Positions 1 to 44,568 of a stretch of 44,568 bases of DNA are shown piece after piece. Below the pieces are notes generated by a model. The model searched no databases. It worked only from the letters and a program-made list of their open reading frames with translations, and was not told the origin of the DNA. The number at the start of each line of letters is the position of its first letter. The first letter of the stretch is position 1. The position numbers were made by a program, and so were the translations under genes. Source of the DNA: a bacterium (lineage in GTDB: Bacteria; Cyanobacteriota; Vampirovibrionia; Gastranaerophilales; UBA9971); NCBI GenBank assembly GCA_037147175.1, contig JBAWVS010000020.1, positions 1 through 44,568 of the forward strand. Reading direction: 5' to 3'.

Positions 1-131
1 AATCGCCAAAATCGTCATTGCGAGCATAGCGAAGCAATCTATAAAAAATAAAATGGATTGCCAGGTTGAGTTTAAAACCTCTCTTCGTAACGAAGCGTAA
101 ATTTAATAAGCAATTCGAGTTAATTAGCAAT
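1..131. repeat. Dispersed palindromic element, copy A
   Basis: This copy is cut by the window edge. It resembles copy B at 35925-36058 over about 120 bases: both carry AATCGCCAAAATC, then CATTGCGAGC, GCGAAGCAATCTAT, ATGGATTGC and AGCAATT near the right end. In copy B the two halves form an inverted repeat; here the right half is more worn (CTTCGTAACGAAG instead of CTCGCAATGA). It lies directly upstream of the histidine kinase start, so the kinase promoter must be inside or beyond it. No transposase is present. It looks like a non-autonomous, MITE- or REP-like element. Confidence 0.75.
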
Positions 132-148
132 TTCATTAGAAGGTATTT

Positions 149-1315
149 ATGGTTATAAAAAAAATTATAAAAAAATTTTTAGATCCGGTTGATTTAGAAG
201 TTTATCCTGATGCAATCATCATCATAAATGCAATCAATGATATTATAGGCTGGAATAGCAATGCTGAAAAGATTTTTGGTTATCTTGAAAGTGAAATTGC
301 GGGTAGAAATATAGCTATCCTGTTTGATAATTGTGTTGAAAAAATTCATGATGCGCTTGATCAAAATACGAGCCAGATTATAACCGCAAAAAACAGGAAC
401 GGTGAAGATATAATAGTTGAAATTTCCTGTAGTCCGTTCAATAAAAATGGAAAAAATATAATTTCCGTAAAAGATATAACTAAAAATCAGAAAGTAATAG
501 AAAAACTTCTTTTAGAATATGAAAAAGTTTCCAAAATAGCGCAAAACAAAAACGGTTTTATCGCAGCGCACTCAAATGAACTAAAAAAGCCTATCCATTC
601 TATTATTGGTTTTTCGCAGGGGATGATTGACGGAGTTTGCGGACAAATAGACGAAAAGCAGGAAAAATATATTTCAATTATTAACAAAAACGCTATTAAC
701 CTGCTTACTTTGGTAGAAAATATGATTATTCTCTCCAAAATAGAAGCTGAGCAAATTCAAACGGAGTATAAAGTTTTTGATGTTACAGAACTCCTTGTAT
801 CTATTAAAAATGATATTGAACATTTAATTAAGGAAAAAAATATCAACTTTGACATTGATTTTAGCGAACTGGAAAGAAAAAATATTTATTCCGATGAAAG
901 CCTGCTAAGGCAAATTCTGTTAAATCTTTACACAAATGCAGTCAAGTTTACTGATGTCGGTCAGGTGCAAATATCAATGAAACACCCTGACATGGAAACA
1001 GTCAAAAATTTGGGAATTCATAGAGTTCCTTATTTTACCGAAAAATCATATATTATGTTTTCAATATCAGACACGGGCATAGGCATTTCAGAAGAAGACC
1101 AGCAGGGAATTTTTGATGAATATAGTCCATCAGGTAAAATAATGACAAGAAAGTATGGCGGAACGGGTTTAGGTCTGGCTATAACAAAAAAATTGACTGA
1201 TATTCTGGGCGGAAATGTTTTTTTAACAAGTAAGTTGAGCCATGGTTCAACATTTTACTTTATAATTCCGGTAGAAAAAATCATAACCCCTTTAATTAAC
1301 AAAACAGAAGAATAA
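149..1315 (+). CDS. PAS-domain sensor histidine kinase with Asn at the phosphoacceptor position
   Basis: Cytoplasmic sensor of 388 residues with no membrane segment. A PAS domain spans about 15-115 and a HisKA dimerisation helix about 133-200. An HATPase_c domain spans about 250-375, with an N box (N259, N263), G1 box DTGIGI at 308-313, F-box-like IFDEYSPS and G2 box GGTGLGL at 337-343. The H box reads FIAAHSNELKKP (137-148). Against the usual FxAxxSHELRTP, the His aligns with N143, while the only nearby His (H141) sits two residues earlier where Met is common. The ATP-binding half looks intact, so the protein may be a non-phosphorylating partner or may use H141. No response regulator is adjacent. 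A GAAGGT ribosome site lies 5 bases before the ATG. The family is secure; the activity is uncertain. Confidence 0.9.
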   Translation: MVIKKIIKKFLDPVDLEVYPDAIIIINAINDIIGWNSNAEKIFGYLESEIAGRNIAILFDNCVEKIHDALDQNTSQIITAKNRNGEDIIVEISCSPFNKNGKNIISVKDITKNQKVIEKLLLEYEKVSKIAQNKNGFIAAHSNELKKPIHSIIGFSQGMIDGVCGQIDEKQEKYISIINKNAINLLTLVENMIILSKIEAEQIQTEYKVFDVTELLVSIKNDIEHLIKEKNINFDIDFSELERKNIYSDESLLRQILLNLYTNAVKFTDVGQVQISMKHPDMETVKNLGIHRVPYFTEKSYIMFSISDTGIGISEEDQQGIFDEYSPSGKIMTRKYGGTGLGLAITKKLTDILGGNVFLTSKLSHGSTFYFIIPVEKIITPLINKTEE

Positions 1316-1320
1316 AAATC

Positions 1321-1345
1321 AAATAATTTTAATTTAAAATTATTT
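1321..1345. terminator. AT-only inverted repeat between convergent genes
   Basis: Twelve-base arms (AAATAATTTTAA and TTAAAATTATTT) are separated by one base, just after the kinase stop codon and before the convergent nrtR stop. The stem contains no G or C, so it would be a weak terminator. Its position is what suggests that role. Confidence 0.35.
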
Positions 1346-1383
1346 AAAGGCTTGTTAAAGTAGTGCGGTTTGGTTTCTGGAAT

Positions 1384-2064
1384 TTAACTGTTTACGATAA
1401 AACCTGTCTGGGATTTAATTGTTTCATCATTAAATCCATAAAGCCTTGCAGGGCGCTTGGACGAAGCTTTAGTAAATTCTTCGTATTCATTTAGAATTTC
1501 AAGAGAAATCATTTTTTTTCTGAAATTTCTTTTATCAAGATCTGTATTTAAGATAACTTCATAAGTTTTTTGAAGCTGTGTTAAAGTAAATTTCTTGGAC
1601 AGCAGCTGGAAGGCTATAGGTGTGTATTCCAGTCTTTCTCTAAGTCTTTTTATTGCATAATCAATAATATCTTTGTGGTCAAATGCAAGTTCAGGCAAAC
1701 TATATACAGAATGCCAGTTGATTTGTTGAATATTAAGTCCTGCTTCTGCTTCAAGCTTTAAATCATCCGATCTTATGAGTGCAAAATAACTTACTGTTAT
1801 AACCCTTGCGTTTGGATAACGGTAAGGATCACCGAAAGTGTATAATTGTTCAAGATAAACGTCTTTGACGTGAGTTTTTTCATAAAGAACACGTTTAGCC
1901 GCATCATCAAGGTTTTCGGACAACCTGACAAAACCTCCCGGGATTGCCCATTTGTCTTTATACGGTTCTAAGCCCCTTTGAATCAGAAGAACTTCAAGTT
2001 TTTTCTTTCTGATGGTAAAGATGACTATGTCGACCGTAACTTCATGTGTTTTTGATTCAAACAT
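1384..2064 (-). CDS. nrtR: NrtR-family Nudix-related transcriptional regulator
   Basis: 226 residues. A Nudix fold (about 8-135) is followed by a C-terminal winged helix (about 148-215) with the pattern FTLTQLQKTYEVIL...LDKRNFRKKM typical of NrtR proteins. Segment YLEQLYTFGDPYRYP (70-84) is also family-typical. The Nudix box is degenerate: G44-x5-E50-x7-R58 is kept, but the catalytic REUxEE reads RVLYEK, so two of the three glutamates are lost. This suits a sensor of ADP-ribose-like ligands rather than a hydrolase. NrtR proteins usually repress NAD-synthesis genes, but none is adjacent, so the regulon is unknown. The ribosome site is weak (GAGCGGG). An active COG4111-type ADP-ribose pyrophosphatase is a less likely alternative. 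Confidence 0.82.
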   Translation of the reverse strand: MFESKTHEVTVDIVIFTIRKKKLEVLLIQRGLEPYKDKWAIPGGFVRLSENLDDAAKRVLYEKTHVKDVYLEQLYTFGDPYRYPNARVITVSYFALIRSDDLKLEAEAGLNIQQINWHSVYSLPELAFDHKDIIDYAIKRLRERLEYTPIAFQLLSKKFTLTQLQKTYEVILNTDLDKRNFRKKMISLEILNEYEEFTKASSKRPARLYGFNDETIKSQTGFIVNS

Positions 2065-2102
2065 AAACCCGCTCTTTTTTGATACACTTAGAGGTAAGTT
2101 AT

Positions 2103-2108
2103 ATTATA
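2103..2108 (-). promoter_or_regulatory. Candidate -10 box for nrtR
   Basis: TATAAT on the minus strand about 40 bases upstream of the nrtR start codon, inside an imperfect palindrome (AAGT...ACTT, 2096-2111) that could also be an operator. No convincing -35 box was seen. Confidence 0.35.
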
Positions 2109-2292
2109 CTTTTCATTTGAATTAAAAGTTAATACTCTGTTTGATTTAAATTACCATAAACCTTTTTTATATAATATAATCATAATTATAAGAAGTAATT
2201 GTAAAAATTGTTAAAATTAAGTTATTCAAGACTTTTAATAAATTATGTAAAATAATTTTTACGTATACAAAAATTATTTGGAGCGTTCTTAT

Positions 2293-3582
2293 ATGTTGGA
2301 ATCAATGTTTTTAGATCAACCCGTAGAGTTGGCTTTAGAAAATTATTTAAAAGAATATTCACAATTTAATATTGAACCGGAAATTATAAATGTTGAAAAT
2401 TCTTTATCAAGAATATTATATGAAGATATTCTTGTAAAATATGATATTCCTTGTGCAGACAAAGCTTTAATTGATGGATATGCCGTTAACTCAAAAGATA
2501 TATCCGAAGCAGAGGTTAATAATCCTGTAACTCTAAGGATTATCGGGGAGGCAAATGTTGAAAGTCCAAACACATTTGTTGTTTCAAAAAATGAAGCTGT
2601 AAGAATTTCAAAAGGGGCAATAATGCCTGAAAATGCAGACTCTGTGATTAAGCCTGAAGACACTTTGACAGAAACAGATAAACCCTCGTCAAAAGGGAAT
2701 AATCACGCAGGGAAAAAATTAAAGGTGTTTGCAAGTGTAATAACAGGTTTTGAGGTCGCAAAAAAAGCTGAAGATTCCAAAGCAGGCGATGTTTTTATAC
2801 TTAAACAAAGAAAAATACGCCCTCAGGATATTGGCGGAATCCTCGGACTGGGGTACAGGCAGATAAAAGTTTTTAAAAAACCTGTAGTAGCAATTATTCC
2901 GACAGGTAATGAACTTGTTTCTATTGATATTGAGCCTGATCCTACACAAATTATATCCTCAAACAGTTATGTCTTAACCGGATTTATAGAGCAATTAGGC
3001 GGCATTGGAAAAATAGCAAATATTGTTAAAGATGATTTAAAACAAGTTAAGAAAGCTGTTTTAAAAGCGCTGGAAGTTTCTAATATGGTAATTGTTTCCG
3101 GTGGTTGCTCTACAGGTGTAAAAGATTATACTTTGAAAGCTATACAAAGTATCGAAGGTGCAAAAATTCTTTCACACAGCGTAGCAATGAAACCCGGAGG
3201 TCATGTTTTGCTTGCGATAGTTAATGGCAAGCCTGTGATAGGGTTGCCTGGTCATCCTGTCTCTAATCTTACAAGCTTTCATGTGTTTGCGAAGCCTGTT
3301 CTCAGGAAAATTTCGGGAGATCCGAGATCTTTTTGGCAAATAACCAAAGACACTCCATCAATGCAAGCAACTCTTACAAAAAATATTAAATCTCCTGAAG
3401 ATAAAGAAGATTATGTAAGAGTAAGGCTCAAAGAACTTGGAAACGGTAAAATTTCCGCATATCCATTTACAGGAAGGTCATCTTTTCTTTCAACGCTTGT
3501 AAAATCGCACGGAATTATAAAAATCCCTTCTGACTGCACTGCTTTGTACGAAGGTGACGTTGTAGAAGTAATGTTGTTTTAA
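2293..3582 (+). CDS. moeA: Molybdopterin molybdenumtransferase MoeA
   Basis: Inserts molybdate into adenylylated molybdopterin in molybdenum-cofactor synthesis (cytoplasm). The start at 2293 (MLESMFLDQP) is preferred because GGAG (2280-2283) lies 9 bases upstream; an in-frame TTG at 2278 has no ribosome site. The product is 429 residues, close to the usual 400-420. Visible motifs are DGYAVN near the N-terminus (domain I), IIPTGNEL at the start of the MoaB/MogA-like domain, SGGCSTGVKDY (active-site loop) and KPGGHVLLAIVNGKPVIGLP followed by GHPVS. A C-terminal beta domain (domain IV) follows. No other molybdenum-cofactor gene lies in the window, and no molybdoenzyme was recognised here. A small exported-protein gene follows after 24 bases. 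Confidence 0.93.
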   Translation: MLESMFLDQPVELALENYLKEYSQFNIEPEIINVENSLSRILYEDILVKYDIPCADKALIDGYAVNSKDISEAEVNNPVTLRIIGEANVESPNTFVVSKNEAVRISKGAIMPENADSVIKPEDTLTETDKPSSKGNNHAGKKLKVFASVITGFEVAKKAEDSKAGDVFILKQRKIRPQDIGGILGLGYRQIKVFKKPVVAIIPTGNELVSIDIEPDPTQIISSNSYVLTGFIEQLGGIGKIANIVKDDLKQVKKAVLKALEVSNMVIVSGGCSTGVKDYTLKAIQSIEGAKILSHSVAMKPGGHVLLAIVNGKPVIGLPGHPVSNLTSFHVFAKPVLRKISGDPRSFWQITKDTPSMQATLTKNIKSPEDKEDYVRVRLKELGNGKISAYPFTGRSSFLSTLVKSHGIIKIPSDCTALYEGDVVEVMLF

Positions 3583-3606
3583 TATCTCAAAAAGGTTGGA
3601 TATGCG

Positions 3607-4149
3607 ATGAAAAAAACAATTTTAATATGTTTATTGTCTTTACTAATAATTAATTTTGCCTGCGCTCAGGAATCAGGACAACTTAATCAGAAAGTTATTG
3701 CAAACGTTATAACTGATGCAAAAAACACACTTGGTACAACTTATTCGGAAAATTCCATAAAAAAAGCCGAAGCCTTAATAAAATCAAATAATTATGCAGC
3801 GGCTAAGCAAACGGTTGATTCTGTCAGTCAATGGGTTTCTGATGCAGCAGAGTATCATACAGCTCTTTTTAAAACACTGAAAAAAGTAGAAAACTCGGAT
3901 GTACAGGCAAATATTGAAAGAGATCTCGCAATAAAATTTGCGACTATGCGTGATAAGCTTTTATTTTTGCAGGCTCAAATTTTTATTCATAACGGACAAA
4001 AAAGAGAAGCTGTAGACAATCTTTCTGCTGTAGTAAACTCTCAACCTACTTCTGAACTGGGTTTTAAGGCTTATAAGCTATTGCAGAATATTGGTTTTAC
4101 TTATGGGGTCGAGATATTGCCTATAAAAACAGATGCAATTCAGCCTTAG
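3607..4149 (+). CDS. Small exported protein, function unknown
   Basis: 180 residues starting with a clear signal peptide (KK, then a hydrophobic run, then AxA at ACA before Q21), so signal peptidase I cleavage is likely; the lipobox pattern is absent although a Cys sits at position 19. The mature part is helical and hydrophilic with TPR-like repeats of small residues (EALIKSNNYAAAKQTVDSV; GQKREAVDNLSAVVNSQP). It may be a periplasmic helical scaffold. The start is fixed because the earlier ATG at 3602 runs into a stop after two codons; AAAGGTTGG lies upstream. It sits between moeA and a nitroreductase with short gaps, suggesting co-transcription. I do not recognise the family. Confidence 0.75.
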   Translation: MKKTILICLLSLLIINFACAQESGQLNQKVIANVITDAKNTLGTTYSENSIKKAEALIKSNNYAAAKQTVDSVSQWVSDAAEYHTALFKTLKKVENSDVQANIERDLAIKFATMRDKLLFLQAQIFIHNGQKREAVDNLSAVVNSQPTSELGFKAYKLLQNIGFTYGVEILPIKTDAIQP

Positions 4150-4177
4150 TCTTGAGTGTTGTTTTAAGGAGAAAAAA

Positions 4178-4825
4178 ATGGTCTTAAATGAAATACAGGA
4201 AAGATTTTCGATAAGAAATTTTGCGGATAAACAAATTTCCGATGAAGTGCTGAAAGAAATTCTGGAAGCGGGAAGGCTTGCTCCTTCCTGGATAAATACA
4301 CAGCCATGGCATTTTATAGCAGTAAAAGATGCAAGAAATAAATTGCTTTTGTCTCAACTGGCTCACGGGCAGAAACATGTTGAATTTGCGCCTGTTGTTG
4401 TAGTTTGTTGTGGAGATAAAAGTGCGTGGGAAAAAGAAAATTTCAGGGAAACAATGCAAAAACGAGGATTTCTTGAAGAAAGAATAGAAATCCTGCTGAA
4501 TAATCCTATTTTTAACCCGACTTTGATTAGTGAAGATGCAGTTATGACAAGAACCCTTGAAGAATTGACATACGCTATAGCTTATATGACTCTGGAAGCA
4601 AAGGCTCATGGTGTAGGAAGCTGTATAATCGGTGCAATAGGAAATGATTTGACAGGTTCAGTACCGGAAGTTTACGAACTGACAAAGAAAACTCTTGATT
4701 TGCCGGAGGATTTAACTATTATGACTTTGCTGCTTCTGGGATATCCTGCTGAAACTCAAGAAATACCCGTTAGAATTCGCAAATCCTTTGATGAAGTTGT
4801 TTCGTATGAGATTTATGGAAGATAA
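4178..4825 (+). CDS. Nitroreductase-family FMN flavoprotein
   Basis: 215 residues; start chosen at 4178 because AAGGAG (4166-4171) lies 6 bases upstream, while the longer frame from 4133 overlaps the previous gene and adds an atypical Cys-rich leader. The N-terminal ERFSIRNFADKQI segment is the nitroreductase FMN-phosphate-binding pattern (RRSxRxF). APSWINTQPWHFIAV is the usual SPSxxNxQPW motif. The helix with AYMTLEAKAHGVGSCIIGAI and the late LLLLGYPAE motif also fit. Such enzymes reduce nitro groups, quinones or flavins with NAD(P)H; the substrate cannot be told from sequence. It converges with crt, the two stops being about 16 bases apart. Confidence 0.88.
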   Translation: MVLNEIQERFSIRNFADKQISDEVLKEILEAGRLAPSWINTQPWHFIAVKDARNKLLLSQLAHGQKHVEFAPVVVVCCGDKSAWEKENFRETMQKRGFLEERIEILLNNPIFNPTLISEDAVMTRTLEELTYAIAYMTLEAKAHGVGSCIIGAIGNDLTGSVPEVYELTKKTLDLPEDLTIMTLLLLGYPAETQEIPVRIRKSFDEVVSYEIYGR

Positions 4826-4841
4826 AAAAGCGTGGTGTCCT

Positions 4842-5636
4842 TTAAATTCCTTTGAATTCAGGTTTTCTTTTCTCTATAAAAGCTTGCATACCTTCTTTTC
4901 TGTCTTCGCTTGCAAAAGAAAGTCCGAACAAAATTTGTTCTTTTCTGTCAGCAGAGTCTTTATCAAGAGAAATTCCTGCTTTTAATGCTTCTTTTGCGTA
5001 TTCCAAAATCAAAGGTGATTTTTGAAGCAATTCTTTTGCAAGTTCAGTAGCAGAATTTAAAAGATTTTCCTGAGTTGTGATTTTGTCAATCAAACCTATT
5101 TTTAGAGCTTCTTGCGTATCAATAAGTTTTCCCGTCAAAATCATATCTCTTGCATTATTATAACCGACAAGGCGCGGCAATCTGTAACAACCTCCCCAAC
5201 CGGGGATTGCACCGATAGATATTTCCGGCTGTCCTAATTTTGCTTCTTCAACTGCAATTCTGTAATCACATGCTAAGGATAATTCGCATCCTCCACCAAC
5301 TGCAACTCCATTTATCGCAGCTATGGTAATGCATTTCAGGCTATCAACTTTATTAAACACCGACTGACCAAGTTTGGAAAACTCTTCTGCTTCAAACTGT
5401 CCCATATTTATCATTTGTTTTATATCTGCACCTGCAACAAAAGCTTTCCCGTTTCCTGTAAAAATTAAAACATTTATAGATTTATCTTTGTTTATTTCAT
5501 CAAGAATTGCAGAAAGTTCGTTTAAAGCTTCTATGCTGAATTGGTTGATTTTTTCAGAGGTTTTTATGGTTAGTACCGCTATATTATCTTGTTTTTCAAG
5601 AGAAAATTTTCTTGTTTCCTGTGATATTTCTGTCAT
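4842..5636 (-). CDS. crt: Enoyl-CoA hydratase (crotonase)
   Basis: Hydrates crotonyl-CoA to 3-hydroxybutyryl-CoA. The start at 5636 (MTEISQETRK) is preferred over 5648 because GGAG sits 6 bases before it, within the first codons of the longer frame; this gives 264 residues. Crotonase signatures are present: GKAFVAGADIKQM (oxyanion hole and CoA binding), INGVAVGGGCELSLACDYRIA with the first catalytic Glu, and LGQPEISIGAIPGWGG with the second. It is the last gene of the five-gene C4-CoA operon, 26 bases after hbd. The operon context supports a short-chain role, but crotonases cannot be assigned a chain length from motifs alone. Confidence 0.9.
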   Translation of the reverse strand: MTEISQETRKFSLEKQDNIAVLTIKTSEKINQFSIEALNELSAILDEINKDKSINVLIFTGNGKAFVAGADIKQMINMGQFEAEEFSKLGQSVFNKVDSLKCITIAAINGVAVGGGCELSLACDYRIAVEEAKLGQPEISIGAIPGWGGCYRLPRLVGYNNARDMILTGKLIDTQEALKIGLIDKITTQENLLNSATELAKELLQKSPLILEYAKEALKAGISLDKDSADRKEQILFGLSFASEDRKEGMQAFIEKRKPEFKGI

Positions 5637-5662
5637 TTGAATCTCCATATTTTTAGTAAATT

Positions 5663-6517
5663 TTATTTTGTATAATCGTAAAAGCCTGAGCCTGATTTTT
5701 TACCAAGTTTTCCCTGTTCTGTCATTTTTTTAAAAATAGGGGCAGGTTGATATTTTTCCGAGTTGAAATCATTCTTTAAGGTTTCCATTATTGCCTGACA
5801 AACGTCTATCCCTATCATATCAGCTAATGCAAGTGGTCCGACAGGATGATTTGCCCCTAACATCATTGCTTTGTCAATGTCTTCTGCGGAAGATACACCT
5901 TCTTCAAAAATCAGAGCGGCTTCGTTTATCATAGGAATTAAAACCCTGTTTACTATAAAACCGGGGGATTCTTTAACTTCAACGGGTTCTTTGTTCAAGG
6001 AAATAACAAATTCTTTTGAAATATTATATATTTTTTCGCATGTTTGCTCTGTTTTAATTAATTCTACAAGCTTCATTACGACAGGGGGGTTAAAAAAGTG
6101 CATTCCTATGACATTTTCAGGCTTTTTATACAGATTTGCAAGGTCTGTAATCCTAAGTGCCGAAGTGTTTGAGGCAACTATTGCGTCTTCTGAAGCAAAT
6201 TCACAGAGCTGAGAGAAAAGTTTTTTCTTGATTTCGATATTTTCACTAATAGCCTCAATAATAAGCTGGGAATCTTTAATTTCACTAAATTCAGTTGACA
6301 GTTCTAAGTTCTGGAGAATTTCTATGCGTGTTTCATCAGTTATAACTTCTTTTTCTACGCTTTTCAGAAGATTTTTTTCGATTTTAGATTTTGCTTTATT
6401 CAAAAAATCTAGGGAAATATCCGTAAGCTTTACTTTATATCCTGATAAAAGGGCTACTGTGGCTATGCCGGAACCCATTATACCAGCACCTATTACTGAA
6501 ATATTTTTAATTTTCAT
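5663..6517 (-). CDS. hbd: 3-hydroxybutyryl-CoA dehydrogenase
   Basis: Interconverts 3-hydroxybutyryl-CoA and acetoacetyl-CoA with NAD(P). 284 residues, the normal single-domain-pair length. The Rossmann motif SVIGAGIMGSGIA is at 7-19. The catalytic His is H140 in IGMHFFNPP. SNTSALRITDLA (117-126) and ESPGFIVNRVLIPMINEA open the all-helical C-terminal domain, ending with GKKSGSGFYDY. GGAG within the last codons of thl serves as its ribosome site, and only 4 bases separate it from the thl stop, so translation is probably coupled. Confidence 0.95.
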   Translation of the reverse strand: MKIKNISVIGAGIMGSGIATVALLSGYKVKLTDISLDFLNKAKSKIEKNLLKSVEKEVITDETRIEILQNLELSTEFSEIKDSQLIIEAISENIEIKKKLFSQLCEFASEDAIVASNTSALRITDLANLYKKPENVIGMHFFNPPVVMKLVELIKTEQTCEKIYNISKEFVISLNKEPVEVKESPGFIVNRVLIPMINEAALIFEEGVSSAEDIDKAMMLGANHPVGPLALADMIGIDVCQAIMETLKNDFNSEKYQPAPIFKKMTEQGKLGKKSGSGFYDYTK

Positions 6518-6521
6518 TTTA

Positions 6522-7706
6522 TTAGTTCTCCGTTTTTATACTCATTGCAATACCCATTCCTCCTCCTATGCACAGAGAAGCTATGCCTGTGTGTAAATCC
6601 CGTTTTTTAAGAGCATGTAGAAGGGTTACAACTATTCTTGCTCCGGACGCGCCTATGGGATGACCTAGAGCGACCGCTCCTCCGTTTACATTCACAATAT
6701 CAGGATTTATGTTTAAATCTTTTAAAACAGCTAAAGATTGAACTGCAAAAGCTTCGTTAAGTTCGAAAAGTTCAATATCTTTTATATTCTGATTTGTTTT
6801 AAGCAGGAGCTTTTTTATTGCTTCGACAGGTCCAATGCCCATAACTGAAGGATCAACGCCTGTAGAAGCAAAGCCGGTAATTTCAGCAAGCGGTTTTAGG
6901 TTATTTTCTTTTACAAATTTTTCGCCTGCAAGAAGTAAAACTGCTGCTCCGTCATTTATTCCGGAAGAATTTCCTGCCGTAACTGTTCCCCTTCCGTCAG
7001 TTTTAAATGCCGCTCTTAATCCTGAGAGTTTCTCAGCTGTGGTTTCAGGTTTTATGTATTCGTCAGTTTTAAAATTTTCGGTTGATTTGCCTTTTTTAAT
7101 CTGTACAGGTACAATTTCTGTTTCGTATTCTTTTTCCGAAGCAAAAGCAGCTTTCTTTTGGCTTATTGCCGCAAAATTATCCTGTTCTTCTCTTGAAATA
7201 TTATATTTTTCAGCAATGTTTTCGGCGGTTATTCCCATATGATAATCATTAGCAGCACACCATAGACCGTCATTAATCATTGAATCAATTAAATTAGAAT
7301 TGCCAAGCTTTAAACCCTCTCTTGCACCTTTTAAAATAAACGGTGATTGGGTCATGTTTTCAGTTCCGCCTGCGATAATTGCATCAGCTTCGCAGAGAAC
7401 TATGCTCTGATAAGCAAGTTGAAGTGCTTTCATTCCCGAACCGCAGACTTTATTTATTGTAAAGGAAGGTACGCTCTCAGGAATTGCGCACTTTAAAGCT
7501 ATTTGTCTGGAAACATTTTGACCCAGTCCGGCAGAAAGAACATTTCCGAAAATTACTTCATCAATTTTTTCGGGAGAAATCCCGGAATCTTCCAGAACTG
7601 CTTTTGTAACGACAGTTCCTAATTCAACAGCGGAAGTATTTGCTAAAGAGCCTAAAAACGAACCTATTGCCGTTCTTTTTGCAGAGATTATATAAACTTT
7701 TTGCAT
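6522..7706 (-). CDS. thlA: Acetyl-CoA C-acetyltransferase (thiolase)
   Basis: Cleaves acetoacetyl-CoA to two acetyl-CoA or runs the reverse condensation. 394 residues, typical of biosynthetic-type thiolases. The nucleophile C88 lies in KVCGSGMKALQ, H349 in GHPIGASGAR and the acid/base C379 in CIGGGMG. The N-terminal ISAKRTAIGSFLG is also classical. AAAGGTG lies 4 bases before the ATG. It is the third gene of the C4-CoA operon and supplies its exit to, or entry from, acetyl-CoA. Confidence 0.95.
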   Translation of the reverse strand: MQKVYIISAKRTAIGSFLGSLANTSAVELGTVVTKAVLEDSGISPEKIDEVIFGNVLSAGLGQNVSRQIALKCAIPESVPSFTINKVCGSGMKALQLAYQSIVLCEADAIIAGGTENMTQSPFILKGAREGLKLGNSNLIDSMINDGLWCAANDYHMGITAENIAEKYNISREEQDNFAAISQKKAAFASEKEYETEIVPVQIKKGKSTENFKTDEYIKPETTAEKLSGLRAAFKTDGRGTVTAGNSSGINDGAAVLLLAGEKFVKENNLKPLAEITGFASTGVDPSVMGIGPVEAIKKLLLKTNQNIKDIELFELNEAFAVQSLAVLKDLNINPDIVNVNGGAVALGHPIGASGARIVVTLLHALKKRDLHTGIASLCIGGGMGIAMSIKTEN

Positions 7707-7728
7707 GTTTCACCTTTATTTATAGTCA

Positions 7729-9048
7729 TTATGTACAGGAGCATAAAACTGAACTCCTAATTAAACCTGCATTACAGGCTTCTTTTGCGAGCTGCTCCCT
7801 AAAATCGGGATGAGCTATGTTTATCAACAATTTAGCTCTTTCTTCTACGTTTCTTCCTCTTAGGTTTGCCACTCCGTATTCTGTTACTACGTAGTGAACA
7901 TCATTTCGTGAAGTAGTAACACAAGCACCTTCATCAAGTTTTAATACGATTTTTGAAATTGTATCGTTTTTTGTAGTCGAAGGCATAGCGATTATTGATT
8001 TTCCCCCCGGAGAAATACTTGCCGCTCTCACAAAGTCGACTTGTCCTCCAACAGCGGAATACTGCTTGTAACCTATGGTATCTGCGCATACTTGCCCGAA
8101 AAGATCAACTTGAATGGCCGAGTTTATTGACATAAGTTTATCTACCCTGCCTGCAACAAGAATATGATTTGTGTAATCAACAGGCTGCATATTTATAAGA
8201 TCATTTTTATGAACAAAATCATAAAGTCTTTTTGTCCCCATAAGGAAAGAGGCTGTAAACTTGCCAGGATTAAGATTATTAAGTTTGTTAGTAATTATTC
8301 CTTTTTTATATAACTCAAGTACTCCATCAGAAAACATTTCTGTATGAATGCCCAGGTCTTTTTTATCCGTCAAAAAATTAATTACCGCATCGGGAATTGC
8401 TCCTATTCCAAGTTGTAAATTAGCTCCATCAGGAACTAAAGAAGCAACATTTTTTCCGATTTTCTTTTCTACTTCCGTAATGGAAGGAGGCTGTAATTCA
8501 AATAGTTCCCTGTCAGTTTCTACAATATAATCAAGTTCGGAAATATGCACCGTTGAACCGTAAGTAAACGGCATTTGTTTATTTACTTCCGCTATTACTG
8601 TCTTTGCATTTTCAACAGCAGCTTTTGTGTAATCAACAGAAACGCCGTAGCTTAAATATCCGTTTTCATCAGGAGGAGAAAGCTGTACGAGCGCAACATC
8701 CACAGGAAGAATTTTTTCCTGAAACAGTCGGGGTATTTCGGAGAAAAAAACAGGAGTATAATCTGCCCTGTTTTCAGAAATCGCTTTTCTCGAGCCCGGC
8801 CCAGCAAAAAGAGAATTGTGCCTAAAGTGAGAATCCATACCGTCTTTGCAATATTCTGATTTGCCTAGTGCAACCATGTGGACAATTTCAACGTCTTTTA
8901 ACCGGTCTTTCTGACTTGAAAGATTTTCGGTAAAATGAAACGGTTCTCCTGCCGCATGACCCACTACTACCCTGTCTCCGGAGTTTATTGTATTTATAGC
9001 CTCATCAAGAGTTACTTTTTTACTTTCGTATAAATTTTTCCAGCTCAT
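7729..9048 (-). CDS. abfT: 4-hydroxybutyrate CoA-transferase
   Basis: Acetyl-CoA hydrolase/transferase family, 439 residues. It would activate 4-hydroxybutyrate with CoA from acetyl-CoA or a similar donor. Family features include GAGxFxHE-like N-terminal text (VVVGHAAGEPFHFT), NKQMPFTYGSTVHISELDY, and the loop GIHTEMFSDGVLELYKKG, whose Glu is the expected CoA-thioester-forming residue. The C-terminal half carries VTTSRNDVHYVVTEYGVANLRG and AHPDFREQL. AAAGGT precedes the ATG by 6 bases. It lies 12 bases from abfD, the dehydratase that uses its product, which is why I choose 4-hydroxybutyrate over acetate, succinate or butyrate transferase. Confidence 0.88.
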   Translation of the reverse strand: MSWKNLYESKKVTLDEAINTINSGDRVVVGHAAGEPFHFTENLSSQKDRLKDVEIVHMVALGKSEYCKDGMDSHFRHNSLFAGPGSRKAISENRADYTPVFFSEIPRLFQEKILPVDVALVQLSPPDENGYLSYGVSVDYTKAAVENAKTVIAEVNKQMPFTYGSTVHISELDYIVETDRELFELQPPSITEVEKKIGKNVASLVPDGANLQLGIGAIPDAVINFLTDKKDLGIHTEMFSDGVLELYKKGIITNKLNNLNPGKFTASFLMGTKRLYDFVHKNDLINMQPVDYTNHILVAGRVDKLMSINSAIQVDLFGQVCADTIGYKQYSAVGGQVDFVRAASISPGGKSIIAMPSTTKNDTISKIVLKLDEGACVTTSRNDVHYVVTEYGVANLRGRNVEERAKLLINIAHPDFREQLAKEACNAGLIRSSVLCSCT

Positions 9049-9060
9049 TATAAACCTTTC

Positions 9061-10542
9061 TTACTCATCAATACAGGCAAGCTTTTTAGCAAAAGTTCTT
9101 TTGGCTTCCATATTTGCTAAACGGCTTATCATAATTCTTTGCGCCTGTGGAGAGCCTGCCCCATGCATTGATTCGGTGAGGTATCCGACAGCCGCCCTTC
9201 CAAGAGTGAGGTTTTCTATGAGTCTTAAAAGTTTCATTTTGTTTTTTACATTAATACCTTCGGCTCCTGCGAGGTATTTTTCAACCCATTTTGAAGTTTC
9301 AGGATTTGTTAAGTCTTTAGCCGAAGGAAGAGTCACCATAAGTCCGCCTGCTATATCTTGCAGAAGCCTCGCAATTTCATAAGGAAATCTTGTTACGTTC
9401 TGTTTGCATACATTTGCAAGCAGTAAGTCTATTAAATAGTTTCCTGCTTCAGTTTTTTTACCGCAGGCAGAACATGCCATTCCGCAGGAAAAAAGAGTTT
9501 CATTCAGATGATTCATTTCGACAATTTTATCTTTTATATGAGAAACTTTTTCAACTCCGTTATATTCAGCGATTACAGAGGCAGCACCAATTAATACATC
9601 ACCGACACCGACTTTGCAGCCGCCATAACTTTGTCTGTGATAGCCTGCAAAATATTCGACAAGCACTCCGCTGAAATCATACTCGCCGTCCATATAAATA
9701 TTTTCGTTTGGGACAAATACATCATCTAAAATCACCAGACATTCTTGTCCGCCATAACAAGCATTTCCTGAATCAATTTGACCTTCTTCGCTTTCATCAA
9801 GCTTTCTAAGATCACATGATTGTCTTCCGTAAACATAAATGACACCTTCCGCATCAGCAGGAAGAGAACAGCAGACAGCATAATCTTTATCATCTTCTCT
9901 CATTGCCACTGTAGGCATTATAAGCATGTCATGAGAATTTATTGCACCTGTCTGATGGGCTTTTGCTCCTCTTATTACGATTCCGTCAGGTCTTCTTTCG
10001 ACAATCCTTACATACATGTCGGGGTCTTTTTGTTCGGAAGGGCGTTTGCTTCTGTCGCCTTTTACGTCTGTCATACAGCCGTCAACAACCCAATCGTTGT
10101 CTTCGACTTTTTTCATGTAATTAATGAATCTTTTATGATATTCAGTGCCGTATTTTTGGTCTATCAAATGCGTTGTGGCAAATACAGCGTTGAAAGAGTC
10201 CATCCCGACGCATCTCTGGAAGCATGTTCCTGTTTTTTGCCCGAGAATTCTTTGCATTCTTATTTTATTCATCAGATCTTCCGTACTCTGGTGAAGATGG
10301 CAAAAACGGTTTATAGTTCTTCCTGTAATGCAGGATTTTGCAGTCATAATTTCTTTATATTGAGGATCGTGCGCAAGGTCATAAGTTAAAGCGACAGAAT
10401 TTATAGAAGGTCTGATTATCGGGTGGTCAACAGGATTTTTAATTTTTTCACCGTTAAAATATACATTTAAAGGTCTTCTTTTTCTAAGGCTTTTAATATA
10501 TTCTTCGCCTGTCATAAGTTTATTTTCTGCAGTTAAAGTCAT
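9061..10542 (-). CDS. abfD: 4-hydroxybutyryl-CoA dehydratase / vinylacetyl-CoA isomerase
   Basis: Radical flavoenzyme with FAD and an unusual [4Fe-4S] cluster that dehydrates 4-hydroxybutyryl-CoA to crotonyl-CoA. 493 residues, the usual length. The cluster ligands known from the clostridial enzyme are all visible: C107 and C111 in GTCFQRCVG, then H302 and C309 in YHRQSYGGC, with the expected His-x6-Cys spacing. ITGRTINRFCHLHQS and RGAKAHQTGA are family segments. It is first in the operon, so the promoter should lie in 10543-10633. The enzyme is oxygen-sensitive in characterised cases, consistent with an anaerobe. 4-hydroxyphenylacetate hydroxylases share the fold but lack these ligands. Confidence 0.96.
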   Translation of the reverse strand: MTLTAENKLMTGEEYIKSLRKRRPLNVYFNGEKIKNPVDHPIIRPSINSVALTYDLAHDPQYKEIMTAKSCITGRTINRFCHLHQSTEDLMNKIRMQRILGQKTGTCFQRCVGMDSFNAVFATTHLIDQKYGTEYHKRFINYMKKVEDNDWVVDGCMTDVKGDRSKRPSEQKDPDMYVRIVERRPDGIVIRGAKAHQTGAINSHDMLIMPTVAMREDDKDYAVCCSLPADAEGVIYVYGRQSCDLRKLDESEEGQIDSGNACYGGQECLVILDDVFVPNENIYMDGEYDFSGVLVEYFAGYHRQSYGGCKVGVGDVLIGAASVIAEYNGVEKVSHIKDKIVEMNHLNETLFSCGMACSACGKKTEAGNYLIDLLLANVCKQNVTRFPYEIARLLQDIAGGLMVTLPSAKDLTNPETSKWVEKYLAGAEGINVKNKMKLLRLIENLTLGRAAVGYLTESMHGAGSPQAQRIMISRLANMEAKRTFAKKLACIDE

Positions 10543-10633
10543 TTTCTCTCTATACCCTTTATTAATAGTGAATTAGTTTATTTTAAAATAAAATTTTTTA
10601 AAAATCGATTAAATATATTTCGAGTCAAATTTT

Positions 10634-11245
10634 TTATTCAAACCTGAACTTGATTTTAACTTTAAATTCTTCTTCAAAAAGGTCTTTTTTGCTTTCAGCT
10701 TTGTCAATTTCAAGAGAAAAATCAGGCATATTAAGTTTTAACATAACAAAAAGATTTTGAGAAAAAAGATCATAAATACAATCTAAATCAGTAACCAGCG
10801 AAAGATGGGAGTTATCAAGAGCATCTGCAAATCTGACAAATGCACTTAATTTTCGGGTGAGTGCTTTTGCGGGTTCAGATAAAGCGGCATAATTTTCATG
10901 GCTTTCTTTTGGTTTTTTTCCGCGGTGATAACGGGCTATATTTGCGATTATTTCTATTTCTTCATCAGAAAAACCCTGCGGTTTCTCTTCTTTTATTATT
11001 TTAGCTGAATTTTTATGGTGACCTTTTGCAGAAATATAATAGCCAATATCATGAAGAACCGCACCTGCCTCCAGCAAATCTCTTTCTCTTTCAAAGAAAT
11101 CGTGCAGAACGCCTTGTGTTTTATCAAAAAGGGTTAATGCAAGTTTTTTAACCTGATTGGAGTGATCAGGATTGAGTTCGTATTTTCTTAAAATATATAA
11201 GATGCTTTTTTGTTTTGTTGTATCAAGCATTTTTAAGCTCTTCAT
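10634..11245 (-). CDS. Stand-alone HD-domain protein resembling the Ppx/GppA C-terminal domain
   Basis: About 203 residues from the chosen start (MKSLKMLDTT, preceded by AAAGAG); a start five codons later at 11230 is equally possible, and the longer frame to 11347 would run inside prmA. The HD motif is in LLEAGAVLHDIGYYISAKGHHKNSAKII; this LHDIGY...GHHKNS pattern is that of the C-terminal domain of exopolyphosphatase/GppA proteins. The actin-like phosphatase half is missing, so it may be a metal-dependent nucleotide phosphohydrolase or a regulatory fragment. It is the last gene of the acc-prmA cluster, 49 bases after prmA. Confidence 0.75.
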   Translation of the reverse strand: MKSLKMLDTTKQKSILYILRKYELNPDHSNQVKKLALTLFDKTQGVLHDFFERERDLLEAGAVLHDIGYYISAKGHHKNSAKIIKEEKPQGFSDEEIEIIANIARYHRGKKPKESHENYAALSEPAKALTRKLSAFVRFADALDNSHLSLVTDLDCIYDLFSQNLFVMLKLNMPDFSLEIDKAESKKDLFEEEFKVKIKFRFE

Positions 11246-11294
11246 TTTCTCTTTGGTATATGATAGCCTAAAAAGCTGTTTTCTTAAAATATAT

Positions 11295-12230
11295 TTATTT
11301 TTCTGCGATGATTGCAACCCAGGTATCTTCCTGCAAAACTTCAACAATTTTTAATCCGTTTTGAATGCAGGAATCCTGTACATCTTTTGATTTTCCCAAT
11401 ATTATTCCGCTCAAAATTAATTTTCCGCTTTGTTTCATAAGCGCAACAAGTTCCGGCATGGCTTCAATAAGGACATGAGCAAGTATATTTGCCACGACTA
11501 TTTCGTATTCGCCTGATATATCAGTCGCTACACCTGTATAAAATGTGCATTTGTCAGCTAAATCATTTTTTTTAGCGTTTTCTTCTGCCACATAAATTAC
11601 AGAAGCATCATTATCAACCCCTACAGCAAAATCAGCACCGAGTTTGATTCCTGCAATGGCAAGAATCCCCGAGCCTGTGCCTACATCAGCTATTTTTATC
11701 AGGCTGTCTGTTGATGGGTTTGACGTTTTAATAGTTTGCTCTAATGCCTGAACGCAAAGTCTTGTTGTCGGGTGAGTTCCTGTTCCAAATGCACTTCCGG
11801 GGTCTAAGTTTATAATTATTTCGTCATTATTGGCTTTGTATTCTTCCCAACTTGGACAAATTACCACTTTCTTGGAAATTTTTAGAGGATGCCAGTATTG
11901 TTTCCAGCTGTGAGCCCATTCATCATCAGAAATTTCCGCCAGAGAAACCGTCCATTCGCCTAAATTTTGTGCTTCAATTCCTAGAGAAACAAGTTTGGTT
12001 CTTTCTTGAAGTAATGTATCTTGAATAAAATCCTGATTTACAGGCATATTTTCAATAAAAGTCTTATAACCTTTGATTATGCCTGTATTTTCTCTGGTCA
12101 AAATTTCGTCATCATAATATTTTTCGTCTGTTACAACACCGCTACATCCTAATTTTTCAATTAAAACGTCAGAAACATATTCTACCCACGCAGGATTTAC
12201 TTTGACAGTCAGTTCTATTGATTTACTCAT
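11295..12230 (-). CDS. prmA: Ribosomal protein L11 methyltransferase PrmA
   Basis: SAM-dependent methylation of ribosomal protein L11. 311 residues. The signature LDPGSAFGTGTHPTTRLCVQALE is diagnostic; motif I is IADVGTGSGILAIAGIKLGA; motif IV is VVANILAHVLI with the NILA core. An N-terminal ferredoxin-like substrate domain covers about 1-90. The start codon overlaps the accA stop codon as ATGA (12227-12230), indicating translational coupling. Confidence 0.94.
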   Translation of the reverse strand: MSKSIELTVKVNPAWVEYVSDVLIEKLGCSGVVTDEKYYDDEILTRENTGIIKGYKTFIENMPVNQDFIQDTLLQERTKLVSLGIEAQNLGEWTVSLAEISDDEWAHSWKQYWHPLKISKKVVICPSWEEYKANNDEIIINLDPGSAFGTGTHPTTRLCVQALEQTIKTSNPSTDSLIKIADVGTGSGILAIAGIKLGADFAVGVDNDASVIYVAEENAKKNDLADKCTFYTGVATDISGEYEIVVANILAHVLIEAMPELVALMKQSGKLILSGIILGKSKDVQDSCIQNGLKIVEVLQEDTWVAIIAEK

Positions 12231-13189
12231 TCAACAAATACGCCCATTCTGCGGAATTTTTCATGCCTGTCGGCTTTAGTTTCTTTTCCTGACAGTGCAC
12301 TCAATTCGTTAATACTTTTAAGGACAGTATTTTTCAATTCTGTGGCGGTAAAATCCCAATCATAGTGCGCTCCGCCAAGAGGCTCCTGAATAATTCCATC
12401 AATTATTTCCATTTTTAATAAATCATTTGCAGTTATTTTAAGGTTTTCTGCTGCCGTGCTTGCCATATCAGCACTTCTCCAGAGAATAGAAGCGCAACCT
12501 TCAGGGGAAATTACTGTATAAAGAGAATGTTCAAACATATAAACCCTGTTTGAAACTGCTAAACCAAGCGCACCGCCTGAGCAGCCTTCGCCTAAAATCA
12601 CCGAAATAATAGGAGTTTCTAATTTAGCCATTTCTCTTAAGTTAACAGCAATAGCCGTGCCCTGACCTGTTTGTTCGGCTTTTATCCCGGGATAAGCCCC
12701 AGGTGTATCAATAAGGGTTATGATAGGCAAATTAAATCTGTCTGCGTGATAAAAAAGTCTTAATGCTTTGCGGTATCCTTCCGGCTGAGGCATTCCAAAG
12801 TTGTATTCAATGTTTTCTTTGGTTGTTCTGCCTTTTTGTGTACCAATAAGCATAACAGATTTGCCTTCTATCTGGGCAACTCCTCCTATAATAGCTCTGT
12901 CATCTGTTCCTGCTCTGTCTCCGTGAAGTTCAACCCAGTCTGTTGTTATTAAAGAAACATAGTCAAGAAACGTAGGTCTTTTTGGATGTCTTGCAATTTG
13001 AAGCTTTTGAGAAGGCGTAAGACTCGAATAAAGCTGTTTTTTGAATTCAAGAGCCTGAGCTGTAAGTATTTTTATCTGGTCATCAAGATTTATGCCTGTT
13101 TCTGAACTTAATGTTTCAAGTTCTTCTATTTTATCTTCTATTTGATATATTGATTTTTCAAATTCTAAAGGGGTAAATTGTTTATTCAT
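12227..13189 (-). CDS. accA: Acetyl-CoA carboxylase carboxyltransferase subunit alpha
   Basis: Works with AccD to transfer CO2 from carboxybiotin to acetyl-CoA, the first committed step of fatty-acid synthesis. 320 residues, normal length. An N-terminal helical segment (LEFEKSIYQIEDKIEELE) leads to HPKRPTFLDYVSL, ELHGDRAGTDDRAIIGG, IDTPGAYPGIKAEQTGQG and ILGEGCSGGALGLAVSNRV, the standard crotonase-fold motifs. GAGGA precedes the ATG by 11 bases. accD lies 66 bases upstream. The biotin subunits are not in this window. Confidence 0.96.
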   Translation of the reverse strand: MNKQFTPLEFEKSIYQIEDKIEELETLSSETGINLDDQIKILTAQALEFKKQLYSSLTPSQKLQIARHPKRPTFLDYVSLITTDWVELHGDRAGTDDRAIIGGVAQIEGKSVMLIGTQKGRTTKENIEYNFGMPQPEGYRKALRLFYHADRFNLPIITLIDTPGAYPGIKAEQTGQGTAIAVNLREMAKLETPIISVILGEGCSGGALGLAVSNRVYMFEHSLYTVISPEGCASILWRSADMASTAAENLKITANDLLKMEIIDGIIQEPLGGAHYDWDFTATELKNTVLKSINELSALSGKETKADRHEKFRRMGVFVE

Positions 13190-13255
13190 TTTTTATTTTT
13201 TCCTCAAATTTTATAGACGAGATATCATTTGCGAGTGGGCAGGATGATATAAAGT

Positions 13256-14137
13256 TTAGACTTTGACACGTACAGGAGCGTGTATTTTTAATAATTTTTC
13301 CAATGTTTCTTTTAGCTCTTTTCTGTGAGAAACCATATCCACATGTCCGTATTTAAGCAGATATTCGGCTGTCTGGAAATCAGGCGGAAGTTTTTGTCTT
13401 ATGGTCTGTTCAATAACTCTTCTTCCGGCAAAACCTATTCTTGCGCCCTGTTCTGCAATTATTATATCGCCAAGAGTACCAAAGCTGGCAGTAACACCGC
13501 CAAAAGTAGGTTCTGTCAGTACAGTGATATAAAGAACCTTTTGCTCATTGGCTCTTGCAACAGCGCAGCTGGTTTTAGCCATTTGCATAAGACTAAGACA
13601 GCTTTCCTGCATCCTCGCACCACCTGAAGACGTTAAGGCAATAATAGGAATATTTCTTTTTATGCCTTCTTCTATAAGCCGTGTAATTTTCTCTCCGACA
13701 ACACTTCCCATACTTCCGCCCATATAGGCAAAATCCATAACGGCAAGTGCTACTTCCCAATCGGAAATTTCCCCAATGCCGGTAACAACAGCTTCATTAA
13801 GATTTGATTTCTTTTTTGCATCCACCTGTCTGGTTTTATAACGCATTGTATCTACAAAATCCAGAGGATCAGAAGGAAGCATGTTACTGTTTATTTCTTT
13901 GAATGTATCTTCATCCAATAACTGCTCTATGCGGTCTCTTGCTCCAATCCTGAAATGATAATCACATTTGGGGCATACCAGCATATTTTGTTCCAATTCC
14001 TTTTGAGGAAGGCTTGTATTGCAGTTATAACATTTTTCCCATAGTTTTAATAAATCATCTCCCGATATCTTTGATTCAACAAGGTCTGCATTTAGCTGTT
14101 TATTTCTTCTATTTTCAAACCAGTCTCGTAAGCTCAT
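13256..14137 (-). CDS. accD: Acetyl-CoA carboxylase carboxyltransferase subunit beta
   Basis: Partner of AccA. 293 residues. An N-terminal C4 zinc ribbon is formed by C36, C39, C55 and C58, and the crotonase-fold core carries the oxyanion region TSSGGARMQESCLSLMQMAKT and TEPTFGGVTASFG. The C-terminal REKLPPxF-like pattern appears as RQKLPPDFQTAEYLL. It follows lptD by 58 bases on the same strand. Confidence 0.96.
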   Translation of the reverse strand: MSLRDWFENRRNKQLNADLVESKISGDDLLKLWEKCYNCNTSLPQKELEQNMLVCPKCDYHFRIGARDRIEQLLDEDTFKEINSNMLPSDPLDFVDTMRYKTRQVDAKKKSNLNEAVVTGIGEISDWEVALAVMDFAYMGGSMGSVVGEKITRLIEEGIKRNIPIIALTSSGGARMQESCLSLMQMAKTSCAVARANEQKVLYITVLTEPTFGGVTASFGTLGDIIIAEQGARIGFAGRRVIEQTIRQKLPPDFQTAEYLLKYGHVDMVSHRKELKETLEKLLKIHAPVRVKV

Positions 14138-14195
14138 AATTATATAATTCCTCTCTCATTATTTTTAAATTTGTCGATTAATAAATTTTTATTAA

Positions 14196-15896
14196 TTAAT
14201 TTTCCGTAACGTGCAATTTATCAAATTCAAGTTTAGATCGGTCTGATCCTAATAACATGTTAAGATCAAAAGTTGATGTACTTCTTTTTGTATCATAACC
14301 TATTCTTACTTTTATATCATCGGGGCCAAACCAGCAAAATAATTGATTTTCTGCAAGAAGCTTGCTATCCCAGTTATCTTTTGACAGATTTAAACTTGTT
14401 TCATAGCCTATAGTTGCATATTTGTTAAGTTTATATCTTGTTTTTAAAGTGACATTGCTTTTTCCATAATAATATCTGTCGGCTAATAATGGTGTCTTCC
14501 CGTAAATGCCGCCCTGATAATAAGTTACCCATGCGTATAGCGGACCATTTTCCACAGTGACTGTAGGACCTGCCCTTAGTACTCCATAAGTATCGCCTGT
14601 TCCGTAGACAGCTATATCAAACTGGGAATTTGCTCCTATGGATGCATGTTCTCCAAGCTTGTATAGGGGAACATTGTTGTATAGATTACCCTGTACCTGA
14701 TATCTGCCTGTACTCCAACGATGATCAGCCTGTATATATGCTGCGCTTGATCTTAAGTCAAAATCAAAATTATTAGCAGAAACCAGTTTTCTGTTATCAA
14801 CCGCTTCAATAATAAAATCAGGTAATTGTCTTCCAAAAAAGCCATTTTCTATATAAGTATTTTTTCCGTACTGAATTTTTGTTGTAGGACTAAAAGGAAG
14901 CTGCTGCTCACCTTCTATAACAAATTTCTTTTTTAATGAAGCGTATGCCAGTTCTGTCCTGTTTGTATCGGAGGTAAATCTTGTCAAAACCCCTGCTCCT
15001 GCACCCCTATCAAGTGCTATGATCGGAACAAGCTTAAGAGTTTTTCCGTTTGGCAAATTAAATAAAGGCCCCCAACCTCCATATCCGCCCAAGTTTGGCT
15101 TTCTGCCTAATTCAGGGAAATTTGTCTCAACCTGATTTGTTTCTTTGTTTGATGTCAGAGTCAAGCATGGAATTTGAGCTATTTTGTATTTATTAATGGT
15201 TACAGTAGAATTCAACAGGGTTATTATATCTACATCTTTGTCTCTTTTAACAAGAACTTTTTTGGAATGAATAATGTATTTATTTTTAAATCCTGATTCG
15301 GAATTTTTATTTATGGGTTTTGAAACAATAGAAGGGTCGGTTATGTATTTTGTTCCCGAAGTGGAAAGAACATAACTCAGGCTTTTATCGCTAAAAGTAG
15401 CTTTTCCTGTGTAAACATCAGTATCTTTTTTGCTTTCGTCACCTTTTTTGGGGTAGATGTTTGCTGTTTTTGAATCAATTTGTATCTGGCTTATGATGGT
15501 CTTGGGGTGATTAATAAGGACAGAGTCCTGTGTAAGGTCAATCCTTGCAAAATCCCCATTAATTACATTTTTTCTGTTTATTATTTTAACGTTTTTTTCG
15601 GCGATAATTAAGTCGTTATCTCTGTCATAAGTGACTTTATCAGCTTCAAGAACTGTTTCTTCCCCATCAATATGAATTTTTACATTTCCGGTTGCAACAA
15701 TCTCGTCTTTTTCCTGATAATAATTCATAAAATCACTGCTAATATTAACGGCAGCATTTCCTTTTAAAGGTTGTGCCGTTGTTTCAGCAGCCGCTTTTTT
15801 TGGTTTTTCTTTTGCAAAAGAACTTCCTGTAAAAGAAAATCCGAGAAAAAATAGCAATAATATTATTAAAAACTTTTTAATCAAAGTATGGTGCAT
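14196..15896 (-). CDS. lptD: LptD/OstA-type outer-membrane protein
   Basis: 566 residues with a signal peptide (about 1-29, hydrophobic LIILLLFFLGFSF, cleavage near SFAKEK). An OstA/LptA-like beta-jellyroll follows (about 45-140; GNVKIHIDGEETVLEADKVTYDRDNDLIIAEKN split over two strands), with a second similar stretch. The rest has alternating aromatic strands such as RYQVQGNLYNNVPLY and LYAWVTYYQGGIYG, as in an outer-membrane barrel. It is shorter than the roughly 780-residue enterobacterial LptD. Role inferred: lipopolysaccharide or glycolipid delivery to the outer leaflet. The ATG overlaps its AAAGGATG site, so a TTG four codons later is a possible true start. Confidence 0.8.
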   Translation of the reverse strand: MHHTLIKKFLIILLLFFLGFSFTGSSFAKEKPKKAAAETTAQPLKGNAAVNISSDFMNYYQEKDEIVATGNVKIHIDGEETVLEADKVTYDRDNDLIIAEKNVKIINRKNVINGDFARIDLTQDSVLINHPKTIISQIQIDSKTANIYPKKGDESKKDTDVYTGKATFSDKSLSYVLSTSGTKYITDPSIVSKPINKNSESGFKNKYIIHSKKVLVKRDKDVDIITLLNSTVTINKYKIAQIPCLTLTSNKETNQVETNFPELGRKPNLGGYGGWGPLFNLPNGKTLKLVPIIALDRGAGAGVLTRFTSDTNRTELAYASLKKKFVIEGEQQLPFSPTTKIQYGKNTYIENGFFGRQLPDFIIEAVDNRKLVSANNFDFDLRSSAAYIQADHRWSTGRYQVQGNLYNNVPLYKLGEHASIGANSQFDIAVYGTGDTYGVLRAGPTVTVENGPLYAWVTYYQGGIYGKTPLLADRYYYGKSNVTLKTRYKLNKYATIGYETSLNLSKDNWDSKLLAENQLFCWFGPDDIKVRIGYDTKRSTSTFDLNMLLGSDRSKLEFDKLHVTEN

Positions 15897-15950
15897 CCTT
15901 TATTAAAGATTACGTTATAAAATTATTTAAGTTTAATTTAAATCATGTAA

Positions 15951-15992
15951 AAATTTAATCATGTCTATTAAAATATAGTCATGATTAAATTT
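15951..15992 (-). terminator. Hairpin between SemiSWEET gene and lptD
   Basis: Thirteen-base perfect arms (AAATTTAATCATG and CATGATTAAATTT) with a 16-base loop. Read leftward the second arm ends in five T residues. It lies between the SemiSWEET stop and the lptD start, so it fits an AT-rich leftward terminator; an operator role cannot be excluded. Confidence 0.5.
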
Positions 15993-16096
15993 CCACATAA
16001 TTTTCAATAATTTTATTCAATTATTAAGTATTATACATATATGATTAATAAAACAGATATGTTTAATCGCCTCATTTACTTAGAAAACAAGAGATA

Positions 16097-16357
16097 TTAG
16101 TCGTATTTAATCTTATAAACAAGTATAGTTATATTCATAATCATACTTGCAAGGTTTGCAGCAATTACCGGCGGTGATTTTATCAACAGACCGTAAATAA
16201 ACCAGCAGGTAACTCCTGCTAAAAACATTGCAAACATTTCAAAAGAGATATCTTTGACAGATTTTGTCTTTATAATCTGCAATAATTGCGGAACAAAACC
16301 GCTTGTTGTAAGTATTGCAGCAATAAAACCTAAAATGTTAATAATCGTAGTGTTCAT
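16097..16357 (-). CDS. SemiSWEET-type sugar transporter (PQ-loop/MtN3 family)
   Basis: 86 residues, the size of bacterial SemiSWEETs, with three hydrophobic helices (about 4-22, 38-58, 62-82). The PQ-loop GFVPQLLQIIKTKSVKDIS follows helix 1, and NLASMIMNITIL forms helix 3. Such proteins dimerise in the inner membrane and move mono- or disaccharides down gradients. No strong ribosome site is seen. The substrate is unknown, and no sugar-metabolic gene is adjacent. Confidence 0.85.
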   Translation of the reverse strand: MNTTIINILGFIAAILTTSGFVPQLLQIIKTKSVKDISFEMFAMFLAGVTCWFIYGLLIKSPPVIAANLASMIMNITILVYKIKYD

Positions 16358-16420
16358 AATTTACATTCTTTTTTTGTTTTGAAATTATTAATAATATTAT
16401 ACCTTTATTAACGTACATGT

Positions 16421-16456
16421 TAAAAGACCTTGCAAAATATTTTGCAAGGTCTTTTA
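16421..16456. terminator. Perfect 36-base palindrome, bidirectional terminator
   Basis: Two 18-base arms with no spacer, starting TAAAAGACCTTGCAAAAT, give a GACCTTGC stem bordered by AAAA and TTTT. It lies between the zinc-ribbon/small-protein pair and the SemiSWEET gene (all leftward), so it should end the upstream transcript. The perfect symmetry also allows a cruciform. Confidence 0.7.
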
Positions 16457-16502
16457 CTATTGAAAACTTCAGTAATATACCTAAATATATAAAATTCGGT
16501 TA

Positions 16503-16625
16503 TTAGCTTTCACTTGTTGAAGGTCTTCTATTTCCAAATCTGGTATTTTTTGGTCTTTTTTTGAATTTTTCTGCATTTGCTCTGTTGCGTTCAGCTTTTT
16601 CTTTTTTCTGATTATTTTTAGCCAA
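16503..16625 (-). CDS. Small basic protein (40 residues)
   Basis: Proposed start is TTG at 16625, because AAGGAT (16632-16637 on the minus strand) lies 6 bases before it and the longer in-frame ORF up to 16694 would overlap the zinc-ribbon gene. The product is rich in Lys, Arg and Asn (NNQKKEKAERNRANAEKF, then KRPKNTRFGNRRP). It follows the zinc-ribbon gene by 10 bases and precedes a strong palindromic terminator, so the two are probably one transcript. The composition suggests nucleic-acid binding; the family is not recognised. Confidence 0.55.
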   Translation of the reverse strand: MAKNNQKKEKAERNRANAEKFKKRPKNTRFGNRRPSTSES

Positions 16626-16635
16626 AATATTATCC

Positions 16636-16953
16636 TTAATAATTATTTCTGTAACAATCAGAACAGTAAACAGGTCTGTCACTTTTTGGTTCAAAAGGAA
16701 CAGTTGTTTCTATACCGCACGCCGCACAAACAGCTTTGAATTGAGGTCTTGGACCTCTTCCGCCGCCGCCACCGCTTCTTCCGCCGCCGCCTCTGGTGTC
16801 TTGCATTTTTCTGTTTGCTCTACATACAGGACATCTTTTTGGGGTGGAATATCTTTTTTGTTGATAAAATTCCTGATCTTCACCACTGAAGATAAAGCCT
16901 TGACCACATTCTACACATTGTAATTCTTGGTCTTCGAAGTTTTGCTTGAACAT
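16636..16953 (-). CDS. Zinc-ribbon protein with Gly/Arg-rich linker
   Basis: 105 residues. The N-terminal zinc ribbon has CVECGQGFIFSGEDQEFY and CPVCRANR (CxxC pairs at 13/16 and 41/44). A GGGGRSGGGGGRGPRPQ linker (about 55-71) leads to a second ribbon CAACGIETTVPFEPKSDRPVY followed by CSDC. The first part matches the probable zinc-ribbon (zf-trcl) type with CxxCGxxF; the second resembles the CxxC...DRPVYCxxC ribbon common in small bacterial proteins. The RGG-like linker hints at RNA binding. AAGGAAAGAG precedes the ATG. The function is unknown. Confidence 0.8.
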   Translation of the reverse strand: MFKQNFEDQELQCVECGQGFIFSGEDQEFYQQKRYSTPKRCPVCRANRKMQDTRGGGGRSGGGGGRGPRPQFKAVCAACGIETTVPFEPKSDRPVYCSDCYRNNY

Positions 16954-17282
16954 TTTGATTCTCTTTCCTTAAAGTTAAAATATTTTTTACCAGTTCTATT
17001 ATTAACCATCTACAAAATAAAGTAAAATCAAAATTATTTCATTAATAATTTTTTAATATAATTTTTTATATATTTATTGTGGAAAAACTTTTACCCTTCT
17101 GGAAAAATCGCTATTTTTGTCAGATATATTATTGTAACAAAATCGTTACAATTTTAAATATATTTTATTTATTCAATATATTATTAGTTCTTAAACTGAC
17201 AATAATTTAATTTTTTTTAAGATATTAAATCTTGATAAACTAGTTATACTGTGGAGAAAAGAGTAATGGTAAACCAAATTAT
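16954..17282. promoter_or_regulatory. Divergent control region of zinc-ribbon and malic-enzyme genes
   Basis: AT-rich 329-base gap. The clearest element is an inverted repeat with arms ATTGTAAC (17131-17138) and GTTACAAT (17145-17152) around a 6-base spacer, operator-like. It is two bases wider than a canonical Rex or CRP/FNR site, so I do not name the regulator. TATACT at 17245-17250 could be a -10 box for the malic enzyme gene. A second small repeat AAGAT/ATCTT lies at 17219-17233. Confidence 0.45.
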
Positions 17283-17286
17283 ATGA
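17266..17286 (+). CDS. Six-codon leader ORF overlapping the malic-enzyme start
   Basis: ATG at 17266 with a good GGAG site 10 bases upstream (17253-17256) encodes MVNQII and ends in TGA at 17284-17286. That stop overlaps the malic-enzyme ATG (17283) as ATGA. The downstream gene has no closer ribosome site, so its translation may depend on re-initiation. It could also be coincidental. Confidence 0.35.
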   Translation: MVNQII

Positions 17287-19001
17287 ATAACTTGAACTTA
17301 AGAAAAAATTATCAGGTATACTGGTCTATAGTACCTAAAATTGCTGTAAAAGACTCGTATTCACTAAGCCTTGTGTATACTCCGGGTGTAGGCAGAGTCA
17401 GCATGGAAATTGCAGAAAACATTGAAAAATCTTTTGAACTCACTAACAGAGCAAATTCTGTAGCTGTTATTGGAGTTGCCGATAGCAAATTCCAGAAAGA
17501 AAAGATAGATTCTTTTTCTGAAATTCCCTCTATTGTGATGAAAGCAGCTCTTTATAATAAATTTTCCGGCATTGATGCCCATCCCCTTCTTTTAGAAAGT
17601 TCTGAAATTAGTGAAATCGCTGAAATTATAATAAATCTTGCACCAACTTTTGCAGGATTTGTTTTGACAGGACTTTCAGCAAATTATTCGGCTCAAATTA
17701 AGGAATTACTAAAAAACGAAAAATTCAATCTGCCTGTTGTCGATGATTTAGAAGATGATAAAAAAACAGCCATGCTTTTAAGATCATTAATTGGTGAAAA
17801 AACTACAGAAAACTTCGAACTCCCTGCTGAAACAGAAAAACTTTCGCTTGAGGAAAAATCTGTTGAGCTTCATAAAAGAGCAAAAGGGGTTATTAAAATT
17901 GAAAATAACTTTAATAATGAAAATATTTCTGATGAAACAAAACGAATTTCTGAAGAAATAAGCAAAAATCCGGATGCAGCGTACCAATTAACACCAAAAG
18001 GAAATTTAGTAGCTGTTATAAGCGATGGTTCTGCCGTGCTTGGATTGGGGAATATAGGAGCAGAAGCTGCATTACCGGTTATGGAGGGAAAGTCAGTACT
18101 TTTCAAAACTCTTGGCGATGTTGACGCCATGCCAATTTGTTTAAAAACTCAAAATACAGATGAATTAATCAAAATTATAAGTAAATTAAGTCCGATTTTG
18201 GGTGGGATAAACCTTGAAGATATTTCTGCCCCGAGATGTTTCGAGATAGAAAACGCTCTTATTGAGAAGTTAAATATACCGGTATTTCATGACGACCAGC
18301 ATGGGACTGCGGTTGTTGTGCTTGCAGGATTTATAAATTCTCTTAAGCTCGTAGGTAAAAAGGCTGAAGAAATTAAAGTTGTTGTAAATGGAGCAGGTGC
18401 AGGAGCAACAGCAGTTGCAAAGCTTTTGCTCAACTATGGCGTGAAAAATCTCATTCTTTGCGACAGAACAGGCGCTATCTATAATGGAAGAACCGAAGGC
18501 ATGAACTTCTTCAAACAGGAAATGGCTGAAATTACTAATCCTTGCAAAGAAAAAGGGCTATTTAAAGACGTTATAAAAAATGCAGACTTTTTTATCGGGC
18601 TTTCGTCAGGAAATATTGTTAATCAGGAAATGATAAAATCTATGGCAAAAAAAGCCGTTGTTTTCGCTCTTGCAAACCCTATTCCCGAAATTATGCCAGA
18701 AGAAGCACTTAAAGCGGGAGCTTTTATTGTTGCAACAGGGCGTTCAGATTACAAGAATCAGGTGAATAATTCTCTGGCATTTCCGGGAATATTTAGAGGA
18801 GTTCTGGATGTCAGAGCGGAAAAAATTACTGATGAAATGAAAATAAGTGCAGCTCACGCAATAGCAAATTTAATTCAGGAGCATGAGCTTAACTCCGAAT
18901 ATATAATTCCGCATGCGCTGGATTTAAAAGTTCCTCCTGCTGTTGCAAAAGCAGTTGCCGAAACAGCCATAAAAGCAAATATCGCAGGGATTAAAATTTA
19001 A
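17283..19001 (+). CDS. Malic enzyme with internally duplicated malic domain
   Basis: 572 residues, against roughly 390-430 for ordinary short bacterial malic enzymes. It should decarboxylate malate to pyruvate with NAD(P). The second half is canonical: ISDGSAVLGLGNIG (246-259), VMEGKSVLF with K270, INLEDISAPRCFEIE (E312, D313), VFHDDQHGTA (D337, D338) and the cofactor motif GAGAGATAVAKLLL (370-383). Residues about 26-165 are a worn copy of about 222-350: FELTNRANSVAVIGVADS parallels YQLTPKGNLVAVISDGSA, and LYNKFSGIDAHP parallels LFKTLGDVDAMP. The catalytic-Tyr motif YTPGV (32-36) exists only in the first copy; the metal-binding LED and QHGT exist only in the second. The cofactor preference is not determinable by eye. 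Confidence 0.88.
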   Translation: MNNLNLRKNYQVYWSIVPKIAVKDSYSLSLVYTPGVGRVSMEIAENIEKSFELTNRANSVAVIGVADSKFQKEKIDSFSEIPSIVMKAALYNKFSGIDAHPLLLESSEISEIAEIIINLAPTFAGFVLTGLSANYSAQIKELLKNEKFNLPVVDDLEDDKKTAMLLRSLIGEKTTENFELPAETEKLSLEEKSVELHKRAKGVIKIENNFNNENISDETKRISEEISKNPDAAYQLTPKGNLVAVISDGSAVLGLGNIGAEAALPVMEGKSVLFKTLGDVDAMPICLKTQNTDELIKIISKLSPILGGINLEDISAPRCFEIENALIEKLNIPVFHDDQHGTAVVVLAGFINSLKLVGKKAEEIKVVVNGAGAGATAVAKLLLNYGVKNLILCDRTGAIYNGRTEGMNFFKQEMAEITNPCKEKGLFKDVIKNADFFIGLSSGNIVNQEMIKSMAKKAVVFALANPIPEIMPEEALKAGAFIVATGRSDYKNQVNNSLAFPGIFRGVLDVRAEKITDEMKISAAHAIANLIQEHELNSEYIIPHALDLKVPPAVAKAVAETAIKANIAGIKI

Positions 19002-19064
19002 GATTTGTCTACATCAAACAAATGAGATTGTTAAAAAAAATTAAGAAATATTAAAGTTTCTTAA

Positions 19065-19122
19065 CAGAATACCGATTATACAACTATAGCCTGTATTCTG
19101 AGAATTTTTTAAGGATCGGTAT
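19065..19122 (+). promoter_or_regulatory. Leader with two mutually exclusive hairpins
   Basis: Stem 1 pairs CAGAATAC (19065-19072) with GTATTCTG (19093-19100). Stem 2 pairs ATACCGAT (19069-19076) with ATCGGTAT (19115-19122). Both are perfect 8-base stems and they share ATAC at 19069-19072, so only one can form. Stem 2 includes part of AAGGAT (19111-19116), the only plausible ribosome site of the next gene. The arrangement resembles a translational switch or RNA thermometer. Confidence 0.5.
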
Positions 19123-19130
19123 AGAAATTT

Positions 19131-19469
19131 ATGAATTTGTGTTTGACTAATTTAAGAAAAAACATATCTCTGGTTAAGCCCGTAAAATCAGGAAATAGAG
19201 ATATTAATTGTCTTATTACCCAGATTAAGATGCTGATGTCTGAGAGTTCTGATAAAAATATTATTCTGGATCTTACAGAAATTAATTTTCTTGATTGTAT
19301 CAAAGTAAGCGCAATTATTGGTACATATCATTTTTTGGATTTGAATAATAAAAAAATATATATAATAGTAGGAAATAAAGAAGTTAAAGATTCTATTAAA
19401 ACACTTAGCTTTGATAATATTGAAATAATCTACAGCAGAAATAATTTTGCTCTTGAAAGCATTGCTTAA
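19131..19469 (+). CDS. STAS-like domain protein
   Basis: 112 residues with the alternating pattern of a STAS (anti-sigma-factor antagonist-like) fold: KNIILDLTEINFLDCIKVSAIIGTYHFL matches the central beta strand, loop and helix (usual D-x-S loop), and IYIIVGNKEVKDSIKTL matches the later strand and helix. The phosphorylatable Ser of SpoIIAA-type proteins appears as Cys or is displaced (LDCIKVS), so phospho-control is uncertain. The spacing from AAGGAT to the ATG is long (14 bases). It is preceded by the switch-like leader and has no kinase or phosphatase partner nearby. Confidence 0.55.
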   Translation: MNLCLTNLRKNISLVKPVKSGNRDINCLITQIKMLMSESSDKNIILDLTEINFLDCIKVSAIIGTYHFLDLNNKKIYIIVGNKEVKDSIKTLSFDNIEIIYSRNNFALESIA

Positions 19470-19813
19470 TAAAAAAATAAATCCTTACAGATGCTGCTTT
19501 TGCACCTGAATAATAAAAAAATCTAAAATTGTTTTTATAAAAATAGCAATTTTAGAAGGCTCGGTGTTTTTATATATATATGAGAGGTGAATAAAAAAGG
19601 GTATCAAAAAGGTATAAAGTTTTTTAATCAGGGATTAACGGAAAGAGTTACAAAGTTTATTAAAAACCATCAAATACTAAACATTAACTATCTTAAATTA
19701 TAGTTTAGTTCTTATTTTTTACATCAAAAAACTAAGACTAAAGGCTAATTTCGGGGGAACTTTAGCAAAAACGATTTAAGGTAAATTGGGGAAAGAAAGA
19801 GGAGAGGCAGATT
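19470..19813. other. 344-base leader/intergenic region with hairpins
   Basis: No gene seen. A perfect 10-base inverted repeat TCTAAAATTG/CAATTTTAGA (19522-19531, 19547-19556) could end the STAS-like transcript. A second, AACTAT/ATAGTT (19686-19691, 19700-19705), lies in what is probably a long 5' leader of the next gene. A GAGGAG ribosome site occurs at 19799-19804. No known riboswitch was recognised. Confidence 0.5.
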
Positions 19814-20290
19814 ATGACAACGATTACAAGAATTTTTTCAACATTTAACTCAAGCGGCGGATCTTATTACGGAAAAGGAAACGAACAAAAAGAACAAGCA
19901 AATATCGATTCGATTTGGGGTATCCCATCATTCAAATCAAATTTTTTGGTAGATAATTTTGAAGGAAATAACAACGGAGTCAACGGAATTAAGTCCTTTC
20001 AAAAGGCTGCTTTTGCCGACTCTATACCGGCTCCGTTTGGTGCTAATATCGATCTGCTAAAAACCGAAGGTAAAAATAATAATCCATTTGCCTCACTAAA
20101 TCAAAATAATGCGATGCTTCTTTCAAATTTGATGCACGGAGTTGATTCAAATAGAAATAGAAACTTTTTATCTTTAACAGGAAATCATCATGAACATAAA
20201 CGCGGTAATCATATAAATCAACAATTTGGCAGTCAGACAGCAGGTCTTCATATTATTTCTCCAAATGGAATGTTAGGCAACATTCGTTAG
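19814..20290 (+). CDS. Orphan Asn/Gly-rich protein, function unknown
   Basis: 158 residues, probably soluble, no signal peptide or membrane helix. It is rich in Asn, Gly, Ser and Phe (GNNNGVNGIKSFQ; GKNNNPFASLNQNNAM), with a His-rich stretch NHHEHKRGNHINQQ near 123-136. A strong ribosome site GAGGAG lies upstream. It stands alone between a long leader and a structured 3' region with a rho-independent terminator, so it appears to be its own transcription unit. Low complexity argues against an enzyme; a structural or secreted-by-other-means protein is possible. I do not recognise the family. Confidence 0.65.
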   Translation: MTTITRIFSTFNSSGGSYYGKGNEQKEQANIDSIWGIPSFKSNFLVDNFEGNNNGVNGIKSFQKAAFADSIPAPFGANIDLLKTEGKNNNPFASLNQNNAMLLSNLMHGVDSNRNRNFLSLTGNHHEHKRGNHINQQFGSQTAGLHIISPNGMLGNIR

Positions 20291-20329
20291 GTCATAAAAA
20301 TCTCAAATAAAATTTAAGCAAATAAACTA

Positions 20330-20368
20330 CTCCTCAGGAAAGAGGCTGTGATAGCCGGTAGTTATCGG
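20330..20368 (+). ncRNA. Structured 3' region, possible small RNA
   Basis: Closely packed GC-containing short stems: CCTC/GAGG (20332-20335, 20342-20345), GGCT/AGCC (20344-20347, 20353-20356) and CCG/CGG (20355-20357, 20366-20368). Neighbouring stems share bases. The segment is more GC-rich than its surroundings and ends upstream of a strong terminator. CTCCTCA recurs at about 20394. No known RNA family was recognised. Confidence 0.3.
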
Positions 20369-20426
20369 TGGGTAATAAGGTAAAATTTTTAATCTCCTCA
20401 ATACCTCACATACCTCTTTCATCTCT

Positions 20427-20459
20427 AAAAGTAAAGGTCCCCCCTTTACTTTTTTTTTG
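20427..20459 (+). terminator. Rho-independent terminator
   Basis: Perfect 11-base arms AAAAGTAAAGG (20427-20437) and CCTTTACTTTT (20443-20453) followed by a T run to 20458. It ends the rightward transcript of the Asn-rich gene and may also serve the convergent lipoprotein gene. Confidence 0.88.
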
Positions 20460-20465
20460 CAGTTT

Positions 20466-21302
20466 TTAAAAAACGTAAAAGTTTAACAAAGAATTTTTAA
20501 TTCCGTTTACTAAAATTTGCATTTCATAATTACCTTCAGGCCAGCCTTTGGTGGGGCTTTTTATTGAGAGAAGAATTGTTTTAGACCCTGATTCATTAAA
20601 TTTCGCTGAATTGACAGGAAGAATTTCTCCTTTATTATCAATAAAACTCCATTTAACATCAATATTATCTGTTTTTTGGGTATTAATCAGCTCAACAGAA
20701 GCAAAAATCATTGGAGTCTCGCTATTAAAGGCTTGCATAATCCCAATAGCAGAATTTTTTACAATATCGGCTCTGTCAGTGAGCGAAAATCTTCCGATAA
20801 TATCGTTTCCCAGACAAGGCTCAGCCCATTTGTTTAATTTGTTTCTTATCTCATTATTTTTAGAAGTATCATTACTGTTAAAAACATAATTTACATAATT
20901 TTCTGCGGCTTTATTTTTTATATTTGCCTTTTCATAAGATTCTGCAATGTTTAAAAATAAATCATTCCTGCTGTTATCAAGAGTTAAAGCTTTTTCAAAA
21001 ACGCCTGAAGCTTTAAGATATAAGCCTTTTTTAAAATAAGCCTGCCCTAAATAGAGATAAAATTTTGGATTTTTCAAGAAAAAATCTTCGTATTCATTAA
21101 AAAACTTTATAGCTCCGTCTACATTACCGGACTCCAACAAATCAATACCTGTTGATAAAGATAAAGTTTTGTTAATTTTTATAAATTTGTTTGCTGCCGA
21201 ACTTTCAGAAGTTATTTTGATAACATCATTCGAATTGTTTTTTAACAAACACCCTGATAATAAAAATGCTGCCACTGTCAGAAAAATTAAAATCTTTTTC
21301 AT
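20466..21302 (-). CDS. TPR-containing lipoprotein
   Basis: 278 residues. A lipoprotein signal peptide ends in LLSGC (lipid attachment at C18). TPR-like helices fill about 50-150, for example NPKFYLYLGQAYFKKGLYLKASGVFEKAL followed by FLNIAESYEKANIKNKAAENYVNYV as two adjacent repeats. The C-terminal 100 residues look beta-rich and may form an Ig-like or carbohydrate-binding sandwich (VDVKWSFIDNKGEILPVN...WPEGNYEMQILVNG). It is probably anchored to the inner or outer membrane facing the periplasm. It is divergent from coaD, sharing the AT-rich gap 21303-21435. Confidence 0.82.
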   Translation of the reverse strand: MKKILIFLTVAAFLLSGCLLKNNSNDVIKITSESSAANKFIKINKTLSLSTGIDLLESGNVDGAIKFFNEYEDFFLKNPKFYLYLGQAYFKKGLYLKASGVFEKALTLDNSRNDLFLNIAESYEKANIKNKAAENYVNYVFNSNDTSKNNEIRNKLNKWAEPCLGNDIIGRFSLTDRADIVKNSAIGIMQAFNSETPMIFASVELINTQKTDNIDVKWSFIDNKGEILPVNSAKFNESGSKTILLSIKSPTKGWPEGNYEMQILVNGIKNSLLNFYVF

Positions 21303-21435
21303 TTATCACCGATCATTTATTTTATATTAATTTTAGCAAACAATTCAGATATAGTTTTAATTTTTTAATGATTGTATTATATTATAATATATTATTGTAT
21401 TATTATAACTATAGACATACTGAAAGTGGGAAATT

Positions 21436-21915
21436 TTGACAGTCGCAATTTATCCTGGAAGCTTTGATCCTATAACAAACGGGCATCTTGATGTTCTTGA
21501 AAGAGCTTCCAAAATATTTAATAAAGTAATAATTGCAGTGCTGGGAAATCCAAACAAAAATTCCTTCTTATCTGTTGAAACAAGAGTAGAACTTATAAAA
21601 AATTCCGTTTCACACCTGAAAAATGTTGAAGTGGATAATTTTGTAGGTTTAACAGTAGAGTATGCTAAAAGTAAAGGTGCAAATGTACTTATAAGAGGAT
21701 TAAGAGCTGTATCTGACTTTGAGTACGAAATGCAGATGGCTCAAATAAACCAAAATCTCGGTCCGCAGCTTGACAGTATTTTTCTTGTGCCAAAGGTGGA
21801 AAACAACTTTGTATCATCCAGCATAGTAAAAGAAGTTGCTTTATTAGGCGGAGATATTTCACAATTCGTACCGGAACCCGTTAACAAATATTTTAAGATG
21901 ATAAACAACAAATAA
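21436..21915 (+). CDS. coaD: Phosphopantetheine adenylyltransferase CoaD
   Basis: Fourth step of coenzyme A synthesis: 4'-phosphopantetheine plus ATP to dephospho-CoA. 159 residues, standard length. The start is TTG (Thr-Val-Ala follow), supported by alignment with the family start xxxAIYPGSFDPITNGH and by GTGGGA upstream. The nucleotidyltransferase motif TNGH is at the N-terminus, LIRGLRAVSDFEYEMQMAQ in the middle and the ISSTxVR-like FVSSSIVKEVA near the C-terminus. It is followed after 18 bases by a coiled-coil gene. Confidence 0.95.
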   Translation: MTVAIYPGSFDPITNGHLDVLERASKIFNKVIIAVLGNPNKNSFLSVETRVELIKNSVSHLKNVEVDNFVGLTVEYAKSKGANVLIRGLRAVSDFEYEMQMAQINQNLGPQLDSIFLVPKVENNFVSSSIVKEVALLGGDISQFVPEPVNKYFKMINNK

Positions 21916-21933
21916 AAAAGGTAGGATCTAATT

Positions 21934-22536
21934 ATGGCTATAGGAAGTATTTACAAATTATTAGACAAACTGGAAATGATGGTTCTTAAAGGCATACCAA
22001 TTCCTTTTACACCATTTGTGATTGTAAATCATGAAAAAATTATTGATGTACTTGATAAAATCAGAGCCTGTATCCCCAGCGAAATACAAGAAGCTCACAG
22101 CATAATCAAAAGAAGCGAAGACATCCAAACAGAAGCTCAAAGAAGAGCTGAAAATATCCTCATCGAAGCTAAAGAAAAAGCTGAACGCATTCTTAGTGAA
22201 TCAGAACTTTTGAAAGCTGTTCATTCAGAAGCTGATAGAGTAAGAGGAGAAGTGATTTCCGAGGCTGAAGCACTCAGAAAGAGATCAGTGGAAGAATCTG
22301 AAGCAATAAGAGCTAAAGCTTTAGCTGAGTCTGCGGCTATCAGAGATGGTTCCGACAGATATGCAGAGTCTATTTTATTAAAGCTTGATAAAGATCTAAG
22401 CGAAATGTATTCAGTTGTAAAAAATGCGCAAAACCATCTTTCAAGAACAAAAATAGAATCTATAGACTACACAAGCCCTCAACACGTTATTGATGATGAA
22501 GAAGAGCATCTCATTTCTTATAAAAGTAGAAGATAA
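21934..22536 (+). CDS. Coiled-coil protein, DivIVA/ATP-synthase-b-like
   Basis: 200 residues. The N-terminal 50 residues include a semi-hydrophobic start (VLKGIPIPFTPFVIVNHEKIIDVLDKI, no true membrane span). A long Ala/Glu/Arg-rich coiled coil with EAxxxAExI repeats follows (about 60-155: RRAENILIEAKEKAERIL; DRVRGEVISEAEALRKRS). Such coiled coils are often annotated as DivIVA-like or as ATP synthase subunit b/E relatives. No ATP synthase gene is nearby, so a cell-shape, division or scaffold role is more plausible. A good GTAGGA site precedes the ATG. It is in an operon with coaD and ends at a strong terminator. Confidence 0.72.
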   Translation: MAIGSIYKLLDKLEMMVLKGIPIPFTPFVIVNHEKIIDVLDKIRACIPSEIQEAHSIIKRSEDIQTEAQRRAENILIEAKEKAERILSESELLKAVHSEADRVRGEVISEAEALRKRSVEESEAIRAKALAESAAIRDGSDRYAESILLKLDKDLSEMYSVVKNAQNHLSRTKIESIDYTSPQHVIDDEEEHLISYKSRR

Positions 22537-22540
22537 ATTC

Positions 22541-22578
22541 GTTAAATCCCCGTTTTAAACCAAAAACGGGGATTTAAC
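22541..22578 (+). terminator. Terminator of the coaD operon
   Basis: Perfect 16-base arms: GTTAAATCCCCGTTTT at 22541-22556 and its complement at 22563-22578, with a 6-base loop. The T run is weak on the plus strand, but the GC core CCCCG/CGGGG and its place 4 bases after the stop codon make this the likely end of the coaD transcript. Confidence 0.75.
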
Positions 22579-22762
22579 TATAATTTCATTTATTTAAACT
22601 ATCTATTATTTAAATAATCTGCTTCATTGTTTTATGTAAATCATGTAAAATATCAAATAGGAATATAATATTATTGATTTTATAAAATATATTATATGTT
22701 TAAAATGGAGATTCCCAGCAGCTATGTTAAATGATTATATTTTAAGGAAACAGTTTTAACTT

Positions 22763-24406
22763 ATGAATGAGATGATAATATTTGGAATATTTGGGATATT
22801 TGGAATTGGCTTAATTATTACACTTTTATATAAGTTTATTGTCCCTGTATCTGAAAAGAACGGAAGCCTTTATGATGTGGAAGGCAATTTGAGCCAGGAT
22901 AAAGTCATTGAAAAGGCAAATATGTATTATGAAATGGGGCAATTAAGCAAAGCAATATCTTTGCTTGAAGATTACATAAAGAAAAGTCCTGATGATTTGA
23001 CAATAAGAGCTGTACTTGGAGATTATTTAATAGAAAAAAATCTTATAAGCAAAGCTGAGAAGCACTTTAACCATATAGTAAAAAATGATCCAAAAGACAG
23101 AAATGCATTAGAAAAATTGGCTGATTGTTATTATTATGAAGAAAAAAATAATAAAGCAATTGAACTTTATTCAGTAATCCTATCAGCGTTTCCTGATAAT
23201 CAGGAAGTAAGATACAAATTTGCGGATTCTCTGGCAAAAGCAGGAAAAGTTGATAATGCAATAAAAGAATTAAGAAAAATATTAACAAAAGATCACTTTA
23301 ATATTGAAGCAAGAAAAAAACTTTCAAGTCTTTTCTATAATAATGGTGAATTTAAAAGAGCCATTTCTGAATTGGAAGAAATATCCAGGATAGATGGACG
23401 AGATATTGATCTATTTAAAAGAATAGGTCATATATATTTAAAAATTGGAGACTATATAAACGCAGCGTTTATATACAGAAAAATTATAGATCTTGATGAT
23501 TCTGAAATAAATATCCATTTTGATCTGGCAAATATTTATATGAAACTCCAAAACTACGATAAAGCAGCAAAAATTTACAATGATTTAATAGAAAAAGGTT
23601 ATGAAGTTACACCTGAAATGAGTTATGACCTTGCAAACATTTATTTTGCAGCGGCTAATTATGATAAAGTAATTTCAATGTGCAGACAATTATTAATGAT
23701 GCATCCTGATTTTGAAAAAGCTTCTTTCCTAATAGCACTTTCTTATAAAAATCTCAAAAAATATGATGAAGCAATTAGTGCCTATAAAAAATTAATCAGA
23801 GAAGCCGGCACTGCTGAAAAAGAAGAAAAATACAAATATGAAATAAGTGACCTTCTTTGTGAATTGGGTCAGGAAGTCTTTAAGAGAAGAGACTATCAGA
23901 CGGCGCTTGATAAGTATATTGAGGCTGTAAATTTTAATCCTAAAAATCCGGAAATTTATTATAATCTTGGAAAAATAAATCATGCCGTAAAAAATTATGA
24001 GGTGGCAATTTCTCATTTTAATAAAGCTCTTGAATTATCTAATTCTGATATAAAAATCTTACTGAATATAGGTGAGATTTATGAAGAAATCGGTGAACAT
24101 AATACGGCAATTAATTATTATTATGATGCGGTAAAACTTTATCCTGAAGATTATAAGGCAAGGCATTCTCTCGGAGTGGCTCTAGGGACAGCAGGATTTA
24201 GCGATAAGGCACAAGAAGAACTGCAAAAAGCTATTGAAATTGAACCGGATAATCCTGACTCTTATTATCATCTGGCACTGGTTTGTGAAGCAAAAGGAAG
24301 TTATGTAGAAGCTAAATCAAACTATAAAAAAGCTCTTGAGATAAATCCGAATCATATCGAAGCAAAAAATAATCTGGGAATTATTATAGAAGAAGAATCA
24401 AAATAA
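22763..24406 (+). CDS. Membrane-anchored TPR protein
   Basis: 547 residues. One N-terminal transmembrane helix (about 4-27, IIFGIFGIFGIGLIITLLYKFIV) is followed by about a dozen tetratricopeptide repeats from residue 45 to the end. Clear examples are DRNALEKLADCYYYEEKNNKAIELYS, NPEIYYNLGKINHAVKNYEVAISHFNKAL split over repeats, and DNPDSYYHLALVCEAKGSYVEAKSNYKKALEIN at the C-terminus. This architecture serves as a protein-interaction scaffold. The ribosome site AAGGA is 14 bases from the ATG, which is long. rlmN follows after 7 bases, so the two are co-transcribed. Confidence 0.87.
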   Translation: MNEMIIFGIFGIFGIGLIITLLYKFIVPVSEKNGSLYDVEGNLSQDKVIEKANMYYEMGQLSKAISLLEDYIKKSPDDLTIRAVLGDYLIEKNLISKAEKHFNHIVKNDPKDRNALEKLADCYYYEEKNNKAIELYSVILSAFPDNQEVRYKFADSLAKAGKVDNAIKELRKILTKDHFNIEARKKLSSLFYNNGEFKRAISELEEISRIDGRDIDLFKRIGHIYLKIGDYINAAFIYRKIIDLDDSEINIHFDLANIYMKLQNYDKAAKIYNDLIEKGYEVTPEMSYDLANIYFAAANYDKVISMCRQLLMMHPDFEKASFLIALSYKNLKKYDEAISAYKKLIREAGTAEKEEKYKYEISDLLCELGQEVFKRRDYQTALDKYIEAVNFNPKNPEIYYNLGKINHAVKNYEVAISHFNKALELSNSDIKILLNIGEIYEEIGEHNTAINYYYDAVKLYPEDYKARHSLGVALGTAGFSDKAQEELQKAIEIEPDNPDSYYHLALVCEAKGSYVEAKSNYKKALEINPNHIEAKNNLGIIIEEESK

Positions 24407-24413
24407 ACTGTTA

Positions 24414-25451
24414 ATGAATAATTTGGAAAATAAAAAAGTTTTATCAGGACTGTCTCTAAAAGAACTTGAAAAATTTATAATTGAAAACGATGAGCCGGCT
24501 TTTAGAGCAAGACAGCTCCAATATTGGCTTTATAAAAAAAATGCTGATAATTTTGAAAAAATGAGTAATTTGTCAAAAGATTTTCGAAATAAACTTCAAG
24601 ATATTGCAATAATTTCTGACATCAAAATAAAACAAAAACTGGTAAGCAAAGACAGGACTATAAAATACCTTCTTGAATATCCTGACGGGAATGTTGTTGA
24701 AACTGTTTTAATGAGTTTTGATAAACGTCCGAATTTAACAGCTTGCGTCAGTACACAAGTCGGATGTGCAGTCGGTTGCACTTTCTGTGCAACAGGAAAA
24801 AGAGGTTTTATCAGAAATCTTAAAGCAAGAGAAATTGTCGATCAGATTCTAACAATTCAAAGAGATACAGGGCTTACTGTGACAAATCTGGTTTATATGG
24901 GGCAGGGAGAACCGCTTCTTAACTATGATGAAACTATTGAGTCAATAAACATAATTAACTCCGAGCTTGAAATAGGAATGAGGCGTATTACTGTTTCTAC
25001 CAGCGGAATAGTTCCAAAAATATATCAGCTTACAGAAATGAACAGGCAGCTTATTCTTGCTTTATCACTTCATGCACCTGATCATGAGCTAAGAAAAAAG
25101 TTGATGCCCATAGAAGAAAAATATCCGGTTGATGAAGTCATAAAAGCAATGAAACATTACGCAGAAAAAACAGGAAGACGTGTAACTATTGAGTATACTT
25201 TGATAGAGGGAGTTAATGATTCTGTTGAACATGCAGAAAAAGTAAACAAGCTGTTAAAAGGCTTAAAATACAATATAAATCTCATCCCCTACAACCCTGT
25301 ATGTGGTGATATGTTCAAAAAACCTTCTATGGAAAGAATAAATAAATTCAAAAACGTTCTTGAAAAAGTTGAAAGAAAAGTTACCGTGAGACTGGAAAGA
25401 GGTACTGATATAGCAGCCGCTTGCGGACAGCTTGCAGGTCAGGTCTTATGA
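24414..25451 (+). CDS. rlmN: Dual-specificity RNA methyltransferase RlmN
   Basis: Radical SAM enzyme that methylates C2 of A2503 in 23S rRNA and A37 in some tRNAs. 345 residues. The cluster motif CxxxCxxC is C118, C122 and C125 in VGCAVGCTFCATGKRGF. The second catalytic Cys is C337 in GTDIAAACGQLAG. The N-terminal helical domain carries EPAFRARQLQYWLYKK, and YMGQGEPLLNYD is the GGEP-like SAM-binding motif. It lies 7 bases after the TPR gene with no obvious ribosome site of its own. Confidence 0.96.
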   Translation: MNNLENKKVLSGLSLKELEKFIIENDEPAFRARQLQYWLYKKNADNFEKMSNLSKDFRNKLQDIAIISDIKIKQKLVSKDRTIKYLLEYPDGNVVETVLMSFDKRPNLTACVSTQVGCAVGCTFCATGKRGFIRNLKAREIVDQILTIQRDTGLTVTNLVYMGQGEPLLNYDETIESINIINSELEIGMRRITVSTSGIVPKIYQLTEMNRQLILALSLHAPDHELRKKLMPIEEKYPVDEVIKAMKHYAEKTGRRVTIEYTLIEGVNDSVEHAEKVNKLLKGLKYNINLIPYNPVCGDMFKKPSMERINKFKNVLEKVERKVTVRLERGTDIAAACGQLAGQVL

Positions 25452-25482
25452 CTTTAATTTATATCTTTTTACAAGATAGGAT

Positions 25483-25986
25483 TTAATAATTTTTTTCTAT
25501 AAACAATTTCAAAAATTCCAGAGCTTCTTCACTGGCAAAAAATTTTATTTTACGTCTTTTCCACAAAGGGTTGGCATTGATTTTTAGTACTTCGGTTTTT
25601 TCCCCGTTTGAAATCCCTATATAAACAAGACCGATTGGTTTTGTAAGAGTTGCACCTGTTGGTCCTGCTATTCCGGTTATTCCTACACCAATATCAGCTA
25701 TAAAAAGTTTTTTTGCTCCTTCTGCCATTGCAGCAGCAGTTTGTTCGCTTACGGCTCCGTAAGTTGTCAGTATTTCTTCAGGAACTTTGAGCATTTCTAT
25801 TTTGGATTCGTTGGAATAAGTTACCAAATTAAGCTTAATATATGCAGAACTGCCTGAAATATCTGTTAATCTCGAGCTAACTAGCCCCCCTGTGCATGAT
25901 TCTGCTATAGAAATCGTCAATTTTTTCTCCAGTAGAAGTCTTCCGATGATTTCTTCAATATTTTTCACTATATCGTTGCTATTCAA
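25483..25986 (-). CDS. pncC: Nicotinamide-nucleotide amidohydrolase PncC (CinA C-terminal domain)
   Basis: 167 residues, a stand-alone CinA_C domain. It should convert NMN to nicotinic acid mononucleotide in pyridine-nucleotide salvage. Motifs are TISIAESCTGGLVSSRLTDISGSS, VTYSNESKIEMLKV, YGAVSEQTAAAMAEG and GVGITGIAGPTGATLTKPIGLVYI. The N-terminal molybdopterin-binding-like half found in CinA is absent. It is convergent with rlmN. NAD metabolism links it thematically to the NrtR protein at 1384-2064, though the genes are far apart. Confidence 0.93.
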   Translation of the reverse strand: MNSNDIVKNIEEIIGRLLLEKKLTISIAESCTGGLVSSRLTDISGSSAYIKLNLVTYSNESKIEMLKVPEEILTTYGAVSEQTAAAMAEGAKKLFIADIGVGITGIAGPTGATLTKPIGLVYIGISNGEKTEVLKINANPLWKRRKIKFFASEEALEFLKLFIEKNY

Positions 25987-26148
25987 CTTTTTTATTTCCC
26001 TTGAAAATTAACAATTATTAATAATACTTGTAAAAGCTCGTCTTCTTGAATAATATTACATCATTCAATTACTTTTTACACCCGATTTTAATTTATTTTT
26101 ATGAATATAATAAAGTTATAATAGCTGATTGAGACAGATAAAAAATTT

Positions 26149-27957
26149 ATGAATAATCATGATCTTTCTAAGGTGATAAAGTCCTTTGGGCTTGTTTTTG
26201 GCGATATTGGGACAAGTCCTATATATACAGTAACAGTTATTTTCCTGTTATTAAAACCGACTGTGTTTAATATAACAGGGATAATATCTTTAATTCTCTG
26301 GACATTAACAATACTGGTAACTGTAGAGTATTCATGGCTTGCAATGAGCCTTGGCAAAAAAGGTGAAGGCGGAACCATAGTACTCAGAGAACTACTTACG
26401 CCTCTGTTAAAATCAGTAAGAAAAGCAGGCTTTGTCACTCTGCTCACATATATAGGGATTTCCTTACTTATTGGCGATGGAGTTATTACTCCTGCAATCA
26501 GTATTTTGTCGGCTGTGGAAGGTTTGAGGCTTGTTCCGGGATTTGCTGATATAAACCAGAATATTCTTATTACGATAGCTGCTATTATTGCAATAGCTTT
26601 ATTTTGTTTTCAAAAAAAAGGTACGGAAAAAGTTACAAGAGCCTTTGGACCTATTATGGTTTTATGGTTTTTAGCGCTTACTGTTTCGGGATTAATTTCT
26701 GTATCTCATTATCCTGAAATATTAAAAGCTGTAAATCCCTATTATGCTGTTAAATTTTTGACTACACAGGGTCTTATGGGATTCTTTGTGCTGTCTGAAG
26801 TAATTCTTTGTGCTACGGGAGGAGAAGCCCTTTATGCGGATATGGGGCATCTTGGGAAAAAACCTATTATACAGGCGTGGTCAGTAGTATTTTTTGCGCT
26901 TGCAATATGTTATTTAGGGCAGGGCGCTTTTCTTGTCCACAACCCTGAGGCAAAAAATGTTTTATTTGCCATGGTATACAACCAAACACATTTTTTGTAT
27001 GTGCCTTTTCTCGTATTAAGTATTCTTGCAACGATTATTGCATCTCAAGCTCTTATTAGTGCGATGTTTTCAATAGTTTATCAGGGTATTAACACCAGAA
27101 TAATGCCTATGTTTAAAGTTGATTACACTTCTCAAGAATTAAGAACACAGATTTATATAGCTACAGTTAACTGGTTTCTCTTATTTTTTGTAGTAATGAT
27201 TATGTTTCAATTCAAAGAATCAAGCAATTTAGCAGCGGCTTATGGTCTGGCTGTAACAGGAACAATGTCTATTACAGGTATTATGATGTCCTGGATTTTC
27301 TTCCTGAAGAAAAATTATTTAAAATTTTCTTTTGCAGTAATTGTTACCATAGTTGATATTATGTTTCTTACGGCAAATATGTTTAAAATCCCGCATGGCG
27401 GCTATTGGTCAGTAATTATTGCTTTTATTCCTTTTGCGACAATTTTAATTTACACAAGAGGACAAAGAAAGCTCTATAGCAAACTTCATCCTGTGCCACT
27501 TGATAAATTTCTTGTTAAATTTAATGAAATCTATAAAAATGAATGCAAAATTAACGGAGCTGCTTTATTTTTTATAAAAGATATAGACCGAATTCCGCCA
27601 TATATATACAATACAATCTGCTCAAACAATATAATCTATCAGGAAAATATATTTGTATCTATAAATATTCTGGATGAGCCTTTCGGAATCGATTGCTGTT
27701 TTAAGGATGAAGTAACAGAAGGCTTGAAAAATTTTGAAATTCAGGCTGGTTATATGGAACTGCTTGATCTGGAAAAAATACTTCATAATGCAGGAATTCA
27801 GGATAAAGTTATATTTTATGGTATGGAAGAAATTATGACTGATAATTTAATATGGAAATTCTTTGTATTAATAAAAAAAGTAACCCCTTCTTTTGTACAG
27901 TTCTATTCCATTCCGTCAAGAAAATTGCACGGTGTTGTAACACGTGTAAATATTTAA
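26149..27957 (+). CDS. kup: KUP-family potassium uptake protein
   Basis: 602 residues, about 12 membrane helices over 1-440 followed by a cytoplasmic C-terminal domain of about 160 residues, somewhat like the 622-residue E. coli Kup. The hallmark FGLVFGDIGTSPIYTV opens the protein. GEGGTIVLRELL, LLIGDGVITPAISILSAVEG and ATGGEALYADMGHLGKKPI are the other KUP motifs. It probably acts as a proton-potassium symporter in the inner membrane. The ribosome site is weak (GAGAC). A small cluster-protein gene follows after 46 bases. Confidence 0.95.
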   Translation: MNNHDLSKVIKSFGLVFGDIGTSPIYTVTVIFLLLKPTVFNITGIISLILWTLTILVTVEYSWLAMSLGKKGEGGTIVLRELLTPLLKSVRKAGFVTLLTYIGISLLIGDGVITPAISILSAVEGLRLVPGFADINQNILITIAAIIAIALFCFQKKGTEKVTRAFGPIMVLWFLALTVSGLISVSHYPEILKAVNPYYAVKFLTTQGLMGFFVLSEVILCATGGEALYADMGHLGKKPIIQAWSVVFFALAICYLGQGAFLVHNPEAKNVLFAMVYNQTHFLYVPFLVLSILATIIASQALISAMFSIVYQGINTRIMPMFKVDYTSQELRTQIYIATVNWFLLFFVVMIMFQFKESSNLAAAYGLAVTGTMSITGIMMSWIFFLKKNYLKFSFAVIVTIVDIMFLTANMFKIPHGGYWSVIIAFIPFATILIYTRGQRKLYSKLHPVPLDKFLVKFNEIYKNECKINGAALFFIKDIDRIPPYIYNTICSNNIIYQENIFVSINILDEPFGIDCCFKDEVTEGLKNFEIQAGYMELLDLEKILHNAGIQDKVIFYGMEEIMTDNLIWKFFVLIKKVTPSFVQFYSIPSRKLHGVVTRVNI

Positions 27958-28003
27958 AAACTGAAATTAAAATGTTTTAATGAATTTTGCAGGAAACTTA
28001 ATA

Positions 28004-28645
28004 ATGACAGATAATTCCTCATTGGAAAAATATATAGCTTATACTGAAAATTTAAAAGAAAAACTCGATGTCTACTTCAAAGATCAGAAAGAATTTCTTA
28101 AGTGCAAGGCAGGCTGTGATATATGTTGCAAATCGTCTTATTATCCCGTATCAAAACTTGAATATGAATATATAAAAATCGGTTTGAGTGAAAATTTTAC
28201 CGCTGAAGAGAGAGAAAAAATCAATCAAGCAGCAATTAATATTCTTAAAGAAAGAAGAATCTTTATGAAAACAAATCCTAATCTTATGGAGTATGCGTAC
28301 AGTTGTCCTCTTTTGCTTAATGGTGCTTGTGGAATCTACAAATATAGAGCGTTATTGTGCAGATCTCACGGATTAATTTATAAAGACGTTGATAAACCCA
28401 ACAAAAATAATGCTCCGCATTGTATGAGTCTCGGATTAAATTATTCTGATGTCTATGATGAAAAAACCAGACAATTTTCTACAGAAAAAGCAATTTCACT
28501 CGGCATTAAAGCAACACCAAAAATTTATGATCTTTCATATTCAGTTTTAATGAAAGATGCCGGAGATATAGATTTTGGGGATGTAAGGATGCTCTTTGAG
28601 TGGATATTAATGGATATTCCAAACTATGAGGAATTGCTCAAATAA
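28004..28645 (+). CDS. YkgJ-family Cys-cluster protein
   Basis: 213 residues from the start at 28004, chosen because AGGA (27991-27994) lies 9 bases upstream; the in-frame ATG at 27980 has no ribosome site. It carries the CxxxCxxCC pattern in KCKAGCDICCKS near the N-terminus and two later Cys segments, SCPLLLNGACGIYKYRALLCRSHG. These match the zinc/iron-chelating domain of YkgJ-type proteins, whose biochemical role is not settled. It probably shares a transcript with kup and converges with hydA. Confidence 0.82.
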   Translation: MTDNSSLEKYIAYTENLKEKLDVYFKDQKEFLKCKAGCDICCKSSYYPVSKLEYEYIKIGLSENFTAEEREKINQAAINILKERRIFMKTNPNLMEYAYSCPLLLNGACGIYKYRALLCRSHGLIYKDVDKPNKNNAPHCMSLGLNYSDVYDEKTRQFSTEKAISLGIKATPKIYDLSYSVLMKDAGDIDFGDVRMLFEWILMDIPNYEELLK

Positions 28646-28696
28646 CACCACAATGTCTATTTTTTATATATCCTTCCTATTAAATTTGAAAGAAAT

Positions 28697-30445
28697 TTAG
28701 AATTTTTCTCTTTGATTATAGTGGGTATGAAGTAATTTATGGGAAGCCTCTCCAAGAGGTTTTCCTAAAAATTCTTCGTAAAGTTTTTGAATATCTGTAT
28801 TTTTGTGAGATTTCCTTAGTTCTTTTTTTGCATCAATTGCGTACACACTTTGTAATCTGGCTTTAATTCTTTCGATGTCTGTATTTAACGGCTGACCTCC
28901 GCCTGCAATACATCCGCCTGCACAGGTCATAATTTCTATAAAGTGATAATCAGCTTCGCCTGATTGTATTTTGTCCATTAATATTCTTGCCTGACCTAAT
29001 GAACTGGCTACAGCAATTTTAACATCAAGTCCTTTTATGTTAATCGTAGCTTCTTTAACACCATCTAAGCCTCTAACTGCTGTAAAGTCAATATTTTCAA
29101 GTTCTTCACCGGTAATTAGAAAGTATGCTGATCTTAAAGCAGCTTCCATTACGCCGCCTGAAGCTGCAAATATATCACCTGCACCTGAAGCTAAGCCAAG
29201 CGGGTTGTCAAATTCTGATTCTTCAAGTTTGCTAAAGTTAATGCCGCTTGTTTTAAGTAATTTTGCCAGTTCTCTTGTGGTAAGAACCGCATCAACATCT
29301 CTTAAATTGTCGTTTTGAAGCTCCGGTCTTTGTGCTTCGAATTTTTTAGCAGTACAAGGCATTATTGAAACAACATAGATGTCTTTTGGGTCAACTCCTG
29401 CTTTTTTAGCCCAATAACTCTTAATTACCGCTCCAAGCATCTGATGAGGAGATTTGCATGTTGACAGGTTCGGAATTAATGACGGATAAAAATGTTCAAT
29501 AAACTTTATCCACCCAGGTGAACAGGAGGTCATCATTGGAAGAACACCGTTATTTGTTATTCTGTGAACAAGTTCGCTTCCTTCTTCCATAATTGTTAAA
29601 TCTGCGGCAAAGTCTGTATCAAAAACCTTATTAAATCCGAGTTTTTTAAGTGCTGTTACCATTTTTCCCGTAGAAATTGCGCCTGCTTCCATTCCCATTG
29701 CTTCACCGATAGTAACTCTTATAGCAGGAGCAGGTTGGGCGATAACAACTTTTGTAGGATCTTTTAGCGCGGCTCTAACATCTTCGATTGCACATTTTTC
29801 GGTTAAAGCGCCTGTTGGACAAACCATAATACATTGTCCGCAGTTTATGCAGGTGGATTCGCCGAGAGCGCAGTTAAAAGAAGGAGCTACAATGCTTTCA
29901 AAACCTCTTTTTGTGAATTCAATCGCATTTACGGTTTGAATTTGTTCGCAAACTTTTACGCATTTTCCGCAAAGAATGCATTTATCGGCATCTCTTACAA
30001 TTGAAGGTGATGATAAATCAATCGGATTATGTCTTTTTCTTCCTTGATAAGGTATTTCAGAAATCCCATATTCTTCGGAAAGATTTTGGAGCGAGCAGAA
30101 ACCGCTTCTGTCGCATTTTAAGCAGTCTTGCGGATGATTGGCAATCATTAATTCAATAATTGTTTTTCGAGCATCGATTACTCTGTTAGAGTGGGTCTGT
30201 ATTTTCATTCCTTCTGCAACAGGGTTTGTACAGGATGCTACGAGATTTCTCGCACCTTCGATTTCTACAACACAAATTCTGCAAGCACCTGTAGGTGTGC
30301 ATTTTTTTAAATGACATAATGTCGGAATATTTATTCCTGCTTGATTAGCAGCATCAAGAATTGTAGTCCCTTTTGATACTTTTATATCATCTCCGTTAAT
30401 ATTTATAGTAACTTTTTGTTCTATATTTACGTTTAATGTTTCCAT
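28697..30445 (-). CDS. hydA: [FeFe] hydrogenase catalytic subunit HydA
   Basis: Catalytic subunit of a trimeric, probably electron-bifurcating hydrogenase (H2 from NADH plus reduced ferredoxin, or the reverse). 582 residues. N-terminal [2Fe-2S] domain (C44, C55, C58, C72), His-ligated cluster (H104, C108, C111, C117) and two [4Fe-4S] clusters (C156/159/162/166 and C199/202/205/209). H-cluster motifs: L1 is TSCSPGW at 306-312 (canonical TSCCPxW, so the second Cys is S309), L2 is MPCTAKKFE at 362-370, L3 is EIMTCAGGCIAGGGQP at 504-519. The small C-terminal segment ends SHKLLHTHY. It lacks the extra C-terminal [2Fe-2S] of some larger HydA forms. It lies 18 bases from hydB. Confidence 0.95.
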   Translation of the reverse strand: METLNVNIEQKVTININGDDIKVSKGTTILDAANQAGINIPTLCHLKKCTPTGACRICVVEIEGARNLVASCTNPVAEGMKIQTHSNRVIDARKTIIELMIANHPQDCLKCDRSGFCSLQNLSEEYGISEIPYQGRKRHNPIDLSSPSIVRDADKCILCGKCVKVCEQIQTVNAIEFTKRGFESIVAPSFNCALGESTCINCGQCIMVCPTGALTEKCAIEDVRAALKDPTKVVIAQPAPAIRVTIGEAMGMEAGAISTGKMVTALKKLGFNKVFDTDFAADLTIMEEGSELVHRITNNGVLPMMTSCSPGWIKFIEHFYPSLIPNLSTCKSPHQMLGAVIKSYWAKKAGVDPKDIYVVSIMPCTAKKFEAQRPELQNDNLRDVDAVLTTRELAKLLKTSGINFSKLEESEFDNPLGLASGAGDIFAASGGVMEAALRSAYFLITGEELENIDFTAVRGLDGVKEATINIKGLDVKIAVASSLGQARILMDKIQSGEADYHFIEIMTCAGGCIAGGGQPLNTDIERIKARLQSVYAIDAKKELRKSHKNTDIQKLYEEFLGKPLGEASHKLLHTHYNQREKF

Positions 30446-30463
30446 AACTAAAATTTACCTCTA

Positions 30464-32305
30464 TTATTTCGCTGCTATTGCTTTGACAGGACAAAGCTGT
30501 ACGCATTGATCACATTTTATACAGACTGCGGTTTGAATTTTATGTGGAGATTTTCTTTCTCCCACAATTGCGCCTGTCGGGCATTTTGTTTTACAAATAC
30601 TGCATCCGATGCACTTGCTTTCGTTAATTTCATAATTAATAAGGCTTTTGCAGTGTCCTGAAGGACATTTTTCATCATAAATATGCGCGTCATATTCGTT
30701 TTTGAAGTATCTTAATGTGCTAAGTACAGGGTTTGGAGCAGTTTGACCCAATCCGCAAAGCGAGGTATCCCTGATAACACCTGCAAGATGTTGTAAATGT
30801 TTAATGGCGTCTATTTTTTCCTGTTTATCTATATCTTTGGTAGTAATTTTTTCCAAAAATTCAAACATTCTCATAGTGCCTTCGCGGCAAGGGGTACATT
30901 TTCCGCAGGATTCCTTTGTGCAGAATTCCACGAAATATTTTGCCACGTCAACCATACATGTTCCTTCGTCCATAACTACAAGACCGCCTGAACCCATCAT
31001 TGCGCCTACTGTTTTCAATGACTCATAATCGATTTTTATGTCCAGATGCTCTTCAGGGATACAACCGCCTGAAGGACCGCCTATTTGTACTGATTTGTAA
31101 TTTTTATTGTCAATAATTCCGTTGCCGATTTCGTAAATTATTTCTCTGAGAGAAATTCCCATCGGTACTTCAACAAGTCCTGCATTATTGATTTTTCCTG
31201 TTAAAGCAAAAACCTTTGTGCCTTTTGAAGAGTCAGTGCCGACGCTTGCAAACCATTCACCGCCGTGTCTTAAAACACCGGGAACATTTGCAAGTGTTTC
31301 CACGTTGTTAATTACTGTAGGACAGCCAAAAGCTCCGCTTTCTGTAGGGAATGGAGGGCGAGGATTGGGCATCCCTCTTCTTCCTTCTATAGAACCTATT
31401 AATGCTGTTTCTTCACCGCATACAAAAGCGCCTGCGCCTTTTTTAATTTTTATTTCAAGGTTATATCCGCTGCCAAGAATATTGTCTCCAAGCAAATTAT
31501 TTTCTTTAGCCAGTTTTATGGCATTTTCAAGTCTTTCAATCGCTAAAGGATATTCTGCCCTGACATAAATATATCCGTAACTTGCTCCAATAGCGTAAGC
31601 AGCTATAGTCATACCTTCCAGAAGGGCAAACGGATCGCCTTCAAGAACGCTTCTGTCCATAAATGCGCCCGGATCTCCTTCATCAGCGTTGCATATCATG
31701 TATTTTTTCTGGTTGTCAGGATCTTTAGGGTGGCTTTTGTTTCCGAATTCCCATTTCATTCCTGTAGGGAATCCGCCGCCGCCTCGTCCCCTCAAACCTG
31801 ATTTTTTAACTTCGTCAATTACTCCTAAAGGCCCTGCGGCAAAAGCTTTTTTTAATCCTTCATATCCTTCGAAATCAAGGTAATCCTGCAATGACTCGGG
31901 ATTAATATGCCCGCAATTTTTTAACACTAGTCTTCTTTGTTTTTTGAAAAACGGTAATTCATTTATTGAAGGAACTTCATTAAGATCATCTTTGTCTATA
32001 GCTTTTTCTGTAGGATATTTCCCGATAATTAATTTGTGATTATTAATATTATCAACAAGGACAGATTTCAATAAACCTTCAACATCTGCTGAGGTAACAT
32101 CTCCGTATGATAACTTAGGATAATCAGGTTTTGCTATGTCTACAATGATTTCTCTTTTGCAATATCCGACGCATCCTGTGGGAATTATTTCAGCTTCAAT
32201 ATTTAAGTTTTTAATTGTGGTTAAAATAGCTTCAAAAACAGATTTGGCTCCTGCTGCAAGTCCGCAAGTCCCCATCCCAACATAAATTTTAGTTTTATTG
32301 CTCAT
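30464..32305 (-). CDS. hydB: Hydrogenase NADH/flavin subunit HydB (NuoF-like)
   Basis: 613 residues from the ATG at 32305, preferred over an upstream TTG at 32314 because AGAGGA lies 11 bases before the ATG and only 2-3 bases before the TTG. An N-terminal thioredoxin-like [2Fe-2S] domain has Cys at CGLAAGAKSVFEA and TGCVGYC. The NuoF core has RGRGGGGFPTGMKW (FMN), ADEGDPGAFMDR and AGAFVCGEETALIGSIEGRRG (NADH). The [4Fe-4S] site is SCGKCTPCREG. A C-terminal two-cluster ferredoxin domain is CIGCSICKTKCPTGAI and CIKCDQCVQLCPVKAI. This order is that of bifurcating HydB. Confidence 0.95.
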   Translation of the reverse strand: MSNKTKIYVGMGTCGLAAGAKSVFEAILTTIKNLNIEAEIIPTGCVGYCKREIIVDIAKPDYPKLSYGDVTSADVEGLLKSVLVDNINNHKLIIGKYPTEKAIDKDDLNEVPSINELPFFKKQRRLVLKNCGHINPESLQDYLDFEGYEGLKKAFAAGPLGVIDEVKKSGLRGRGGGGFPTGMKWEFGNKSHPKDPDNQKKYMICNADEGDPGAFMDRSVLEGDPFALLEGMTIAAYAIGASYGYIYVRAEYPLAIERLENAIKLAKENNLLGDNILGSGYNLEIKIKKGAGAFVCGEETALIGSIEGRRGMPNPRPPFPTESGAFGCPTVINNVETLANVPGVLRHGGEWFASVGTDSSKGTKVFALTGKINNAGLVEVPMGISLREIIYEIGNGIIDNKNYKSVQIGGPSGGCIPEEHLDIKIDYESLKTVGAMMGSGGLVVMDEGTCMVDVAKYFVEFCTKESCGKCTPCREGTMRMFEFLEKITTKDIDKQEKIDAIKHLQHLAGVIRDTSLCGLGQTAPNPVLSTLRYFKNEYDAHIYDEKCPSGHCKSLINYEINESKCIGCSICKTKCPTGAIVGERKSPHKIQTAVCIKCDQCVQLCPVKAIAAK

Positions 32306-32358
32306 TTTATTCAAATCCTCTCAGATAATTTTCAAATTTTATTAAAATTGACCGTCAG

Positions 32359-32865
32359 TTATTTTGATTTTCTGTATGTATTAATTAACGAAGTAACATC
32401 TTTTTGCTGTAATCTGCCGTAAAATTCTTCATCAATTGTAATAACAGGTGCAATTGAGCAAGCTCCGACACATGCTACAGTCTCAAGAGAGAAAAGTCCG
32501 TCCTCAGTAGTTTCACCGGCTTTAATATTTAATTCTGACTCGATTTTTTCAAGAATTTTATCAGAGCCTTTTACGTGACAGGCAGTCCCTCTGCATACTC
32601 TTATTATATGAAGCCCTAACGGCACTAATCTGAACTGGTTATAAAATGTTGCTATGCCGTAAACATTACTGGTCGGTACATTTAGGTATTCAGATATGAA
32701 TATAAGGTTTTCCTTGCTAAGATAGCCATATTTCTCCTGAACATCCTGAAGTAAAGGGATCACATTTTCTCTTTTTTTTGTAAATTTTTCAAAGATTTTT
32801 TTAAGGTCTTCAGGTAAATTTTTACTGCTCTGGCTGTTGCAGTTACAATTTGTGCAATTCGACAT
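32359..32865 (-). CDS. hydC: Hydrogenase subunit HydC (NuoE-like)
   Basis: 168 residues from the start at 32865 (MSNCTN), which has GGTGA 6 bases upstream; an ATG four codons earlier at 32877 is possible. It is a thioredoxin-like [2Fe-2S] protein: CRGTACHVKG and later ETVACVGACSIAPV supply the four Cys. HIIRVCRGTACH and GIATFYNQF are NuoE-typical. An odd Cys/Asn-rich leader (NCTNCNCNSQ) precedes the fold and may be a disordered or extra metal-binding tail. It is first in the hydCBA operon, 53 bases before hydB. Confidence 0.93.
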   Translation of the reverse strand: MSNCTNCNCNSQSSKNLPEDLKKIFEKFTKKRENVIPLLQDVQEKYGYLSKENLIFISEYLNVPTSNVYGIATFYNQFRLVPLGLHIIRVCRGTACHVKGSDKILEKIESELNIKAGETTEDGLFSLETVACVGACSIAPVITIDEEFYGRLQQKDVTSLINTYRKSK

Positions 32866-32926
32866 ATTTTTCACCATTCACTAAAAATTTTAACAACATT
32901 ATTTTTTAGATACCTCAATCGTGATT

Positions 32927-32954
32927 ATGTTCACAATTGAACAATACAATTATA
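32927..32954 (-). promoter_or_regulatory. hydCBA promoter with Rex-like palindrome
   Basis: On the minus strand TATAAT occupies 32954-32949. Immediately downstream, covering the expected start of transcription, is the perfect palindrome TGTTCA-CAAT-TGAACA (32928-32943). Extended by one base each side it has the 7-4-7 layout of Rex sites (TTGTTAA-N4-TTAACAA type), with five of seven positions matching per half. Rex is an NADH-sensing repressor that controls fermentative and hydrogenase genes in many anaerobes. No rex gene is in the window. Confidence 0.55.
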
Positions 32955-32973
32955 ATACAAACTGACAAAATAA

Positions 32974-33885
32974 TTAAACACTTTTTGATTGATATTCTAT
33001 AATTTTAAAAAAACATTCAGGGCCGCCGCCTATGTGCTTTATCAGTGAGGGAAGACCGTTTGGTTCTTTTCCTACCGAAAAATATGTAATGTCTTTGCGA
33101 CTATTAATTACCATTTTATAGTCACTTCCCTCAAAACCGGCTATTGAACCAAATTCGTCACCGATAATTAAAATATCTTTATCAGAAATCTTGTTTGGAT
33201 TTGCCAAATTTTCTAAAATCCATTTTATCGAATCTGTTTTATCTGACACTCCTAATTCTATATGCTTAACATCGCTTGTTATTCGTGCATTTTTGAGTCC
33301 CAAAAGTCTTGCATTATTTTCCATTAAGCTAAATGCGCCTTTTATTCCTTCTTTTAAGCCTACGGTTTTTAATTTCTTTTCAGTTTCAACTATTAAGTTG
33401 TCAATTTCTGATTTTAAAGGATTTTCCCATTCGGGAATAAGATCCAGTTTTCTGCGATTTAATCGATCATAAATTATTTCCAGCTGTATATTATATTTTG
33501 TTTCAATATCATGTTTTGTTTTTTCAGTAATTTTATCAAGCAGTTTATTTTTTTCGGCATTTATATTAAGACGAAAAAGTATAACAGGCTGAGAATTTTG
33601 ATCAAAACCAAAAACTTCCGAGCCTCTATTAGTGCAGATAAACAGATTTTTTTTGCAAAGTCCTTTTATGTGCGAAGAAAACTGCTTGTCTATATTCTCA
33701 AAGTTCGTACCTGTTATAACAACTATATACACTCCGTTATTCAGAAGTTTTTCAAGTGATTCTATAAGTTCGGAAACATCGTCATTTCTGGTATGAACTG
33801 CTGTTCCATCCCAGTCAAAAGCAATTATTTTGTAGCTTTTGTTCAATTCTTTATATTTTTCTATGTTACATGCAGATTTTTTCAT
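32974..33885 (-). CDS. HAD-superfamily phosphatase
   Basis: 303 residues. HAD motif I is AFDWDGTAV near residues 19-27 (nucleophile first Asp), motif II is VVITGTN, and motif IV is ILIIGDEFGSIAGFEGSDYKMVI. The large cap between them (about 90-200, with ICTNRGSEVFGF) suggests a type II cap, as in Cof-like or sugar-phosphate phosphatases. The substrate is unknown. It lies alone between hydC and the divergent U32 gene; no clear ribosome site is visible. Confidence 0.78.
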   Translation of the reverse strand: MKKSACNIEKYKELNKSYKIIAFDWDGTAVHTRNDDVSELIESLEKLLNNGVYIVVITGTNFENIDKQFSSHIKGLCKKNLFICTNRGSEVFGFDQNSQPVILFRLNINAEKNKLLDKITEKTKHDIETKYNIQLEIIYDRLNRRKLDLIPEWENPLKSEIDNLIVETEKKLKTVGLKEGIKGAFSLMENNARLLGLKNARITSDVKHIELGVSDKTDSIKWILENLANPNKISDKDILIIGDEFGSIAGFEGSDYKMVINSRKDITYFSVGKEPNGLPSLIKHIGGGPECFFKIIEYQSKSV

Positions 33886-34003
33886 GTTTAAAATATAAAT
33901 AGCTTAATAAATCTTTTAAAGCCCTAATTAGATATTTATACCGCTTATAAAAATTAATCGAAAAATGAAAAATATATAACCAAAGAGGTATAGTTTATTA
34001 GCT

Positions 34004-34052
34004 GAGTTTTTTGGAAAAAACCAGGCTTTGCCTGTTTATCGAAAATAAACTC
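34004..34052. promoter_or_regulatory. Nested hairpin in the HAD/U32 divergent region
   Basis: An outer pair GAGTTT (34004-34009) and AAACTC (34047-34052) encloses a GC hairpin CAGGC-TTT-GCCTG (34022-34034). On the minus strand the inner hairpin is followed by six T residues, the form of a leftward intrinsic terminator or attenuator ahead of the HAD gene. On the plus strand it lies in the U32 leader. The right arm shares TCGAAAATA...AAACTC with the leader at 40545-40560. Confidence 0.4.
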
Positions 34053-34094
34053 GATTTGTATAAAATATAATATTAAAAAGGTTGATAAATAAAC

Positions 34095-35909
34095 ATGAAA
34101 CCAATAGAACTTCTTGCACCTGCAAAAAATCTTGAGTCAGGAATTGCCGCCATAAAATGCGGGGCAGATGCTGTTTATATCGCAGCTGAAAAATTCGGAG
34201 CAAGAATATCCGCAGGTAATTCTCTTGAAGATATTGAACATCTCATTGTTTTTGCGCATAAATATCGTGCAAAAGTTTATATAACAATTAATACACTCCT
34301 AAAAGACAGCGAAATCCGACAGGCTTATGAATTAATTCATAAACTTTACCAAATAGGAGCTGATGCAATAATAATTCAAGATATGGGTTTGCTTGAGCTT
34401 GATTTGCCTCCTATTCCATTATTTGCAAGCACTCAGGCAAATAACACAACTCCTGAAAAAATAGAATTTCTTGAAAAAATCGGGTTTCAACGAGTGATTT
34501 TAGCCAGAGAGCTTTCTTTGGAACAAATTAAAAAAATCAGAAAAAAAACAGGAGTTGATCTTGAATTTTTTATTCATGGCGCGCTTTGTGTTTGTTACAG
34601 CGGTCAATGTCAGATGAGCTACGCAATTGGCGGAAGAAGTGCAAACAGGGGAAATTGCGCACAGCCGTGCAGAAAAAAATATTCTTTAGTTGATTCCAAA
34701 AATAAAATTATTTCACAGGATAAGCATTTGCTCTCTTTAAAAGACTTAAACCTTTCTGTTTATCTTGAAAATCTTATAAATGCAGGGATTTCTTCTCTCA
34801 AAATTGAAGGAAGGCTCAAAGATATAAGTTATATTAAAAACATAGTCAGCTATTACAGACAAAATCTTGATCTTGTTCTTGATAAAAACTCTCTTGTAAA
34901 AAGTTCTATCGGAAAAAGTATAATAAGCTTTTCGCCTAATCCGAATAAAACTTTTAACAGAGGGTATTCAGAGTATTTTCTTAATGAAAGATCTGGAAAA
35001 ATTTCTTCTGTAAACACACCTAAATCAATGGGAGAAGAAATTGGAAAAATTGATTTTGTAGGAAAAGATTATTTTACTATTTCCAAAAACATAAAACTGA
35101 ATAATGCCGACGGGATTTGCTTTTTTGACAAAAATCTTGAGCTTAAGGGAACAATAATAAATAAAGTTATTGAAAATAAAATTTTCCCCGATGACATAAA
35201 AGAGATTCAGCCCAACACTTTTATTTACAGAAACCTTGATCATGAATTTTTGAAAACTCTTAAAAATTCAAAAATAGAAAGAAAAATAGGTGTAAATCTT
35301 TATTTATCTCAAGAAAATGAGGATTTGATTTTTGTAGCAATAGATGAAGAAGGTGCAAAGGCTCAAATCAGCCTGAAAAATAATTTTGATACAGCACAAA
35401 ACAAAGAAAAAGCCTTAGAAACACTGGAAAAACAACTGTTAAAATTAGGGGAAACAGATTTTTACGCTGATTCTATTGAAATAAATCTTAAAGAAGCTTA
35501 TTTTATACCTGTAAAAGAAATTAACGAAATACGAAGGCAGCTCATAAATAAGCTGGAAGAAGAAAGAAGTGAGTTACATCAGCAGCAAAAAATTAAAATA
35601 GAAAAAAATAACTTTCCGTATCCCGATAAAAAGCTTGATTACTTCGGAAATGTTTTGAATAAACACGCAGAAGTGTTTTATAAGAGGCATTGTGTTGAAG
35701 AAATTCAGTCTGCTGCTGAATCAGGATTGGACATGACGGGTAAAAAAGTTATGACAACAAAATATTGCCTTAAGCATCAATTTAATATTTGCCCAAAAGT
35801 TAATTTACAGTCAGATCATTCAGAGCCGCTTTATCTTATTGATGAAAATAAGCATGAATATGAGCTTAAATTTAACTGTGCAAAATGCGAAATGGAAATT
35901 TATTTCTGA
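34095..35909 (+). CDS. rlhA: U32 peptidase-family protein, RlhA-like RNA hydroxylation factor
   Basis: 604 residues. The TIM-barrel U32 domain spans about 1-290 with MKPIELLAPAKNLESGIAAIKCGADAVYI, ASTQANNTTPEKIEFLEKIGFQRVILARELS in successive strands, and the signature FIHGALCVCYSGQCQMSYAIGGRSANRGNCAQPCRKKYSL spread over 160-200 with its conserved Cys. A DUF3656-like middle region (about 300-500) fits RlhA (23S rRNA C2501 hydroxylation) more than the shorter TrhP (tRNA). The C-terminal part has four Cys (ICPKVN, FNCAKCEMEI). E. coli RlhA is about 650 residues. The family is secure; the exact RNA target is inferred. Confidence 0.8.
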   Translation: MKPIELLAPAKNLESGIAAIKCGADAVYIAAEKFGARISAGNSLEDIEHLIVFAHKYRAKVYITINTLLKDSEIRQAYELIHKLYQIGADAIIIQDMGLLELDLPPIPLFASTQANNTTPEKIEFLEKIGFQRVILARELSLEQIKKIRKKTGVDLEFFIHGALCVCYSGQCQMSYAIGGRSANRGNCAQPCRKKYSLVDSKNKIISQDKHLLSLKDLNLSVYLENLINAGISSLKIEGRLKDISYIKNIVSYYRQNLDLVLDKNSLVKSSIGKSIISFSPNPNKTFNRGYSEYFLNERSGKISSVNTPKSMGEEIGKIDFVGKDYFTISKNIKLNNADGICFFDKNLELKGTIINKVIENKIFPDDIKEIQPNTFIYRNLDHEFLKTLKNSKIERKIGVNLYLSQENEDLIFVAIDEEGAKAQISLKNNFDTAQNKEKALETLEKQLLKLGETDFYADSIEINLKEAYFIPVKEINEIRRQLINKLEEERSELHQQQKIKIEKNNFPYPDKKLDYFGNVLNKHAEVFYKRHCVEEIQSAAESGLDMTGKKVMTTKYCLKHQFNICPKVNLQSDHSEPLYLIDENKHEYELKFNCAKCEMEIYF

Positions 35910-35924
35910 TAATTTTGACTTAAA

Positions 35925-36058
35925 TACTCGAATAGCTAAATCGCCAAAATCTTCATTGCGAGCGCAGCGAAGCAATCTATAATAAACAAAATGGATTGCT
36001 TCGTCGAGTCTAAAGCCTCTCCTCGCAATGACGTGTAAATTAAATTAGCAATTCAAAT
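35925..36058. repeat. Dispersed palindromic element, copy B
   Basis: The best-preserved copy. Left half TCATTGCGAGC...GCGAAGCAATCTAT and right half ATGGATTGCTTCG...CTCGCAATGA form an inverted repeat of about 25 bases with interruptions. The edges ACTCGAATAGCTAAATC and AATTAGCAATTCAAA are roughly inverse as well. It lies between the convergent U32 and exonuclease genes and carries no ORF. MITE/REP-like. Confidence 0.8.
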
Positions 36059-37003
36059 TTAAACTTCTACTGAATTAACGGAAGTTTTTTCGGGTTTTTG
36101 GACGGAGACGGATTTGGATTCACTTATATGCGTGCGGCATGACATTAATTGTTTACGCATTTCAGGGTCGAGTCCGTTATCGTTTATAAGTTTTTCTATA
36201 AAACCGCTGTTTAATTTAAATGATCTTTCATGAAGTCCTGCAGCATCTACGATATCTTTTATTTTTTCCGAATCGTAGCTATAAGAAGGTCTTGAATAAC
36301 TTACAAGAGTTTCGCCTGATACAGCTCTGATTTCTTTGCCGTTTTCTTCAAAATGAACCTTAAAGATGGATTTAATATCGGCCATTTCTGCCTGAAGCAT
36401 TTGAATAGTATGTTGAACCCTCAGATATCTTTCCATAAGATATTCAATATTGTTTAATTGCGATAACTGCCAGTTTCTTTTTTTGTCATAAAAAATCTTT
36501 AAATGAGGATAAACATAAGCTAATCCTTTTGCGTCTGCCATCGCTCTGTGTCTTAGAGGGAAATCAATATTAAATCTGTTCATTAATGATTCAAGACCAT
36601 GCGACGGGTCATCTGGAAAAACTTCTTTGTACATTTGATAAGTGTCAATTCTGTGGTTTTTTACGGTATTTCCGTAAAGGTCTTCGCATGCTCTGTTTAT
36701 GAAACTGTAATCAAATATTACATTATGTCCGACAATAGGATAATCCTGAATAAAATCCAGTATTTTAGGCATTACTTCTTCAATTGTCGGTGCATCTTCC
36801 ACCATTTCCGGTGTTATATGGTGAATGCTTATGCTTGATGACCTGATTTCTTGTTTTGGGTTAACCAGTGTTTCGAATTCTTCAGTAATCACATTGTTTA
36901 CGAGTTTTACCGCAGCAAATTCGATTATTTTTTCTCTTTTATAATCCAGACCTGTTGTTTCTATGTCCAGTACTATCTTAATATCCTGATTTTCTAAATT
37001 CAT
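36059..37003 (-). CDS. DEDDh 3'-5' exonuclease (DnaQ/PolC epsilon-like)
   Basis: 314 residues from the ATG at 37003; the GTG at 37021 adds six residues and is possible. ExoI is VLDIETTGLD (D and E metal ligands), ExoII is VGHNVIFDYSFINRA, and ExoIII is HRAMADAKGLA with the DEDDh His. EFETLVNPKQEIRSSSISIHHIT is the usual connecting segment. The C-terminal 130 residues have a coiled segment and no recognised domain. It may act as a proofreading or repair exonuclease; no polymerase gene is nearby, so the partner is unknown. Confidence 0.88.
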   Translation of the reverse strand: MNLENQDIKIVLDIETTGLDYKREKIIEFAAVKLVNNVITEEFETLVNPKQEIRSSSISIHHITPEMVEDAPTIEEVMPKILDFIQDYPIVGHNVIFDYSFINRACEDLYGNTVKNHRIDTYQMYKEVFPDDPSHGLESLMNRFNIDFPLRHRAMADAKGLAYVYPHLKIFYDKKRNWQLSQLNNIEYLMERYLRVQHTIQMLQAEMADIKSIFKVHFEENGKEIRAVSGETLVSYSRPSYSYDSEKIKDIVDAAGLHERSFKLNSGFIEKLINDNGLDPEMRKQLMSCRTHISESKSVSVQKPEKTSVNSVEV

Positions 37004-37130
37004 AATAAAATTCTTTACCACACGCTCTTTTAATAGAATGATACCACATTTACAAAAATTTGCGCATTATTGGCAAGTTGTTTTCGTATTATTATATGTT
37101 TCAATAAATAATCTAAAGGAGGTCTTAATA

Positions 37131-37607
37131 ATGGATAAAAAAAGTGTTTTGAAATTAACCGGATCAATCTTAATTTGTCAAAGTGCAGGTATAATCGGCA
37201 GTTTTGCGACAGGAGAAAAAGCTTTAACGTGGTATAATTCTCTGAACAGACCCGAGTTTAGTCCTCCAAATTGGCTTTTTGCACCTGTATGGATAATTTT
37301 ATATTTATTAATGGGCATATCATTGTTTATGGTTTTAAAAACGGAAAATTGTTCCGGGAAAAAGCACGCTTTAATAATATTTGGTATACAGCTTTTCTTA
37401 AATGCCTTATGGCCTCCGGTATTTTTTGGACTCAAATCTCTTATGGGCGGATTTTTTGTTATAGTTTTGCTTTTGGTCTTTGTATTTATAACTTTTTATA
37501 AATTTTATAAAATAAGTAAAGTAGCAAGTTATTTATTGATTCCTTATATATTCTGGGTCAGCTTTGCGTCAGGTTTAAACTTGTCGGTATGGCTGTTAAA
37601 TTCTTAG
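37131..37607 (+). CDS. tspO: TspO/MBR-family membrane protein
   Basis: 158 residues from the ATG at 37131, which is preceded by a near-perfect AAAGGAGG site; the longer upstream frame has none. Five membrane helices are predicted. Family motifs include WYNSLNRPEFSPPNWLFAPVWIILYLLMGIS (helices 1-2, WxPPxWxFxPVWxxLY pattern) and QLFLNALWPPVFFGL (helix 3), with FASGLNLSVWLLN at the end. Known members bind tetrapyrroles or other hydrophobic ligands. It could be co-regulated with oxidative or porphyrin stress, but the sequence does not show it. Confidence 0.92.
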   Translation: MDKKSVLKLTGSILICQSAGIIGSFATGEKALTWYNSLNRPEFSPPNWLFAPVWIILYLLMGISLFMVLKTENCSGKKHALIIFGIQLFLNALWPPVFFGLKSLMGGFFVIVLLLVFVFITFYKFYKISKVASYLLIPYIFWVSFASGLNLSVWLLNS

Positions 37608-37621
37608 AGTTTATCTTACTC

Positions 37622-37795
37622 TAATTGCAAGTTAATTTTCTTCTTGTCATGTTGAGCAAAGCGAAATATCTGTCCCTTTTGGGTTTTAAGCCCAAAACAG
37701 ATTGCCACGTCAGCTCTTCGAGCTTCCTCGCAATGACAGCTTGATTAATTTATTTAGCAATTGGAGTTATCTAGCAATTCAAGTTATCTTGTTAA
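37622..37795. repeat. Dispersed palindromic element, copy C (hybrid)
   Basis: The left half TCATGTTGAGCAAAGCGAAATATCTGTCC is of the type seen in copy D, while the right half (AGATTGCCACGTC...CTTCCTCGCAATGACA) is of the type seen in copies A and B. It also contains a small hairpin GGGTTTTAAGCCC region at 37680-37693. The right edge repeats AGCAATT twice, as copy A does. It lies between tspO and the terminator at 37804. Confidence 0.7.
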
Positions 37796-37803
37796 AAATA
37801 TAA

Positions 37804-37835
37804 AAAAAGAGCCGCTTATATAAGCGGCTCTTTTT
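37804..37835. terminator. Bidirectional rho-independent terminator
   Basis: Perfect 32-base palindrome: AAAAAGAGCCGCTTAT and its complement, with the GC core GAGCCGC and A/T tracts on both sides. It lies between the convergent tspO and four-winged-helix regulator genes and can serve both. Confidence 0.92.
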
Positions 37836-37849
37836 CTTGTGTAATTTTT

Positions 37850-39085
37850 TTATTTTTTTGTACTATAAAGATTTGCAACTTCGGGGTTGATTGATAACCA
37901 GGTAAGTGAAGCCGCTTTTTCTTCGGCATCTTCAGGCAAATTAGTGATAAAAGTTCCGCCGTATCTTCCTCTGGAAAATTTTACGATATCTTGTTCGGAA
38001 AGTCTTTGCAGGGCTTTTCTTATGGTGTTGCTGCTTACTTTAAGATCAAGAGCCAGTTTTCCCATTGCAGGAAGTTTATCATCAAGCCTATAATTTTCTT
38101 TAATATATTGTTTAAGGTGAATTTCAACTTTTTCGTAGTTGTAAAGGCTTGCTTGGAAAGCAGGTGCGAATATTTCACTTTCTTTACCGGTCATTAATTG
38201 TTTGTCTGACGGTAAACGCAAAATAAATGTGCCGTATCTGCCTCTTTTTGATTGAAGAATGCCTTGTTCAACAAGTCTTTTCATTGCATCATGAACAGTT
38301 TTTATGCTTACTTTTAATGTATCAGCGAGTTCATAATGAGAAATTAATTTATCACCGATTTTGTAACCTTGAACTATAAGTTCTTTAAGATCCCTTTCCA
38401 CTTGGTCTACAAGTGTATCAGTATCAACTTCGTTTGATGCTTCCAGTTCGACTTCAGAGATTTGAGGTAATGCTTTAAGTCTCCAGGTTGATTTGTTTCC
38501 TTTCAATCCTTTTGATTCAATTATGTCAATATTTGAAAGATATTCAAGCGCTAATCTTGTAGTGTTTGGTGCGCTTCCAATGATTTTTGACAATTCTCTC
38601 GAAGAAGGAAGCAGATCGCCTAATTCATATCTGTTTTGGAAAATTAATTTTTTTAATGCTTCAATGGCGTTTTCTCTTTTTGAGGTTTGTTTTCTTAATT
38701 CTTTTTCAGGATTGTTTCTATCACATATAAATGTGCCGATACGTTGTTTTGATTCAACATAGCCAAGGTCTTCAATAAGCCTGATTGCTGTTTGAACTGT
38801 ACCTATACTTAAATTTACTTTGCCTGCAATAATATTTTTTTGAGGTAATAACTGGTTTGCTCTGATTTTATCTTCTTTTAAGCCTGTATTAATCCAGTTA
38901 ACAAGCCAATCTGCAAGAATACTGTCTTTTGTTTTTTCAGAATTCCTGAAATCAGGAAGTTTATCAGGCAATGCAGATATATCTATTCTTAGCAGGTTTG
39001 ATTTCTTAATATTTTTCTTATTATCAAGACCTAATAATTCTTCCGCGTTTCCCGAGTTTTCTTGAGTCCATAATGCTTCGCTCAT
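37850..39085 (-). CDS. Regulator with four tandem GntR-type winged helices
   Basis: 411 residues composed almost wholly of four GntR-like winged helix-turn-helix domains: 55-121, 138-203, 225-289 and 318-381. Each has the same order, a helix with basic ends, a G/D-D-x-LP-like turn, a recognition helix and a wing: SIGTVQTAIRLIEDLGYVES...GTFI; APNTTRLALEYLSNIDIIES; SIKTVHDAMKRLVEQGILQS...GRYGTFI; SSNTIRKALQRLSEQDIVKF...GRYGGTFI. No FCD, UTRA, aminotransferase or other effector domain is seen, so no ligand site is evident. Domains 3 and 4 are closest to consensus; domain 2 has a divergent wing. A strong AGGAGG site lies upstream. The partner genes are unknown. Confidence 0.9.
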   Translation of the reverse strand: MSEALWTQENSGNAEELLGLDNKKNIKKSNLLRIDISALPDKLPDFRNSEKTKDSILADWLVNWINTGLKEDKIRANQLLPQKNIIAGKVNLSIGTVQTAIRLIEDLGYVESKQRIGTFICDRNNPEKELRKQTSKRENAIEALKKLIFQNRYELGDLLPSSRELSKIIGSAPNTTRLALEYLSNIDIIESKGLKGNKSTWRLKALPQISEVELEASNEVDTDTLVDQVERDLKELIVQGYKIGDKLISHYELADTLKVSIKTVHDAMKRLVEQGILQSKRGRYGTFILRLPSDKQLMTGKESEIFAPAFQASLYNYEKVEIHLKQYIKENYRLDDKLPAMGKLALDLKVSSNTIRKALQRLSEQDIVKFSRGRYGGTFITNLPEDAEEKAASLTWLSINPEVANLYSTKK

Positions 39086-39730
39086 AATTATCTTCCTTTC
39101 CTCCTGCCGTATTCAAAACTACAATTCTAAATTTCTAACTAAATAACAAAATAATTAATAAATCGTTTAATATTTTCCCTTATTAATATTAAAACAATAA
39201 TTTAATAAAAATTGCTTAAGTTGAAAAAAATAATAATTAAAATATGTTAAATTATTTAAACAATGATTAAAAACATTGTTATAACTGCAATTTCAAAGAT
39301 TAAAGATTTTGTTATTATTATTAAGATTTATAAACTCTTATATTAAATAATCAACTACATGTCAAAAAGTCATGTTTAAAAACAGTAATTAATGGATTAA
39401 AGTCATGTATCTTCTTTAATTTTATTCTTGAAAAGGTTTTGTTAAACAAAAAAAAACCTCCAAGGGGGTTTAGAGGTTCTAGTTCAAAATAGAGAGTTAG
39501 AGGTCATATTTTTATTATGAAATTATTATAATTCTAAAATTATTTAAACGGTATATTTTTAAGCGTAATATTTACACTTATTCACAATAGGGTAAAAAAT
39601 ACACTTAATATGTTTTTATTATTAAATTGTTTTAATGATTCTTAATATATAAGGAATAAAAAGCAATTTTGTATATAGAGAATACTTTAACTAAGAGGAA
39701 GAATCGTTATAGAATTAAGGAGAGGCAAAA
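39086..39730. other. 645-base AT-rich control region
   Basis: No gene was found. It contains an inverted repeat AACAATG/CATTGTT (39259-39265, 39274-39280) and two direct copies of AAAGTCATGT (39366-39375 and 39399-39408, 33 bases apart). It also contains the leftward terminator at 39448-39478. The left part is probably the long leader of the four-winged-helix gene; the right end has AAGGAG for the gene at 39731. Confidence 0.6.
39448..39478 (-). terminator. Orphan leftward terminator, possible attenuator
   Basis: Read on the minus strand, AACCTC (39478-39473) pairs with GAGGTT (39460-39455), followed by a run of T residues. A competing pairing uses ACCCCC with the same GGAGGT. It has no upstream leftward gene to terminate, so it fits a leader attenuator for the regulator gene 360 bases downstream or the end of a small leftward RNA. 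Confidence 0.6.
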
Positions 39731-40363
39731 ATGTCATTTTCAAGAATAATAGCAGGATCTATTAAACATAAGTCCACGCTGGCAGGGAAAAGCGTAGCTG
39801 CATACACAAAAAAAACAGCAGTTCAGACAATTATCAGTACTGACAAAGTTGTCGATAATCTTAAAATTCCTGATGGAGTTCCGGATGTAATAAAAAATTT
39901 AGTTAATAAAGTTACAAAAAAATATCCTGAAGTTAAATTTGAAATAGAAAAATACACAGAAATACCTAAAGGTCTTGATGGAACGAGCTTGCTTTACCCT
40001 TTTAAGGTAATCGCCAAGAATGAAGAAGGCACCAGAGTAGCAGCAAGTGAGATGTTTAGATGGTTTGATGATCAAATAAAAAAAGCGGGAACTTCAGGTA
40101 TTAATTCATGTAAAGAGACTCTTGGAGAACTTGTTGAAACTATTGCAAGAAATGTAACCAGACCTCTCAGGAATAATTTGACACAGACAGAGGTAGAGAA
40201 CGGCTATAAAAAAGGCTATTCACAAGTTAAATCTAAATTACAAGGGGCTTGGAGCAATTATATGCAATCAGAAAAAGAATTTTCTGCATTATCAATGGAA
40301 AGTTATCTCAGGTACATAACTGAACATGATAAGCCTTCACCATTTATTTTTCCAAAAAAGTAA
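39731..40363 (+). CDS. Orphan 210-residue protein, function unknown
   Basis: Soluble, basic, no signal peptide or membrane helix. Residues about 45-105 look like an alpha/beta unit (KKYPEVKFEIEKYTEIPKG; LYPFKVIAKNEEGTRVAASEMFRWFDDQIKKAG); the rest is helical (RNVTRPLRNNLTQTEVENGYKKGYSQVKSKLQGAWSNY). AAGGAG lies 10 bases before the ATG, so translation should be efficient. It is next to the large control region of the divergent regulator and could be its target, which is only an inference from position. I do not recognise the family. Confidence 0.65.
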   Translation: MSFSRIIAGSIKHKSTLAGKSVAAYTKKTAVQTIISTDKVVDNLKIPDGVPDVIKNLVNKVTKKYPEVKFEIEKYTEIPKGLDGTSLLYPFKVIAKNEEGTRVAASEMFRWFDDQIKKAGTSGINSCKETLGELVETIARNVTRPLRNNLTQTEVENGYKKGYSQVKSKLQGAWSNYMQSEKEFSALSMESYLRYITEHDKPSPFIFPKK

Positions 40364-40453
40364 AGAAATCAAATTATGAATTTAATAAATAATTAAAACA
40401 GCCTTCCCCATGTGTTCTATAAAGAAATTTTTGTGTGTGCTATAAAGTAGTAC

Positions 40454-40562
40454 ATACCGCTTTAAAAATAAATTTTGGATTATAACAACCGACAAAAAAG
40501 CGGTATTCGATAGTAGGAGCGTTATTTTCGGAAACGATGAGTTTTCGAAAATATAAACTCAT
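40454..40562 (+). promoter_or_regulatory. Structured leader of the duplicated exported-protein gene
   Basis: Two perfect inverted repeats: ATACCGCTTT (40454-40463) with AAAGCGGTAT (40497-40506), and ATGAGTTT (40537-40544) with AAACTCAT (40555-40562), the second just before the start at 40599. No known riboswitch was recognised. Confidence 0.45.
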
Positions 40563-40598
40563 TTTATTTTAACTAAATTCGAAGCGTGGATTTTTTTA

Positions 40599-42209
40599 AT
40601 GAGTACTTTGAAAATCAATTCTAAAACTATTATTTGTTTATTATCTATAGCACTTTTTGCAAGCGGAGGAGTTGCTGTTAGCCAGCAGCAAACCGTTAAT
40701 ATTCTTTCGCAGAATCAACCTGATTATGTTTCAAGCATTAATCAAAATGACGTTGAACTGAAAATTAATGATGAAAATAAACTTAAAATCAACGTAACGG
40801 AACCAGTTAAACAGATTGACGGTCAGCTGTTCAAATCCAAAGACGAAATGATGAGCCAGTATTTTCAAGTTCAGAAAAAAATGGATATAGATGATATTAA
40901 AGTTCTCTGGGAATCAACTATAGACAGAAATCCTATAATTAAGTTTGCGCTAAAAAAATTAGCCATGCCGGCTGAACAAAGAAGAGTGCATTCTTCAATA
41001 ATGGCAAAAACGGTAAGTACTTTAATAAGCGGAGCATCAATTTTGCCGGGATTATTGGGTGCTGATCCCCTGACTTCAAGTGCCTCATCAGCGGCAGGAA
41101 CTCTTGCCGGCAGAGTGATTTCTTCAAAAGAAAGACCCAAACAATTTCCTTTGACTGATACGGAATTAATACATCTTGCCAGACTTGTCGAAGATTTGCA
41201 GGACAGAACGATTAAAAATTACTATGAATATAAAAGCGGACTCGAGTCCTTAAAGACAGCCAGACAAGAAGTCTTAAAACAAAATATGGCATATTCTGTT
41301 GCTTTTCGAGCTAAAGACCCATTGGCATTAATGGCAGCTAAGGCTTTATATGATAATGCAATTAAGGATGAAATGGATTTAAAGCAGGAAGTCAAGACTC
41401 ACAGGCTTGAATTAGAGAGACTTGCAGGAACCGATACACTAAATAACCTTACTTTAGGTAAAATTTTGATTTCTGATATCAAAGAAAAACCGGTGGCTCT
41501 TCTTCAACCTGTAGCTAATTTAAATACAAACAATTATTCGGATAAAAGCGTCAGGGAATTAGCACAGGAAACCGGTTCTGAGTTGGATCAGGATAAAAAA
41601 GACATGGTCTCGGATCTTAATATTCTCTGGAATTCTGCGGTGGAAAAAAATGAAACGATAAGATTTGCTATTTTGAAACTTTCAAATCCCGACGGAAAAA
41701 TTGAAAAAACAAGTGCGGTCAAAAAAATACTTTCTCCCCTGGCAAGTGTGGCCTCTATTATTGGAGTCGGTGCAGGCGATACTGTAACTGCTACAACTAC
41801 ACTTTTGAGCGGAAGCATGTTGAATTCACTTCTTTCTTCTGATAATGCAGAATTAAATGCCCATCTCTCTAAAGTTACAGATTCTGATTTGGTATTATTG
41901 GCTCAGGAAACAGATAATCTTCAGTTAAAGCTTGTTAACTTGTATTGTAATTATATAGGGGCATTATCAAATCTGAATTTTTCTGATCAAGTTTTAAAAA
42001 ACAGAAAAAAATATTATGAATCGGTGCAAAAAAATTCACCTGATCTTAAGGCAGTTGCAGATGTGTTCTACAGAGAATCAATCGCAGATCAATACAAATC
42101 AAGACAAAAAGTCCTTAGTGCAAGAATTTCACTCGAGCAATTTGTAGGAAATGAAGCGTTAATTTCTGTAGATAAAAGTCTTAAACAAAGATTATCAATT
42201 GCACCCTGA
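40599..42209 (+). CDS. Exported protein made of two tandem homologous units
   Basis: 536 residues. A signal peptide of about 28 residues (KTIICLLSIALFASGGVAVS) precedes a linker to about 95. Unit 1 (about 97-281) and unit 2 (about 337-521) align throughout: DIKVLWESTIDRNPIIKFALKKL with DLNILWNSAVEKNETIRFAILKL; TDTELIHLARLVEDLQDRTIKNYYEYKSGL with TDSDLVLLAQETDNLQLKLVNLYCNYIGAL, each ending RLAGTDTL or FVGNEAL. Both units have a Gly/Ala/Ser-rich hydrophobic stretch after 20-30 residues. The helix pairs at the end of each unit look faintly like TolC-type outer-membrane helices, an impression only. Periplasmic or envelope location; function unknown. Confidence 0.78.
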   Translation: MSTLKINSKTIICLLSIALFASGGVAVSQQQTVNILSQNQPDYVSSINQNDVELKINDENKLKINVTEPVKQIDGQLFKSKDEMMSQYFQVQKKMDIDDIKVLWESTIDRNPIIKFALKKLAMPAEQRRVHSSIMAKTVSTLISGASILPGLLGADPLTSSASSAAGTLAGRVISSKERPKQFPLTDTELIHLARLVEDLQDRTIKNYYEYKSGLESLKTARQEVLKQNMAYSVAFRAKDPLALMAAKALYDNAIKDEMDLKQEVKTHRLELERLAGTDTLNNLTLGKILISDIKEKPVALLQPVANLNTNNYSDKSVRELAQETGSELDQDKKDMVSDLNILWNSAVEKNETIRFAILKLSNPDGKIEKTSAVKKILSPLASVASIIGVGAGDTVTATTTLLSGSMLNSLLSSDNAELNAHLSKVTDSDLVLLAQETDNLQLKLVNLYCNYIGALSNLNFSDQVLKNRKKYYESVQKNSPDLKAVADVFYRESIADQYKSRQKVLSARISLEQFVGNEALISVDKSLKQRLSIAP

Positions 42210-42549
42210 AAATAAACATGAAATAACTCGAGTCGCCAATTAATTAAAATTATTGCAAATATTGATTTTTGAGAATGTCATCCTGAGCAAAGCGAAGGAT
42301 CTGTCCAATTTATGATTTTAGCTAAAAATGCTTACTGGACAGATTCTTCGGGTTAAAACCCTCAGAATGACAATTCGTAAAAATAAATTAATTGGCGACC
42401 GGGATGAAATAGCTGATCTTGTTTAAAATATATAGAATAAAAAGCAGTTTTGAAGATATGTTAAGTTAAAGTTTTTGGAATGTTAACTTTTACTAATGCT
42501 ATTATGGTAAAAATATAGTATAAATTTGAGTTTATATAACTAATTAGGC
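42210..42549. other. 340-base gap, mostly a MITE-like element
   Basis: Holds the palindromic element at 42223-42405 and an AT-rich stretch with no recognised promoter. The sequence before the glycosyltransferase gene includes TAGGC just before the ATG pair at 42550/42556. Confidence 0.6.
42223..42405. repeat. MITE-like palindromic element, copy D
   Basis: Perfect 14-base terminal inverted repeats GTCGCCAATTAATT (42232-42245) and its complement (42386-42399) bound a 168-base element. Inside, CATCCTGAGCAAAGCGAAGGATCTGTCC pairs with GGACAGATTCTTCGG...CTCAGAATGAC. No ORF. No target-site duplication is obvious. Confidence 0.82.
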
Positions 42550-42555
42550 ATGTTT

Positions 42556-44190
42556 ATGTTTTTTGTGGATTTAATATCCTGGATAATATTAATATATTTA
42601 ACATATTTTATAGTTTATAACATTGTTATTATTTATAATTCTTCGAGAGGAAGATTGTTTGATGTTGCCAAAAAAGACTATCTGGCAAAGTTTCAGCAAA
42701 ACTTAACAGTTGTAATCTATTCGCACAACAATTCTAACAAAGTTAAAGAGCTTATAGAATCACTAAATAAACAAGATTATGAAAGATATAAATATTCAAT
42801 AAATATCCTGCTTGATAATTGCAATGATGAGAATACAAAACTTCTTGAAATAATAGGCGGAACAAAATTATGGCGAATGAGTACGGATGTTAAACCCCTA
42901 GGCAAATTTAAAGCACTAAGCTGGCTCTTTGAAAGGATTTTGGCATGCGAAAATACTAATGCTTTTGTGTTTTTAGATGCAGAAAGTCGAATAAAAAGTG
43001 ATTTTCTTCAAAAAGTTAATGCGTCTGTTCATTACAATCCTGTCATTGTCGGAGAAGTTTTATATAAGAAGAACAATTTTTTAAACAGAATATTAAATTT
43101 CAGAAATAAACTAAAAAACAGAATTATAAGACATGGAAGATTTTATTCTTCTCTTGGAAATACGATTGATTCGGATCTTTTTATTATAAGACAGGAAATC
43201 CTCGAAAAAATCAAATTCAAAAAAACAGAATACGGTTTTGAAGAATATGAATATTCAATTAACTTAAAAAATAATGAAATTCCTGTTTTATATTCAAATG
43301 AAATAACAGTAACAAAACCTGTTAATGAAACTTTAAAAAGCATTGCAAAAAAAGATTATGAAAGAAGATATAAAGGCTTAATTACTCTGAAAAATAATCT
43401 TCCGCTTTTATTTTCAAGCTCTAATATTGGTGTAAAAGAACTTATTCTCTCACATATCTATCCGTCAAATACAATTTTTGTATTATGGACTGCTGCGTTG
43501 ATGTTTATTTATAAAATTTATCCTGTAACTTCTTTTTCGCAGACAGTAAGTTTTAAATATCTTGTCTGTCTTTTGGCTTCTAAGTTCGTAGTAGACGCCT
43601 ATTCCATGATTACGGCAAGATGCGGGTTTAATGATTACAAAAATGCTTTTGCACTATTTTTTATTACTCCTGTATTGTATGTGAAATCCGTATTTAAAGG
43701 TTTTTTGTCAAATTCTCAACCAAAACCTATTAAGAAAAAAAACAAAAAAGTAATAGCAGAAACTTTAAACTATGATAAAAACACAGTAAATGCCACGATT
43801 ACAAATGGGAGAAAAGAACTTCCATGTAAGCTTGAGATTGTAAAAACAGATGAATATTCTCAGGTGGTTTTTATTTTCAATAATAAGAGGCTTAGTTCCT
43901 CCAAACAGCCCCGCATTAATTATGCTGTCGAAGAAATTATAGGAAAACTTAGAAGTCACGGATTTGCGCTAAAAATTTGCGCAAACTGCGGATATTTTTA
44001 CATGCCGGAATCTATAATATCGCATTCTGACGGTGAACAGGGATATTGCCTTTATAATAATTTCAAAAACGCCTCAAAAGAAAAGGAATACGCCTATATT
44101 TGGGATGGATGTTTAAATATAATTCCCTTTCAGGCAAAAAATTATATTCTTCAGCAGTTGGGTGTTGAAAATAATAAAACAAGAACTTAG
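42556..44190 (+). CDS. Membrane glycosyltransferase (GT2-like) with Cys-bearing C-terminal domain
   Basis: 544 residues from the ATG at 42556 (TTAGGC upstream), or 546 from the ATG at 42550; numbering below counts from the earlier ATG. One N-terminal membrane helix (about 5-29) precedes a GT-A domain (about 50-285): TVVIYSHNNSNKVKELIESLN, DxD-like FLDAES at 141-146 and IDSDLFIIRQEILEKI. Membrane helices lie at about 305-325, 335-350 and 365-385. The tail (about 395-546) has a beta-rich part (TVNATITNGRKELPCKLEIVK) and Cys at 477, 480, 500 and 521 (CANCGYFY, GYC, DGC), compatible with a zinc site. It resembles processive envelope polysaccharide synthases, but the tail is not a PilZ domain. The glycan is unknown. 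Confidence 0.75.
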   Translation: MFFVDLISWIILIYLTYFIVYNIVIIYNSSRGRLFDVAKKDYLAKFQQNLTVVIYSHNNSNKVKELIESLNKQDYERYKYSINILLDNCNDENTKLLEIIGGTKLWRMSTDVKPLGKFKALSWLFERILACENTNAFVFLDAESRIKSDFLQKVNASVHYNPVIVGEVLYKKNNFLNRILNFRNKLKNRIIRHGRFYSSLGNTIDSDLFIIRQEILEKIKFKKTEYGFEEYEYSINLKNNEIPVLYSNEITVTKPVNETLKSIAKKDYERRYKGLITLKNNLPLLFSSSNIGVKELILSHIYPSNTIFVLWTAALMFIYKIYPVTSFSQTVSFKYLVCLLASKFVVDAYSMITARCGFNDYKNAFALFFITPVLYVKSVFKGFLSNSQPKPIKKKNKKVIAETLNYDKNTVNATITNGRKELPCKLEIVKTDEYSQVVFIFNNKRLSSSKQPRINYAVEEIIGKLRSHGFALKICANCGYFYMPESIISHSDGEQGYCLYNNFKNASKEKEYAYIWDGCLNIIPFQAKNYILQQLGVENNKTRT

Positions 44191-44392
44191 AAGCTTTCTT
44201 GTGAAAATTTTGACAGCAATCCCAATATAAGCCCTCAAAGCTTAAATATTTTAATTATTATGAAATTATTAATTTAATCAATAAATTCATATTGCAGGTA
44301 TATAATTAGTATATCCAAAACACTTGTTGTAAAAATAATTATCTTTCTTATTATATTTTGTATAAGACAGGTTTAAAAGAAAGGAAGCAAAA

Positions 44393-44416
44393 ATGAATCA
44401 ATCTAACACAAGTTAA
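44393..44416 (+). CDS. Seven-codon ORF with strong ribosome site
   Basis: AAAGGAAG precedes ATG at 44393; the reading frame encodes MNQSNTS and stops at 44414-44416. It may be a leader peptide for the gene starting at 44470 or a chance ORF. The preceding region 44191-44390 is AT-rich with no recognised feature besides possible promoter sequence near 44351-44366. Confidence 0.3.
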   Translation: MNQSNTS

Positions 44417-44469
44417 TAAAGCTTATTTTTAAACAAGTCAAAGTAATTTAAATCTTGAGGTTAAGACTA

Positions 44470-44568
44470 ATGAGTGAGCGGATAGACGGCATATTGTTTG
44501 ATGTAAAAGAATCTATAGATGATTTTGGTAATGAAATAAAATTATTAATGGCGGAAGTCAAATTATTA
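44470..44568 (+). CDS. Start of a protein cut by the window edge
   Basis: An ATG at 44470 with GAGG about 9 bases upstream opens a frame of 33 codons that runs off the end of the window (MSERIDGILFDVKESIDDF at the start). The visible part is acidic and helical. It is too short to identify. The codon use is like its neighbours, so it is probably a real gene. Confidence 0.5.
   Translation, partial: MSERIDGILFDVKESIDDFGNEIKLLMAEVKLL

Follow-up and report, generated by a model that had tools for sequence, protein, structure and literature searches.

TolC-type OMFs (TolC, OprM, CusC and VceC; PF02321) are the described channels to which the protein analysed here is best compared. In PMC8277102, each such channel is described as composed of two similar repeats, whose origin is attributed to gene duplication, and the middle part of the repeat as a pair of transmembrane beta-strands. 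The locus presented here is derived from a member of the class Vampirovibrionia, which, according to PMC4040986, includes gut bacteria and carries the genes of a diderm envelope containing lipid A. The window, i.e., the whole stretch of 44,568 nucleotides that was analysed, contains a gene for a protein of two fused units, A and B, which by profile comparison are related to one OMF repeat each and in which no beta-hairpin is recognisable at the level of sequence.

Gene layout and the two homologous units

The coordinates of the gene and of its parts are summarized in Table 1. Residues 10-28 constitute the most hydrophobic stretch of the protein, and a putative signal peptide is assigned on the basis of this hydrophobicity rather than of a signal-peptide predictor. 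Using a simple rule, a hydrophobic stretch preceded by K/R was found near the N-terminus in 99 of 101 distinct genes of the family, and a lipobox-like motif in one of the 101. The signal-peptide-like N-terminus agrees with the original prediction of an exported protein. The two homologous units of that prediction were also recovered, since A and B align along their full length with 56 identities (29%) over 192 columns with 6 gaps, and the Smith-Waterman score of 207 compares with a mean of 35 (sd 5.7, maximum 64) for 1000 shuffled sequences, which corresponds to a z of about 30. As had been proposed, a Gly/Ala-rich, moderately hydrophobic segment, whose maximal KD19 in the window protein is 1.29 in unit A and 1.39 in unit B, precedes long helices in both units.

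Table 1. Positions of the two-unit gene, its parts and the regions of other loci in which an lpt-type block adjoins the A-B pair
Feature	Coordinates	Strand	Basis
Complete gene of the two-unit protein (536 aa)	40599..42209	+	ORF exact, ATG start
Putative signal peptide, about residues 1-28	40599..40682	+	KD19 2.11 at 10-28; cleavage site by eye
Unit A, residues 88-291	40860..41471	+	Domain limits; A side of tree
Unit A N-terminal helix, LW...RNP motif	40854..40964	+	Model helices 2-26, 28-38; register of OEP 5-27
Unit A Gly/Ala-rich hydrophobic segment, at the place of the OMF beta-hairpin	40995..41132	+	Hydropathy, profile comparison; low-confidence model helices
Unit A predicted long helical hairpin	41157..41426	+	Model H103-154, H157-192; OEP hairpin Prob 90
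Linker between units; end of gene A / start of gene B in split lineages	41472..41579	+	Locus comparison
Unit B, residues 328-533	41580..42197	+	A/B self-alignment, domain limits; B side of tree
Unit B Gly/Ala-rich hydrophobic segment	41715..41843	+	KD19 1.39 at residues 373-391; alignment
Unit B predicted long helical hairpin	41880..42146	+	H400-451, H453-488 of poor full-length model, pLDDT about 45-78 here
Regions with lpt-type block and A-B pair	L079 12514-15654; L086 5030-8024; L088 5337-8433

Relation of the units to OMF repeats

Direct searches with the whole window protein yielded best E values of 0.57 against Pfam, 0.12 against NCBIfam and 1.9 against PDB sequences, and no match to OEP (PF02321) at E up to 10. 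The unit profile gave eight chance-level matches among PDB sequences (best E 0.093, a kinesin), none of them an OMF. When 48 units were scanned against Pfam at E up to 1, OEP was matched by nine of them with a best E of 5.5e-4, and no other family shown by more than two. Three of ten full-length relatives matched OEP over the profile stretches 98-187, 111-187 and 97-145, with a best score of 18.5 bits, which is below the curated cut-off of 22 bits; by comparison with these relatives, the best unit match would lie at about 20 bits. Among the titles and abstract openings returned by literature searches, no description of this family or of a single-repeat OMF was found.

The unit profile of 63 rows aligned with an OEP repeat profile of 40 rows, representing the 40 units of 20 own-lineage proteins, at Prob 79 and P 1.6e-5 (a P value from one comparison, not a database search) over 167 columns, placing unit positions 18-190 on OEP positions 5-186, and Prob rose to 88 and 90 in global mode. 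Reversal of the OEP profile reduced Prob to 0.1%, and none of 60 and subsequently none of 300 block-shuffled OEP controls reached the real score. The long hairpin alone matched OEP with Prob 90, a value attained by none of 100 shuffles. The N-terminal helix falls in the same register as in OEP, which was reached by one of 100 shuffles for the helix alone and by none of 100 for the N half, and lends weak support to the relation. The middle segment exhibits no similarity to OEP, with 66 of 100 shuffles being as good. Subsets split by motif, one of 24 A-like rows and one of the remaining 39 rows (the latter including some A-clade rows), each matched OEP independently with Prob 62 and 67. First OEP repeats alone gave Prob 27 and second repeats alone Prob 43; with unsplit OEP proteins Prob was 5, so that splitting into repeats raised the match. 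Among control families, for which 18 and 19 of 20 loci gave usable proteins, the coiled-coil OmpH gave Prob 0.8, and MFPs of the PF16576 type gave, with hhalign, Prob 10.2 over 89 columns and 20.8 over 112, both partial rather than full-length. However, OEP and MFP hairpins compared with each other reach Prob 87, so that similarity of the hairpin may be convergent.

The unit had been described as unknown, and this was borne out insofar as the window protein has no direct family match, whereas the profile comparison relates the unit to one TolC-type OMF repeat. Similarly, the strong match to TolC-type proteins that the original prediction had named as evidence against it was obtained in part: profile comparison recovers the helical portion, but Pfam gives no OEP match for the window protein and the beta-strands are unrecognisable.

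In composition, the middle segment contains 3.3% aromatic residues versus 15.6% in OEP and 25.5% Gly plus Ala versus 15.1%. Helical periodicity is significant in its first half (p 0.0096) and not in its second (p 0.17), and strand periodicity is absent from both (p 0.97 and 0.95), in a weak test by which real OEP strands gave p 0.32 and 0.16 and an OEP long helix was called strand-like at p 0.02. Over the units, the median of the maximal KD19 in this segment is 1.31, and 1.6, a usual transmembrane threshold, is reached in one of 63 units; hence, the segment is not a typical transmembrane helix. At the hairpin tip, glycine occupies 92% of 40 OEP units versus at most 6% of 63 units at any tip column, using a criterion read from the own-lineage OEP alignment and not from a printed definition.

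Structure prediction, which had been suggested as a check, produced a unit-A model (6 rows; pLDDT 67.7) with an N-terminal helix and, after a low-confidence segment, long helices at residues 103-154 (52 residues) and 157-192 (36 residues). Residues 45-99 are modelled as helices rather than strands at pLDDT below 50, and the proposal of a helical instead of a beta segment therefore depends on sequence statistics. A full-length model was discarded due to its pLDDT of 49. Foldseek with the unit model gave a best E of 0.04, with BAR domains first and OMFs repeatedly present at TMq 0.35-0.49. The nine VIA rows with at least 136 aligned residues comprise eight OMFs, 5azs among these, and one BAR domain; the OMF rows have Z of 7.5-7.9, a range that helical models commonly reach according to the tool. 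Since BAR domains score alike, these rows were not taken as proof, and the structural comparisons are compatible with an OMF repeat without being decisive.

Distribution, gene arrangement and neighbourhood in the class

The profile search with a single unit, another of the checks proposed at the outset, used a profile of 48 units, out of 63 non-redundant units that were themselves drawn from 133 domains, and revealed matches in 372 of 382 genomes of the class and in 315 of 319 good assemblies. The search with the whole protein matched 58 of 60 close relatives and, across the class, 137 of 146 genomes. In a draw across the phylum the unit profile matched 182 of 386 genomes, all 182 within the class; of the 204 genomes without a match, 20 are listed (one of the same order, 19 of the same phylum), and the listed genomes outside the class have zero matches. 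Coverage beyond the phylum consists of one pattern-based scan whose reach is close relatives, and it returned two loci, one from a MAG named as Cyanobacteria and one from a MAG named as Gastranaerophilales. Viral contigs searched with the window protein gave no match. Taken together, this appears to be a near-universal, uncharacterised envelope protein family of the Vampirovibrionia (formerly Melainabacteria), a class of non-photosynthetic relatives of cyanobacteria. Matching genomes of the families f10, f11 and f12 carry one unit-profile match each, and some f8 and f13 genomes two or more. Up to five matches per genome were observed in f8 (e.g., G060), where the protein family may have expanded.

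A total of 69 loci were read, some genomes being represented twice, and comprise 12 fused loci, 52 split pairs and five single-unit loci, one of the latter (L011) being cut by a contig end. Thus, the proposed search for separate single-unit homologues located A and B on separate genes in 52 of 69 loci. The 12 fused loci correspond to eight distinct complete genes, all from family f1, to which the window belongs, and outside f1 the units are mostly encoded by two adjacent genes; L011 and a further f1 genome that lacks a match are uninformative on fusion. The split genes overlap by 4 nt in 38 of the 52 pairs and by 1 nt in six, a spacing that depends on mechanically chosen ORF starts, and A lies upstream of B in the pairs read by eye. 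In a quick tree of the 63 units, a branch with 99% SH-aLRT separates 31 rows, including all f1 unit A's, from 32 rows, including all f1 unit B's, and each side spans many families, although the position of some rows is uncertain owing to long branches. A very long branch on the A side carries the single genes of f8, f12 and f13, and no second unit was found beside the single-gene loci L083, L084, L085 and L087. The single genes of L083, L084 and L087 (f8, f13) resemble unit A and have long extensions at the N-terminus.

Because A rows and B rows lie on opposite sides of this tree, the fusion is younger than the duplication: an ancient duplication gave rise to the paralogues A and B, which were afterwards fused in f1. 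The internal duplication originally suggested for the window protein hence does not hold, as its halves are paralogues of old origin, which most of the loci read carry as two neighbouring genes and which are fused solely in f1.

Among 23 loci compared, no neighbour is common to all families, and the scanned neighbours are mostly housekeeping genes (lipoate ligase, PfkB kinase, DnaB, ribosomal S16, AIR carboxylase, FeoB, RecA, IspD and others). In three of 20 regions (L079 and L088 of f9, and L086 of f15) the A-B pair is adjoined by a divergent lpt-type block encoding LptA/LptD_N-like, LptB-like ABC and LptF/G-like proteins together with flagellar export genes, and a molybdopterin-oxidoreductase-type gene lies between block and pair; Pfam names were obtained for the L088 block and the separating gene of L079 and carried to the other loci by clustering. 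No lpt block was found within the stretch read in the third f9 locus (L080) or in other families. The lpt neighbourhood gives a weak hint of an envelope bridge linked to lipopolysaccharide export. An S49 peptidase gene is located downstream in the f8 and f13 loci L083, L084 and L087 (by Pfam for L083, by clustering for the others), and L083 also has a long upstream protein without a Pfam match. The genome of the window has 15 OEP matches and seven membrane fusion protein matches; the presence of these ordinary components makes the two-unit family additional to the normal efflux exits.

Several other genes of the window were noted. Positions 37038-37607 (+) encode a membrane protein of the TspO/MBR family (PF03073, E 1e-47), and positions 37850-39085 (-) a regulator of 411 aa that combines four winged-helix stretches of the GntR type in a single chain, an unusual tandem array of DNA-binding domains (PF00392, E 5.1e-40). 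An ORF of 210 aa without significant Pfam or NCBIfam match lies just upstream of the two-unit gene at 39731-40363 (+). Downstream, at 42550-44190 (+), is a family-2-like glycosyltransferase with weak Pfam matches below the cut-off, in which an N-terminal membrane segment and a C-terminal extension were recognised by eye.

A candidate divergent half-OMF and its alternatives

The preferred reading, to which a probability of about 0.5 is given, is that the window protein consists of two fused half-OMF-like paralogues, each a divergent OMF repeat minus the beta-barrel, probably assembling into a periplasmic ring of six repeats. Each unit would be a highly divergent homologue of one TolC-type repeat, in which an N-terminal helix with an N-P-like motif, the place of the OMF beta-strands and a long hairpin follow in order, the hairpin corresponding to the part that builds the alpha-barrel in OMFs. 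The two beta-strands would have been exchanged for the Gly/Ala-rich, moderately hydrophobic and probably helical segment, with loss of the hairpin-tip glycine. The paralogues A and B would normally be two exported proteins from overlapping genes, which are joined in f1. The ring could be built of three copies each of A and B, or of three fused chains in the manner of the TolC trimer, and of six A where one gene alone is present. Such a ring might serve as a periplasmic duct, bridge or spacer, with its hydrophobic collar docked at or inside a membrane, and would need no classical membrane-fusion partner. A bolder version, in which a beta-less half-TolC occurs throughout the class as A3B3 hetero-hexamers or fused trimers with an alpha-helical Gly/Ala collar, possibly serving lipopolysaccharide export, is considered doubtful.

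The main competing explanation is an unrelated exported helical-hairpin protein, such as a periplasmic scaffold, tether or chaperone, whose likeness to OMFs arose by convergence. The high score between OEP and MFP hairpins, the first place of BAR domains in Foldseek and the many unrelated helical chains that reach VIA Z of 7-9 speak in its favour, and it is a possible but less likely account; the end-to-end register with OEP including the N-terminal helix, the failure of all 300 shuffles, the low OmpH and MFP scores and the prominence of OEP in the Pfam scan, with nine of 48 units as compared to two for the next model, argue against it. The family could conversely be an ordinary, very divergent TolC-type OMF whose Gly/Ala-rich segment still forms two transmembrane beta-strands, since this segment resembles the OMF beta-hairpin in place and length and is rich in Gly, Ser and Thr. 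That is improbable in view of the absence of profile similarity in the segment, the scarcity of aromatics, the lack of strand periodicity in an admittedly weak test, the missing tip glycine and the helices rather than strands of the low-confidence model, and own-lineage OMFs keep two repeats in one chain in 20 of 20 proteins. The family was not filed as an OMF (PF02321), because it stays below the OEP cut-off, shows no recognisable beta-strands in its sequence and lacks the tip glycine; the N-terminal helix and long hairpin are present (H2, H3, H4; N-helix weak), and two repeats in one chain are found in the fused f1 genes and not in split lineages.

A two-component alpha-helical pore-forming protein, made of paralogous subunits from adjacent genes with a hydrophobic head between long helices, would account for exported paralogues of this layout. 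The family resembles such proteins in layout, and one chain of this kind, 6r1j, occurs among the VIA rows with Z 7.5. Nevertheless, presence in nearly all good assemblies of the class, where a secreted weapon would be expected to have a patchy spread, and the profile register with OMF repeats render this explanation very improbable.

Separate-gene and fused states are both alive in one class. With OMF-like repeats encoded singly at most loci and joined in one family, the transition from a gene pair to a single chain would become directly studiable. If the strands were really swapped for a helical segment, the periplasmic helical barrel would be re-usable with a different membrane part.

Compared with known systems, the family resembles OMFs in repeat length, element order, the N-P-like motif, a Leu-rich end of the last helix that closes in Gly and, in the fused form, two repeats per chain. 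It differs from OMFs in having few aromatics in the segment, no recognisable beta-strands and no tip glycine, in the distribution of its repeats over two genes at most of the loci read and in scoring below the OEP cut-off. With periplasmic adaptors or MFPs of the HlyD, MacA and AcrA type it shares export and a long alpha-helical hairpin; however, the profile match to these is partial and does not have the full-length register seen with OEP. Wza-type outer membrane barrels are alpha-helical, and by analogy alone this family might conceivably traverse the outer membrane with alpha-helices rather than a beta-barrel.
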